40,814 nt of DNA from a virus. The stretch spans positions 1-40,814 of the IMG/VR virus record IMGVR_UViG_3300044996_000136. One strand, 5' to 3'. The notes under the pieces are model-generated. The model did no database searches, was not told the DNA's origin, and worked only from the letters and a program-made list of their open reading frames with translations. Positions within the stretch are counted from its first letter, which is position 1, and each line of letters begins with the position of its first letter. This document shows, piece after piece, positions 1-40,814 of the stretch. Position numbers and translations under genes: made by a program.

Positions 1-127
1 TCAACTGCATTGGCCAGAATGTACAACTTGGGTTTGTCTCCTTCAAGGTCATAAGCCCCGAACGCGTCCATACCGTGGACATAAGTGTAGAACCTAACTA
101 CGCCTGACGACGCGGTTGAGGTTGCCT
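1..127. repeat. Terminal direct repeat, left copy (circular contig overlap)
   Basis: The first 127 bases are identical to the last 127 bases (40688-40814). The repeat lies inside the capsid gene and leaves its reading frame intact when the ends are joined, so the sequence is best read as a circular or circularly permuted genome. The exact length of 127 is also a common maximum assembler k-mer, so it is more likely an assembly overlap than a biological terminal repeat. Confidence 0.95.
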
Positions 128-854
128 CTGTCCCACTAGCAACGTCCTTGTTCAAAAGCCACCTAACCTGATAGAGTTCGCCCATTTCCCCCTTATAAAG
201 ATCCTTTACATCGGAGTATGTCTTAGCATTTATCCAAGCAGTATCTCCTAGTAAATTCATCTTGGAATAAGGTTCTGTTTTTCCGATGTACATACCATCC
301 TTGTACTTGGGAGCGAAGTTTAGCTCTAGCTGCCGGACAATCATTCGAATGTCACAAGCGTCAAGAGTATCACCAGCGGTAAACGTAGCCACGTTATGGT
401 TATTCCCATAGTAAGAAGTTCCGTTGCCGAGTTCGGCCCGGACCAATCTATTCAAGGTAGCACCCATATTGAAGCCAACGCTTTCCGCAGTCTCCTTCAT
501 GTTAACGTCAATACCTGTCAAGGTGACAAGTTTTGAAGCATTAACAGTCAACCCGTACTCCGATAAGGTCATAGCGACCGTACAAGAGTTAGCGGGACAA
601 GTTACTGGATTGGACGCCTCCCCTAGTGGATCGGTGATAATGGTTAGTGCCTCTCTCCGAGAGAAGTTTACTGTCCTACCCTCACCGACTGGATGAGTTC
701 GGATCTGACCACCCTCTTTAAGAACCATTTCCCATTCTGCCCGTGTCAAGAAAACCTTGTCGTAATAAGTTTTTACCTCATTAGAAAGGTTTCCTGACGT
801 CCCTGTTAGCGAGACGTTGGTTGCTCCATCGATTCCTGTTCCTGTTGCTGCCAT
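1..854 (-). CDS. Major capsid protein, N4-gp56 family (5' part; continues at the right end)
   Basis: This codes for the main shell protein of the head. Reading from ATG at 854 across the circular join to the TAG at 40579-40581 gives 320 residues. The N-terminus (LSNEVKTYYDKVFLTRAEW) followed by a segment with GRTVNFSRRE is the pattern I know from N4-gp56-type capsid proteins, and the end (AGSYAAKILNSSW) also fits that family. The ribosome binding site GAGGTGA lies 8 bases before the ATG. It follows the scaffold gene in the same orientation, the usual head-gene order. Family assignment is from memory of the motif pattern; the frame and length are read directly. Confidence 0.88.
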   Translation of the reverse strand, partial: MAATGTGIDGATNVSLTGTSGNLSNEVKTYYDKVFLTRAEWEMVLKEGGQIRTHPVGEGRTVNFSRREALTIITDPLGEASNPVTCPANSCTVAMTLSEYGLTVNASKLVTLTGIDVNMKETAESVGFNMGATLNRLVRAELGNGTSYYGNNHNVATFTAGDTLDACDIRMIVRQLELNFAPKYKDGMYIGKTEPYSKMNLLGDTAWINAKTYSDVKDLYKGEMGELYQVRWLLNKDVASGTEATSTASSGVVRFYTYVHGMDAFGAYDLEGDKPKLYILANAV

Positions 855-908
855 ATTATCTCACCTCATTTCTTGGCTGTTTGCCAATGCAAAGTCGTCC
901 TTAACTAG

Positions 909-1640
909 CTATTGGTATAAACCTAGTTCGGATTCGAGTTCCGCTATAGTTTTATCCTCAGCTCGTTTCTCTTGGGCTTTGACGGTTGTTGGTCTTAGAG
1001 CGGCCTGGGATACTTGCTTTGCAATCTTCTCCTCAGCCTGTCCAACCTCCCTGTCCAGAGAGCGTCTATATGGCTTCATAAGCCTACCTACAAAATCTTT
1101 AACAGACCCTGTAGGGTTTGACTTAACATAAGCCAAAGTCGCCTCATAGACTGTTTCGGATAAGTCCTTATCGAACCTATCACTGTTCGGGTCAAGTTCC
1201 GGGTGTGATCTAACAGCCTCCTGACTTTCCGTGTTTATACGGTTTAGTGCTCTCTCCCGTTGTACTTCGAGTTGCGCGACTGCTTGCGCAGTTCTAACAA
1301 CATCAGCCTTGTACTGTTCGGGTGAGATTTCCGCACCTGGTTCGATGTTCGGCGTGTATGGTACTTGCGTACCAGGATCTACCGATCCTGTGAATTCCGC
1401 CATCTTCTCAGCCAGTGATTGGGCCTTAGCCTCACTCTCCTTGAGCTTCGCGTTGAGCTCCCTGATCCGAGCATTAGCGTCTTTTTTTGACGCTCCCTCA
1501 ACCTCTGTCTCTTTCCCTGTTTCTTCCGTCGATTCCGCAGGTTCCAAAACTTCAGTCTTTGGTGCTTCTGTTTCTGTAGTTGGCGTTTCTACAGTGGCTT
1601 CCGCTAGGCCTTCTTTTAACGCCTGGTCTTGATCATTCAT
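909..1640 (-). CDS. Putative head scaffolding protein
   Basis: A 243-residue, strongly charged protein placed directly before the capsid gene, the usual site of a scaffold. Residues 1-50 are rich in Glu, Thr and Ala; residues 50-80 and about 120-150 look like coiled coil (ELNAKLKESEAKAQSLAEK). There are no catalytic motifs, so it is probably assembly-only and not a fused protease. I start it at ATG 1640, which has a strong site (GGAGGTGA) 8 bases upstream, and not at the in-frame TTG one codon earlier. The role is inferred from position and composition; sequence similarity was not tested. Confidence 0.7.
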   Translation of the reverse strand: MNDQDQALKEGLAEATVETPTTETEAPKTEVLEPAESTEETGKETEVEGASKKDANARIRELNAKLKESEAKAQSLAEKMAEFTGSVDPGTQVPYTPNIEPGAEISPEQYKADVVRTAQAVAQLEVQRERALNRINTESQEAVRSHPELDPNSDRFDKDLSETVYEATLAYVKSNPTGSVKDFVGRLMKPYRRSLDREVGQAEEKIAKQVSQAALRPTTVKAQEKRAEDKTIAELESELGLYQ

Positions 1641-1680
1641 CAATAATCACCTCCTTCTCAAGAGTAACCCGACTTTTATT

Positions 1681-1757
1681 TAACGGCCCGTCGTGAGCTT
1701 GGCCGTAGCCTGAAAGGGCTAAACGGTAAGACAGATATAATTCCGTCCCACCGTTTA
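1681..1757. other. Two inverted repeats between head genes
   Basis: The gap between the 1763 gene and the scaffold gene holds two inverted repeats: ACGGCC/GGCCGT near 1683-1707, and AAACGGT/ACCGTTT at about 1720-1757 with a 23-base loop. Neither has a T-run on the minus strand. They may mark an RNA processing point or stabilise the scaffold-capsid message. No promoter was seen here. Confidence 0.4.
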
Positions 1758-1762
1758 ATCCT

Positions 1763-1996
1763 TTAAGCCATTCCCAATTCCTTCCTGGTCTTTAGAATTG
1801 GCCCCTTATCATCAACACCAACCATCATCTTATCCCTGCCGATCCAAACGGCATGGGTAAGTTCACAACTGTAACAGATCAAGTAATAACCCTGCTGTTT
1901 CCAGTTATGGAACCCAGGAACAAAGGAAAAATCGGGCCTATCCCACGACCTTTCCTCTGTTAGCGCCTCCGGCTTCGATTGAATCGTAGGCGTCAT
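1763..1996 (-). CDS. Small conserved-looking phage protein with a CxxC
   Basis: A protein of 77 residues from ATG 1996 (87 if the upstream ATG at 2026 is used). It overlaps the end of the preceding gene, and neither start has a clear ribosome binding site, so the start is uncertain. The core (GYYLICYSCELTHAVWIG, then DKMMVGVDDKG) has one CxxC pair, as in small zinc-knuckle proteins that often sit between portal and scaffold genes. No function can be assigned. Location suggests a minor head or assembly role. Confidence 0.6.
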   Translation of the reverse strand: MTPTIQSKPEALTEERSWDRPDFSFVPGFHNWKQQGYYLICYSCELTHAVWIGRDKMMVGVDDKGPILKTRKELGMA

Positions 1997-2318
1997 TGAC
2001 GATGTTGAGCAAGCGTCTAATGACATCTTTTGTAATTTCTTTAACTACCGTTGATCTTCCAATACTCGCCTCATCGGCCCCGGCACTCATTTGCCCCCTA
2101 ACTAATTCGTCTAGGTCTTCCATGACCTGATTCGCCCTAGCTAAAAATACCTTCCAGCCTTCATGGTTGGCCATATTGTGTAATAAGACCAACTCTTTAT
2201 TAACCTCGCCATCATCCGGAACGCTTTCCGGCGTCAAGCTAGGTACACGAAACATTTCAAAATAGTTAGGCTTGAGTGCTGACTTCATTTGGTCCCATTG
2301 GTTGGGGAGGGACACCAT
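1938..2318 (-). CDS. Hypothetical protein downstream of portal
   Basis: 126 residues, mostly helical, with no recognised domain. The segment EVNKELVLLHNMANHEGWKV looks like a small amphipathic helical phage protein. It overlaps the 3' end of the portal gene by 53 bases. A run of seven G residues 4 bases before ATG 2318 could serve as ribosome binding site; an internal ATG at 2288 is the alternative. Translational coupling to portal is likely, which suggests a head assembly role. Confidence 0.65.
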   Translation of the reverse strand: MVSLPNQWDQMKSALKPNYFEMFRVPSLTPESVPDDGEVNKELVLLHNMANHEGWKVFLARANQVMEDLDELVRGQMSAGADEASIGRSTVVKEITKDVIRRLLNIVNDAYDSIEAGGANRGKVVG

Positions 2319-4062
2319 TTACCCCCCCAACTTGCTGTAAAGCCATATCAAACTGCGCTTGTATATCACCAAGAACTGCCCCGGGATCATTAGACTTATC
2401 AACTACAATCTTGTCCCAATCAGTAATTCCTGAATTACTAATAATTCTTGAGAATAGCTCCCCAACTCTTAACTCCTTGCCCTCGCTTTGCAAAGATTGA
2501 GAGATGAGTTGGAAAGATTGAGGATTTAACATCAGATTGAGTATCCCCATGAGATTAGACTGTTGCTGTTTTTGATCTACAGCATAGGTTGACCCAGATA
2601 CAATCTCATAATCATAAAGGATTGACCCCATGCTGTCCTTCTTGATGGTTAGCTTCCCAGAAGAGGGATCATACATTTCTCTTACATCCTCGTAAGACTT
2701 GGCAAGCTCGTCTATTTCCTCTTCAAACATTCTAAACTGGATCGGACCCATACGCTTTTTAGAAATGAGGTTAACAAACTTTTTATTCACTTTTGTTAAA
2801 AACTGCTCCATGTAGAAACGATCTACGTTATCCTTAGCGTTCTCCCTGGCTGCCTGCATTTGCAAGGCTTGAGGGGTCTTACCAAAACCTGGGTCTGTTT
2901 CCTGAGTAGTGCTCGTATTGGTTGTACCAAACATATTCAAAAGTCCAGAAGTTATAACCTGATAAACATTGTTAAACGTGCTTGTCCCTTGAGGGGTAAG
3001 GTTAAGAACCTGCGCCCCTGTTGTCCCAGCACTGCCCGGGGCGTTTCTCATCATCCATTTAGCAGCATAAGAGAATTTAATAGAGTTAGGATCAGATACA
3101 TTATCCTTGTTTATAAGCGTGGGTGGGAAAATAGACATTTTCACTGCGTCCATGTAAAGATTCCATATGGAGTTAAGTGTATTTTGCATGGGTGCACCTC
3201 TTTCGCTATCGCCCATCGCCATAAAATCATCCAGAAGGGGCACGGAGAATTTATTAACTATGGGAAGCTCGTCGTTTTCGTGAGGGTTATCAGAATCTCT
3301 AAACACCATATCAGCGTCTACACAATAATCAACCCATCTATCCCTCTCGAACATGGATAGAACCTCGTAAAAACCATCTTTTTTTGCCGGGTTAGCCTGC
3401 GGATAGGCGTTTTCCTCTCTCTTGGTAGTATCAGACGACGTCCGTGCCTGTTTACTCCCGGCCTGATCCTTTAGCTTGGCAACAATCTCTGATAAGTTTT
3501 TGAAACCCTCCCGCTTTTTACCTTGTAAATCCTCAAAGAAGGAGAGCTTGCGCCATGACCGAACTATAACGTAGTCGGAATCATCAAGAGAGATAGCCCC
3601 AACCTGAGGAAAGACGTCCCTGATTGGAAGTAACCACATATCTGGACCACGATAACCATTCTTCCTCACGTCCCAATCAACCATGACGAAGAAATTACCG
3701 TAGATATTGGAGTACCTGTCAACCATCCGACATTTTGTGAGAAAATCAAACTGAGCATTGGCATTTGGCACGACGTATTTATCCAGCGTTAGGTTCATCA
3801 ACTTAGACGCACCCTCGTCATTCTTTGAAACCGCCCTAACCTTTCCTGTAGGAAGTTGAGCCATAACCCTGGCCTCGCGCTCAAGAATAAGAGAGGACAG
3901 CTTAGGATCAAAAACCTGTGACCTAGCATTATCCACGGAGATCTTGTCGTCAAGGATATTGTGGAATAAGTTCTCGTAGGAATCCCACTTAGCTCTCTTA
4001 GTCGCGAGATACTTATCAGCTGCGTCGTAACGCTCTAGGATGATGTTGCGAAGAGAATCCAT
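2266..4062 (-). CDS. Portal protein
   Basis: A 598-residue protein that would form the dodecameric ring at the packaging vertex. It starts with DSLRNIILERYDAADKY and has the mixed helical and acidic composition of podovirus-type portals, with a Gln-rich C-terminal third (YAVDQKQQQSNLMG). Its place between terminase and scaffold/capsid genes supports the call. I start it at ATG 4062; the longer frame from 4104 would translate the hairpin leader. It is the first gene of its own transcription unit (promoter 4115-4144), and its ATG directly follows a terminator-like hairpin with no ribosome binding site. Confidence 0.8.
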   Translation of the reverse strand: MDSLRNIILERYDAADKYLATKRAKWDSYENLFHNILDDKISVDNARSQVFDPKLSSLILEREARVMAQLPTGKVRAVSKNDEGASKLMNLTLDKYVVPNANAQFDFLTKCRMVDRYSNIYGNFFVMVDWDVRKNGYRGPDMWLLPIRDVFPQVGAISLDDSDYVIVRSWRKLSFFEDLQGKKREGFKNLSEIVAKLKDQAGSKQARTSSDTTKREENAYPQANPAKKDGFYEVLSMFERDRWVDYCVDADMVFRDSDNPHENDELPIVNKFSVPLLDDFMAMGDSERGAPMQNTLNSIWNLYMDAVKMSIFPPTLINKDNVSDPNSIKFSYAAKWMMRNAPGSAGTTGAQVLNLTPQGTSTFNNVYQVITSGLLNMFGTTNTSTTQETDPGFGKTPQALQMQAARENAKDNVDRFYMEQFLTKVNKKFVNLISKKRMGPIQFRMFEEEIDELAKSYEDVREMYDPSSGKLTIKKDSMGSILYDYEIVSGSTYAVDQKQQQSNLMGILNLMLNPQSFQLISQSLQSEGKELRVGELFSRIISNSGITDWDKIVVDKSNDPGAVLGDIQAQFDMALQQVGGVNGVPPQPMGPNEVSTQA

Positions 4063-4114
4063 AAAAATGCCCCGCTTCTCGCGGGGCTCGCCCCTATGGG
4101 GCATACCTGAAGTA
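4063..4114 (-). terminator. Two-hairpin leader ending in a U-run at the portal start codon
   Basis: On the minus strand the leader after the -10 box holds hairpin 1 (4090-4102, GCCCC/GGGGC, 3-base loop) and hairpin 2 (4069-4087, GCCCCGC/GCGGGGC, 5-base loop), then ATTTTT, then the portal ATG at 4062. Hairpin 2 plus U-run has intrinsic-terminator form. There is no Shine-Dalgarno sequence. The same layout occurs before the genes at 22300, 25064 and 30893. Confidence 0.8.
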
Positions 4115-4144
4115 TCTATACCAGCCCTGACGGATCGCTGTCAA
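4115..4144 (-). promoter_or_regulatory. Late promoter of the portal operon (TTGACA, N18, TATAGA)
   Basis: On the minus strand TTGACA occupies 4144-4139 and TATAGA 4120-4115, with an 18-bp spacer. It lies over the end of the 64-residue gene at 4116-4310. It is one of five minus-strand promoters with the same -35 and the same 18-bp spacer. Confidence 0.8.
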
Positions 4145-4310
4145 GTTTTTTGTTTGGGGGGTAACGCTTGCGCTTCATAGAGGTAATATGCAACGTGTTT
4201 AGATTAGGAAGACCGTCAGAAAGCACTATGTTGCACGTCAAAGTACCATACTGCAACCTACGGCTTAATATTTCTATCCTAGCGATCAAGTCAAATATCT
4301 CTTGTTTCAT
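4116..4310 (-). CDS. Small hypothetical protein
   Basis: 64 residues with a basic C-terminal half (MKRKRYPPNKK). It overlaps the preceding gene by 20 bases and ends over the portal promoter. No domain recognised. The tight overlap and shared strand are the main support that it is real. Confidence 0.55.
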   Translation of the reverse strand: MKQEIFDLIARIEILSRRLQYGTLTCNIVLSDGLPNLNTLHITSMKRKRYPPNKKLDSDPSGLV

Positions 4311-4476
4311 TAAAAGCCTGTGGTGGGATATTCTCTACAACCACATAGTCTACAATCTCTCCAGAACTTACCCGTAGAATAAAAGTAAATAGTCCGGCAC
4401 GTTTGCTTTGCATATCCTTCAATAGCTCTAGGTAAACCTGCTTATTATGCTCAAGAATATCCAGTTGCTTAATCAT
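4291..4476 (-). CDS. Small hypothetical protein following the large terminase
   Basis: 61 residues. The ATG shares bases with the TGA stop of the large terminase gene (ATGA overlap), so translation is probably coupled. The protein begins with a helical stretch (LDILEHNKQVYLELLKDM) and ends with a beta-rich segment (GEIVDYVVVENIP). No known family. Confidence 0.6.
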   Translation of the reverse strand: MIKQLDILEHNKQVYLELLKDMQSKRAGLFTFILRVSSGEIVDYVVVENIPPQAFNETRDI

Positions 4477-5819
4477 ATTTTAGACACCCATTTTGTATCA
4501 TCTGGTAAGAAAATATCCGCTGTATCTCCCTGATGGTGGCTGACTGCAAAGTATCTCATTCCGTCTGAACCGTGGCTTGACCAATCATGTTTCGGGTAGT
4601 TTTTAAACACTTTATTCTTTTCGTCCCATTCCTTCTTATAACTCTTCAAAGCCTGTATCCCCCTGTCACACTTAACAGCATCAAACCAGCAAGAAGACAA
4701 ACTTCCCCTTACAGCGTTTATACCATCTTCCAAAGAAATCTTAGGAGCAATTCTAAAGGTAATTCCGTTATCTCTTGCTACCTCCCATCGGGTCTTACCC
4801 GTCCCCATCTCTTTTACCCCAATATCAAACGGCGCCCAATGCTCACCGTAGTTATACCCCTTCTCTTTCAGCTTGGAAATATAGTGGGTCAACCCTTCCC
4901 CGGAGTTTTCGTAGTAGTCTATAAACCTATTCTCTCCCCCTAGTCCCTGATGAAACCAGATTGTCATCGAATCATCCATACCTAAATCCCAGTAGGTATT
5001 AACAAGTAAGTTGCCATCGTATGGTACCGAAGTGATCCTTTTATCTCTCTCCGCTCTTTGCATTGCTTCACCATAGTAAGACCCGATAACTGGAGCTTTG
5101 AAGGAGCACATATACTCCTGCTCGAAATACGCCCTAGCTTCTGCCTCACTCCGCCCGTTAGATGTGAACCTTTTAGTCACGTCATCTAAAATCTCCTCCA
5201 GTTGCTGCTTTGTGAAAATCCCGGTGTCTTCCGCCGTAAGAAGCTCAACGTACCACTTGGGGTGATTCTTGGCAAATTCAAATAAGGCCCTGGCGTGGTT
5301 ATCTCCTTTAGGGGTCATGTTAAATATAGCAATACCGTCGTTCTCCCTTAGTATCGGCTCTACTACGTCCCAAGCGTAGGGGTCATGTTCTGACCACTCG
5401 CTAAAAACAATTAACCGGGGGTTACCTCCTCGCAAGGAATCCGGGTGATCTGTACCAGCGACTTGAAATAGAGAACCATTAACTATGGGGATAGTCATTC
5501 TTGATTCGTTCGCCTCCCCGCTTCTTATCTCTCTTGGGATATGCTCAATATACTTAAACCCATCTACTCCCATCCCCTGCCAAAGATTATCCCTACCCAT
5601 GACTAGCGTAGGATAGACGTATTTAACTAAACAAGGGTCTTTAAGTAACCGGCGAGGAATAGTGTCGGCTATATTAGTTTTATCCTTACCGCTTCTTCTA
5701 TGCCAGACCTGTAAAAAGTACCTTTTCTCGCTCTTCCCTGCTATGGCCTGCTCTACTGCCCTTAGAAAAGGGACTTGATAAGGTCTAGCTGTAAAGTTAT
5801 GGGGTATCTGTACTCCCAT
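4473..5819 (-). CDS. terL: Terminase large subunit
   Basis: The 448-residue DNA-packaging motor, an ATPase fused to a nuclease. Residues 39-46 (WHRRSGKD) form the terminase-type Walker A, and 136-141 (IVFSE) the Walker B with catalytic Glu141. The RNase H-like nuclease domain has Asp278 (YWDLGMDD), Asp332 (APFDIG) and Asp419 (SHGSDGMRYF). Length is normal. It overlaps the small subunit gene by 23 bases, the usual arrangement. Walker B reads FSE where many terminases have LDE. Confidence is high because both active sites are visible. Confidence 0.95.
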   Translation of the reverse strand: MGVQIPHNFTARPYQVPFLRAVEQAIAGKSEKRYFLQVWHRRSGKDKTNIADTIPRRLLKDPCLVKYVYPTLVMGRDNLWQGMGVDGFKYIEHIPREIRSGEANESRMTIPIVNGSLFQVAGTDHPDSLRGGNPRLIVFSEWSEHDPYAWDVVEPILRENDGIAIFNMTPKGDNHARALFEFAKNHPKWYVELLTAEDTGIFTKQQLEEILDDVTKRFTSNGRSEAEARAYFEQEYMCSFKAPVIGSYYGEAMQRAERDKRITSVPYDGNLLVNTYWDLGMDDSMTIWFHQGLGGENRFIDYYENSGEGLTHYISKLKEKGYNYGEHWAPFDIGVKEMGTGKTRWEVARDNGITFRIAPKISLEDGINAVRGSLSSCWFDAVKCDRGIQALKSYKKEWDEKNKVFKNYPKHDWSSHGSDGMRYFAVSHHQGDTADIFLPDDTKWVSKI

Positions 5820-6111
5820 ATGTCACCATGCTAACTTTTATTTCGCTCTCTATCTCTTTTTTCTCAGAGAAATGCTCTTTCAACACCCGCTCTAGTAACC
5901 ACTCCTTACTCTTAACCGCTTTGGACTGTCTCTTGGCCCACTCTGCTCTAGCAAGCACGACTTGATACGCGAAATCCGGATCCTCCTTCTTCCATCTTAT
6001 GGCTGTGTCTTCATTTCTCCCAACAGATTCCGCCGCGAGTTTTAAGACGGGAAGCTCCCGGTAATACTCTAAAAATTTTTCTTTTAATGGTAATTTACTA
6101 TCGTTGATCAT
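5797..6111 (-). CDS. terS: Terminase small subunit
   Basis: A 104-residue DNA-recognition subunit. An N-terminal helix-turn-helix (LPVLKLAAESVGRNEDTAIRW) is followed by a helical stretch for oligomerisation, as in small terminases. I start at ATG 6111, whose first bases overlap the TGA of the tiny gene before it (ATGA coupling). It overlaps the large subunit downstream. The call rests on HTH, size and adjacency. Confidence 0.85.
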   Translation of the reverse strand: MINDSKLPLKEKFLEYYRELPVLKLAAESVGRNEDTAIRWKKEDPDFAYQVVLARAEWAKRQSKAVKSKEWLLERVLKEHFSEKKEIESEIKVSMVTYGSTDTP

Positions 6112-6221
6112 TTTACTTTGACACACATCGCCCTTCTGTCGTCAAGGATATAATCTGAGGAAAGATTATATCCCAACCAGAAAGCTAGTATTGATAAAAA
6201 AATAGCTGCTATTACCTTCAT
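6108..6221 (-). CDS. Tiny membrane protein (37 residues)
   Basis: Reading from ATG 6221 to TGA 6110-6108 gives a 37-residue peptide with one clear membrane helix near its start (KVIAAIFLSILAFWLGY) and a charged tail. A good ribosome binding site (GGAGGA) precedes it. Start and stop both overlap neighbouring genes as ATGA. Its coding sequence contains a perfect 11-bp inverted repeat (6146-6173). Function unknown. Confidence 0.65.
   Translation of the reverse strand: MKVIAAIFLSILAFWLGYNLSSDYILDDRRAMCVKVK
6146..6173. repeat. Perfect 11-bp inverted repeat inside the tiny membrane gene
   Basis: GGATATAATCT (6146-6156) and AGATTATATCC (6163-6173) flank a 6-base loop. Each arm contains TATAAT on one strand, so the palindrome shows a -10-like box in both directions. 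It lies within the coding frame just before the small terminase gene. A protein binding site, such as a packaging (pac/cos-type) signal or operator, is possible. Confidence 0.6.
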
Positions 6222-6385
6222 ACATCCTCCTCTAATTCTACCCTGACTAATTTATCTGATGATATTTTACCCCAATTAAGCAAGTCCGGGTTTTCAGTAA
6301 CCAACTTAATTGAGTATACCAGATCCCCGGAAACAGTTTTAACCGCTTTTACCTCTTTTATTTCCATAATAAAGTTATTTTTCAT
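6218..6385 (-). CDS. Small hypothetical protein
   Basis: 55 residues from ATG 6385, which begins inside the last codons of the upstream gene. The longer frame to 6430 would lie entirely inside that gene. The sequence alternates strands and charged turns (MEIKEVKAVKTVSGDLVYSI) and looks like a small beta protein. It ends with ATGA coupling to the tiny membrane gene. No family recognised. Confidence 0.6.
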   Translation of the reverse strand: MKNNFIMEIKEVKAVKTVSGDLVYSIKLVTENPDLLNWGKISSDKLVRVELEEDV

Positions 6386-6569
6386 AATTTCTATTTGATT
6401 TTTCCATCCAATCATACACAAGTTCACCATCCAGTATTCTTTTGAGAGTGTCAGCCGAAAACTTCATAGCACAACGATAACCTTCCATCCACTCATGGTC
6501 CTGTAATGGATCGTTAACAATAGATCCATTATTTAAAACTTCTAAAAAATACTCAAGTTGTTTTTTCAT
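6375..6569 (-). CDS. Small hypothetical protein
   Basis: 64 residues (QLEYFLEVLNNGSIVNDPL, then HEWMEGYRCAMKFSADTLKRI). The WMEGYRCAMK part resembles WIEGYRYALK in the plus-strand gene at 13716, so the two may share a short helical motif common in small phage proteins. It overlaps the next gene by 11 bases. Function unknown. Confidence 0.6.
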   Translation of the reverse strand: MKKQLEYFLEVLNNGSIVNDPLQDHEWMEGYRCAMKFSADTLKRILDGELVYDWMEKSNRNYEK

Positions 6570-6712
6570 ATAAAAACTTACATGTTATGTCCATTAAATT
6601 TTCAACGTACAGTTTCAGTTCTCAATAGTTTGGGGGGCTTATAAAAAGATCTCTTACGAGCCTACACTTTATTTCATTCAGTGCTACCCTCCAAACTGTT
6701 CAAAACTTAAAC

Positions 6713-6871
6713 CTATTTTGTCGGCGGTTCTATTTCGGGATAAAAATAATCTAAAAGTTTCTTTAAGACATATGTTGGGGATGAATTGCTTACCCCTTCT
6801 TTCATACCATCTTTTTCCGCCTCAAAAATCCATTGTTCGCCATCTTGTGATGTGAGTTTAATTTCTATCAT
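6713..6871 (-). CDS. Small hypothetical protein
   Basis: 52 residues from ATG 6871 to TAG 6715-6713, preceded by a very strong ribosome binding site (GGGAGGAGGTGA). The start MIEIKLTSQDGEQWIFEAEK is acidic and strand-rich, and the end is helical (VLKKLLDYFYPE). No known family. The ribosome binding site is the main support. Confidence 0.65.
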   Translation of the reverse strand: MIEIKLTSQDGEQWIFEAEKDGMKEGVSNSSPTYVLKKLLDYFYPEIEPPTK

Positions 6872-6906
6872 TATTTTTCACCTCCTCCCGCTTTCAAAAC
6901 TTAAAC

Positions 6907-7269
6907 CTATTTTACTTTGATAGTCTCGATTATCAGTTTAATTGCCTGATAGTCGGGATTAACAAGCACCCCAATTAGGGTTGCTAACGGAACTAAAACA
7001 AATAATAATCCCAATACCGTACAAAAGAGGATTACAACAAATCTAAGATCATTACTGATAGATTTACAATCTAAAAATCTTTTTGCAATATAAAGTAAAA
7101 TAATTCCAGGTATCCATAGGAGTAGTTCAGTCAAAGCATTAACGTACACCTGTCTAACAAAAAGACTAAAAGTATATTCTGCCCCCTGACCGATTTTTTC
7201 AGCTAGCGGTGCTAATTCTGTTTTGATAAGTGCTGATGCTGATGCTATGTCTTGTAAATTCATATCCAC
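6907..7269 (-). CDS. Membrane protein with two helices
   Basis: 120 residues with two long hydrophobic segments (about 48-66, LLLWIPGIILLYIA; and about 76-102, FVVILFCTVLGLLFVLVPLA) after a soluble N-terminal helix. A ribosome binding site (GAGGTGG) precedes ATG 7269. Size and topology would suit a holin, but it lies among early small genes, so a membrane or superinfection role is equally possible. Confidence 0.7.
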   Translation of the reverse strand: MDMNLQDIASASALIKTELAPLAEKIGQGAEYTFSLFVRQVYVNALTELLLWIPGIILLYIAKRFLDCKSISNDLRFVVILFCTVLGLLFVLVPLATLIGVLVNPDYQAIKLIIETIKVK

Positions 7270-7315
7270 CTCGCTTTCACTTATATTTTACTATGTACTT
7301 TGTGTTTTCATATTT

Positions 7316-7408
7316 CTATTTAGTTATTAAAACCCTCAAATCTGGGGGGATGTATTTTGAGGCTTTCGCCCCTGTGTACATCTGGATTGTATCCGCTCCT
7401 GTTGGCAT
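7316..7408 (-). CDS. Possible 30-residue peptide
   Basis: ATG 7408 to TAG 7318-7316 encodes 30 residues (starting MPTGADTIQMYTGAKASKYI). A weak GGGG ribosome binding site lies 6 bases upstream. The same DNA is rich in inverted repeats, so this may be a structured RNA and not a gene. Confidence 0.25.
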   Translation of the reverse strand: MPTGADTIQMYTGAKASKYIPPDLRVLITK

Positions 7409-7486
7409 AGTTTACCCCGCTAAGGGTGAGTGTTAGCCTCGCACCCGATGCCTCATACCTCTACTTTTTGGTCAACCCCCAGATTT
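7338..7486 (-). ncRNA. Candidate structured RNA in the early operon
   Basis: A perfect 11-bp inverted repeat (AAATCTGGGGG at 7338-7348, complement at 7476-7486) encloses about 127 bases. Inside, on the minus strand, is a short hairpin closed by a GAAA tetraloop (7359-7372) and a GGGTG/CACCC pairing (7424-7446). The region lies between genes, with no confident coding. A structured leader or small RNA is plausible; expression cannot be seen from sequence. Confidence 0.35.
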
Positions 7487-7510
7487 CAAAGTTCTATTTC
7501 TCCTTTTTCT

Positions 7511-7714
7511 TTAAAAATCTTTCAAATAATCCAAGACTTTTCTTATAACATCTATGGCTGAAAGTGTCTTAAAATTCAATTCTTCTTTTACCTCTAGCTC
7601 TACTTCTTCCCTTGTTGAACGTCGATAGTATTCATCCCTTTCTATAGGGTGTTGTTTTTCTCCCCATTTCCGCACTGTTAGGTCAAACTCTGTTTTATTT
7701 ATTATTATTGCCAT
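7511..7714 (-). CDS. Small hypothetical protein
   Basis: 67 residues, charged and helical in the middle (TREEVELEVKEELNFKTL). It starts immediately after the stop of the upstream gene (TAAATG). No recognised domain. Support is frame, tight packing and typical composition. Confidence 0.6.
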   Translation of the reverse strand: MAIIINKTEFDLTVRKWGEKQHPIERDEYYRRSTREEVELEVKEELNFKTLSAIDVIRKVLDYLKDF

Positions 7715-8050
7715 TTATTTCTTCTTTTTCTTTAAAAAGTCTAGTAAACAATCTATAGCTTTATTAAAACCAAAACATTCACATTCTCCACCTTCATATC
7801 CACACAATTTACATATCCAGTCGTCATTTGTATTTCTCCTAACATTTTTTGCCCACTCCCTTACTTCTTCTCTCCCTTTGGTGTAACCCTCAAAATAGGA
7901 CTGGCCAATAAGGTGACGAACAAAGTCACCCAAAATCTTTTTCCTTGAAGCAACCCGAACCACTCCCAACATTGGGTTAGTTCCATTTTCCCATTCAGTA
8001 AGGATATACTCCAAATCCCTTTCCCATTGTTCTTTATTTCTTTTTTGCAT
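7715..8050 (-). CDS. Hypothetical protein with Cys-rich segment
   Basis: 111 residues from ATG 8050, preceded by AAAGGA 6 bases upstream (a start six codons earlier at 8068 has no such site). A CKLCGYEGGECEC segment suggests a small zinc-binding loop. The rest is helical (GRKEE-like charged stretches) and the end is a Lys run (FLKKKKK). Function unknown. Confidence 0.6.
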   Translation of the reverse strand: MQKRNKEQWERDLEYILTEWENGTNPMLGVVRVASRKKILGDFVRHLIGQSYFEGYTKGREEVREWAKNVRRNTNDDWICKLCGYEGGECECFGFNKAIDCLLDFLKKKKK

Positions 8051-8068
8051 ATTTAAGTCCTTTCTCAT

Positions 8069-8338
8069 TCAAGGATAAATCGTCTTATTTATCGGCGTAC
8101 ACCTAATATGTTCTCGTTTTTTACCTTTATCTACTGCCAGAATTACTCGACCATTCTTTCTAATCTTGAAATTTCCCATAGTTGTCATAATGACTTTATC
8201 ACCGGGGATAGCGTCCTTTGTCAATTTGTGACTAATATCCCCTAACTCTTTTATCGCCAGCTTTTTTGGAGGAAATAGCCACCGCCATAATCTCCGATAC
8301 CAGACCAAGTCGTATTTAATCATTTCATCTAGGTTCAT
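8069..8338 (-). CDS. Hypothetical basic protein
   Basis: 89 residues from ATG 8338, which has a good site (AGGAGGG) just upstream; the longer frame to 8365 would include that site. The protein has WYRRLWRWLFPPKK followed by a beta-rich half (PGDKVIMTTMGNFKIRKNGRVI). The N-terminal Trp/Arg helix could sit at a membrane surface. No family recognised. Confidence 0.6.
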   Translation of the reverse strand: MNLDEMIKYDLVWYRRLWRWLFPPKKLAIKELGDISHKLTKDAIPGDKVIMTTMGNFKIRKNGRVILAVDKGKKREHIRCTPINKTIYP

Positions 8339-8549
8339 TCTTTCCCTCCTTTTTTCCCCTCTCATACCCCCTTAATTCAGCTTGTTTTATTTGGGAATGG
8401 ATAAAGTCTTTAATTTGTTCGTACATATCCCATTTTCCATTTTCATATAACGGATGATCTGGTTGAACACAATATCTCTCAACAATATTTTTTGTAAAAC
8501 CAAACCTTTCCTCAAATTCTGTTTCCCAATCTCCCTTAATGTTTTTCAT
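8325..8549 (-). CDS. Small helical hypothetical protein
   Basis: 74 residues, helical and charged (IKDFIHSQIKQAELRGYERG). The start is one copy of a repeated initiation sequence (ACTTATGAAAAACATTA) also found at 8929 and, with changes, at 8772 and 9360. It overlaps the next gene by 14 bases. Function unknown. Confidence 0.6.
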   Translation of the reverse strand: MKNIKGDWETEFEERFGFTKNIVERYCVQPDHPLYENGKWDMYEQIKDFIHSQIKQAELRGYERGKKEGKNEPR

Positions 8550-8553
8550 AAGT

Positions 8554-8772
8554 TTATTTTTTTATTCCGGCAACGGTTAAGTCGCCAAATCGTTCACACT
8601 CCTTGTTATCGCAATAGTGAGCAGTTGTTCCGAAAATAGCAAAATCTCCCCCACCCATATTTACAGACTTCATTTCTTCACCACATTTACGACACCACAA
8701 TCTTTTAGATTCATTAAATTCCTCCCAAGTCGGAAACTTACCATCTGTATTTTCTCCTTTAGTGTTTTTCAT
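8554..8772 (-). CDS. Small zinc-ribbon protein
   Basis: 72 residues with a CRKCGEEM pair and a CDNKEC pair about 25 residues apart, a zinc-ribbon arrangement; HYC precedes the second pair. Such small phage proteins may bind nucleic acid or host proteins. It begins with the recurring ATGAAAAACA start. Confidence 0.65.
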   Translation of the reverse strand: MKNTKGENTDGKFPTWEEFNESKRLWCRKCGEEMKSVNMGGGDFAIFGTTAHYCDNKECERFGDLTVAGIKK

Positions 8773-8785
8773 AAATTAAATTTTA

Positions 8786-8929
8786 TTAGATTTGTATTTC
8801 CTTTTTCTTTCCACACTTCTCACAAAAAAGTATCAACCAATAATCATACCCCATACTTGCACGGTTTATAGCACCCGCCTTAATAAATCTATGTTTACAA
8901 ATCTTTTTCCTTCTCCTAATGTTTTTCAT
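8786..8929 (-). CDS. Tiny Cys-containing protein (47 residues)
   Basis: ATG 8929 to TAA 8788-8786. The peptide is very basic at its start (MKNIRRRKKICKHRF) and has CEKCGKK near its end, so CxH and CxxC could bind zinc. It shares its start sequence with the gene at 8549. Function unknown. Confidence 0.55.
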   Translation of the reverse strand: MKNIRRRKKICKHRFIKAGAINRASMGYDYWLILFCEKCGKKKEIQI

Positions 8930-9052
8930 AAGTTTTTATAAATCAAATAGACGCGGGCTGGTCATTCGGACAAGAAACCCAAGCCATTTAAGGTGCTTAC
9001 GCGTACCCACCCGCACATCTTTGTCTTAGTCTTCATAGATTAAGCTCCCATT

Positions 9053-9094
9053 GGTGTAGTCAACGCCTTACGACTTTGACTACACCCGTAAGGC
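9053..9094. promoter_or_regulatory. Interleaved inverted repeats (two mutually exclusive hairpins)
   Basis: Arms at 9053-9063 and 9076-9086 form a perfect 11-bp stem (GGTGTAGTCAA). The loop holds GCCTTACG (9065-9072), which pairs perfectly over 8 bp with 9087-9094. The two stems directly abut. A full pseudoknot is sterically unlikely because no bases bridge the 11-bp stem, so the two helices probably exclude each other. It lies just downstream of the stop of the gene at 9099. Confidence 0.7.
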
Positions 9095-9098
9095 TCAA

Positions 9099-9326
9099 TT
9101 AGACGACTTCATATTCAGAATATTTCGTCTCTACTCTTTCTGGTTCAAGCCCCAAATCTTTAGTGGACTTATCGCATTTTTTACACTTAAAAGATGGAAC
9201 AACATTATCCCAGAAATTTCTGTCGTCATAGGCTGAGTCGTAGGTATCTTTAGTTCCACAGGCCTCACAAACCATGTCACATTTGCAATCCCGCCTAAAT
9301 TGGTCATATTTTCTAATTACTTTCAT
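9099..9326 (-). CDS. Small zinc-finger-like protein
   Basis: 75 residues with CKCDMVCEACG near the start and CKKC about 30 residues later, a two-knuckle zinc arrangement; the end is acidic (VETKYSEYEVV). Its ATG follows a strong ribosome binding site (AAAGGGGGTGA), itself preceded by a five-codon ORF (9360-9343) that carries the recurring ATGAAAAACAT start. Function unknown; nucleic-acid binding is possible. Confidence 0.65.
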   Translation of the reverse strand: MKVIRKYDQFRRDCKCDMVCEACGTKDTYDSAYDDRNFWDNVVPSFKCKKCDKSTKDLGLEPERVETKYSEYEVV

Positions 9327-9342
9327 TTTTATTCACCCCCTT

Positions 9343-9360
9343 TCAATTAATGTTTTTCAT
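9343..9360 (-). promoter_or_regulatory. Five-codon upstream ORF (M-K-N-I-N)
   Basis: ATG 9360 followed by four codons and TGA, ending just before the ribosome binding site of the gene at 9326. It matches the start of the genes at 8549 and 8929. It could be a leader peptide coupling translation, or a remnant of a duplicated start. Confidence 0.35.
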
Positions 9361-9363
9361 AAA

Positions 9364-9603
9364 TTATTTTAATAAATCTGATAACCTTTCTCGTAAAATT
9401 CTTTTTAAGTCGTTTAACACCATTTGAGTTCCTCTATTTGTCATACCTTTTAAATCTTTTCCGATCACTTTTTCCATTTCACTTTTTACTAGTTCTTTGA
9501 TTTGCTCAACAAAGACACCTTTATCAATCAACACTCCATATGCGTGATTGTCTTTTATTACTTTTAATAACTTAGTATCGAAGTCTTTTGTTTGGTTAGT
9601 CAT
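9364..9603 (-). CDS. Hypothetical helical protein
   Basis: 79 residues, almost entirely helical (GVFVEQIKELVKSEMEKVIGKDLKG begins at about residue 29; Leu/Lys-rich end). It overlaps the upstream gene as ATGA. The two genes before it also begin MTN, which hints at duplication of the start region. No family recognised. Confidence 0.6.
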   Translation of the reverse strand: MTNQTKDFDTKLLKVIKDNHAYGVLIDKGVFVEQIKELVKSEMEKVIGKDLKGMTNRGTQMVLNDLKRILRERLSDLLK

Positions 9604-9860
9604 TTATTCCCCTCCTTTTTAGAAAGTAAGTTTCTGTCTAAAAAAGTAATAGTTACCTTACTCATGCCACTTCCCCTTAAAATCTTAATAACCTCATCAA
9701 TTTTCTTCGTAAAGTCTGGTGGATTGGAAAATATACGCTCGTCAGTTTTGTAAAAACAAACAAGCTCGATTTCTTCTCCACTATTTTTAACCCACCTTTG
9801 ATAATCAACCTTGGTGTTATTGTACGTTGGTATATAAACACAGCTCAATTTATTTGTCAT
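9600..9860 (-). CDS. Hypothetical protein
   Basis: 86 residues with alternating strands and helices (LSCVYIPTYNNTKVDYQRW, then VTITFLDRNLL). ATGA overlaps on both sides tie it into the operon. Function unknown. Confidence 0.6.
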   Translation of the reverse strand: MTNKLSCVYIPTYNNTKVDYQRWVKNSGEEIELVCFYKTDERIFSNPPDFTKKIDEVIKILRGSGMSKVTITFLDRNLLSKKEGNK

Positions 9861-10144
9861 TTTAGTAAAGATAAAATATCATCTAGGGCTTGGTTGTAAT
9901 AAAAAATTCTTATGTTCCAGCTTTCGTCCGACCCATCACGTTCTTCTCGTTTCGACATTCTTTTATTTTCAATTTTCTCTCTTAACTCTTTTTTCCACTC
10001 TTCTTTAGAGTAGGAAAGTAAAGCGAAAACTTTATTAACAATTTCGTTAATAGCTTCTTTACCAAACTCATCTTTAAGGGAGAATAGATTACGGTCTCCC
10101 CACTCAATAATTATTTTCTCAATTTTCTTTTTTTGATTAGTCAT
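9857..10144 (-). CDS. Hypothetical charged helical protein
   Basis: 95 residues, Lys/Glu-rich (KEEWKKELREKIENKRMSKR) ending in a Leu-rich helix (YNQALDDILSLLK). That end resembles the end of the protein at 7715 (NKAIDCLLDFLKK), so the two may be distant relatives. It lies directly after the sigma-like gene with no clear ribosome binding site. Confidence 0.6.
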   Translation of the reverse strand: MTNQKKKIEKIIIEWGDRNLFSLKDEFGKEAINEIVNKVFALLSYSKEEWKKELREKIENKRMSKREERDGSDESWNIRIFYYNQALDDILSLLK

Positions 10145-10155
10145 GTCATCATTTT

Positions 10156-10536
10156 CTACCCAGTGTCTTTAACCCACTGGACGCATTTTTTCCTGTCAAG
10201 GAAGAAGGCAATCCTACTGGGATGACGTAATCTCCGAATGGCTTTGGCCTCAATCTCTCTAATCCGTTCCCGGGTAACACCAAAGGCCCGGCCAACTTCT
10301 TCCAGAGTTCTGATCCTGCCATCCTCAATCCCAAACCTAGCAATAAGAACTTTTTTTTCACGATCATTTAGGGTGTCCAATAATTCGATCATCCTTTCCG
10401 CTAAGCTCTTTGCGGGCCCGCAAAAACTACCTCCCCAGATGCTGTCAAAGAGTCTAACAATAGCCATATTCTTTGAATGGGTATTAGCAATGTCCGCTAG
10501 ATCCGATAGTAACTTTTGTCTTATTGATAAATTCAT
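10156..10536 (-). CDS. Sigma-70 region 4 protein (phage sigma-like regulator)
   Basis: 126 residues. Residues about 53-108 match sigma-70 region 4: [15 protein letters not shown] followed by the helix-turn-helix ([20 protein letters not shown]) that reads the -35 box. Regions 2 and 3 are missing, so it cannot open a -10 box alone. It could replace or compete with host region 4 and redirect polymerase to phage TTGACA promoters, or act as a stand-alone regulator. A GAGGAGA site lies 12 bases before ATG 10536. The domain call is strong; the function is inference. Confidence 0.88.
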
Positions 10537-10572
10537 ATAGTTTGAATTTTCTCCTCTAAATTACCAGTCATG

Positions 10573-11004
10573 TTACCTCCCTGTCTGATTAGACTTAGAA
10601 AAACGCAAGCCTTCTGATAAATCGTTCTTCTTCAGCTTTACGGGTTTTGGAAGTTTGGGGTTTATAAGACTCCCGGTCAATTCAGCCCTCTTAACAAAGC
10701 CCAGTAGGTCAGTGAATAAGAGAAATGCATAAATCTGTTCTTTGTTCTTTGTCCAAACCACCACGGGGGTCTTGGAACCGCAGTTATCAGTAGTCTTTTT
10801 AAACCAGTCAAGGAATTGCTTACCTACACCCTCGACGTTTTTACATTCTAGGAATAGGGGAAGATTGGGAGAGTTGATGTCTGATTTTAAGCCCGGGATG
10901 CTTCCTGATAATGGCATTCTCCGGGCCTCCCAGCCGTAGCCTCGGATGAGCTCCGAGACGGCTCGTTCGTGCCGGGAACCTTTTTGTTTGCTATTGAATG
11001 CCAT
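10573..11004 (-). CDS. Holliday-junction-resolvase-like PD-(D/E)XK nuclease
   Basis: 143 residues. The start KGSRHERAVSELIRGYGW is typical of the archaeal Hjc/phage resolvase fold, and the catalytic set is visible: Glu13, Asp42 (SDIN) and Glu53-x-Lys55 (LECKN). It probably cuts branched DNA made during replication or cleans DNA before packaging. It starts 14 bases inside the end of the HTH gene and lies just before the sigma-like gene. A generic VRR-Nuc type nuclease is an alternative. Confidence 0.8.
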   Translation of the reverse strand: MAFNSKQKGSRHERAVSELIRGYGWEARRMPLSGSIPGLKSDINSPNLPLFLECKNVEGVGKQFLDWFKKTTDNCGSKTPVVVWTKNKEQIYAFLLFTDLLGFVKRAELTGSLINPKLPKPVKLKKNDLSEGLRFSKSNQTGR

Positions 11005-11167
11005 TCTGTTTTTTGTACTTGTTAAAAAGCAAGATGACAGCTCTTGGACTTATATTGTACTTTTCAGCTACCTCTTTTATGGAGAAACCTTTTTCGTAGT
11101 GGAGCTTGTAGATTGCCTCTCGGCGCTTGGCCCAAGCGTCAAGTTTTTTCCTCCAGGGACTTTTCAT
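10991..11167 (-). CDS. Helix-turn-helix DNA-binding protein (58 residues)
   Basis: ATG 11167 to TAG 10993-10991. A basic lead (KSPWRKKLDAWAKRREAIY) is followed by an HTH (GFSIKEVAEKYNISPRAVIL). It is the first gene of the early minus operon and lies immediately behind a near-consensus promoter with no leader. It may be an early transcriptional switch acting at the divergent control region, or a small-terminase-type DNA binder. Confidence 0.75.
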   Translation of the reverse strand: MKSPWRKKLDAWAKRREAIYKLHYEKGFSIKEVAEKYNISPRAVILLFNKYKKQNGIQ

Positions 11168-11173
11168 AAAAAG

Positions 11174-11203
11174 ATTATATCACACCTTATGTAGTGCTGT
11201 CAA
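11174..11203 (-). promoter_or_regulatory. Early promoter (TTGACA, N18, TATAAT), leaderless
   Basis: TTGACA at 11203-11198 and TATAAT at 11179-11174, both perfect consensus, with an 18-bp spacer. Only six bases separate the -10 box from ATG 11167, so transcription would start at or next to the start codon. This is the strongest promoter in the window and drives the early minus operon. Confidence 0.85.
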
Positions 11204-11217
11204 CAGTGAATTGGCTC

Positions 11218-11246
11218 TTGACATTTACCCCGAAAAGTTTTATCCT
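11218..11246 (+). promoter_or_regulatory. Divergent promoter of the replication operon (TTGACA, N17, TATCCT)
   Basis: TTGACA at 11218-11223 and TATCCT at 11241-11246 with a 17-bp spacer. Only 14 bases separate the two divergent -35 boxes, so a protein bound between them could control both. The expected RNA start is near 11253, giving a leader of about 130 bases. Confidence 0.75.
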
Positions 11247-11287
11247 GATTTTTACGATGAAGGTATCATTCAAGAAACAAACCCGCC

Positions 11288-11355
11288 AACCTACTCCTGT
11301 ATCGGGATGCCTTCATCGGTCTCCCCCCACGCTTCGTGCGGTACGGGAGTGGGTT
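11288..11355 (+). ncRNA. Structured leader RNA of the replication operon
   Basis: A 14-bp stem with two G-U pairs joins 11288-11301 (AACCTACTCCTGTA) to 11342-11355. It encloses two small hairpins (GATG/CATC near 11309-11320 and CACG/CGTG near 11330-11340). An alternative pairing of AACCTACT with AGTAGGTT (11356-11363) is possible. The structure lies between the promoter and the first gene (11385) and contains no start codon with a ribosome binding site. A regulatory leader is likely. Confidence 0.55.
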
Positions 11356-11384
11356 AGTAGGTTTGCCAAGAAAGATATAAAAAC

Positions 11385-11573
11385 ATGGATAAACAGATAG
11401 AAGATAAGCTAGAAAGAGCTGAGGCGTGGGGACTAGCCTTAGACTATAAAGTAGATTTGCATTTAAAATGGATAAAGACACAGAAAATGGGGAAGTGGCA
11501 AGAAGCAGATGTTTTGGAAAAAATGTATAAAGCGGCTGAGAGAGTAGAAGAAAAACTAGCCTTGAGTATATGA
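11385..11573 (+). CDS. Small hypothetical protein ahead of the helicase
   Basis: 62 residues, fully helical and charged (EDKLERAEAWGLALDYKVDL). The stop overlaps the ATG of the helicase gene (ATGA), indicating coupled translation. No family recognised; a helicase partner or loader is possible from position only. Confidence 0.65.
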   Translation: MDKQIEDKLERAEAWGLALDYKVDLHLKWIKTQKMGKWQEADVLEKMYKAAERVEEKLALSI

Positions 11574-13171
11574 GCGCACAAGATAGAGTTAATGAAGCCT
11601 GGAAAGAAGATAAACTAATAAGGTCTTTGAGCCAGCATGCCTATGCTTCAATGAAAGACGGAGCTACTATGGCAGAGACACTTAGCCTTCTTATGGAGCT
11701 TAACTCCAATACAGATAATCCTGTTTCTCAAAAGGATCTGGAAAATATAGTTAAAGAAGCAGAGAAAAAGACTTCTAAGTTCAGGAAGAAAGAGACAGAT
11801 CAGAGCATAGAGGCAACCTTCATACAAACTCCGGAGCACGTTTTTGAACAGACTGTACGCATGGCAAAAGACAACAAGCTCATTTTGAAGCTAGTAGCGA
11901 ATAGTACGAATGGTGCTAATGGTGCTGTAGAAACTTGCTTCTGTAAATATGACCCTAGTAATGATACCTGGGAAAACATAGAAACAGTAACTATAGGAGA
12001 CAAAATCTATAAACCGATGGGGGGAGAATTGTTTGATGACGAGAATACCGTTTTAATCTTTCCCTCGGGAGTCATGGAATATGGTACAGATAAAGAACTT
12101 ATAGAAGAAATAAGAGAATTTATACATACTTACTTAGAGGTAGATCCCTATTATGAGCAGGTACTACCCTTCTACGCCCTGTTTACCTGGGTACAAGATA
12201 AATTTCCCTTTACTGCCTATCTCCACTTTGTAGGTGTAACCTCTACGGGGAAAAGTAGAGCTATAGATACAATGGCACAGATATGTTACAAAAGCATAGT
12301 AGCCTCTGGTAGTGTTACTAACTCTCCTATATTTAGATTAAGTGATATGGTTAGGGGGACACTGTGCCTTAACGAGTTTGAGCTAGGGGCCAAGACGGAA
12401 GAGGGGTACAACGAGAAACTCCAGATATTAAAATCAGGTAGTGAACACTACGCCGCCCTTAGAACAGAAGGGGAGGGGAAGAAACAAGTAAGAAAATATA
12501 TATTAAAGGGGCCTAAGATCTTTGGGGGGCAGAGACCCATAGAGGATTCCGCACTTCTCTCTAGAACCATAGTTATCCCCATGAAGAAAAAAACGAGGAG
12601 AATCCCTATTTATACCTTAAAGTCTTTCCAGGAAAAAGGAGATATATTAAGAAAAAAGTTATTATTATGGAGGTTAAGACATTTAAATAAAATAAATTTA
12701 GAGGAGATAGAGTATGGTATCCCAGAACTAGAGAAATTTGACAGTCGAGTACAGCAGATAATGACTCCCATTTATTACATAGCTTCTGATGCTGTAAAAC
12801 AGACAATGATTGAATATCTACAAGAATTAGAAGATGACATTAAAGAGAGCAGGAGGGAAGAACCATCAGGAAAGATATTCTTAGTTATAAAAGAAATTAT
12901 AGAGTCAGGTCGTAGGCCAATCCTCAAAGAGGTGGCCTCAGCGGTATTTATGACACCGGAGAAAACAAGGAACGTAGTAGTTAAAGAAATGGGATTAAAA
13001 ATAAGCCAGGAGGGTCATGCAAACATCAGGTACATCCAGTGTGGCGACAAGGAGGCTCGAAGACTCTCTGAATATGTTGGTGTAGAATACAAGGGCATAT
13101 CCGTACAGACTGTTCTAACTGATAGCACCGTCGCAGATGCAGAATCTAGCGCATTACAACAGCCTAGCTAG
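11570..13171 (+). CDS. Primase-C-terminal/superfamily 3-like helicase (replication ATPase)
   Basis: 533 residues. Residues about 5-70 resemble a primase C-terminal (PriCT) helical domain. Residues 222-229 (GVTSTGKS) are a clear Walker A, followed by a Walker B-like strand at 263-270 (GTLCLNEF, Asn-Glu in place of Asp-Glu). After the ATPase core comes a winged-helix-like end (LKEVASAVFMTPEKTRNVVV). It is the main candidate for replication initiator/helicase, since no polymerase is encoded. No catalytic primase domain is visible, so host primase is probably used. Confidence 0.75.
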   Translation: MSAQDRVNEAWKEDKLIRSLSQHAYASMKDGATMAETLSLLMELNSNTDNPVSQKDLENIVKEAEKKTSKFRKKETDQSIEATFIQTPEHVFEQTVRMAKDNKLILKLVANSTNGANGAVETCFCKYDPSNDTWENIETVTIGDKIYKPMGGELFDDENTVLIFPSGVMEYGTDKELIEEIREFIHTYLEVDPYYEQVLPFYALFTWVQDKFPFTAYLHFVGVTSTGKSRAIDTMAQICYKSIVASGSVTNSPIFRLSDMVRGTLCLNEFELGAKTEEGYNEKLQILKSGSEHYAALRTEGEGKKQVRKYILKGPKIFGGQRPIEDSALLSRTIVIPMKKKTRRIPIYTLKSFQEKGDILRKKLLLWRLRHLNKINLEEIEYGIPELEKFDSRVQQIMTPIYYIASDAVKQTMIEYLQELEDDIKESRREEPSGKIFLVIKEIIESGRRPILKEVASAVFMTPEKTRNVVVKEMGLKISQEGHANIRYIQCGDKEARRLSEYVGVEYKGISVQTVLTDSTVADAESSALQQPS

Positions 13172-13209
13172 TTGCTAGTAGTTTTGCTCATAGATCAGGG
13201 GCTTACAGT

Positions 13210-13656
13210 ATGAGAGACTTATTGAACCCATCACAATATAACAAAAGAGGTCAGATAGAAGAGATCATTTCTGGGGATATTGAGAACTATCGTATTCTTG
13301 CCGATCTCCAAGCTCCCATAAACGAGCTTTTATATTCAAAAATGGGAGAGATCCAATATGGGAAGCTCCCAGCATGGATTAAACCTGCCCTGATTGACCA
13401 TGACTACCCCGATAGCTCTATTCACTCCATGTTTGGTAACAAAATCCTTACCATACCCTCCCTATTCGACCACTGGGGGCGAATAAAGGGGAAAGAGGAA
13501 GTATTTTTCGCCCATCCATACGAGGAGAAAGTTGATACAGAAGATATTATCTGGTTGGTTAGGTGGACAAAAAAGAACGGTTTCAAGTTCTTGATCAAAG
13601 CAAGTAGTTTTTACTTCCCTTCAAGAACCCTGCTCATCTTGATACTTGACAAGTGA
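13210..13656 (+). CDS. Hypothetical protein downstream of helicase
   Basis: 148 residues with mixed strands and helices and many aromatic residues (LPAWIKPALIDHDYPDSS). No known motif. It follows the helicase by 38 bases with a weak GGGG site, and its last codons contain the next promoter (-35 at 13646). The N-terminus (LNPSQYNKRGQIEEIISGDI) may be DNA-binding, but this cannot be shown. Confidence 0.65.
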   Translation: MRDLLNPSQYNKRGQIEEIISGDIENYRILADLQAPINELLYSKMGEIQYGKLPAWIKPALIDHDYPDSSIHSMFGNKILTIPSLFDHWGRIKGKEEVFFAHPYEEKVDTEDIIWLVRWTKKNGFKFLIKASSFYFPSRTLLILILDK

Positions 13657-13674
13657 TATGTCTAGTGTTATACT
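13646..13674 (+). promoter_or_regulatory. Promoter (TTGACA, N17, TATACT)
   Basis: TTGACA at 13646-13651 and TATACT at 13669-13674, 17-bp spacer. It lies over the end of the preceding gene and would drive the genes from 13716 to 16898 separately from the helicase. Confidence 0.8.
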
Positions 13675-13715
13675 ACCCTTAGTAGCCTGAACTCAAGGAA
13701 AAGAGGTGAGACACA

Positions 13716-13946
13716 ATGACAGCAGATAAAAAACTTGAAAACATAAATAAAAGCCTAGCCTGGATAGAAGGCTATAGATATGCTCTTAAGTCCGTTAAAA
13801 GCGGGAGTATTCTGAAGAATGGCAATGATTGGGCAATATGTCCAACTTGCCACAAGCTCTTCGTAGACCCGGCCGAGACGGAATCTATAGATAAAGTTAA
13901 TCAATGCCTATCTTGTGACCACCTAACAGCCGAGGAGTACATTTAA
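13716..13946 (+). CDS. Small zinc-ribbon protein
   Basis: 76 residues: a helical start (NINKSLAWIEGYRYALKSV) and a CPTC/CLSC zinc ribbon in the second half. A GAGGTGA ribosome binding site precedes the ATG. The WIEGYRYALK helix resembles WMEGYRCAMK in the minus-strand gene at 6375. Likely a small nucleic-acid or protein-binding factor; function unknown. Confidence 0.7.
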   Translation: MTADKKLENINKSLAWIEGYRYALKSVKSGSILKNGNDWAICPTCHKLFVDPAETESIDKVNQCLSCDHLTAEEYI

Positions 13947-13953
13947 CTCCCCG

Positions 13954-13997
13954 GTAAGGTGGCCCAGTTGATCCCAAAACAACTGGACCAACCTTAC
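13954..13997 (+). promoter_or_regulatory. Long two-part hairpin before the 14015 gene
   Basis: GTAAGGT (13954-13960) pairs with ACCTTAC (13991-13997), and inside it CCAGTTG pairs with CAACTGG around an 8-base loop. There is no T-run. It ends just before the ribosome binding site GGAGGTGA, so it may protect the message or control access to that site. Confidence 0.6.
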
Positions 13998-14014
13998 GAG
14001 GGAGGTGAATAAAA

Positions 14015-14260
14015 ATGGCTAACTTAAAATTGCAAGCTAAAGGTCTTTTTAAACAACTTCTGCCCCTTATAGTCTGGGGAGTAATCCTAGCCGGGGTAGG
14101 AGCTTATTTAAAAACCAACAGTGACGTTCATCTTTTCGCCCTAACTCATCCAGATCAGGTGAGAAAAGCTATGGCTATCAACCGACTGGGAGACGTTAAA
14201 AAGGGAGAATTCCTGAACAGAGTTTATGGGGAAACGTTTGCTAGTCCGATAGCAAAGTAG
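14015..14260 (+). CDS. Small membrane protein, possible holin
   Basis: 81 residues with one strong membrane helix at about 16-33 (LLPLIVWGVILAGVGAYL) and a basic, helical C-terminal part. A strong ribosome binding site (GGAGGTGA) precedes it. It lies directly before a lysozyme-like gene, which makes a holin or membrane-anchoring partner plausible, though the operon is otherwise a replication block. Confidence 0.65.
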   Translation: MANLKLQAKGLFKQLLPLIVWGVILAGVGAYLKTNSDVHLFALTHPDQVRKAMAINRLGDVKKGEFLNRVYGETFASPIAK

Positions 14261-14267
14261 TCGTATA

Positions 14268-14292
14268 GGGTAAGCGCCTGAACGCTTATCCC
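14268..14292 (+). promoter_or_regulatory. Hairpin immediately before the lysozyme-like start codon
   Basis: GGGTAAGCG pairs with CGCTTATCCC, with one bulged base, around a six-base loop. It ends four bases before ATG 14296, where no ribosome binding site is seen. It may limit translation of the hydrolase. Confidence 0.5.
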
Positions 14293-14295
14293 AAT

Positions 14296-14790
14296 ATGGA
14301 TATTTTGAGTTTACTAGCAAGTTTCATAATCAATGCGCAAGACACCAGTAACATGGATAGAGATCTGGAGCGACTACAGACCATCCAGCAAAGATGGGCT
14401 GACGAGGAGCGAGAGCGTGACTTTAATGCTAGAGTGGGCCGAGTTAAAAAATTCCTTGAACAGCATCGGTCACCGCTGGCGGATGAGGCTGATGTTCTTG
14501 TTAGGGTGGCTGATCGGTTTAACCTCGATTATCGTTTACTTCCTGCTATCTCCGGAAAAGAATCTACTTTTTGCAAATACTACCGACCCGAGACTTTTAA
14601 TTGCTGGGGCTGGGGCCCTCATATCAAGTTTGATTCTTTTGAGTCTGCTATTTACCACATCGGAGAAAGTCTCTCCCAGAGATATGACACGTCATCAGTT
14701 AGAAGTATTGGATATAAGTATGCTCCTCCCACGGAGAACGACACGGAGGGCTGGATTACAACCGTTGAAAAGTTTATTAAAGAAATATGA
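14296..14790 (+). CDS. Lysozyme/transglycosylase-like peptidoglycan hydrolase
   Basis: 164 residues. A short hydrophobic start (ILSLLASFIINA) and a charged coiled coil (about 20-60) precede a lysozyme-like fold: RLLPAISGKES with the probable catalytic Glu89, a NCWGWG segment at 102-107 and YAPP at 142-145. Cys93 and Cys103 could form a disulfide. This pattern (LLPAI.GKES, then GWG, then YAPP) is one I associate with hydrolases of Patescibacteria, which hints at the host. It would cleave host peptidoglycan. A second, unrelated hydrolase (M23) lies in the late region. Confidence 0.72.
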   Translation: MDILSLLASFIINAQDTSNMDRDLERLQTIQQRWADEERERDFNARVGRVKKFLEQHRSPLADEADVLVRVADRFNLDYRLLPAISGKESTFCKYYRPETFNCWGWGPHIKFDSFESAIYHIGESLSQRYDTSSVRSIGYKYAPPTENDTEGWITTVEKFIKEI

Positions 14791-14794
14791 CTAA
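14483..14794 (+). CDS. Overprinted membrane ORF within the lysozyme gene (speculative)
   Basis: In the +1 frame relative to the lysozyme-like gene, ATG 14483 opens a 103-residue frame starting MRLMFLLGWLIGLTSIIVYF, with a second hydrophobic helix (LLIAGAGALISSLILLSLLF). Two membrane helices and a basic tail are holin-like. There is no good ribosome binding site, and chance shadow frames can look hydrophobic, so this is a weak call. Confidence 0.22.
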   Translation: MRLMFLLGWLIGLTSIIVYFLLSPEKNLLFANTTDPRLLIAGAGALISSLILLSLLFTTSEKVSPRDMTRHQLEVLDISMLLPRRTTRRAGLQPLKSLLKKYD

Positions 14795-15458
14795 AGATTC
14801 CAGACGCGCTGGTTTCTACTGGGTAGAGGATAAACCCTACGCCAGCGTAACCTCCATTCTAAAAGTGATTGACAAAAGCGAAGCCCTCTTAGGGTGGGCA
14901 GCTAGGGAAACTTACTATGCTATGGTTAAAGACCCCACTATCAGTGAAGATAAGGCAGTAAGAGCCCATCTAGAGACACGAGACGAGGCCGCAAGTAGAG
15001 GTAGTACCATTCACTCCCTCCTAGAGGTCTACAGGGCATCTGGCGAAGTCGTAAGCACGCTACCTATTTACCGGGGATATTACACCGCTTTTAAGTCCTG
15101 GGTAGAAAAGAACCAACCCAGATTCATAAAACAGGAGGAAACTTTGGTAGACCACGAGTTAAAAATAGCTGGGACTTATGATGGCTTAGCAGAAATAAAC
15201 GGGAAGATTTACTTAATTGATTTCAAAACCAATAAGGAAGGCAGGCTATTCCCCGAGGTAGAACTACAATTATCAGCCTACCTCCACATGGCAAGAAAGA
15301 CTCAAAAGATAGATGGGATACTAGCCGTAGGCCTAGCCGAAGATGGCAGATTTAATGAGCTCTACTGCATAGATAGGTTTGATGCTTTCCTCCATTGTTT
15401 TGAACTGTACAAGTGGAAAGAGAAAGATAAGTTAGAGAAAGTAGGATATGGAAAATGA
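14787..15458 (+). CDS. PD-(D/E)XK exonuclease (RecB/Cas4-type)
   Basis: 223 residues with the motif series of this family: Arg71-Gly with His76 (RGSTIH), Asp132 (GTYDG), Asp145-x-Lys147 (IDFKT) and QLSAY at 161-165. It probably acts as a 5'-3' or single-strand exonuclease in replication-linked recombination, together with the OB-fold-like protein at 16581. The start overlaps the lysozyme end (ATGA). No Cas4-type cysteines are seen, so there is no iron-sulfur cluster. Confidence 0.88.
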   Translation: MTKDSRRAGFYWVEDKPYASVTSILKVIDKSEALLGWAARETYYAMVKDPTISEDKAVRAHLETRDEAASRGSTIHSLLEVYRASGEVVSTLPIYRGYYTAFKSWVEKNQPRFIKQEETLVDHELKIAGTYDGLAEINGKIYLIDFKTNKEGRLFPEVELQLSAYLHMARKTQKIDGILAVGLAEDGRFNELYCIDRFDAFLHCFELYKWKEKDKLEKVGYGK

Positions 15459-15627
15459 ATTTTATATCAACCCAGAAAAGAAAGGGAAATGGAACCAGTG
15501 GTTAACTTTCGATCAAGCTATGCAGAGAGCTCAAGACAAGAAAAGGGGAATTAAAGTAGAGGAAAAACGCTTACCATGGATTGCCCTACTCTTAATCAAT
15601 GGCAAAAGAGAAAATAATCAAAGGTAA
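15448..15627 (+). CDS. Small hypothetical protein
   Basis: 59 residues from ATG 15448 to TAA 15625-15627, overlapping the nuclease end by 11 bases. It is basic (NPEKKGKWNQWLTFDQAMQ) with a short hydrophobic patch (LPWIALLLING). A GGAT sequence precedes the start. No family recognised. Confidence 0.55.
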   Translation: MENEFYINPEKKGKWNQWLTFDQAMQRAQDKKRGIKVEEKRLPWIALLLINGKRENNQR

Positions 15628-15781
15628 GGAGGACAGTGGCAAACACGAAGGAAAGCGAGCAGAAATAAGACGTATTGCCCAGGCGGAATTAGACTTATAT
15701 GAAAGTTACCTTACGCAAGCCAGCCACCCAAAGAATTTACGAACGGGAGATGGCCAAGATGAAAGGCGAAAAGGGCTGTAG
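15599..15781 (+). CDS. Small basic hypothetical protein
   Basis: 60 residues, very Lys/Arg/Glu-rich (GKHEGKRAEIRRIAQAELDL). It overlaps the preceding gene by 29 bases and the next by 83, with no ribosome binding site. Its composition looks like a real small phage protein, but the overlaps leave doubt. Confidence 0.4.
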   Translation: MAKEKIIKGKEDSGKHEGKRAEIRRIAQAELDLYESYLTQASHPKNLRTGDGQDERRKGL

Positions 15782-16031
15782 GCTGTGTAAGCTCCCCGTC
15801 CTAAAAAGAGTTGGGGGCTTTGTTATTGTCGCTAACGAATATCCCTACGACAGGCTTTTTAGGGTTGACCACATGCTTATTACTAAAAAGCATAAAAAGT
15901 ACTTAACTCCGGACGAGCTAGTAAAAGTAGACAGGTTAAAGAGAAGACTGGACTACGACTACGCTTTTGAAAACTTACCCAGTCAAGCAAGTATAGCAAA
16001 CCATTGGCATATTCATTTATTCCGAAGATGA
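15699..16031 (+). CDS. Histidine-triad (HIT)-like protein 1
   Basis: 110 residues. The C-terminal NHWHIHLF carries the histidine triad (His102, His104, His106) of HIT nucleotide hydrolases/transferases, and CRLC (Cys27, Cys30) near the start suggests a half zinc site as in GalT- and HIT-type proteins. VIVANEYPYDRLFRVDHMLI matches the core strand region. It may hydrolyse or transfer nucleotidyl groups; the substrate is unknown. The real start may be ATG 15750. A second copy follows with an ATGA overlap. Confidence 0.7.
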   Translation: MKVTLRKPATQRIYEREMAKMKGEKGCRLCKLPVLKRVGGFVIVANEYPYDRLFRVDHMLITKKHKKYLTPDELVKVDRLKRRLDYDYAFENLPSQASIANHWHIHLFRR

Positions 16032-16381
16032 GAACGTGGAGAACACCAGAGGGTGAAGAAAAATACACGCAAGCCAGAAAGAGCTTTAATGGCGAGTGCC
16101 GAATTTGTTTAATTCCCAAAAAGGAAGAAAGAGGCTCGTTCCTCATTGTTCCTAATGAATTTCCCTATGATGCGGTAAGCGCGGTAAATGATATGCTAGT
16201 TTTAAGGGAACACAGACCTAGATTAAGCCTAGACGAGTTAATAGAACTCGATAATTTGAAAAAACAACTTGGGGAGGAAAGGTTTTATGATTTCTTACTG
16301 GAAAATATGCCCTGTAAACAAACTATACCTGCTCATTTTCATTTGCACCTAATGAGATTAAGACCGACAGGAGGTGAATAA
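16028..16381 (+). CDS. Histidine-triad (HIT)-like protein 2 (paralog)
   Basis: 117 residues from ATG 16028, which overlaps the stop of the first copy (ATGA). It has the same plan: CRIC (Cys24, Cys27), FLIVPNEFPYDAVSAVNDML, and HFHLHL (His103, His105, His107). The two proteins clearly share ancestry but have diverged widely, so both are probably functional, perhaps as a heterodimer, since HIT proteins are dimers. Confidence 0.7.
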   Translation: MRTWRTPEGEEKYTQARKSFNGECRICLIPKKEERGSFLIVPNEFPYDAVSAVNDMLVLREHRPRLSLDELIELDNLKKQLGEERFYDFLLENMPCKQTIPAHFHLHLMRLRPTGGE

Positions 16382-16384
16382 AAA

Positions 16385-16552
16385 TTGAAACCGAAAGATA
16401 AAGAACCCAAGAGAGATCCAAGAAAAGAGGTTAAAGTTACACCCGCCTTTGAGGTCAAAGTAAATGGCGGGAGAACCGTAATTGTTCCCAGAGAGGATCA
16501 TGAGGAAACAACTGATAGAATCTGGAGAATAATAGATAGACAACGGAGATAA
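16385..16552 (+). CDS. Small hypothetical protein, TTG start
   Basis: 55 residues from TTG 16385 to TAA 16550-16552. The start is chosen because GGAGGTGA lies 8 bases upstream, as for its neighbours. The protein is charged, with a beta segment (AFEVKVNGGRTVIVP) and a basic helix at the end. No family recognised. Confidence 0.65.
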   Translation: MKPKDKEPKRDPRKEVKVTPAFEVKVNGGRTVIVPREDHEETTDRIWRIIDRQRR

Positions 16553-16580
16553 AATCAGAAATTAGAAGGGAGGTGAGAAT

Positions 16581-16898
16581 ATGAGCTGGGTAAAAGTAGG
16601 AGGAGGAGACGATGTTCCGGTTTTCGTTTTTGACTCTGTCAAGAATAAAACCCTAGAAGGAGTCTATGTGAAAACCGAAAGTAATGTCGGACGCAATCAC
16701 TCCAATATGTACTATTTCGAGGGTAAAGATGGGAAACAGATTAAAATCTGGGGAAACACTGTTTTAGACTCCAGATTTAAAAACTTGGCCCCCGGGGAAT
16801 TAGTTAAAGTGGAATACTTGGGATTAGCAAAGGGTGCGAAATCTGGGAAGAATTTCCATAACTTTGAGGTATTTCGTGACGAACCAGAAGTGGTATAA
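16581..16898 (+). CDS. OB-fold-like protein, probable ssDNA-binding protein
   Basis: 105 residues of mostly beta structure (TLEGVYVKTESNVG, then KQIKIWGNTVLDSRF, then GELVKVEYLG), a pattern I know from small phage proteins next to recombination nucleases and likely an OB fold. The acidic C-terminal end (RDEPEVV) recalls SSB tails. A strong ribosome binding site (GGGAGGTGA) precedes it. It is the last gene before the terminator. Function is inferred from fold and context. Confidence 0.65.
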   Translation: MSWVKVGGGDDVPVFVFDSVKNKTLEGVYVKTESNVGRNHSNMYYFEGKDGKQIKIWGNTVLDSRFKNLAPGELVKVEYLGLAKGAKSGKNFHNFEVFRDEPEVV

Positions 16899-16919
16899 CA
16901 AGTTTGTCCGTTAATTTTT

Positions 16920-16948
16920 AACCCCCCCACTTTAGTAGGGGGGGTTTT
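16920..16948 (+). terminator. Rho-independent terminator of the replication operon
   Basis: AACCCCCCC (16920-16928) pairs with GGGGGGGTT (16938-16946) over 9 bp around a 9-base loop, followed by T residues. It lies 22 bases after the stop of the OB-fold-like gene. Confidence 0.9.
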
Positions 16949-17137
16949 GGCAGCAACCCGCTGTTGCCTTGCCTGCAAAGGGTAATCCATTTTCGCAGGC
17001 GGGAATCAAACCCTTTAGGATAACGGGGGTACTTTTCCACCAACCTACTCCTTGACTTACGTCTTGGTTCCGTTGGGGTTCATTCGGTTCTGCCAGTTGC
17101 CGAACATAGTAGGGCTATTTACCCTTACCCTACAAGG
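16949..17137 (-). ncRNA. Gene-free region with several hairpins
   Basis: No coding frame is convincing here. Hairpins are seen at 16949-16968 (GGCAGCA/TGTTGCC), 16971-17000 (GCCTGC/GCAGGC), about 17079-17105 (TTCGG/CCGAA on the minus strand) and about 17109-17135 (GTAGGG/CCCTAC). A minus-strand GGGTTTGATTCCC at about 17001-17013 looks like a T-loop but has no matching acceptor stem. The section 17037-17052 is complementary to the replication leader. A structured minus-strand RNA is plausible. Confidence 0.35.
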
Positions 17138-17244
17138 TAGCCACTGTGAGATTCGAACTCACATCTCCCGAACTCCCCGCTTGTTGGGATACGGGCGTTT
17201 TCCCCGGTGCTACTTCAAACACTCGTCAGCAATACTAAGTGGCC
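17138..17244 (-). ncRNA. tRNA-like element (acceptor and T arm intact, rest aberrant)
   Basis: On the minus strand GGCCACT at the 5' end pairs with AGTGGCT at the 3' end (7 bp, one G-U), and between them lies a perfect T arm (GTGAG, TTCGAAT loop, CTCAC), followed by A and CC. The element is 107 bases, too long for a normal tRNA. The best anticodon-like stem (CGGG/CCCG) has a loop without U33, and no proper D arm is seen. It is either a degenerate tRNA or a tRNA mimic. Confidence 0.45.
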
Positions 17245-17559
17245 CTATTCAATGTCAAATAAATCACAAACCTTATCTCTTTCTATACTTCCATAAACTG
17301 ATTTGCACCCTGTAGCTGTAACCCTGTTTTTACAGTTTCCGCAGTTTCCGATATCCTCACTAGAGGCAACACCATACCCCGCCTCACTTTTGGTTATACG
17401 GCTATTAGTAACCTTGACGCTTTGCTTAGCGGTCATGGCTAATGCTATTTTTTTCAAGTGTTCCATATTTTCTCTACCTGTTTTTAAAAAAGCTCCTACG
17501 ATGTCTTTGTACGCGTTTCGCATATTGTACACCATTTGCCAATTAGCCCTCGTATTCAT
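17245..17559 (-). CDS. Hypothetical protein with Cys motif
   Basis: 104 residues from ATG 17559 (GGGGAT lies 6 bases upstream). The end holds CGNCKN, GCKS and VCDLF, a set of four cysteines that could bind zinc. The N-terminal half is helical (MVYNMRNAYKDIVGAFLKTG). It is the last gene of the tail/lysis operon and overlaps the preceding gene by 17 bases. Function unknown. Confidence 0.6.
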   Translation of the reverse strand: MNTRANWQMVYNMRNAYKDIVGAFLKTGRENMEHLKKIALAMTAKQSVKVTNSRITKSEAGYGVASSEDIGNCGNCKNRVTATGCKSVYGSIERDKVCDLFDIE

Positions 17560-17839
17560 CACAATCCCCATGCTTCCCACTGGAATAAACAAAGTGCCTT
17601 TTACCTTTCTTATGAACCGTAGCTGTTACCATCTCTGTGGCCCACCCCACCCTGTCCTCCGCGTCTTTTAGCTGGTTTTTACATCCAGCGCACTTACAAA
17701 CCTCCGCACGTTTTCTTTGAATTTCCAATTGTTCTAAAGCGAAATTCGCTACGGCGACATTAGCGACTCTCCCAATTTCTTGCCCCTCCTTGTCGGGGGT
17801 AAAAGTAAAAAGTTCTTTTAATGAGGTCAGGATTTTCAT
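17543..17839 (-). CDS. Hypothetical protein with CKCAGC motif
   Basis: 98 residues. A long helix (VAVANFALEQLEIQRKRAEV) leads into CKCAGCKN, and the end is acidic. It starts with an ATGA overlap to the membrane protein gene upstream. The adjacent protein also has a CxxCKN motif (CGNCKN), so the two may bind the same metal or partner. Function unknown. Confidence 0.6.
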   Translation of the reverse strand: MKILTSLKELFTFTPDKEGQEIGRVANVAVANFALEQLEIQRKRAEVCKCAGCKNQLKDAEDRVGWATEMVTATVHKKGKRHFVYSSGKHGDCDEYEG

Positions 17840-18111
17840 TTTGTTACTTTCTGTCTCCCTTCGCTTTTAACAACAAGAAACGTACCAAGCGCACCACCAA
17901 GGATTTCTGGCGCCGCGTACGCGGGATTACCGATGAATGCTGCCAGGCTGATGTAACCAAGGGCTGCGATGAGTATGGATGCCGCCGTGGCCTTAAAAGC
18001 TTCTCCTCTTGCCGCCGTTCGTACGTAGTACGCCCCCAAAGCATCCACCAAAAAGGAGGCAATAAAAACAACACCCACAAGACCCATGTCCAGTTCAGCG
18101 ATTCTCTCCAC
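17836..18111 (-). CDS. Small integral membrane protein
   Basis: 91 residues from GTG 18111, with three hydrophobic segments (GLVGVVFIASFLVDALGAYY; ASILIAALGYISLAAFIG; ILGGALGTFLVV). This type of short three-helix protein is frequent in phage tail/lysis regions. It starts just after the HNH-like gene and ends in an ATGA overlap. A competing frame at 17844-18131 overlaps it but lacks this membrane pattern. A lysis-related membrane role is likely. Confidence 0.65.
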   Translation of the reverse strand: MERIAELDMGLVGVVFIASFLVDALGAYYVRTAARGEAFKATAASILIAALGYISLAAFIGNPAYAAPEILGGALGTFLVVKSEGRQKVTK

Positions 18112-18115
18112 ATCT

Positions 18116-18649
18116 TCAAAACGGCCACCAACCGGGTTTCTTTTTATCCATTCTTTGCGTATTTCTTCTCGCTAACATGACCAATTCCCTTTCGTGAGTT
18201 GTGTCCCAATAAGGAACCCTCTCGTCTAGTTTGTCTCTTCTGTCTTTTTGCATCCGCTCAAACGCCTTTTTATCTCCTTTTCGATATTCTTCCAAATAAC
18301 TTGGCTGGTCCGGATGTGGCCCACCTTGTTTTTTACCCTCATCCCCGGTGTGTATGTTTGTACATAAAGAAACTGCAATGTCCGGCGTGTCCGGATTTAA
18401 TACCCCCACTCGTCTTTGATACATTTCCGGGTAACCGTGATGGACGTTTATTCTTTTATCCCCGTTGCAGTTGTGTTTATATGGCCACTGGCATCCACCC
18501 TTATTACCTTCAACTTTAATTCCTACTTCTTTGTCCCTCTCAATTATGGCCTTTCTTTGCTTAAGTCCAAAAGCCCAACTTGTCGCCAATAAGAAATCCG
18601 TAAAAACGGCCGCTGTTACCTTTTCAGCTAGGTTCTCATGGCTTCTCAT
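18116..18649 (-). CDS. HNH-like protein in the lysis region
   Basis: 177 residues. Residues about 53-100 contain GGCQWPYKHNC, then INVHHGYPEM, then LCTNIHTGD, which resembles the Cys/His spacing and VHH catalytic core of HNH nucleases. The N-terminal third has one hydrophobic helix (FTDFLLATSWAFGL). The end is charged. HNH proteins often assist packaging or are mobile, but this one lies among lysis genes, so the role is unclear. Confidence 0.5.
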   Translation of the reverse strand: MRSHENLAEKVTAAVFTDFLLATSWAFGLKQRKAIIERDKEVGIKVEGNKGGCQWPYKHNCNGDKRINVHHGYPEMYQRRVGVLNPDTPDIAVSLCTNIHTGDEGKKQGGPHPDQPSYLEEYRKGDKKAFERMQKDRRDKLDERVPYWDTTHERELVMLARRNTQRMDKKKPGWWPF

Positions 18650-18938
18650 TCCTAAATCTATTTATTCTTTCCCTTACCCAGTCAGTACACCACTCCTCAT
18701 CTTCTTCAATACTGCTTGGCATATTCTGTCTTAACGCTAAACACAAACCAAAGTCGGTATCCGCTAGGTGTTGCTCTAAAACTCTAATCCTAGCATTTGC
18801 CCTAGCTGCTTCCTGATAGGTCTGGTAAATAACTTCCCCAGCGATAGCGTTCCCTGCTACTACAGCAACACCCACACCAGCGACTTTGGCCGCTTTTTTC
18901 CAGTTAAGCTTCTTAACCTTTTCTAGCCACCTGTTCAT
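18636..18938 (-). CDS. Small membrane-anchored protein
   Basis: 100 residues: a basic start (RWLEKVKKLNWKKAAK), a hydrophobic segment (VAGVGVAVVAGNAIAGEVIY) and a periplasm- or cytoplasm-facing helical part with two cysteines. The layout is like a spanin or holin accessory. The start overlaps the upstream stop (ATGA). No family recognised. Confidence 0.6.
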   Translation of the reverse strand: MNRWLEKVKKLNWKKAAKVAGVGVAVVAGNAIAGEVIYQTYQEAARANARIRVLEQHLADTDFGLCLALRQNMPSSIEEDEEWCTDWVRERINRFRNEKP

Positions 18939-19168
18939 TTGATTAAAATTTTAGTATCTGTAAGTCCGTTTAGTTTTATGTACTTACTCTCGTTGATATA
19001 TTTGTCAACAAGTTTTAGGACTAAAGTTCCAATAACGGTAACTTCCGTCTGGGGAAATCCAGCTACTTTTTCTAAAGCCACCGAAACTAAAGCAGAAATG
19101 GCCCCGAAAAAAGCTACTCTGGATACCTCCTGTAAGGCTTCAACCGCCGCTTTTCTATCAAACTTCAT
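18935..19168 (-). CDS. Putative holin
   Basis: 77 residues from ATG 19168, which has GGGAGGTGA 7 bases upstream; the longer frame from GTG 19180 would begin inside that site. It has a hydrophobic helix (VAFFGAISALVSVALEKV) and a second moderately hydrophobic segment (VTVIGTLVLKLVDKYI), followed by a charged end. The pattern VIGTLVL..VDKYI.E is seen in small phage holin-like proteins. It lies directly downstream of the M23 peptidase, where a holin is expected. Confidence 0.65.
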   Translation of the reverse strand: MKFDRKAAVEALQEVSRVAFFGAISALVSVALEKVAGFPQTEVTVIGTLVLKLVDKYINESKYIKLNGLTDTKILIK

Positions 19169-19176
19169 TTTGCATC

Positions 19177-20136
19177 TCACCTCCCATAAAACCTAATCAC
19201 CCCAATTAGAAGGTTAATCTCCCAATCGGGAAGCTGGTTAAGTTTCAATTGTTCCTTATATTTCTTCTCTAATTCATTGTAGGCGGTAGTCTGGTGGTTA
19301 AGAGTGTTTTTAACGATAGTTAATTCATCGGTGGCAGTAGATAGCCTCTCCTGTAACTCAGAGGCCTTCTGGGTGGCTTCTACGGTCTCAGATTTAGCGC
19401 TAGCCAGCTCTTTGGTTAATTTCTCTACAGACTCGGCGTGACTAAAGTCTTCATTAATTGCTTTTACTATTTCCCCTTCACTTTTAGTGCAGTTGAGAAG
19501 TGCAGCTAATTCCTGCAAAAACTCATCGTTATGTTTAAGTTGGGCGTTGACTGCATCTAGCTGGATACCAATATCATGGACTTGTTTATTCAGTTCGGCA
19601 ATCTTATCGTTAAGCTTGTCTACTGATGCATACCCAGCAGTTGAAAATTTATCGTACTCCGTGGCTTTTTTAACCAACTCCTCAAAGGTTTTTTTATTGA
19701 CAGGGATTGTGTCATCATTAGGCTCCGTTATCAAAGAGGTCTGATCAATATACCCAGCGTATCCGTTGTTTCTATCTCTAGGAATAGGGAAAACCCCCCA
19801 GTGAAGATGCGGTCCAGTAGAAAAGCCCGTATTGCCCGATAACCCGACCTGTTGCCCCTCGGTAACCTCTTGACCAATTTCCACATCTACCCTGGAGAGA
19901 TGGGCAGTAAGTGACCCCCATTTATCCGATTCAATTTTAACGTATTTGCCATACCCAACATCACCAGATTTAACGGCCTCAATGACTCTACCAGAAATAG
20001 AAGCTAAAATAGGAGTACCAGAGGGAGTAGCCATATCGATTCCATTATGTCCGGCCATCCCAAATTGTTTGTAGATATCGGGATTTAATCCGAAACCTTG
20101 TGTTAAGGGAAAATTTCCCTTGAATGGTTTAATCAT
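19177..20136 (-). CDS. M23-family zinc metallopeptidase (endolysin)
   Basis: 319 residues. The N-terminal half is an M23 (LytM/lysostaphin-like) domain with all zinc ligands: His30 and Asp34 (HNGID), His79 (AHL), and His110/His112 (GPHLHWG). It cuts peptide cross-links in peptidoglycan. Residues about 160-300 form a long coiled coil. There is no signal peptide, so release through a holin is expected; a holin-like gene follows directly. A tail-associated hydrolase is the alternative. Confidence 0.9.
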   Translation of the reverse strand: MIKPFKGNFPLTQGFGLNPDIYKQFGMAGHNGIDMATPSGTPILASISGRVIEAVKSGDVGYGKYVKIESDKWGSLTAHLSRVDVEIGQEVTEGQQVGLSGNTGFSTGPHLHWGVFPIPRDRNNGYAGYIDQTSLITEPNDDTIPVNKKTFEELVKKATEYDKFSTAGYASVDKLNDKIAELNKQVHDIGIQLDAVNAQLKHNDEFLQELAALLNCTKSEGEIVKAINEDFSHAESVEKLTKELASAKSETVEATQKASELQERLSTATDELTIVKNTLNHQTTAYNELEKKYKEQLKLNQLPDWEINLLIGVIRFYGR

Positions 20137-20137
20137 A

Positions 20138-20395
20138 TTATTGCGACCATCCTCTTACAAGGCGATCATAAATATAATTTCCAATAGCATTGATTATAAC
20201 AAAGACAATCGTTGATACAACCGCCAACTTACCCATAATATTAGCTTGCCAGTTTTCAGCAACGGATAGCCTTCTTTCGAGGGTGCTTGTTTTTTTTTCG
20301 AACACGTCGTTAACCCTGTCAAAATTGGTATTCATCTCCTTGCGGAGATTTTCAATAGCGTCTATTAAATCTCGATAAGATACCGCGTTTGCCAT
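20138..20395 (-). CDS. Coiled-coil membrane protein (XhlA-like)
   Basis: 85 residues from ATG 20395. A helical coiled-coil start (LIDAIENLRKEMNTNFDRVN) is followed by one C-terminal membrane helix (GKLAVVSTIVFVIINAIGNY). This is the plan of XhlA/hemolysin-type phage proteins that help holins. It is coupled to the tail gene upstream (one-base gap) and lies next to the endolysin gene. Confidence 0.65.
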   Translation of the reverse strand: MANAVSYRDLIDAIENLRKEMNTNFDRVNDVFEKKTSTLERRLSVAENWQANIMGKLAVVSTIVFVIINAIGNYIYDRLVRGWSQ

Positions 20396-20396
20396 A

Positions 20397-21377
20397 TTAA
20401 GTAAAAAGTAAAAATGAACCCCCAGCAGCTGGTGCATAAGTTACCACCAGTTTCGGCTTGTTAGACCCGTTATCAGCAAATTTAACTGCAATCTTGTTGT
20501 CACCCGTTGGAGCAGAATTATTATAATCACGAGAGTTGAGAGAACCGATAGCTGTTATACCAGTTTTACTCACCCCAGCTATTCCTGTAGCATTCAAGGT
20601 AATATCAGCATAGGTAGCGTCAGTCATGCTTGCTAAGGTTACAGACCCCCAAGAAGTTCCATAGTTGGAAATATTGAAGTCGCCAACAGCCAAATTATTA
20701 TTAGCAGCCAGCGTAACCGGGGTAATTACAAAACTTGTGGTGTCGGCGTCACTGTAGGTATATCCCCTATCAGCATAAACGCTAAAAACCGCACTACTTA
20801 TTACATCGGTGTCTGGAATTGAGGAAGTATCAAAAGTAAAAGCTCCCCGGTAAATAGAATAATTCGTGCCGGAATAGTAAGTCCGGCAGGGAATTTGTAT
20901 TGCTTCATTAGCTACAGCTGCCCCCGCACTAGCGGTTGACCTACTAGCAGCCCAGGTAGTGCTGCCGGGGTCAATGTTAAGCCTTCCATCTACGGTTGTT
21001 GATCCTGAACCTGTATCTGGGTAAGCTGTTAAAGTAGCAAAACTGGCCCAGGGGTGAGATAAAAGGCGTTCCGGTTTAAAACGGATTTCTTTTTGAACGT
21101 CACTTAAAAAACCAGCACAATCAGCTAGGTTCAAACTTTCCAGCATTAAAGCAAATTTACGCATGTAGGGGTCTTTAGAGAAAAAGGTAGCTTGAATTAT
21201 TGGCCTTCCGTTCTGGAAGTCTTTTATTAAATGGAAACCACTTGGAGTAACCTTAATAACCCTGTCTTCTTTATCTATCTTCCCCCCGAATTCATCCTGT
21301 AGCCATTCTTTTCCGAATCTAGTATTACAAAAGGCTAGGATCTCCTTTTGATAAGTAGTAAAAAGTGGTCGGATCAT
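20397..21377 (-). CDS. Tail protein with a DNRLRE-like beta-sandwich domain
   Basis: 326 residues. The first 110 are a separate alpha/beta domain with no known family. Residues about 120-320 form a beta-rich domain: YRGAFTFDTSSIPDTDVISS, then SAVFSVYADRGY, ending KPKLVVTYAP, the plan of DNRLRE-type carbohydrate-binding domains. A role in binding the host surface is likely. It follows the tail fibre gene. Confidence 0.7.
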   Translation of the reverse strand: MIRPLFTTYQKEILAFCNTRFGKEWLQDEFGGKIDKEDRVIKVTPSGFHLIKDFQNGRPIIQATFFSKDPYMRKFALMLESLNLADCAGFLSDVQKEIRFKPERLLSHPWASFATLTAYPDTGSGSTTVDGRLNIDPGSTTWAASRSTASAGAAVANEAIQIPCRTYYSGTNYSIYRGAFTFDTSSIPDTDVISSAVFSVYADRGYTYSDADTTSFVITPVTLAANNNLAVGDFNISNYGTSWGSVTLASMTDATYADITLNATGIAGVSKTGITAIGSLNSRDYNNSAPTGDNKIAVKFADNGSNKPKLVVTYAPAAGGSFLLFT

Positions 21378-21379
21378 AT

Positions 21380-22300
21380 TTATATGTTCTGTCCAACAAC
21401 GAAACCATCATAATTTCCTGCAGAAGTACAAAGAAACCCGAGAATATCCGCCTTACTTGCTGTTGTTGTCAATGTAGGCGCACTTCCCCCGGCCCATTTT
21501 ATCGTAGAAAACCATGTTACGGTTCTTGACCCCGTTCCGTCCTGTAAAAGTCTTAAAATGAAAGTCTGCCCTACTGAGACGTTTGATACAGCTAGAGTTC
21601 TATTACCTCCCAAAGTAACAGAGTGAAAGTTGGAAGTTGCCATGTTAAAGGTAATCGTTGCCCCATCAGTATCTGCGGTAATTGTCCCATACCTAGCGTC
21701 TTGTCTAACTTTCCCTGTTCCTTTTCCCGCAAAGGTTAGATCAATATTTGTATCCCCCCCGGTTGCAGAAAGAGTAGGGGCGTTACCCGTGGCGGCGTTT
21801 GCTACTGTGATTTCGTTTACAGCCGACGCAGTAGCGGTTACCTTAAAAAGTTCATTCGCATTTGTATCGTTTATTGAGGTTATTACTTTAGGAGAGGTTA
21901 TAGTTGGGGTTACTAGCGAAGCATTGGTCATGCCTTTCGTGTGCAACCCACCCGCTTGGGTATGTTCCGCAACTAAAGCGTCAACTAGGTCATTCCAGTC
22001 CTTTGCATTCCAGACCATTTCCACTACTGGAGAAGTATGGGCCTGTTCTGTGGTCCCGTCATATCCCCTGCCCCCGGTAGAAACTACAAAATTACTCCCG
22101 CTTATTGTCCCCTTTATTCTCTCCATTAATGACGGTGTAGCCGTTCCTGAAGAATTAACCCTGTCAAAAGTTAAGGTTATTTCCGTATCTGTCGGTAGGC
22201 CCACCACAGAATTAGGAGTAATCGTTACTGACGTACCCGTCCCGAACGAATTGGTGGTACTTGAATATAGACTTTTATACTTGCGTGCAAGGTCTGCCAT
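21380..22300 (-). CDS. Tail fibre protein
   Basis: 306 residues, rich in Thr, Ser, Gly and Ala, with repeated short beta strands typical of phage fibres. The middle has an intertwined-fibre look (ANAATGNAPTLSATGGDTNI), and the end (VTWFSTIKWAGGSAPTLTTT) is a common fibre tip pattern. ATG 22300 directly follows a hairpin plus seven T residues, with no ribosome binding site. It opens the tail/lysis transcription unit. Confidence 0.75.
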   Translation of the reverse strand: MADLARKYKSLYSSTTNSFGTGTSVTITPNSVVGLPTDTEITLTFDRVNSSGTATPSLMERIKGTISGSNFVVSTGGRGYDGTTEQAHTSPVVEMVWNAKDWNDLVDALVAEHTQAGGLHTKGMTNASLVTPTITSPKVITSINDTNANELFKVTATASAVNEITVANAATGNAPTLSATGGDTNIDLTFAGKGTGKVRQDARYGTITADTDGATITFNMATSNFHSVTLGGNRTLAVSNVSVGQTFILRLLQDGTGSRTVTWFSTIKWAGGSAPTLTTTASKADILGFLCTSAGNYDGFVVGQNI

Positions 22301-22362
22301 AAAAAAAGACGCCAGATATGTTGGCGTCCGTGTTCCGCAAAAAGCGGAATATAAACAAATTT
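22301..22362 (-). terminator. Two-hairpin leader ending in a U-run at the tail fibre start codon
   Basis: On the minus strand, hairpin 1 (22333-22349, TTCCGC/GCGGAA) and hairpin 2 (22308-22328, GACGCCA/TGGCGTC, 7-base loop) are followed by seven U residues and then ATG 22300. This is the same architecture as at 4063, 25065 and 30894. Confidence 0.82.
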
Positions 22363-22392
22363 CTTTTACACTACCCCACAGGAAATTGTCAA
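22363..22392 (-). promoter_or_regulatory. Late promoter (TTGACA, N18, TAAAAG)
   Basis: TTGACA at 22392-22387 directly follows the TAG stop of the nozzle gene; TAAAAG at 22368-22363 is 18 bp away. The -10 box is the weakest of the set, but spacing and position agree with the other late promoters. Confidence 0.7.
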
Positions 22393-24369
22393 CTATAACT
22401 CCCAGTCTGATGGCGGTGGTGTTCTGGTTGGTTTTCCCTCAATGATAAAACCATGCAAGATATAGTCTGTATCTACTCCAGAAGTAGTAATCCTCATTTT
22501 TATATCTCTCAATGTCTTTCCTATACGCACATAATGAGGATCAGACGAATCGGAAAACGTAGTTGGAGTACCACTTGTTGACCCCATCTGGACGTCACCC
22601 ATTAGGTCCCACCCCATACCCGTTAAGGAATATGTTGGGGAAATTGTCTTAGACGCTATCGCCTGAAATGATTTTCTTCTCTGTGTACCTGATACCTCAA
22701 AATTAATCGTCCCTCTAGGAGAACCAAGTTTCAAATAAACTTTGCCTATCTTCATGAAGTCCTTCCATAGTTTGGCTGTATTTAATCTCCCGGTAGCAAA
22801 TTCGGTATCAAAGGAAACGCCCAAATCGCCAGCGATATTTTCCCCTATTTCAATCAATTTAGTCCCAGAATTGGGGACGTAAAGGAAATGTGTCACCCCG
22901 GAAGTATCTGTGTATTCTAGGAAATTCTTAACCCCAAAAGACCAATCAACAATCCATCCCTGGCGTTCCGTGTCTAAAATGATAATTTTAGTGTTTCCTG
23001 TGGAGGTAGTCGGCACGGAAATGAATACTTTAGCGTCATAAAAGTAAGACGCTATCCCGCTTATCTTTGACCCGATCAAAGAGTTCCAATATGGTCTAAT
23101 CTTACTGGAAATTTCATTTGTCCTTAAAATCCCATAATAGTTTTGTTGCGGGCCAAGAGAAAACCAGCCTTTTCTATTGGCAAACATAATGTTATTACCA
23201 TCCGAGACTACCGAGTTTTGGGCTTCTGTACCCCATGAACCCACAATTTTAACCGCAGATGGGACGGAGAAAGAAGTATCACCAACAGTTATCGAAGAAA
23301 TAGATATTTGCCAGACTGCCCCCCGACCTTCTGGGGTTTTACAAAGCACCGTAGCCCTGCCTTCTCCCTGACCTGTTTGGTAGTGAACGACTTTAACTGG
23401 CGTTTCCCGGCCACCTTTTTCCAAATTTATCCATCCCCCACCATAGAAGTCGGAGAATACACCCATGAATGTCCCCGTGCCAGAAAAATGCACCGTGTAC
23501 CGCGAATTACTGTCATTAGTCCCCCACATCCTATTCCCAGAAACAACCATTGAGGTAAACTTAGGAGCTGCGGTAGTATTCTGCAATGGCGGAGTAACGT
23601 ATGGGTTTATAGCCAAAGTTCCATCATCCTGGAAAGATGAGGCGGTAGTCGAGGTTAAAAGGGCTTCATCCCCCGATTCGTCGGAAATATAAACCTGATA
23701 CCGGGAAGCACCAGACGCGACAGTCCATGACCAAGTTATAGCCTCAGTAATTCCCGACCCAGCAGCGTTGTACCAATTGTCTCTTAGTTTATTGGTAGTT
23801 ACCGAAGCCTCCGTTGATCCAACTGTTTCTCCAATGTCGTTTAGGGCTGTGACTTGGCAATAGTAAGTATAAGATCCAGAAGCAAGACCAGAAGCTCTTG
23901 CCCCAGAAACTCCTGTAGGTGCGGATATACTGGAATATGTGGTTAAAACAGAACCATCGTATCTGGCTAGATTATCTGTGCCATTAGCGATATAAAGATA
24001 CCCTGCTATTTGTAAAAAATAACATTGAATCCCAGCAGTAAACGTGGCCCCTGTGATCGATGTCCATGATCCCCCATTAGTAGATTTATACGCTACTCCC
24101 CCAGCAACAGCAATTAGTTCTGTTGTCCCGTCTGATTTTAAATACTCTGCAGAACCATCACAGTTTGCACCAAGATCGGCCCCATAGTAAGCCGTCCCCC
24201 ATCTTGGTTTTGGTAAACCGTCTTGATCCCATATTAAGTTAGTAGCAGTAACAGCCTCGTTATCGTCTACTCTGGCTTCATCGAGGAGCTTATTGACTAG
24301 ACCACGAAAGTCCTTTATTTCGTGGACCGCTGTACCTGTATTTTTTCTTCGTGATTGCAGTCGAATCAT
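22393..24369 (-). CDS. Tail nozzle/stabilisation protein
   Basis: 658 residues, almost all beta. The start (EIKDFRGLVNKLLDEARVDD, then NLIWDQDGLPKPRWGT) is typical of podovirus tail proteins of the nozzle (T7 gp12/P22 gp10) kind. Residues about 150-265 look like an inserted fibronectin-type domain (YYCQVTALNDIGETVGSTE). Together with the adaptor gene just upstream it defines a short tail. The call rests on size, composition and context. Confidence 0.7.
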   Translation of the reverse strand: MIRLQSRRKNTGTAVHEIKDFRGLVNKLLDEARVDDNEAVTATNLIWDQDGLPKPRWGTAYYGADLGANCDGSAEYLKSDGTTELIAVAGGVAYKSTNGGSWTSITGATFTAGIQCYFLQIAGYLYIANGTDNLARYDGSVLTTYSSISAPTGVSGARASGLASGSYTYYCQVTALNDIGETVGSTEASVTTNKLRDNWYNAAGSGITEAITWSWTVASGASRYQVYISDESGDEALLTSTTASSFQDDGTLAINPYVTPPLQNTTAAPKFTSMVVSGNRMWGTNDSNSRYTVHFSGTGTFMGVFSDFYGGGWINLEKGGRETPVKVVHYQTGQGEGRATVLCKTPEGRGAVWQISISSITVGDTSFSVPSAVKIVGSWGTEAQNSVVSDGNNIMFANRKGWFSLGPQQNYYGILRTNEISSKIRPYWNSLIGSKISGIASYFYDAKVFISVPTTSTGNTKIIILDTERQGWIVDWSFGVKNFLEYTDTSGVTHFLYVPNSGTKLIEIGENIAGDLGVSFDTEFATGRLNTAKLWKDFMKIGKVYLKLGSPRGTINFEVSGTQRRKSFQAIASKTISPTYSLTGMGWDLMGDVQMGSTSGTPTTFSDSSDPHYVRIGKTLRDIKMRITTSGVDTDYILHGFIIEGKPTRTPPPSDWEL

Positions 24370-24374
24370 ACATA

Positions 24375-25064
24375 CTAAACACCAAACCCGTCACCAAATT
24401 CTATAGAGCTTGGTATATTATCAGAAACACCATATAACTGGCTCATGTTGACAACTCGCATTTGTTCCAGCCTGGCTTCCGCCATGTTGTTGTAATCTGG
24501 ATCTACACCGTCTTCTGCCATGTGGGCGGCAATAAAATAAGAGATAAAATAAGGATCAGCCATCTCTGTCGTACTAGTTGTAGCTGTAAATTTGGTCGCC
24601 TGTTTATAATACTCATAATGAATTGTGTCACCAGTTGTTAAAGTGATATTGGGATTGAAATGTAAAGTAAACCCTGCTTTTTCTGAACCAGAAAACCAGC
24701 AAACTCTAGCACTAGATTCATCATAAACAGCCGATTTTTCCGAGGGGATAACCTGCCAATACGAAGAAGATCCTCCAGAATCGGAAGTACGAACATAAGA
24801 AGACGGATAACGCATATCCGTTGGAGCGGTGTAGTCATAGGTTCCCGCTGTTATTGTTTTAGTTACTGACGAGGCTGCGTCGTCAAGAGTTACCCATAGT
24901 TCTTTCCATCTGGTATTATCGTAAAACTCCCACCTGTTGATAGCTGCGTCTCCCAATTTTTGGGCCGTAGTAAACTCATCATCTCCACTGACCCAAGGAT
25001 CGGCCCCCTTTTCTAAAAGATAGTAGGCATTGGTTATAACTTCACTAGCGGTTAAAGCTGCCAT
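24375..25064 (-). CDS. Head-tail adaptor protein
   Basis: 229 residues from ATG 25064. The start (TASEVITNAYYLLEKGADPW) and the helical end (AAHMAEDGVDPDYNNMAEAR) match adaptor/tail-tubular-A-type proteins of podoviruses, which sit under the portal. The frame could extend to 25115, but that would translate the hairpin leader. No ribosome binding site precedes the ATG; a hairpin plus six T residues does. It is followed by the nozzle gene. Confidence 0.7.
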   Translation of the reverse strand: MAALTASEVITNAYYLLEKGADPWVSGDDEFTTAQKLGDAAINRWEFYDNTRWKELWVTLDDAASSVTKTITAGTYDYTAPTDMRYPSSYVRTSDSGGSSSYWQVIPSEKSAVYDESSARVCWFSGSEKAGFTLHFNPNITLTTGDTIHYEYYKQATKFTATTSTTEMADPYFISYFIAAHMAEDGVDPDYNNMAEARLEQMRVVNMSQLYGVSDNIPSSIEFGDGFGV

Positions 25065-25122
25065 AAAAAAGGCCCCGCCTAGCGGGGCTCTCGTCCTGCC
25101 AAAAGCAGGACACAAGTAATTT
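25065..25122 (-). terminator. Two-hairpin leader ending in a U-run at the adaptor start codon
   Basis: On the minus strand, hairpin 1 (25093-25111, GTCCTGC/GCAGGAC) and hairpin 2 (25072-25088, GCCCCGC/GCGGGGC, 3-base loop) are followed by C and six U residues, then ATG 25064. Its second hairpin arms are identical to those before the portal gene. Confidence 0.85.
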
Positions 25123-25152
25123 CTTATATCACCCCAAACAAAAATATGTCAA
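25123..25152 (-). promoter_or_regulatory. Late promoter (TTGACA, N18, TATAAG) containing a stop codon
   Basis: TTGACA at 25152-25147, TATAAG at 25128-25123, 18-bp spacer. The TGA stop of the 1,524-residue gene (25151-25149) lies inside the -35 hexamer. Confidence 0.85.
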
Positions 25153-28100
25153 GTTTTGATGGTGTATTTCCGGCTAAGAGACTTTATCTTAATTTTTTTA
25201 GGAGAAATTATCTTAATATTTTTTACTCCTCCCTTTCTTATTCTTAACTTGGGTACAGAAACCCTCTTGATAGACACCTTTGCGGGCTTTTTAGGCTTGG
25301 TAAAACTCTTGTAACTTTTGTATTTAGCAACACTTTCTTCCAAGTCACGAATTTTTTTTCCAAGTCGGATCGAATCATCTTTTTCATCGGGAGCTGTCAA
25401 TGTTTTACTGTAATCTTTCAGGTAAGAAATGTAATCCTGTGTAACTGACACCCAACCGTTAACATCTCCTGTAGCTTTTAGCTTACTGGCCATATCAGAA
25501 TACAGCGCGTTTGTTTCGCTATATTTTTGTTTTGCTATGTTATAAGACGACACAGAACCAGGTTTACTTGAATCTGGATAATATAAACGTCCATTAAACT
25601 CTTGTTCTTTTCCTGTCTGCAAAACTTTCTGACGGATTATCTCCTCCCGGATTTTATAGTCTTGACTTTCAATAGTCCCACCGGATTTAACTTCTTTTAA
25701 CTTTTTATCCTTGGCGCGCTCGTCAATCACAGACTGATAATAGTCTTTACCTAATATCTTAAATACCCCCGACTGTAGTTCACTAAGAGGTTTACGATTT
25801 TCTTGAAAGTACCTCTCAGCTTCTGGAGTTGAATACTGACCAAACAAAGCAGATTTGACAGCATTGGGAATATTTTGGTCCACAGGAAATTTGACCCCAG
25901 TTTCTTTTCCAACATAACCTTTGGCGAAAGATGTTAAACCTTCCATAGTTTTCTTAACCTGGGCTCCGCCATATGGAGGAATCAACTTGAATAGTGGATC
26001 CTGTAACCCTTTAGTTGCTAATACACCACCTCCAAAACGGGTTGGATCTTCTCTGCCAAATAATTCTTTCCTTGTGGGGAAACCAAGTTCTTTATTCCCG
26101 TATTCTGGATAAATAGAAGCTATTGTTTGTCCTAGGGGTAAATTGGACAATACCTCACCAGCTTGCCTTCCAGTGAATTTAATCAATCCCTGCTTTTTGT
26201 CTTCTTCTTGACGCAGAATCTCCACTCCATCTTGCAACGATTTCAAAGGATCAAAGGACACACTTGATCCCCTGACCGCTTCCCCGGCACGATTAAAAAG
26301 ATAGTTAAGGGCAAATAAAGCAGTTAGTTTCCCAAAGGACTTTTCATCAACAAAATCTTTCATAACCCACCATAAATTACCAACTTCTAACTGGAAAGGA
26401 GCAACTAACTGAAATAACCGAGCCTTCTGGCCAAGGGGGGGCTCTCCGATACCCCTACCACCGACCATTCTCCTCGTAGCCTCATCGGCAAACCGAATAG
26501 CGTCTGGCACGCCTAATTGTAATCCCTTTTCGTACTCCGAATTCCAAATATATTTAGTTCCAGATTCATCAAGAACAGTCAAGAACCACTTGCCAAATTT
26601 TTTGGTATCGCCAAGTATTCCTCGATCAAATTTGTCAAAAGCATTAAAATAACGCTCTTTCAAGAATAGGGATTGAAGCATTGGTTTGTTTTCTTTTACT
26701 AATCCTCCGACCGTCCTAGCTAAACCTTTAGTAGCGTTAACTACTCCGACATCTGCAATCCCCTGTGGTACATTGTAAATTTGTGCGATAGAAGAAGCAG
26801 CATTAAATAATACCGTGTTGGCTTTTACTCTATTATTTACCCAGTCAAGAACCCTAAAAGCCGTTCTTCCTCCTACCTCTTGAGCAACTCTGTCTATGGG
26901 ATTAGTTTTCCCTGATAGGTCGTCAGCAAAACGATTCAAAGACAAAATTAAATTATTCAAGTGTCCAGTTTCTTTAGTGGCTTCAGAAAGTTCATCAGCT
27001 AGCGCCCGGAAACGACCGATATTAGGATCAATGTGTTTGGCAACGGCCGCGGATTTGATATAGTTCAAAAACCCACCAACCGCGTCGAGCTCACTCTTAA
27101 CCCCAAGTCTTTTTTGAGCAATAGAAAGAAATCTTGATAAAGGCTTTGTACTATATGATTTACCGGCTAAAGTTGAAGAAATCCCCGCGGGTGTGTCAAA
27201 AATGTTCGCTAGTCCTTTTAAGCCTTCCTGTACTTCGCGAAAATGGCGGTAATAATCTTGGCGGTAGGGAATAAGTTTATCGGGATCATTCGGATATAAA
27301 TATGCTCTAACTTTATTAACCTCATTTCTCAAAAGATCATAGTTTGTTCTAAACCACTCATCAGCCTTAATTATCTTTTGGGCCTTATCCTGTCCAAATT
27401 CTTTAATCAATGATGTTAGATCCCTTGTCTTCTCGCCATACTCCTGTACCGCAGCACTTTCTCTACTTCCCGCCTTAATACCAAGTCCATTTTCAATCTC
27501 TCCACTTACCTTATTACTCCACATAGATAATTCGTCATAGAACCTACCTTTTGAATTTTCAAAAGGCTTGAGAATCAAATCATCCACTTGATTGTACCTT
27601 TCCCCAAAAGCATGTTTTAGATTACGGTACATATCCCGCCAATAAATAGTTGGGCTAGCAATATCTCTTAAATTCTCTACATTTGACGATAAGGGAGAAG
27701 CAGACTTTTTAATAGCTCCAAGAACAGTTTTTTCCAGGCTTTTTGTAGCACCTAGCGAACCGAATAGGGACTTGTCGGCTTCGGCCATATAACGATTAAA
27801 TTCATTTTTAGCTGCTTGTTGAGCCTTGTTTGCCACCCTAGCTAAAGTTTGTGGTGTAGCCCCAGCGTTGTATACACCTTGAATTGGTCGCTCTATCTGC
27901 TTGATGAAAGCCGTCTGTGCTTCTTTGTTTAGCTGAATTTGCTCTCTTGAAGTAGCCAATCTCCCAAATTCTCGTTCCCACATTTTTTGCTCGTCTAGGG
28001 ATTGCTTCTTAATTTGAAATAACTCTCGCTTTTCTGGAATGCTTTGCATTTTTGTTTTCAGATTTAGGGCAAAATCAAGAGTTGTGTTATCATCCGCACC

Positions 28101-29723
28101 TTCCAGCTGGGGGAAAGATTCTCGTACACCTGCTAATGCCCGATCAACCAGGTTGGGGTTCTTCCGCCTCAATGTCACTACGTCCCCACGACCTTCTACA
28201 AAGTCCTTCGTCCTAGCTAAAGACTTTAATTTATTGAATAAATCAATATTGCTACCTAAAGTGTCTCTATTTGCTTTCGCAATCTCCCGCTCTACTTCCC
28301 CGGCAGCAACAGCCTCTTCCAATTGTTTAACTTTTTCCTGTGAATTATTTGCTATTGCACTCGGAATACTAGCTCCCTGATTTGGTGGGGGTGGGGTGAA
28401 AGAATAAAAATTTTTAAGTTTTGAAATTATATCTTCTCTAACATATTTATTGTTCCAAGAAGCGAAGTTTTTTGATTTTTCAATTGCCCCATCTAGAGTT
28501 GGTGTATTTGCAACGATTGTCCCAACTTGCTCGTCAATAGCAGAAACCTGTCCTCTTCTATCAACCACACTTGCAAGAAACGCCTGTTTCCTATTTACCA
28601 TCTCTGATGGGGTAAAACCGCCGATACCAGGTTGCTCGCGTGATATAATTGAACTTGATGACAAGGGAGGATTGGATTGATTTATTTGTGGGGGAAGTGC
28701 ACCTTCTATGTTTTGCTGTGGTATTTGTCGGTTCGCTAATTTTCTTCGTGCGAGTGATTCTTCTACCGTTAGTGCATTTTTTCTCCCCATTATTCCAGTA
28801 GCGCTTTGGGCGTAATATTCATCAAGTGCTTTCCTTGCCTCTGGTGTTATTCCCCCTCCTGTTTGTAAAGGTTTAGCCTGATTTTGTCCCATCCTTTTCA
28901 TAGTCCTAATACTCAAGCCGAAAGGGGTATAATCATGAGGATTTTCTGCTAAATATAAGGCGTCACCAATGAACGACTTAGCTACTTTCAAGTATTGGTC
29001 CGAATCGCGAATAAATAATTTTGACATCTCCTTTGTAGAATTCGGATAAACTTGTTTTAATGCGTTACCAATGTGTTCTAAAACCCTCATCTGCTGCTGA
29101 GGACGAAGACTTCTCCATTGATTTATTCCCTCATAGGCCATTTTTATAGTTCCATAATTTTTTTGTATTCTGTCTAGGACGTTTTTACGCGATAATTTTC
29201 CAGCGAAAAGTGTAATAGGAATTTCAGCAAGATTAAGACCCTCCTTGACTACGGGCCGGGTAGTAAAAGCCTCTCCCAATCCAGCGTATTGTTCTCCAGT
29301 AAAACCCTTGGCGAATGACCGCCATTGTTCAGTAATAGGTTTATTCTGTAATTGAGCCCGTTGCTTAACTTTTGCTCCCTCGTAACCTGCCCAAACTGGA
29401 CCAGCCGGGGTTAAGTTAAATAATGCTCCAGCAGTATTTAATGCTCCCCCCATAACATCCCCAACCTTGTTTATTATCGGTTTAGGTTGGGTAGCAGCAG
29501 AAAATAAGCGATTCGCCTCTCCTAGAGGTTGGAATACCCTATTTTTCATATACTCACCAACTACCGGGGGATAGGAAATAGGTTGTCTTGCCTGCTGGAA
29601 TCTCCTGATATTCTCGTAGTTTTGGGGTGTTGGTTGAGGATTAAAAGTTCTCTGAACAGCGTTGCCCGCTCCCGTTAAGAGTTTATCTAGTTCGTTGCGT
29701 AAATCTAAAAGCGATCTTGCCAT
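25149..29723 (-). CDS. Giant virion protein (probable internal/ejection protein)
   Basis: 1,524 residues, the largest protein in the phage. It is mostly helical; residues about 920-1160 contain DWVNNRVKANTVLFNAASS and nearby hydrophobic helices, a type I recall from large polyvalent phage proteins that travel with the DNA. The C-terminal 50 residues are very basic (KLRIRKGGVKNIKI). No protease or lysozyme motif was found. In a short-tailed phage such a protein may build the DNA channel or enter the cell. A GGTGGAGA site precedes ATG 29723. Confidence 0.65.
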   Translation of the reverse strand: MARSLLDLRNELDKLLTGAGNAVQRTFNPQPTPQNYENIRRFQQARQPISYPPVVGEYMKNRVFQPLGEANRLFSAATQPKPIINKVGDVMGGALNTAGALFNLTPAGPVWAGYEGAKVKQRAQLQNKPITEQWRSFAKGFTGEQYAGLGEAFTTRPVVKEGLNLAEIPITLFAGKLSRKNVLDRIQKNYGTIKMAYEGINQWRSLRPQQQMRVLEHIGNALKQVYPNSTKEMSKLFIRDSDQYLKVAKSFIGDALYLAENPHDYTPFGLSIRTMKRMGQNQAKPLQTGGGITPEARKALDEYYAQSATGIMGRKNALTVEESLARRKLANRQIPQQNIEGALPPQINQSNPPLSSSSIISREQPGIGGFTPSEMVNRKQAFLASVVDRRGQVSAIDEQVGTIVANTPTLDGAIEKSKNFASWNNKYVREDIISKLKNFYSFTPPPPNQGASIPSAIANNSQEKVKQLEEAVAAGEVEREIAKANRDTLGSNIDLFNKLKSLARTKDFVEGRGDVVTLRRKNPNLVDRALAGVRESFPQLEGADDNTTLDFALNLKTKMQSIPEKRELFQIKKQSLDEQKMWEREFGRLATSREQIQLNKEAQTAFIKQIERPIQGVYNAGATPQTLARVANKAQQAAKNEFNRYMAEADKSLFGSLGATKSLEKTVLGAIKKSASPLSSNVENLRDIASPTIYWRDMYRNLKHAFGERYNQVDDLILKPFENSKGRFYDELSMWSNKVSGEIENGLGIKAGSRESAAVQEYGEKTRDLTSLIKEFGQDKAQKIIKADEWFRTNYDLLRNEVNKVRAYLYPNDPDKLIPYRQDYYRHFREVQEGLKGLANIFDTPAGISSTLAGKSYSTKPLSRFLSIAQKRLGVKSELDAVGGFLNYIKSAAVAKHIDPNIGRFRALADELSEATKETGHLNNLILSLNRFADDLSGKTNPIDRVAQEVGGRTAFRVLDWVNNRVKANTVLFNAASSIAQIYNVPQGIADVGVVNATKGLARTVGGLVKENKPMLQSLFLKERYFNAFDKFDRGILGDTKKFGKWFLTVLDESGTKYIWNSEYEKGLQLGVPDAIRFADEATRRMVGGRGIGEPPLGQKARLFQLVAPFQLEVGNLWWVMKDFVDEKSFGKLTALFALNYLFNRAGEAVRGSSVSFDPLKSLQDGVEILRQEEDKKQGLIKFTGRQAGEVLSNLPLGQTIASIYPEYGNKELGFPTRKELFGREDPTRFGGGVLATKGLQDPLFKLIPPYGGAQVKKTMEGLTSFAKGYVGKETGVKFPVDQNIPNAVKSALFGQYSTPEAERYFQENRKPLSELQSGVFKILGKDYYQSVIDERAKDKKLKEVKSGGTIESQDYKIREEIIRQKVLQTGKEQEFNGRLYYPDSSKPGSVSSYNIAKQKYSETNALYSDMASKLKATGDVNGWVSVTQDYISYLKDYSKTLTAPDEKDDSIRLGKKIRDLEESVAKYKSYKSFTKPKKPAKVSIKRVSVPKLRIRKGGVKNIKIISPKKIKIKSLSRKYTIKT

Positions 29724-29728
29724 TCATC

Positions 29729-30790
29729 TTATCTCCACCACTCATCAGCCTTCGCGTTTTGTCCTGGGTAAAATCCCTGAGCCGAAGACGTATTCCATGA
29801 CGGCGCACCGGCAATGCTTGGTGTATTAATTCCTGGTGCCTGGAATCCACCTACGGCCTGCATGTTAGTCTTGAGTTGGTTTATATTAGTCGCTGTGTTC
29901 ATCGCCCATTGTTCAAGTGCAGCCCGGCGGTTTGCGCTTTCCTGTTGAACCATTTGTAACTGACCCAGACCAATATTTAATAATTCCTGCCCCTTTTGAA
30001 GTAGGGCTTGACCCTTGAGATTCCTAATTTGATTTTGGGCTTCAGCAAACCACTGAGCTATAGATAAAACCTGATTGTTCTTCTCGGTGTCCAAGCGGGA
30101 CTTTTCCTGGATATAGATATTATTTAGTCGAGATTCCCTATCTCCAATATCATTCATGATTGAGGATTGTTGAGATAGAATATCCCCACGGCCTTTTGAC
30201 CCAAGCTGGGTAAGAGCATAAGAGTATTGATTAGCAGCACTTGAATCCCCTGCCCCTCTTGCACCTAGATAGACCTGACCTGTCATAAACATATTTCGTA
30301 GGTTATCTGAAAGGTCTTTTAACGACTTCCCCGTCCTTTCCTCTGTTTTTCTCCGTTGTGTACCAAGATCGGCCATCCCCTGGGTTTTCTGTGCTCCCAA
30401 ATCAGATACTGATTGGTTGTACTGATTGGTAACGATTCCTTCTTGAGCAGCCCTTTGAGGATCAAGACCTGCCATTTGGTCATCTAAAGAGCGAAAATAA
30501 CCTTCATAGGCCTGGTTCAATAAATCATCTGGAGATGGCCCACCTGGAGTACCGCCACCAGATGGTTGAGGGGCACCACTTGATCCCCCACCAGAATATG
30601 ATCCCCCACTCGTACTTGCTCCTAATACGTTACCACCGTAGTTTGGCTGTATGCCCACGCTTTGATTAAGGGCAAGCCTGCCTTGATAGTTGGCAGCGTA
30701 GGGATTAGTCATACTGGATTGAGGTGTTACGGGACCACGATAGTTAGCGTAGTAGGGATTAGTTTGACTAGAACCGTATATTAAAGCCAT
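29729..30790 (-). CDS. Virion protein with Gly/Ser linker and coiled coil
   Basis: 353 residues. The start has two copies of a short repeat (TNPYYANYRG and TNPYAANYQG), then a Gly/Ser/Pro linker at about 55-88. Residues about 95-310 are helical and Gln/Ala-rich, typical of internal or ejection proteins. AAGGT precedes ATG 30790. It lies between a tiny conserved gene and the giant virion protein, so an internal virion role is likely. Confidence 0.65.
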   Translation of the reverse strand: MALIYGSSQTNPYYANYRGPVTPQSSMTNPYAANYQGRLALNQSVGIQPNYGGNVLGASTSGGSYSGGGSSGAPQPSGGGTPGGPSPDDLLNQAYEGYFRSLDDQMAGLDPQRAAQEGIVTNQYNQSVSDLGAQKTQGMADLGTQRRKTEERTGKSLKDLSDNLRNMFMTGQVYLGARGAGDSSAANQYSYALTQLGSKGRGDILSQQSSIMNDIGDRESRLNNIYIQEKSRLDTEKNNQVLSIAQWFAEAQNQIRNLKGQALLQKGQELLNIGLGQLQMVQQESANRRAALEQWAMNTATNINQLKTNMQAVGGFQAPGINTPSIAGAPSWNTSSAQGFYPGQNAKADEWWR

Positions 30791-30791
30791 A

Positions 30792-30893
30792 TTATTTTTT
30801 TACCTTGCAGCCATATTTCTTATCCCATTTCTTCGCAATCTTGGGATGTTTGGCGTGCATATACTTGCGTTGCTTTTCTGATTTATAAGGCAT
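30792..30893 (-). CDS. Tiny basic phage protein (MPYKSEKQRKYMHAKHP type)
   Basis: 33 residues from ATG 30893. The pattern KSEKQRKYMHAKHP, then IAKKWDKKYG, is one seen in very small proteins of many tailed phages, whose function is unknown. The longer frame to 30995 would translate the promoter and leader. It is the first gene of the internal virion operon, directly after a hairpin and seven T residues. Confidence 0.8.
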   Translation of the reverse strand: MPYKSEKQRKYMHAKHPKIAKKWDKKYGCKVKK

Positions 30894-30965
30894 AAAAAAA
30901 GATCCGTTCCCATTAGATGGGCTTGCGGATCGCAATCCGTAAACACGGATCAGTAATCTTCGTGA
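30894..30965 (-). terminator. Two-hairpin leader ending in a U-run at a start codon
   Basis: On the minus strand, hairpin 1 (30935-30950, ATCCGT/ACGGAT) and a longer two-part hairpin 2 (30901-30931, GATCCG/CGGATC outer and CCCAT/ATGGG inner) are followed by seven U residues and ATG 30893. The arms of hairpins 1 and 2 share ATCCG, so they could also exchange partners. Confidence 0.82.
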
Positions 30966-30995
30966 TTTATAGTTTGCCTGACAAATTTTTGTCAA
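30966..30995 (-). promoter_or_regulatory. Late promoter (TTGACA, N18, TATAAA) containing a stop codon
   Basis: TTGACA at 30995-30990, TATAAA at 30971-30966, 18-bp spacer. The TGA stop of the glycosyltransferase gene lies inside the -35 hexamer. A palindrome TGACAAA-AA-TTTGTCA overlaps the -35 box and could be an operator. Confidence 0.85.
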
Positions 30996-32083
30996 GTACC
31001 CAATACTGACCTTATTAACGTGGAATATTCCTGAACGTGATTTTTAATCTGATGGCCCTGGATAGTCTCAAAGGCGTTTTCTCCCATCTTTCTCCTTAGT
31101 TCAGTATCAACAATCAATTTTGAGAGCTTATTAAACCAATCATCGGCGGTATAACAAAGATAGCCGTTAACTCCATCGTTAACTACTTCTTCATACTGCC
31201 TAATCCCCTGGTAAACTCCGGGCTTACCCGCTGCACCGTATTCAAGATACTTGATATTACTCTTGGCTTTGTTATAGGTATCTATGCTTAATGGAGCTAC
31301 ACAAATATCCGTTTCTGCCATGTAACCGGGGTATTTATTATTAATCCATCTATAAATATCCACGTCGCCATATCCCACACGATACCTTGACCCCCATTTC
31401 ATTTTCCAACGACCAACATGGGCGCCAATACAAAGCAAGTCAACGTGGGGGAATTCCTTAAAGATTCTATCTATACCATCTTCAAACGCCTTTTCTTGTA
31501 AATCAATGAAGTGAGTTGTTGATCCAAAGTGCGTAATAGTTATCTTACCATCGTTTTTGAAAGGCTGTTTATATTTATATAAATCAAGATCAATATAATT
31601 GGGAATAACTGTTATTTTATCTTTACTTTTCTTAGAATCATTCAAAAGAACATTCTTTAGAAATCTGTTAGTAGTTACAACGTGGTCAACGTCGTCTAAT
31701 ATGCTTATAAAATTACGCGCCCCCTCGCTTCCTTTCCTGTAAACGTAATAAGAGGGATTATCGGGGCGGATGTAAGGAAGAGCGTCGTCAACGTCCATAA
31801 TAATTTTAACGTCGTTTTTTCTCGCGAAACATCCCATTGCAGCATAACTCCAAGCGCTGGCGGTGTAATTGAAGAAAAAGACTTTGTATTTTTGTGAAGC
31901 TTCTAACCAGTCCAGGCGTTTATCTTTCGCCTCTTTAGTCGAAAAGATATCCACTTTAAACTCCACATCACCATCTTTGTATCCGTTAAGATACTGCATG
32001 GGCTGGATTACACGAACAAAGTCGACCCCAGATGTTCTTTCCGGCGTATCATGACTTGGGACTGAAAAAATAGGTACGGTCAT
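30992..32083 (-). CDS. GT-B glycosyltransferase (family 4-like)
   Basis: 363 residues with the two-domain GT-B layout. The C-terminal half has the nucleotide-sugar binding pattern KSNIKYLEYGAAGKPGV followed by VVNDGVNGYLCYTADDW, where the Glu of the EX7E-like motif would bind the donor sugar. It would transfer a sugar from a nucleotide donor to a glycan or protein. It is the last gene of the carbohydrate operon and overlaps the gene before it by 4 bases. Confidence 0.85.
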   Translation of the reverse strand: MTVPIFSVPSHDTPERTSGVDFVRVIQPMQYLNGYKDGDVEFKVDIFSTKEAKDKRLDWLEASQKYKVFFFNYTASAWSYAAMGCFARKNDVKIIMDVDDALPYIRPDNPSYYVYRKGSEGARNFISILDDVDHVVTTNRFLKNVLLNDSKKSKDKITVIPNYIDLDLYKYKQPFKNDGKITITHFGSTTHFIDLQEKAFEDGIDRIFKEFPHVDLLCIGAHVGRWKMKWGSRYRVGYGDVDIYRWINNKYPGYMAETDICVAPLSIDTYNKAKSNIKYLEYGAAGKPGVYQGIRQYEEVVNDGVNGYLCYTADDWFNKLSKLIVDTELRRKMGENAFETIQGHQIKNHVQEYSTLIRSVLGT

Positions 32084-32850
32084 TTTTGCGTGTCTTCTAT
32101 AAAAATATCCAATCTCTTACTAAATATGCCTCGTAGGTTCATGTAATGCGTTCTAAAGCCTTCCGTGTCCAGGGGGATATGTTCATCATACCCCCAGCTT
32201 ATACCATTCAGGCCCGGCTCATATCTTTTGAACTCGTCTTTTGAGTTGTTATTAATCATAACAACACGGCAACCGCATAGCCTAGCAACTTCTGTCATGG
32301 CCGTTACGGGATCATAGCAATACATGACGTCACACTCGTTAAGAAGGTCTGCTAGTGCGGATTGGTTTACAGCAAACTGCCTAGTTATGGGAATAGCGTC
32401 TTGTGGGTGAGCGTTAGTTGATATTCCCTTCCCAACAAAGTAGCACGTTTTATTCCTTGTTTTTTTCTGGTCTTTGAATAGATGAAGGTTAAGAATAGGC
32501 AGGAAAAGGATATGGCTTTCCTCCAGGTCTTCATCCTCGCAAAATAACCTAGAGAAAGAATAAATCCTATCACCCTTGTTAAATATCGTTGGACCAGGAT
32601 GGGCAACGCCATTTTCCACCAGGCTCATCACTCCGGGCTTATTTAGTAAATATCTAACGACCGTACTAGCCTCCATGTCGTTACCGTGGTAAATTTCCGG
32701 GTAAACCCCAATAAATTCCTGATTAGGGATCTTAGCATTAAGATAAGCAATCTGCCCCTTAGCAAGTAACCATCCATAAAGACCGTACATCACACGAATC
32801 CCCCCAGAGACTGGATCAAACGCTGGTGTCCTTAAACTGTAGGCTTTCAT
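32080..32850 (-). CDS. Glycosyltransferase-like protein (GT-B half)
   Basis: 256 residues from ATG 32850 (ATGA overlap with the gene before). Residues about 130-160 (CYFVGKGISTNAHPQD) and 175-215 (LADLLNECDVMYCYDPVTAM, then RLCGCRVVMINN) look like the C-terminal domain of a GT-B enzyme. It lacks a fully recognised donor motif, so the activity is uncertain. Context supports glycan synthesis. Confidence 0.6.
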   Translation of the reverse strand: MKAYSLRTPAFDPVSGGIRVMYGLYGWLLAKGQIAYLNAKIPNQEFIGVYPEIYHGNDMEASTVVRYLLNKPGVMSLVENGVAHPGPTIFNKGDRIYSFSRLFCEDEDLEESHILFLPILNLHLFKDQKKTRNKTCYFVGKGISTNAHPQDAIPITRQFAVNQSALADLLNECDVMYCYDPVTAMTEVARLCGCRVVMINNNSKDEFKRYEPGLNGISWGYDEHIPLDTEGFRTHYMNLRGIFSKRLDIFIEDTQK

Positions 32851-33584
32851 AAGACAGTTACTGTCTTTCCATAGTGCGCTATCTTCTTCCAATTTTCTTT
32901 TACATCCTCAACAATAGGCATGTTTGGTATATCCAGTTTGGGGAAGACGTTACCCCTCGCAAAGTGATAGGCCTTAACTTGCTCACCCTTCAACATGGTT
33001 TTTCCATTCTCAATATAAAACTGGACTTCTCGCCCTAGGGATTTACAGCCATAATAGTCCTTGTCTTTATCCCATATAAGGCGGTGCATTTTGGAAACAA
33101 GCGAGTCCTGATACCAGACCAGGTTTAGGGTGTCATTCTCTTTTCTTAGGTAGTCCATAGCTTTTTTATTGGCTTCTTCCCAGATACCCCAGAATTCCGG
33201 CCTTCTTGAGGCTACCATGCCCGCCTGGACGTACATTTCCTCGGAAATGCTATCAAAAGAGGCGTTCTCATAGTCGTTATAGTTCCAGACCCCGCCAACG
33301 TCATAGTCTTCATCGAAAACCCTTGTTAAACGATCCAAAATTATAGTATCCGCGTCAATATTGACCACTAGCTTATATCTCCCAGCTAAAAGACGCGCAA
33401 AAGTTGGCTTCGCTTGGTAAAAATTAATTTTCTCCTTATCAAAAACCCTGTCTATCTCATCCTGCCGAAAAACTACGAGGGGAATATCGGGGTGGAACTT
33501 CTTGAAAGAATTAATAAAAATGTGTGCTCCTACCGGGTAGAAGTACGCGTCATCAACAATAGTAAAAGCTACAGCACTACCCAT
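32847..33584 (-). CDS. GT-A glycosyltransferase with DxD motif
   Basis: 245 residues. The start is a Rossmann-like half (AFTIVDDAYFYPVGAHIFIN), and Asp77-Ala-Asp79 in LVVNIDADTIIL is the metal-binding DxD motif of GT-A enzymes such as GT8. Further segments (YVQAGMVASRR; WYQDSLVSKM) fit acceptor and donor contacts in this fold. The acceptor is unknown. It is one of three transferases in the operon. Confidence 0.78.
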   Translation of the reverse strand: MGSAVAFTIVDDAYFYPVGAHIFINSFKKFHPDIPLVVFRQDEIDRVFDKEKINFYQAKPTFARLLAGRYKLVVNIDADTIILDRLTRVFDEDYDVGGVWNYNDYENASFDSISEEMYVQAGMVASRRPEFWGIWEEANKKAMDYLRKENDTLNLVWYQDSLVSKMHRLIWDKDKDYYGCKSLGREVQFYIENGKTMLKGEQVKAYHFARGNVFPKLDIPNMPIVEDVKENWKKIAHYGKTVTVL

Positions 33585-33602
33585 ATCTTGCTAAACTGAT
33601 AT

Positions 33603-34259
33603 TCATTTTCTTGTGAAAAGTAGAATAATAGCACTACTATCGTAACGCCGGGCAATAAACCCTAGGCTTTCCATGTAGGCAACTAAGTCCCGCCAGGTGG
33701 GGTGATGAAATTCAATCTCGATAGCCTTGATCTTGTGGGCTACGTTCTTAAACCCATCTGAACGTAAAATGTCATCCTCTGCCCCCTCAACGTCGAATTT
33801 AACAAAGTCAACGCTGTCAATGTTGTTTTCTTTAAAGAAAGTTTCGAAAGTTTGAGCTTTGACGGTTTCCTTTTCTTGGCCATAGTCGTTAGTGTAACTG
33901 TTACACGTCCGATTCTGGGATAATTTGTGCATGGTGACTTCTCCATCTTTACCTGCTATAGCCATGTTAAATAAGTCGACGTTATCCCACTCGTTAAACT
34001 CCTTATTTTTCTTTAATGCCTCATAGTGTTCCGATGATGGCTCTATTGCATAGAGTTTAGAGCAAAAGTTTCTCATGTACTGCGTAACTACACCAATATT
34101 AGCTCCTACGTCTATGACTACCATGTCCGTTTTAGTATTAAAAATATCAGCGTAGACCCCGTCAAAATAAATCTCCTTATAGATATAGGGGATAAAGAGA
34201 GAATCGAACTTAATCGGATTATCTTTTGTCCCAACTGGATAAAATAATGCTCCTAACAT
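33603..34259 (-). CDS. FkbM-family methyltransferase
   Basis: 218 residues. VVIDVGANIGVVTQ (about 47-60) is the SAM-binding motif I, LYAIEPSSEHYEAL motif II, and VDFVKFDVEGAEDDIL the hallmark of FkbM O-methyltransferases, which often modify sugars. A good ribosome binding site (AAGGAG) precedes ATG 34259. It probably caps or decorates the glycan made by the neighbouring transferases. Confidence 0.88.
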   Translation of the reverse strand: MLGALFYPVGTKDNPIKFDSLFIPYIYKEIYFDGVYADIFNTKTDMVVIDVGANIGVVTQYMRNFCSKLYAIEPSSEHYEALKKNKEFNEWDNVDLFNMAIAGKDGEVTMHKLSQNRTCNSYTNDYGQEKETVKAQTFETFFKENNIDSVDFVKFDVEGAEDDILRSDGFKNVAHKIKAIEIEFHHPTWRDLVAYMESLGFIARRYDSSAIILLFTRK

Positions 34260-34260
34260 A

Positions 34261-34749
34261 TTATCTCCTTAGACTAATAAAACTAGGCTTATTATTAGCT
34301 AACATCTCCTTAACCATCCCGGGCACGTCCTCTTTAGTTTCCGGGTAAAACTGGACAATATTTAATCCTTTCAAGAAAACCTCAGCCAAAGTGCCATCAT
34401 GACTTGGGCCGTCATGATTATAATCTTTCCCCCTACCAGCTCCTATCAGCTTAACGGGGACTTGCTCGCCATGAAGGTATAAAGCTATAGTTTCTGCTGC
34501 CCGCAACATGAAGGAAGAGATTGTATACACCCATGGGACTTTACCCTCTAAAGCTAAACCTACAGCCATTCCTAGCATGGCCTGTTCACTGGCCCCGCAA
34601 TTAATAAACCTGTCTGGGAATTTATCCCTTATATCATCAAACATTTTGTAGCCAAGATCACCGACAAGAAGCCAGACATTCTCGTTAGCCTCCATCTGGC
34701 GATATAACTCTGCTGCAAAATATCCTCGTTGTGATTCGTGTACATTCAT
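34261..34749 (-). CDS. Transketolase-like subunit, pyrimidine-binding domain
   Basis: 162 residues covering only the PYR domain of a thiamine diphosphate enzyme. FINCGASEQAMLGMAVGLAL carries the conserved Glu55 that activates the cofactor. The usual transketolase C-terminal domain is absent. It should pair with the product of the overlapping upstream gene, as in split two-subunit transketolases. The reaction would move a two-carbon unit onto an aldehyde, perhaps building an unusual sugar. Confidence 0.85.
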   Translation of the reverse strand: MNVHESQRGYFAAELYRQMEANENVWLLVGDLGYKMFDDIRDKFPDRFINCGASEQAMLGMAVGLALEGKVPWVYTISSFMLRAAETIALYLHGEQVPVKLIGAGRGKDYNHDGPSHDGTLAEVFLKGLNIVQFYPETKEDVPGMVKEMLANNKPSFISLRR

Positions 34750-35366
34750 AACTTGATTGCCTCCTCGTATTCTTCTTTCGTTAGTTTGTGATAATGTCCA
34801 TCTAGTCCTTGTAGGAAGTCTGGATATTTAAACATGTCAACCTTAACAACAAGGGCAGGGTAATGCTCCTGCATTCTTAAGTCAAGCCAGTCTACATCAG
34901 TTTTCCCATAAGCACTATATCCATTACCAACCACGGTAATTCTCAAATTCTCCAGTTTTTGCTCATTAGCAATTCGTAAAGCCTCCCAGTTTGACCCCTC
35001 AGCCATTGCACCATCGGAAGTTACACAATAGACGTTTCTATTTCTGTTAGCCAAGGCCATACCGACCGCAATTGGCAGTCCCTGACCTAAACTGCCAGTA
35101 GAACACCAGATACCATCCTCTACATCTCTATTTGGGTGTGTACCATGCTTAAGTACCAAAGCCTCAGCGTCTTTGCCGTATTCCTTTTCCAGTACTACAG
35201 CAAGAGCAAGAAATGCGTGACCATTGTCTAAAACAAAAGGATCATCTTTGCCCTTGATTAAGTGAATGCGATCTATGATATTAACCGAGGTTAAAACTGA
35301 GCTTAAATGAGTTAGCCCATGTTTGTAACTTATATCAATGCACCTACGCTCCAACTTATTAATCAT
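34746..35366 (-). CDS. Transketolase-like subunit, pyrophosphate-binding domain
   Basis: 206 residues forming the PP domain. GSLGQGL (91-97) and the SDGAMAEGSNWEA stretch (Asp118 and a downstream Asn148 in VVGNGYSAYG) bind Mg-thiamine diphosphate. DNGH (48-50) also matches transketolases. It overlaps both neighbours by a few bases. With the next gene it makes a complete but minimal PP plus PYR enzyme, about half the size of a metabolic transketolase. Confidence 0.87.
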   Translation of the reverse strand: MINKLERRCIDISYKHGLTHLSSVLTSVNIIDRIHLIKGKDDPFVLDNGHAFLALAVVLEKEYGKDAEALVLKHGTHPNRDVEDGIWCSTGSLGQGLPIAVGMALANRNRNVYCVTSDGAMAEGSNWEALRIANEQKLENLRITVVGNGYSAYGKTDVDWLDLRMQEHYPALVVKVDMFKYPDFLQGLDGHYHKLTKEEYEEAIKL

Positions 35367-36138
35367 GTTTTTTAAATTCCTCTACCATCTCAGCAATTGA
35401 CTGTTCAAGTGTTTTTTTAGGAAGCCACCCGGTACTTCTTATTCTTAAATTAGTAGATACCCAGTTTTCGTTATCGTAGCTCCTCATGCTTGGGACCTGG
35501 ACAATATTTGCTTTTTTCCCGGTTATACCCTCTACAATCTCCTTGACTTGTCTATTCGTGTAAGAAAGTCCAGACCCGACCTCAAAAGTGCCAGACAATC
35601 TCTTTGCGGAAATGAGGATCAAAGCATTCACCAAGTCGTCAACGTCAATGAAGTCGTGCGTAGGTTCGGGGACGAAGTTCATTGTCTCGCCAGTTAAGCA
35701 AGACCTAATAAGCGTGGGTATCAAATGTGCCCTTTGTTCACCGACCCCCGTAACTGAAAACGGTCTTACAATGGCGATCGGAAGTCCTTGATCCTCTTTA
35801 TATGCCAGGCAGATTTGCTCCCCGGCCTTTTTTGCCCTTGAATAAAATGTTTGACGTTCCAGACCGACAGAAGACGAACTTAGATAGATGAGCGAATCAA
35901 AGCCGTACCTAACACCAGTGTTTATAACGCTTATTAAATCAGTAATATTAGCTCTAACCATCTTCTCTGGCCCAGAATGGCTAGCCATGTTTCCATAGGT
36001 TGAACAAAAAAAGAATCTTTTGTATGGAGAATCGAAACTATCAAGTTCTTCGTGGGGAATAGGTACAGAATCTGGAAGTTTTGAAGTTAAATGACTACCA
36101 ATAAAACCATTAGCACCAGATACAAAAATTTCAGACAT
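35359..36138 (-). CDS. NAD-dependent sugar epimerase/dehydratase
   Basis: 259 residues of the extended short-chain dehydrogenase type. SGANGFIGSH (7-16) binds NAD(P), and Tyr99-x3-Lys103 (YSRAK) with Ser87-90 forms the active site. TFEVGSGLSYTNRQ near the end is typical of nucleotide-sugar epimerases. It is the first gene of the carbohydrate operon, starting 20 bases after a promoter -10 box. It would reshape a nucleotide sugar; the substrate cannot be read. Confidence 0.87.
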   Translation of the reverse strand: MSEIFVSGANGFIGSHLTSKLPDSVPIPHEELDSFDSPYKRFFFCSTYGNMASHSGPEKMVRANITDLISVINTGVRYGFDSLIYLSSSSVGLERQTFYSRAKKAGEQICLAYKEDQGLPIAIVRPFSVTGVGEQRAHLIPTLIRSCLTGETMNFVPEPTHDFIDVDDLVNALILISAKRLSGTFEVGSGLSYTNRQVKEIVEGITGKKANIVQVPSMRSYDNENWVSTNLRIRSTGWLPKKTLEQSIAEMVEEFKKHD

Positions 36139-36158
36139 AAACAAATATCAACTACGGA

Positions 36159-36188
36159 TGTATATCACTCCTAACCGTTGCATGTCAA
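36159..36188 (-). promoter_or_regulatory. Promoter of the carbohydrate operon (TTGACA, N18, TATACA)
   Basis: TTGACA at 36188-36183 and TATACA at 36164-36159, 18-bp spacer. The TGA stop of the preceding gene lies inside the -35 hexamer. Unlike the four other late promoters, the leader is only about 14 bases and has no hairpin. Confidence 0.82.
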
Positions 36189-36364
36189 GGCTGCTTAGGT
36201 AATTCTCCTACCGTATACTGTAAAACCATCTCAAAACTCCCGTGATTTGTGCTAACCCAGACGGGACTAACAACTAGCCTCATGCCATGTTTTTCGCACA
36301 GTTCCTGATATTCTTTTGAAAACAATTCAGCTTTATTTACTGGTTTGTTTACTTGGTCTGCCAT
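36185..36364 (-). CDS. Small phage protein (59 residues)
   Basis: ATG 36364 to TGA 36187-36185. The sequence (FSKEYQELCEKHGMRLVVSP, then STNHGSFEMVLQYTVGELPK) is of a kind seen in small proteins of several tailed phages, without known function. The start shares one base with the upstream stop (TAATG). Its stop codon forms part of the next promoter. Confidence 0.72.
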   Translation of the reverse strand: MADQVNKPVNKAELFSKEYQELCEKHGMRLVVSPVWVSTNHGSFEMVLQYTVGELPKQP

Positions 36365-36675
36365 TATTCATCACCCCTTGCGTCTTGAAACTCTGCGGGT
36401 AGATCCTCCCCATCATTAGTTTTTGGTTGGTATTTTTTAATAGCTTCGTAAGCTATCTGTCTTACTGGATCGTCATTGAAAGGAAATTCATCCTCATTAA
36501 AATCAAAAGATCTTTGGTCAATTGGGTCTTTGCCTAATTTGCGAAGTTCTTTTGTGGAGAAACCAACTAAATCAATATGGGATTGTTTTTGTAAATAGTT
36601 TATATTCAACTGCGCAATCTTCCAGTAGGTAGCATTAATCCCTTTTCTGTTTGGTAGTGATTTTAGTAATGCCAT
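36364..36675 (-). CDS. Small protein downstream of the tail fibre
   Basis: 103 residues. The start (MALLKSLPNRKGINATYWKI) is like small phage virion-region proteins that begin MALLK..L.NG. The end is acidic (GEDLPAEFQDARGDE). A TATAAT box lies six bases before the ATG. Function unknown. Confidence 0.68.
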   Translation of the reverse strand: MALLKSLPNRKGINATYWKIAQLNINYLQKQSHIDLVGFSTKELRKLGKDPIDQRSFDFNEDEFPFNDDPVRQIAYEAIKKYQPKTNDGEDLPAEFQDARGDE

Positions 36676-36681
36676 ATGTGT

Positions 36682-36710
36682 ATTATACCACTATTTTGCT
36701 ATGCTGTCTT
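36682..36710 (-). promoter_or_regulatory. Possible leaderless promoter (AAGACA, N17, TATAAT)
   Basis: TATAAT at 36687-36682 is perfect, but the -35 box (AAGACA at 36710-36705) matches consensus at only four positions. The ATG follows after six bases, as at 11167. Confidence 0.45.
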
Positions 36711-39482
36711 GCTCCCTACGCATGACATTTCCACGTGAAAATCTGCACTAATACCATAAATTACATTTCCATAAGTATCTGCCGCATCAGCTCCTAGTCT
36801 TGATAATGAACAAAGCAGTATAGAAGATACGGTTTTTCCTGTTCCAGTTATATTTGAGAATGCGTGCATTACGTGTTTATCAGCAACGGCAGGTGCGGCA
36901 AAAGTTAGTGTTTCTGATGTTGCTGTAGGGAATGTTCCATCAGCATTCGCCCATGAATAAGTGAGGGTCCATCTTGAGTTTCCAGAGGTGGCGTCTGGAT
37001 AAGCAACGTGGATATGGATTCCTATATCTGAACCCTCCTTATAATTATGTGGAATTTGAACATTGAAATAGAGAACATTTGTTACTGTTGCGCTAAACGC
37101 TGGCGCTTCGCTACTTTTGTATGCTGTCCAAGTAGGGGGATTGGTTGATGATACTTTTACTGTAAGGAGATTAACTACAACATCATTCCAAACAGTTGCT
37201 GTACCCTCAAAGGTCATTTCCCCACCCTTTGTTATCTTTATCCCATTAGTTGTCCCTCCTAACCACAATGCCCCATCGGTGTCCCCGTTGGCGTCAAGGA
37301 AGATCATGTTAGGCTCTGTGTCACTCTCGACCCTAAAATCAGCCGTAGCGGCCCCTTGCTCGTTAAAAATCGCCCCACCAACACCATCAAAAGAAACTAA
37401 TACTTGAGCGGATGAGTTTTGCCATTCTGAAAGATTAGTGGTTTGCGTTGAATATCCTTTTACTTTAAACTGCAAAATGTCCTCTGATCCTACAATTTCC
37501 AAGTACTGCCCTAGGTGATTCCATCCGTTGTCTGAATAGATAGCCCATGGACTAGTAATATAGGCAGACTTTTGATTCCTTATGTGAAGAGCCATGTTTG
37601 TAGTAATTGCCGATCCTGCCCCTCCAAGCACGGAATCAACGTCAATGTGGTACATGTTGGTTATCGTTCCCGTTGAAGTATTTCCATTAGTCATCGCAAG
37701 GCCAAAGTTATTCGTTACAATTCCAGTGCTAATATTTCTAGCAACAAAGCGAACCCCCTGATTATTTGTGCTTGTGCCAGTTCCGCTATGCTGAGCCAGC
37801 GCATATAATCCCCTAACTGCGCCTGTCCAGTTTTGAGTGCCTAGGGACCTAGTAAGAAAGTACCCTGCGTATGGGACTTTTGCGTTGGCAGCAGCAGTCG
37901 CAGTACAGTAATTTTCCGCATAGATACAATAAATATCTGCGGTGGGATCGGTAACAGACTGATAGAATTGCGTGTTTGTTGTTATGCTTGCTGTACCTCC
38001 AGTAATACCAAAGTAAGTCCTTTGGTTAGTGGTGTCCACATTTAAGACTTGGGTAGTGCCCCCCTGTTGGAAGATCTGAAACGTGGTTGTCGAATTGGCC
38101 GTGGGGGTCAAGTTAAGATCGCCAGTAATAGGATCATTAGAAGCGTCTAGCTTGAGATACGTTGTCGGTACTGCTGCTATAAAGGAATCGATTTGAGCGT
38201 GGGTGTTAGTTCCGATATTAGAAAGCGTAGTATGATTGATTTGTGCTCCATCTCCTCCATTGTGGTCGTGTGAGTCTCCGTTTGTAACTAATTTTCCACT
38301 AAAATCAGAGTAATGAACTCCATCCAGCATATCTGCATTCAGATTTGTATTTAGTGTGGTTGAAGTGGTGGCGTATGGTTGCGTACCTACCGCTACCGTG
38401 GAAACAAAGTTATATGCGTTTTGAACTCCCTTGATGTAAGAATTTCCCCTTACAAGCTCGTTTCTGGAGCTTTCATCGTCTATAAGATCAACAAATATCG
38501 GGTTAGTCCAGGCTACAGCAGTACCACCAGTTATCCTGCATCTTATGTACAATTCTGTGCCTGTTATCGTGTAGGAAGCAGACGTAGTTGATGAGTTTGT
38601 CTGGATGATTGATCCCTTTGAGTACCATTCAAAGGTTGAGGACTGATTAGTGGAGATTGTTATGGTGTTTCCGCTTTGGGTTATAGTTAAGACGTGTTCC
38701 GTCTGTCCTGAGGGTGTTTTAACAGAGTAAAAGTTTCCCGCCTTTAGAGAATCCAAAATGTTTGAAGCCGTTAAACTATTCGCATACACCTTTACTGCCT
38801 GTTTGCCCGCATATCCCGCTGAGATGTCGTGTAGGTCATCAACTGAAGACACCCACAGTTTTTTTCCCTTAGTAAGAACCGTATCTATTTCGGTATCAAA
38901 TTCGTCGTTCCTGATACCATTCCATATTTCCATGCCAAAGTAGCCGTTTGTTTGCTCAATATCGGTAGTTTCCCACCCATTAGCTCCCCCGCCAGGGTGG
39001 TTTAATTCCATGTAATTACTATCAGCGGTTCCCAAGTCTATAGTCGTTTGAGCCGCTTGGAGTGATTGATCAGTTACACTTATCCCCATTTTCTTCAAAT
39101 GGGCTGCATTACCTATTGGTGCGGTAACGTAGTCCTCATCACCAAGGATAAATAAGATTCCTGAAACACCAGGATCGGGGGTTACATAGTCATGGTCGGT
39201 TATTGAGACGAAGTCATAACTTAACCCTTTATAAAAGTTCATAACAGTCGTGGGAGAATCCGGCACACCTGCGGAATTAGAGGTATGGCAGTGTATTTGC
39301 CCTTTATAGGTGTTAGTTTTAGAGTGTTTGTATGGGTTTACAATATCAACACGCTTGCCCTGAAAGGTGTTGTCCTTTATTTTTAGATAGCGGGAATCAA
39401 TAACGGCCCCTAGATCACTCTCGGAGTGATCGTGCATGACAAGATTCTTTTTTACAAGAAAATCAATGGTTGGACTAGCCAT
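36699..39482 (-). CDS. Tail fibre/receptor-binding protein with an intact PHP phosphoesterase domain
   Basis: 927 residues. Residues about 58-255 form a PHP domain with its full metal-binding set: His64 and His66 (IHCHTS), Asp96-His97-Asp98 (ITDHDYV), His162 (LNHPGG), Glu185 (MEIWN) and Asp216/His218 (VDDLHD). The rest is beta-rich fibre, ending in a segment (HIHVAYPDATSGNSRW) common to fibre tips. PHP enzymes hydrolyse phosphate esters, so this fibre may cleave a phosphate-containing surface polymer. Metal sites and fibre composition are seen; the substrate is inference. Confidence 0.82.
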   Translation of the reverse strand: MASPTIDFLVKKNLVMHDHSESDLGAVIDSRYLKIKDNTFQGKRVDIVNPYKHSKTNTYKGQIHCHTSNSAGVPDSPTTVMNFYKGLSYDFVSITDHDYVTPDPGVSGILFILGDEDYVTAPIGNAAHLKKMGISVTDQSLQAAQTTIDLGTADSNYMELNHPGGGANGWETTDIEQTNGYFGMEIWNGIRNDEFDTEIDTVLTKGKKLWVSSVDDLHDISAGYAGKQAVKVYANSLTASNILDSLKAGNFYSVKTPSGQTEHVLTITQSGNTITISTNQSSTFEWYSKGSIIQTNSSTTSASYTITGTELYIRCRITGGTAVAWTNPIFVDLIDDESSRNELVRGNSYIKGVQNAYNFVSTVAVGTQPYATTSTTLNTNLNADMLDGVHYSDFSGKLVTNGDSHDHNGGDGAQINHTTLSNIGTNTHAQIDSFIAAVPTTYLKLDASNDPITGDLNLTPTANSTTTFQIFQQGGTTQVLNVDTTNQRTYFGITGGTASITTNTQFYQSVTDPTADIYCIYAENYCTATAAANAKVPYAGYFLTRSLGTQNWTGAVRGLYALAQHSGTGTSTNNQGVRFVARNISTGIVTNNFGLAMTNGNTSTGTITNMYHIDVDSVLGGAGSAITTNMALHIRNQKSAYITSPWAIYSDNGWNHLGQYLEIVGSEDILQFKVKGYSTQTTNLSEWQNSSAQVLVSFDGVGGAIFNEQGAATADFRVESDTEPNMIFLDANGDTDGALWLGGTTNGIKITKGGEMTFEGTATVWNDVVVNLLTVKVSSTNPPTWTAYKSSEAPAFSATVTNVLYFNVQIPHNYKEGSDIGIHIHVAYPDATSGNSRWTLTYSWANADGTFPTATSETLTFAAPAVADKHVMHAFSNITGTGKTVSSILLCSLSRLGADAADTYGNVIYGISADFHVEMSCVGSKTA

Positions 39483-39483
39483 A

Positions 39484-39816
39484 TCAAGAATAAGTCAAGG
39501 AGGTAAGGTCTGTAGCAACCTGGGAGAAATTAGCATTATCCGCCCAAGTTATGACAGTCGTTCCCGCCACTGAGCTGTCTATACGCTTACACTGCCATTT
39601 TGCTGTTGATTGGGCTGTACCAGGAGCAGCAATACCTAGGTAAGTATAATTACCACTCACGGTTATTTTTGTAGCCATTGCGTCAGCTACAAGAGCTTGA
39701 GCGTTTGTCCCATCAAAGCCAAAGCAAATAACCGCAAGAGCCCTTAAAGATTGATCGTAGACGCTATTTAATACGTTCTGCTCGCTGTGTTTGTTTTGTG
39801 TGCTATCTTGTGCCAA
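39484..39816 (-). CDS. Small virion protein before the tail fibre, TTG start
   Basis: 110 residues, beta-rich (ATKITVSGNYTYLGIAAPG). The start is TTG 39816, chosen because GAGAGGAGGT lies 6 bases upstream and no ATG is near. The composition and place suggest a small fibre-associated or decoration protein. Confidence 0.68.
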   Translation of the reverse strand: MAQDSTQNKHSEQNVLNSVYDQSLRALAVICFGFDGTNAQALVADAMATKITVSGNYTYLGIAAPGTAQSTAKWQCKRIDSSVAGTTVITWADNANFSQVATDLTSLTYS

Positions 39817-39832
39817 TTTGACCTCCTCTCAA

Positions 39833-40249
39833 CTATCTATATTTTTTTAAATTACTCTTAATACCATCTGTTTCCATTAAAAACTTAACATACGCTGTTA
39901 TAACCCCTATTTTTACGACTGCTCTCTCCTCATTTTTCAAGTTGTTTACCTTTTCTATCTCCTTTATTCTGTTTCCTACCGCCTTTACGCTGTTAGGTAA
40001 TTCTCCAGAATCTATTTTGTCCTTTATATACCCCTCTAGTAATTCTATCTCCTTAGGATACCCCCCCTCTGGATCCCTCCAGGTATCACCTAGTCCAAAA
40101 TACTCGACTGTGTACGGTTTGGCGTGAGCTGATTGATAATCCAAATATGGGACTTCCTCAGTATCGTTACTAACAACAGATGGAGCTTTCCCTCGTGGTA
40201 GGGTTTCACTTTCTTGTTTTGTATCATCCGGCTTTCTGTACAGATCCAT
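39833..40249 (-). CDS. Hypothetical head/tail-region protein
   Basis: 138 residues from ATG 40249 (146 if the earlier in-frame start at 40273 is used). The middle (YTVEYFGLGDTWRDPEGGYP) is unusual, and the second half is helical and charged (IKDKIDSGELPNSVKAVGN). It overlaps the gene before it by 26 bases. No family recognised; an assembly or connector role is possible from context. Confidence 0.6.
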   Translation of the reverse strand: MDLYRKPDDTKQESETLPRGKAPSVVSNDTEEVPYLDYQSAHAKPYTVEYFGLGDTWRDPEGGYPKEIELLEGYIKDKIDSGELPNSVKAVGNRIKEIEKVNNLKNEERAVVKIGVITAYVKFLMETDGIKSNLKKYR

Positions 40250-40523
40250 ATTTTTTCCAGGGCATTTCACCAAAGAAGAAACTATGGCTCTCCTGGTGTC
40301 CCCTGTCTCTTATAATATCCTCGCTAATATCCTTAGCATTGTCTGTTCTTCCCGCTTTTCTCTCTCTTATCAAGGCTTCTCTCATGGACTTTTTCCACCC
40401 GCTTTGCTGCTCATACCTAATAGCCTCTCCGGCCCTCATAGCACTAGCACGTAGGGTCTTATCACTGCTCGTAGATAAAACCCTATTTATTTCAGCTATA
40501 TCGTGTTTTCTTCCTTCGTCCAT
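40224..40523 (-). CDS. Hypothetical basic protein downstream of the capsid gene
   Basis: 99 residues from ATG 40523, 8 bases after AAGGA. The longer frame to 40574 would begin with TTG inside the hairpin region. The protein is helical and Arg-rich (KSMREALIRERKAGRTDNAK). It lies between the capsid gene and fibre genes, so it may be a minor head protein. Function unknown. Confidence 0.6.
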   Translation of the reverse strand: MDEGRKHDIAEINRVLSTSSDKTLRASAMRAGEAIRYEQQSGWKKSMREALIRERKAGRTDNAKDISEDIIRDRGHQESHSFFFGEMPWKKYGSVQKAG

Positions 40524-40532
40524 AGTTTGTTT

Positions 40533-40558
40533 CCTTAATGTTGGCCCTACCATTAAGG
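40533..40558 (-). promoter_or_regulatory. Hairpin after the capsid gene that covers a ribosome binding site
   Basis: CCTTAATG pairs with CATTAAGG over 8 bp around a 10-base loop. On the minus strand the second arm contains the AAGG of the next gene's ribosome binding site. This could lower translation of that gene relative to the capsid protein, or protect the capsid message end. Confidence 0.55.
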
Positions 40559-40578
40559 TAGTAGAGCCAAACAAACCG

Positions 40579-40814
40579 CTATGTCGCGGAAAACCGACAA
40601 GTTAATACCCAGCTGGAGTTGAGTATTTTTGCCGCGTACGATCCAGCCCATGACACCTTCGACAATCTCCCTACTGGGGAGTTTGTGTCAACTGCATTGG
40701 CCAGAATGTACAACTTGGGTTTGTCTCCTTCAAGGTCATAAGCCCCGAACGCGTCCATACCGTGGACATAAGTGTAGAACCTAACTACGCCTGACGACGC
40801 GGTTGAGGTTGCCT
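40579..40814 (-). CDS. Major capsid protein, 3' part (see 1-854)
   Basis: The C-terminal part of the capsid gene, ending at TAG 40581-40579. Bases 40688-40814 repeat 1-127. The joined frame has 320 codons before the stop (963 bases in all), with no frameshift at the join. Confidence 0.88.
   Translation of the reverse strand, partial: ATSTASSGVVRFYTYVHGMDAFGAYDLEGDKPKLYILANAVDTNSPVGRLSKVSWAGSYAAKILNSSWVLTCRFSAT
40688..40814. repeat. Terminal direct repeat, right copy
   Basis: Identical to bases 1-127. It supports a closed circular assembly of about 40,687 bp. Confidence 0.95.

Follow-up and report, generated by a model that had tools for sequence, protein, structure and literature searches.

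The window, that is, the whole 40,814-nucleotide stretch of viral DNA analysed here (IMG/VR record IMGVR_UViG_3300044996_000136), carries on its minus strand a gene for a long fibre-like protein, the N-terminal part of which contains a PHP module homologous to cellular CehA/McbA metallohydrolases. The features of this gene, and the gene that follows it, are:

36699..39482, minus strand: open reading frame with an ATG start, encoding the PHP-bearing, virion-fibre-like protein of 927 aa, with fibre repeats and a C-terminal domain common to other viral fibre-like proteins
38478..39362, minus strand: complete CehA/McbA-type PHP module, residues 41-335, made of a barrel and a C-terminal beta-sandwich
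38478..38690, minus strand: C-terminal beta-sandwich of the PHP module, residues ~265-335, lying beyond the coordinates of the first-pass annotation
39285..39293, minus strand: motif I HxH (H64-C65-H66), ligands 1 and 2, invariant in 38 sequences
39270..39272, minus strand: Ala71, codon GCA, the lost ligand 3, Asp in 9/9 viral relatives
39192..39197, minus strand: motif II (D96-H97), with H97 as ligand 4 by alignment
39135..39137, minus strand: E116, ligand 5 by alignment
39099..39101, minus strand: H128, ligand 6 by alignment
38997..38999, minus strand: H162 within NHPGG, ligand 7 by alignment
38829..38837, minus strand: motif IV (D216-L217-H218), ligands 8 and 9 by alignment
38286..38480, minus strand: fibre repeat '..YATTSTTLNTNLNADMLDGVHYSDF', residues ~335-399, 37-68% identical to L106-L111
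36702..37298, minus strand: C-terminal fibre domain, found also in L106, a fibre without PHP
36364..36675, minus strand: small protein, phrog_5084, directly downstream of the fibre

The genome is podovirus-like, with a large terminase, a head-tail connector, an SU10-type adaptor, a second tail-fibre gene and a peptidase/endolysin, and its closest annotated terminase (44% identity) is that of the Podoviridae genome MW202510. A 127-base terminal direct repeat (positions 1-127 recur at 40688-40814), together with a contig, L114, that crosses the join, indicates that the record is a complete circular map of ~40.69 kb; IMG/VR classes the record as linear, and the capsid gene spans the record ends. 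Read downstream, the circular map has the capsid gene, the fibre gene a few genes later, and after it the genes for internal virion proteins and the adaptor; a sugar-gene cassette separates the fibre gene from the internal-virion-like genes. This cassette (30992-36144, minus strand) encodes an NAD-dependent epimerase, a transketolase split into two genes, an FkbM methyltransferase, a possible aminotransferase and a glycosyltransferase. Glycosyltransferase- and epimerase-like genes also adjoin the fibre gene of L104, another phage with a PHP-bearing fibre. The second tail-fibre-type protein of the window (21380-22300, minus strand; phrog_9017, E 5e-11) is adjoined by an open reading frame (20397-21377) with a beta-rich C-terminus.

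When searched at full length, the 927-aa protein had no match in Pfam, PHROGs or NCBIfam, curated tail-fibre profiles included, and single-sequence searches of the PDB gave nothing real, only profile queries being successful. Trimmed to the module, the sequence aligned with positions 3-315 of the 315 positions of NCBIfam NF038032 (E 1.8e-16, 60.5 bits); since this score falls short of the curated cut-off of 80 bits, we call the module a relative of CehA/McbA and not a formal member. Consistently, tblastn of the trimmed module against plasmid records retrieved annotated CehA/McbA metallohydrolases (best E 6e-9), with six records matched over at least 80% of the query, and the alignment with six cellular CehA/McbA proteins runs through the whole module, the beta-sandwich of which ends in AWTNPIF, a hallmark of this family.

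A profile built of 38 sequences reaches the PHP structures 2anu (3e-17), RNase AM (4e-14) and 3e38 (2e-12), and also 9etk, 3e0f, 2yb1 and PolX. With the same 38-sequence alignment, AlphaFold2 modelled residues 1-341 at a pLDDT of 87.9 and a pTM of 0.85 (low confidence for residues 1-33), and Foldseek matched the module model to 3e38 (6e-11), RNase AM 7ug9 (2e-8) and 2anu (3e-8), as well as to EndoQ, Mtb DnaE1 and YcdX. The predicted fold is that of the PHP barrel, which places the module in the PHP superfamily. In a library of viral structures (BFVD) the sole strong match was a 393-aa 'PHP N-terminal domain-containing protein' of a metagenomic siphovirus, and the sensible matches that followed were mostly phage DNA polymerases. 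Origin from the PHP domain of a DNA polymerase was rejected, as the module is nearest to cellular CehA/McbA proteins and the phage DnaE PHPs are distant. The first-pass annotation had recognised a PHP domain at 38690-39330, and this interval, residues ~52-264, is indeed the catalytic PHP barrel; its limits were drawn too short, the true extent being residues ~41-335 with the beta-sandwich included.

Metal-binding PHP domains use nine ligands in the order H H D/H H E H C/H D/N H (PMC3666897), of which the module in the window keeps eight (H64, H66, H97, E116, H128, H162, D216 and H218). D96, E185, N188 and D215 are also kept in the alignment. By both NF038032 and AlphaFold2 the domain is complete, as had been proposed, and H64 and H66 are where they had been placed, but the claim of a full set of ligands fails at ligand 3, and an intact active site in this protein is contradicted by Ala71. 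This position is Asp in 35 of the 38 aligned sequences, the exceptions being the window (Ala), L045 (Gly) and L047 (Gln). The latter two (L045:8001-8861 and L047:8001-8888) are cellular CehA/McbA relatives, so that loss of ligand 3 occurs naturally in the family.

A sequencing error behind Ala71 is unlikely: the GCA codon is at least two base changes away from any Asp codon, and a single-base error would therefore not explain it. The residue is read from one contig, as L114, the other contig of this phage, does not cover the fibre gene. In Mycobacterium tuberculosis DnaE1, the substitution D23N abolishes exonuclease activity (PMC5636811), and D23 would, by the order of motifs, correspond to PHP ligand position 3. 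For the phage of the window, Ala71 thus makes it a serious alternative that the module is less active, uses metals differently or serves only to bind.

Profile-guided scans of IMG/VR yielded nine further distinct viral genomes, each with one copy of the module, in open reading frames of 650-1016 aa. The nine modules are 27-36% identical to that of the window (alignment A5) and are distributed as follows:

L009: 873 aa, PHP module at 152-434
L010: 855 aa, PHP module at 1-286
L011: 842 aa, PHP module at 266-563
L014 and L015: 750 aa each, PHP module at 129-418
L016: 891 aa, PHP module at 165-450
L101: 651 aa, PHP module C-terminal, in a 308-kb phage
L103: 1013 aa, PHP module C-terminal
L104: 857 aa, PHP module at 274-571

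Several of these are tail-type proteins by their own matches or their neighbours. In L010 a Prophage_tail (Tal) domain stands behind the PHP module (E 1e-23) and Dit is encoded upstream (E 5e-33); L014 and L016 match the tail-fibre families phrog_4492 (E 4e-53) and phrog_14469 (E 9e-14). The N-terminus of the L009 protein resembles BppU_N (E 1e-4, slightly short of the cut-off of Pfam), and the L009 gene comes after one for an internal-virion/stabilisation-type protein, and L103 lies in a baseplate region, after the hub (E 8e-79). The proteins of L011, L101 and L104 are probable tail proteins, judged by size, architecture and neighbours. The module is N-terminal, central or C-terminal depending on the phage, which argues for cassette-like exchange. 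The first-pass annotation had proposed looking for PHP domains fused to fibres in other phages, and at least nine further phages, with the module in tail-type proteins, answer to that description.

All nine viral relatives keep the Asp at position 3, both motif-I histidines, H97, H162, D216 and H218, which argues that catalysis is retained in the family. Ligand 5 appears offset by one column in several of the viral rows (S-V-E, S-C-E, S-Y-E), which probably retain this Glu. At ligand position 6, Glu stands in place of His in L011 and L104, as it does in the cellular L021, possibly representing a variant metal site.

No PHP-fibre module was found among the cultured phages of INPHARED (50,697 records). 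Two apparent matches there were discarded, FL-1 as a chance similarity (31.6% over 76 aa, E 1) and MT835755 because it looks like a piece of bacterial chromosome, with an operon for an ABC transporter. The latter (L012, MT835755.1), filed in INPHARED as 'Bacteriophage sp.', carries an ABC sugar transporter and a methionine synthase-like gene and is probably a misfiled bacterial fragment. A search for PHP-fibre prophages in a sample of 689 bacterial genomes returned only frames of ~295-409 aa, consistent with stand-alone enzymes.

The remainder of the protein in the window resembles viral fibres. The repeat STTLNTNLNADMLDG (fibre residues ~335-399) is common to many viral proteins. L106 is a fibre-like protein of 636 aa that has the fibre repeats and the C-terminal region of the window protein and no PHP, and a scan of the whole L106 record for PHP found none. 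By sequence, then, L106 is an empty version of the scaffold of the window fibre, and a fibre with matching repeats and C-terminus that does without the module suggests that the PHP module is swappable. A 104-aa protein is similarly placed beside the L106 fibre; it has no PHROG match, and its putative homology with the phrog_5084 protein of the window is judged by position and resemblance. For the C-terminal fibre domain, the fold model was unreliable (pLDDT 46) and was set aside. A homologue of this domain on another viral contig (L105:8001-8537) has three stop codons in the standard code, and this contig may use a reassigned stop codon.

In a maximum-likelihood tree the nine viral relatives form one clade (96/90), which is joined by the window on a weakly supported branch (74/17); the ten viral modules together with L020, from Atribacterota, are well supported (95/90). 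The terminal branch of the window is long, 1.44 compared with a median of 0.59. Most of the 80 cellular loci examined encode stand-alone proteins of ~300 aa. Read by eye, L020 has a lipobox-like N-terminus and would be a lipoprotein, and L019 (Methanomassiliicoccus) has an N-terminal hydrophobic anchor, which suggests that proteins in this part of the family act extracytoplasmically. The neighbourhood of L019, also read by eye, is a polysaccharide-gene region, with flippase, acetyltransferase and pectate-lyase-like open reading frames.

With this in mind, we propose that the PHP module is a shuffled, tail-borne hydrolase of a host surface polymer, which in the phage of the window may be weakened or only a binder; we would put the probability of this reading at roughly 55%. 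According to this model, the N-terminal third of the fibre would be a CehA/McbA-type PHP module that was captured by phages and passed among virion-appendage proteins. Homology, fold, the inventory of ligands, recurrence in tail-type proteins and a fibre of like scaffold without PHP are observed; that the module sits on the virion, where it would meet the host surface polymer at attachment, is our inference, as are catalysis, the substrate and a role in entry. The two- or three-metal site of the family would most likely hydrolyse a phosphodiester, a phosphomonoester or another ester, and the predicted target is a surface glycan or a teichoic-acid-like polymer. Hydrolysis would clear the path or process the receptor, as is thought for the GDPD domains of enterococcal phage tail modules, which are proposed to attack teichoic acids (PMC10194240). 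The copy in the window, with its change from Asp to Ala, would be an enzyme of lower or altered activity, or else a module retained for ligand binding.

The same Ala71 may be taken further, to mean that the PHP domain of the window is degenerate, a non-catalytic binding (lectin-like) or structural domain. There is precedent in the PHP domain of Escherichia coli Pol III alpha, which is without some ligands and structural and yet still a PHP domain, and ligand-poor PHP domains do persist as structural elements (PMC3666897). The presence of Asp in all nine viral relatives, a codon that a single-base error would not produce and the long terminal branch of the window fit such a decay. However, retention of the other eight ligands, and of D96, E185, N188 and D215, would be unexpected after a long loss of catalysis, and we regard this explanation as possible but doubtful.

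The first-pass annotation had suggested a phosphodiester-linked or phosphorylated surface polymer as the target, but the bond that the module would cut could also be an ester of another kind, since CehA and McbA, the characterised enzymes from which the family takes its name, hydrolyse carbamate esters (PMC8292978). The module would then be a tail hydrolase acting on a carbamate, a carboxyl ester or some other surface-glycan modification instead of a phosphoester. CehA, however, is far longer than the module, its substrates are man-made pesticides or plant carbamates, and PolX, DnaE, RNase AM, the nucleoside bisphosphatase and histidinol phosphatase use phosphoesters, like most characterised PHP enzymes; we therefore think such chemistry unlikely. 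As to where on the particle the protein sits, the tail fibre that the first-pass annotation had assumed agrees with the shared fibre repeats and with the tail-type relatives, but a gene placed between capsid and tail genes suits a head fibre as well. In that case the protein would be a fibre or decoration of the head, with a PHP domain that helps the virion to stick to or cross extracellular polymers and takes no part in DNA entry; the place of its gene on the circular map, shortly after the capsid gene and before those for internal virion proteins and the adaptor, and the presence of another tail-fibre gene at 21380-22300 would fit this. The modules of the relatives, which lie in tail-type proteins behind Dit, in a BppU-like context or near the baseplate hub, speak against this, and we consider it rather improbable.

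Tail-borne enzymes help to set the host range of phages and are used as capsule-removing tools. To our knowledge, the classes described so far are mostly glycosidases, lyases, peptidases, esterases and GDPD. In the open-access journal literature we found nothing relevant on PHP in tail fibres, receptor-binding proteins or depolymerases, and no PHP domain is named for phage tail proteins among the PHROG and Pfam families, which agrees with the earlier remark that PHP is not known as a standard tail depolymerase. Tail-borne enzymes are a known kind, of which the PHP-type tail module is a new variety. A PHP metallohydrolase that recurs in tails unrelated to one another would extend the known classes of tail enzyme, hint at a surface polymer that has so far not been thought of as a receptor, and open a way to find substrates for the CehA/McbA family, which is poorly understood. 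One may even speculate, tentatively, that PHP hydrolases are an unrecognised class of tail enzymes, dispersed in cassette form among podo-, sipho-, myo-like and jumbo phages and acting on a phosphorylated or esterified host polymer, with the copy in the window turned into a receptor binder. Automated annotation overlooks the module, as the full-length protein gives no Pfam, PHROGs or NCBIfam match.

Compared with known systems, the module is most like the bacterial and archaeal CehA/McbA proteins (NF038032), with which it shares the whole-length profile, the metal motifs and a beta-sandwich ending in AW(S/T)(Q/N)P; the cellular members are mostly stand-alone proteins of ~300 aa, whereas the module of the window is fused into a 927-aa fibre and is without the Asp at position 3. 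BVU_3505 of Bacteroides (PDB 3e38), the best Foldseek match (E 6e-11), also combines a PHP barrel with a second beta domain, but is only 16% identical and not a phage protein, and the high whole-chain rmsd indicates that the two domains sit differently. RNase AM/RNM (7ug9, 9etk) and the 3',5'-nucleoside bisphosphate phosphatase (2yb1) share the PHP fold and the order of ligands; in contrast to the module, they are cellular enzymes that act on nucleic acids or nucleotides, have their domains arranged differently and do not occur in the context of a virion. The PHP domains of phage DnaE-like polymerases (BFVD) show the PHP fold in a phage protein, but these are structurally distant (TM ~0.35) replication proteins that are not on the virion. 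Searches gave no GDPD (PF03009) match for the window protein; the GDPD tail domains (PMC10194240), although of an unrelated protein family, are the closest functional analogue, a predicted phosphodiesterase in a tail module.
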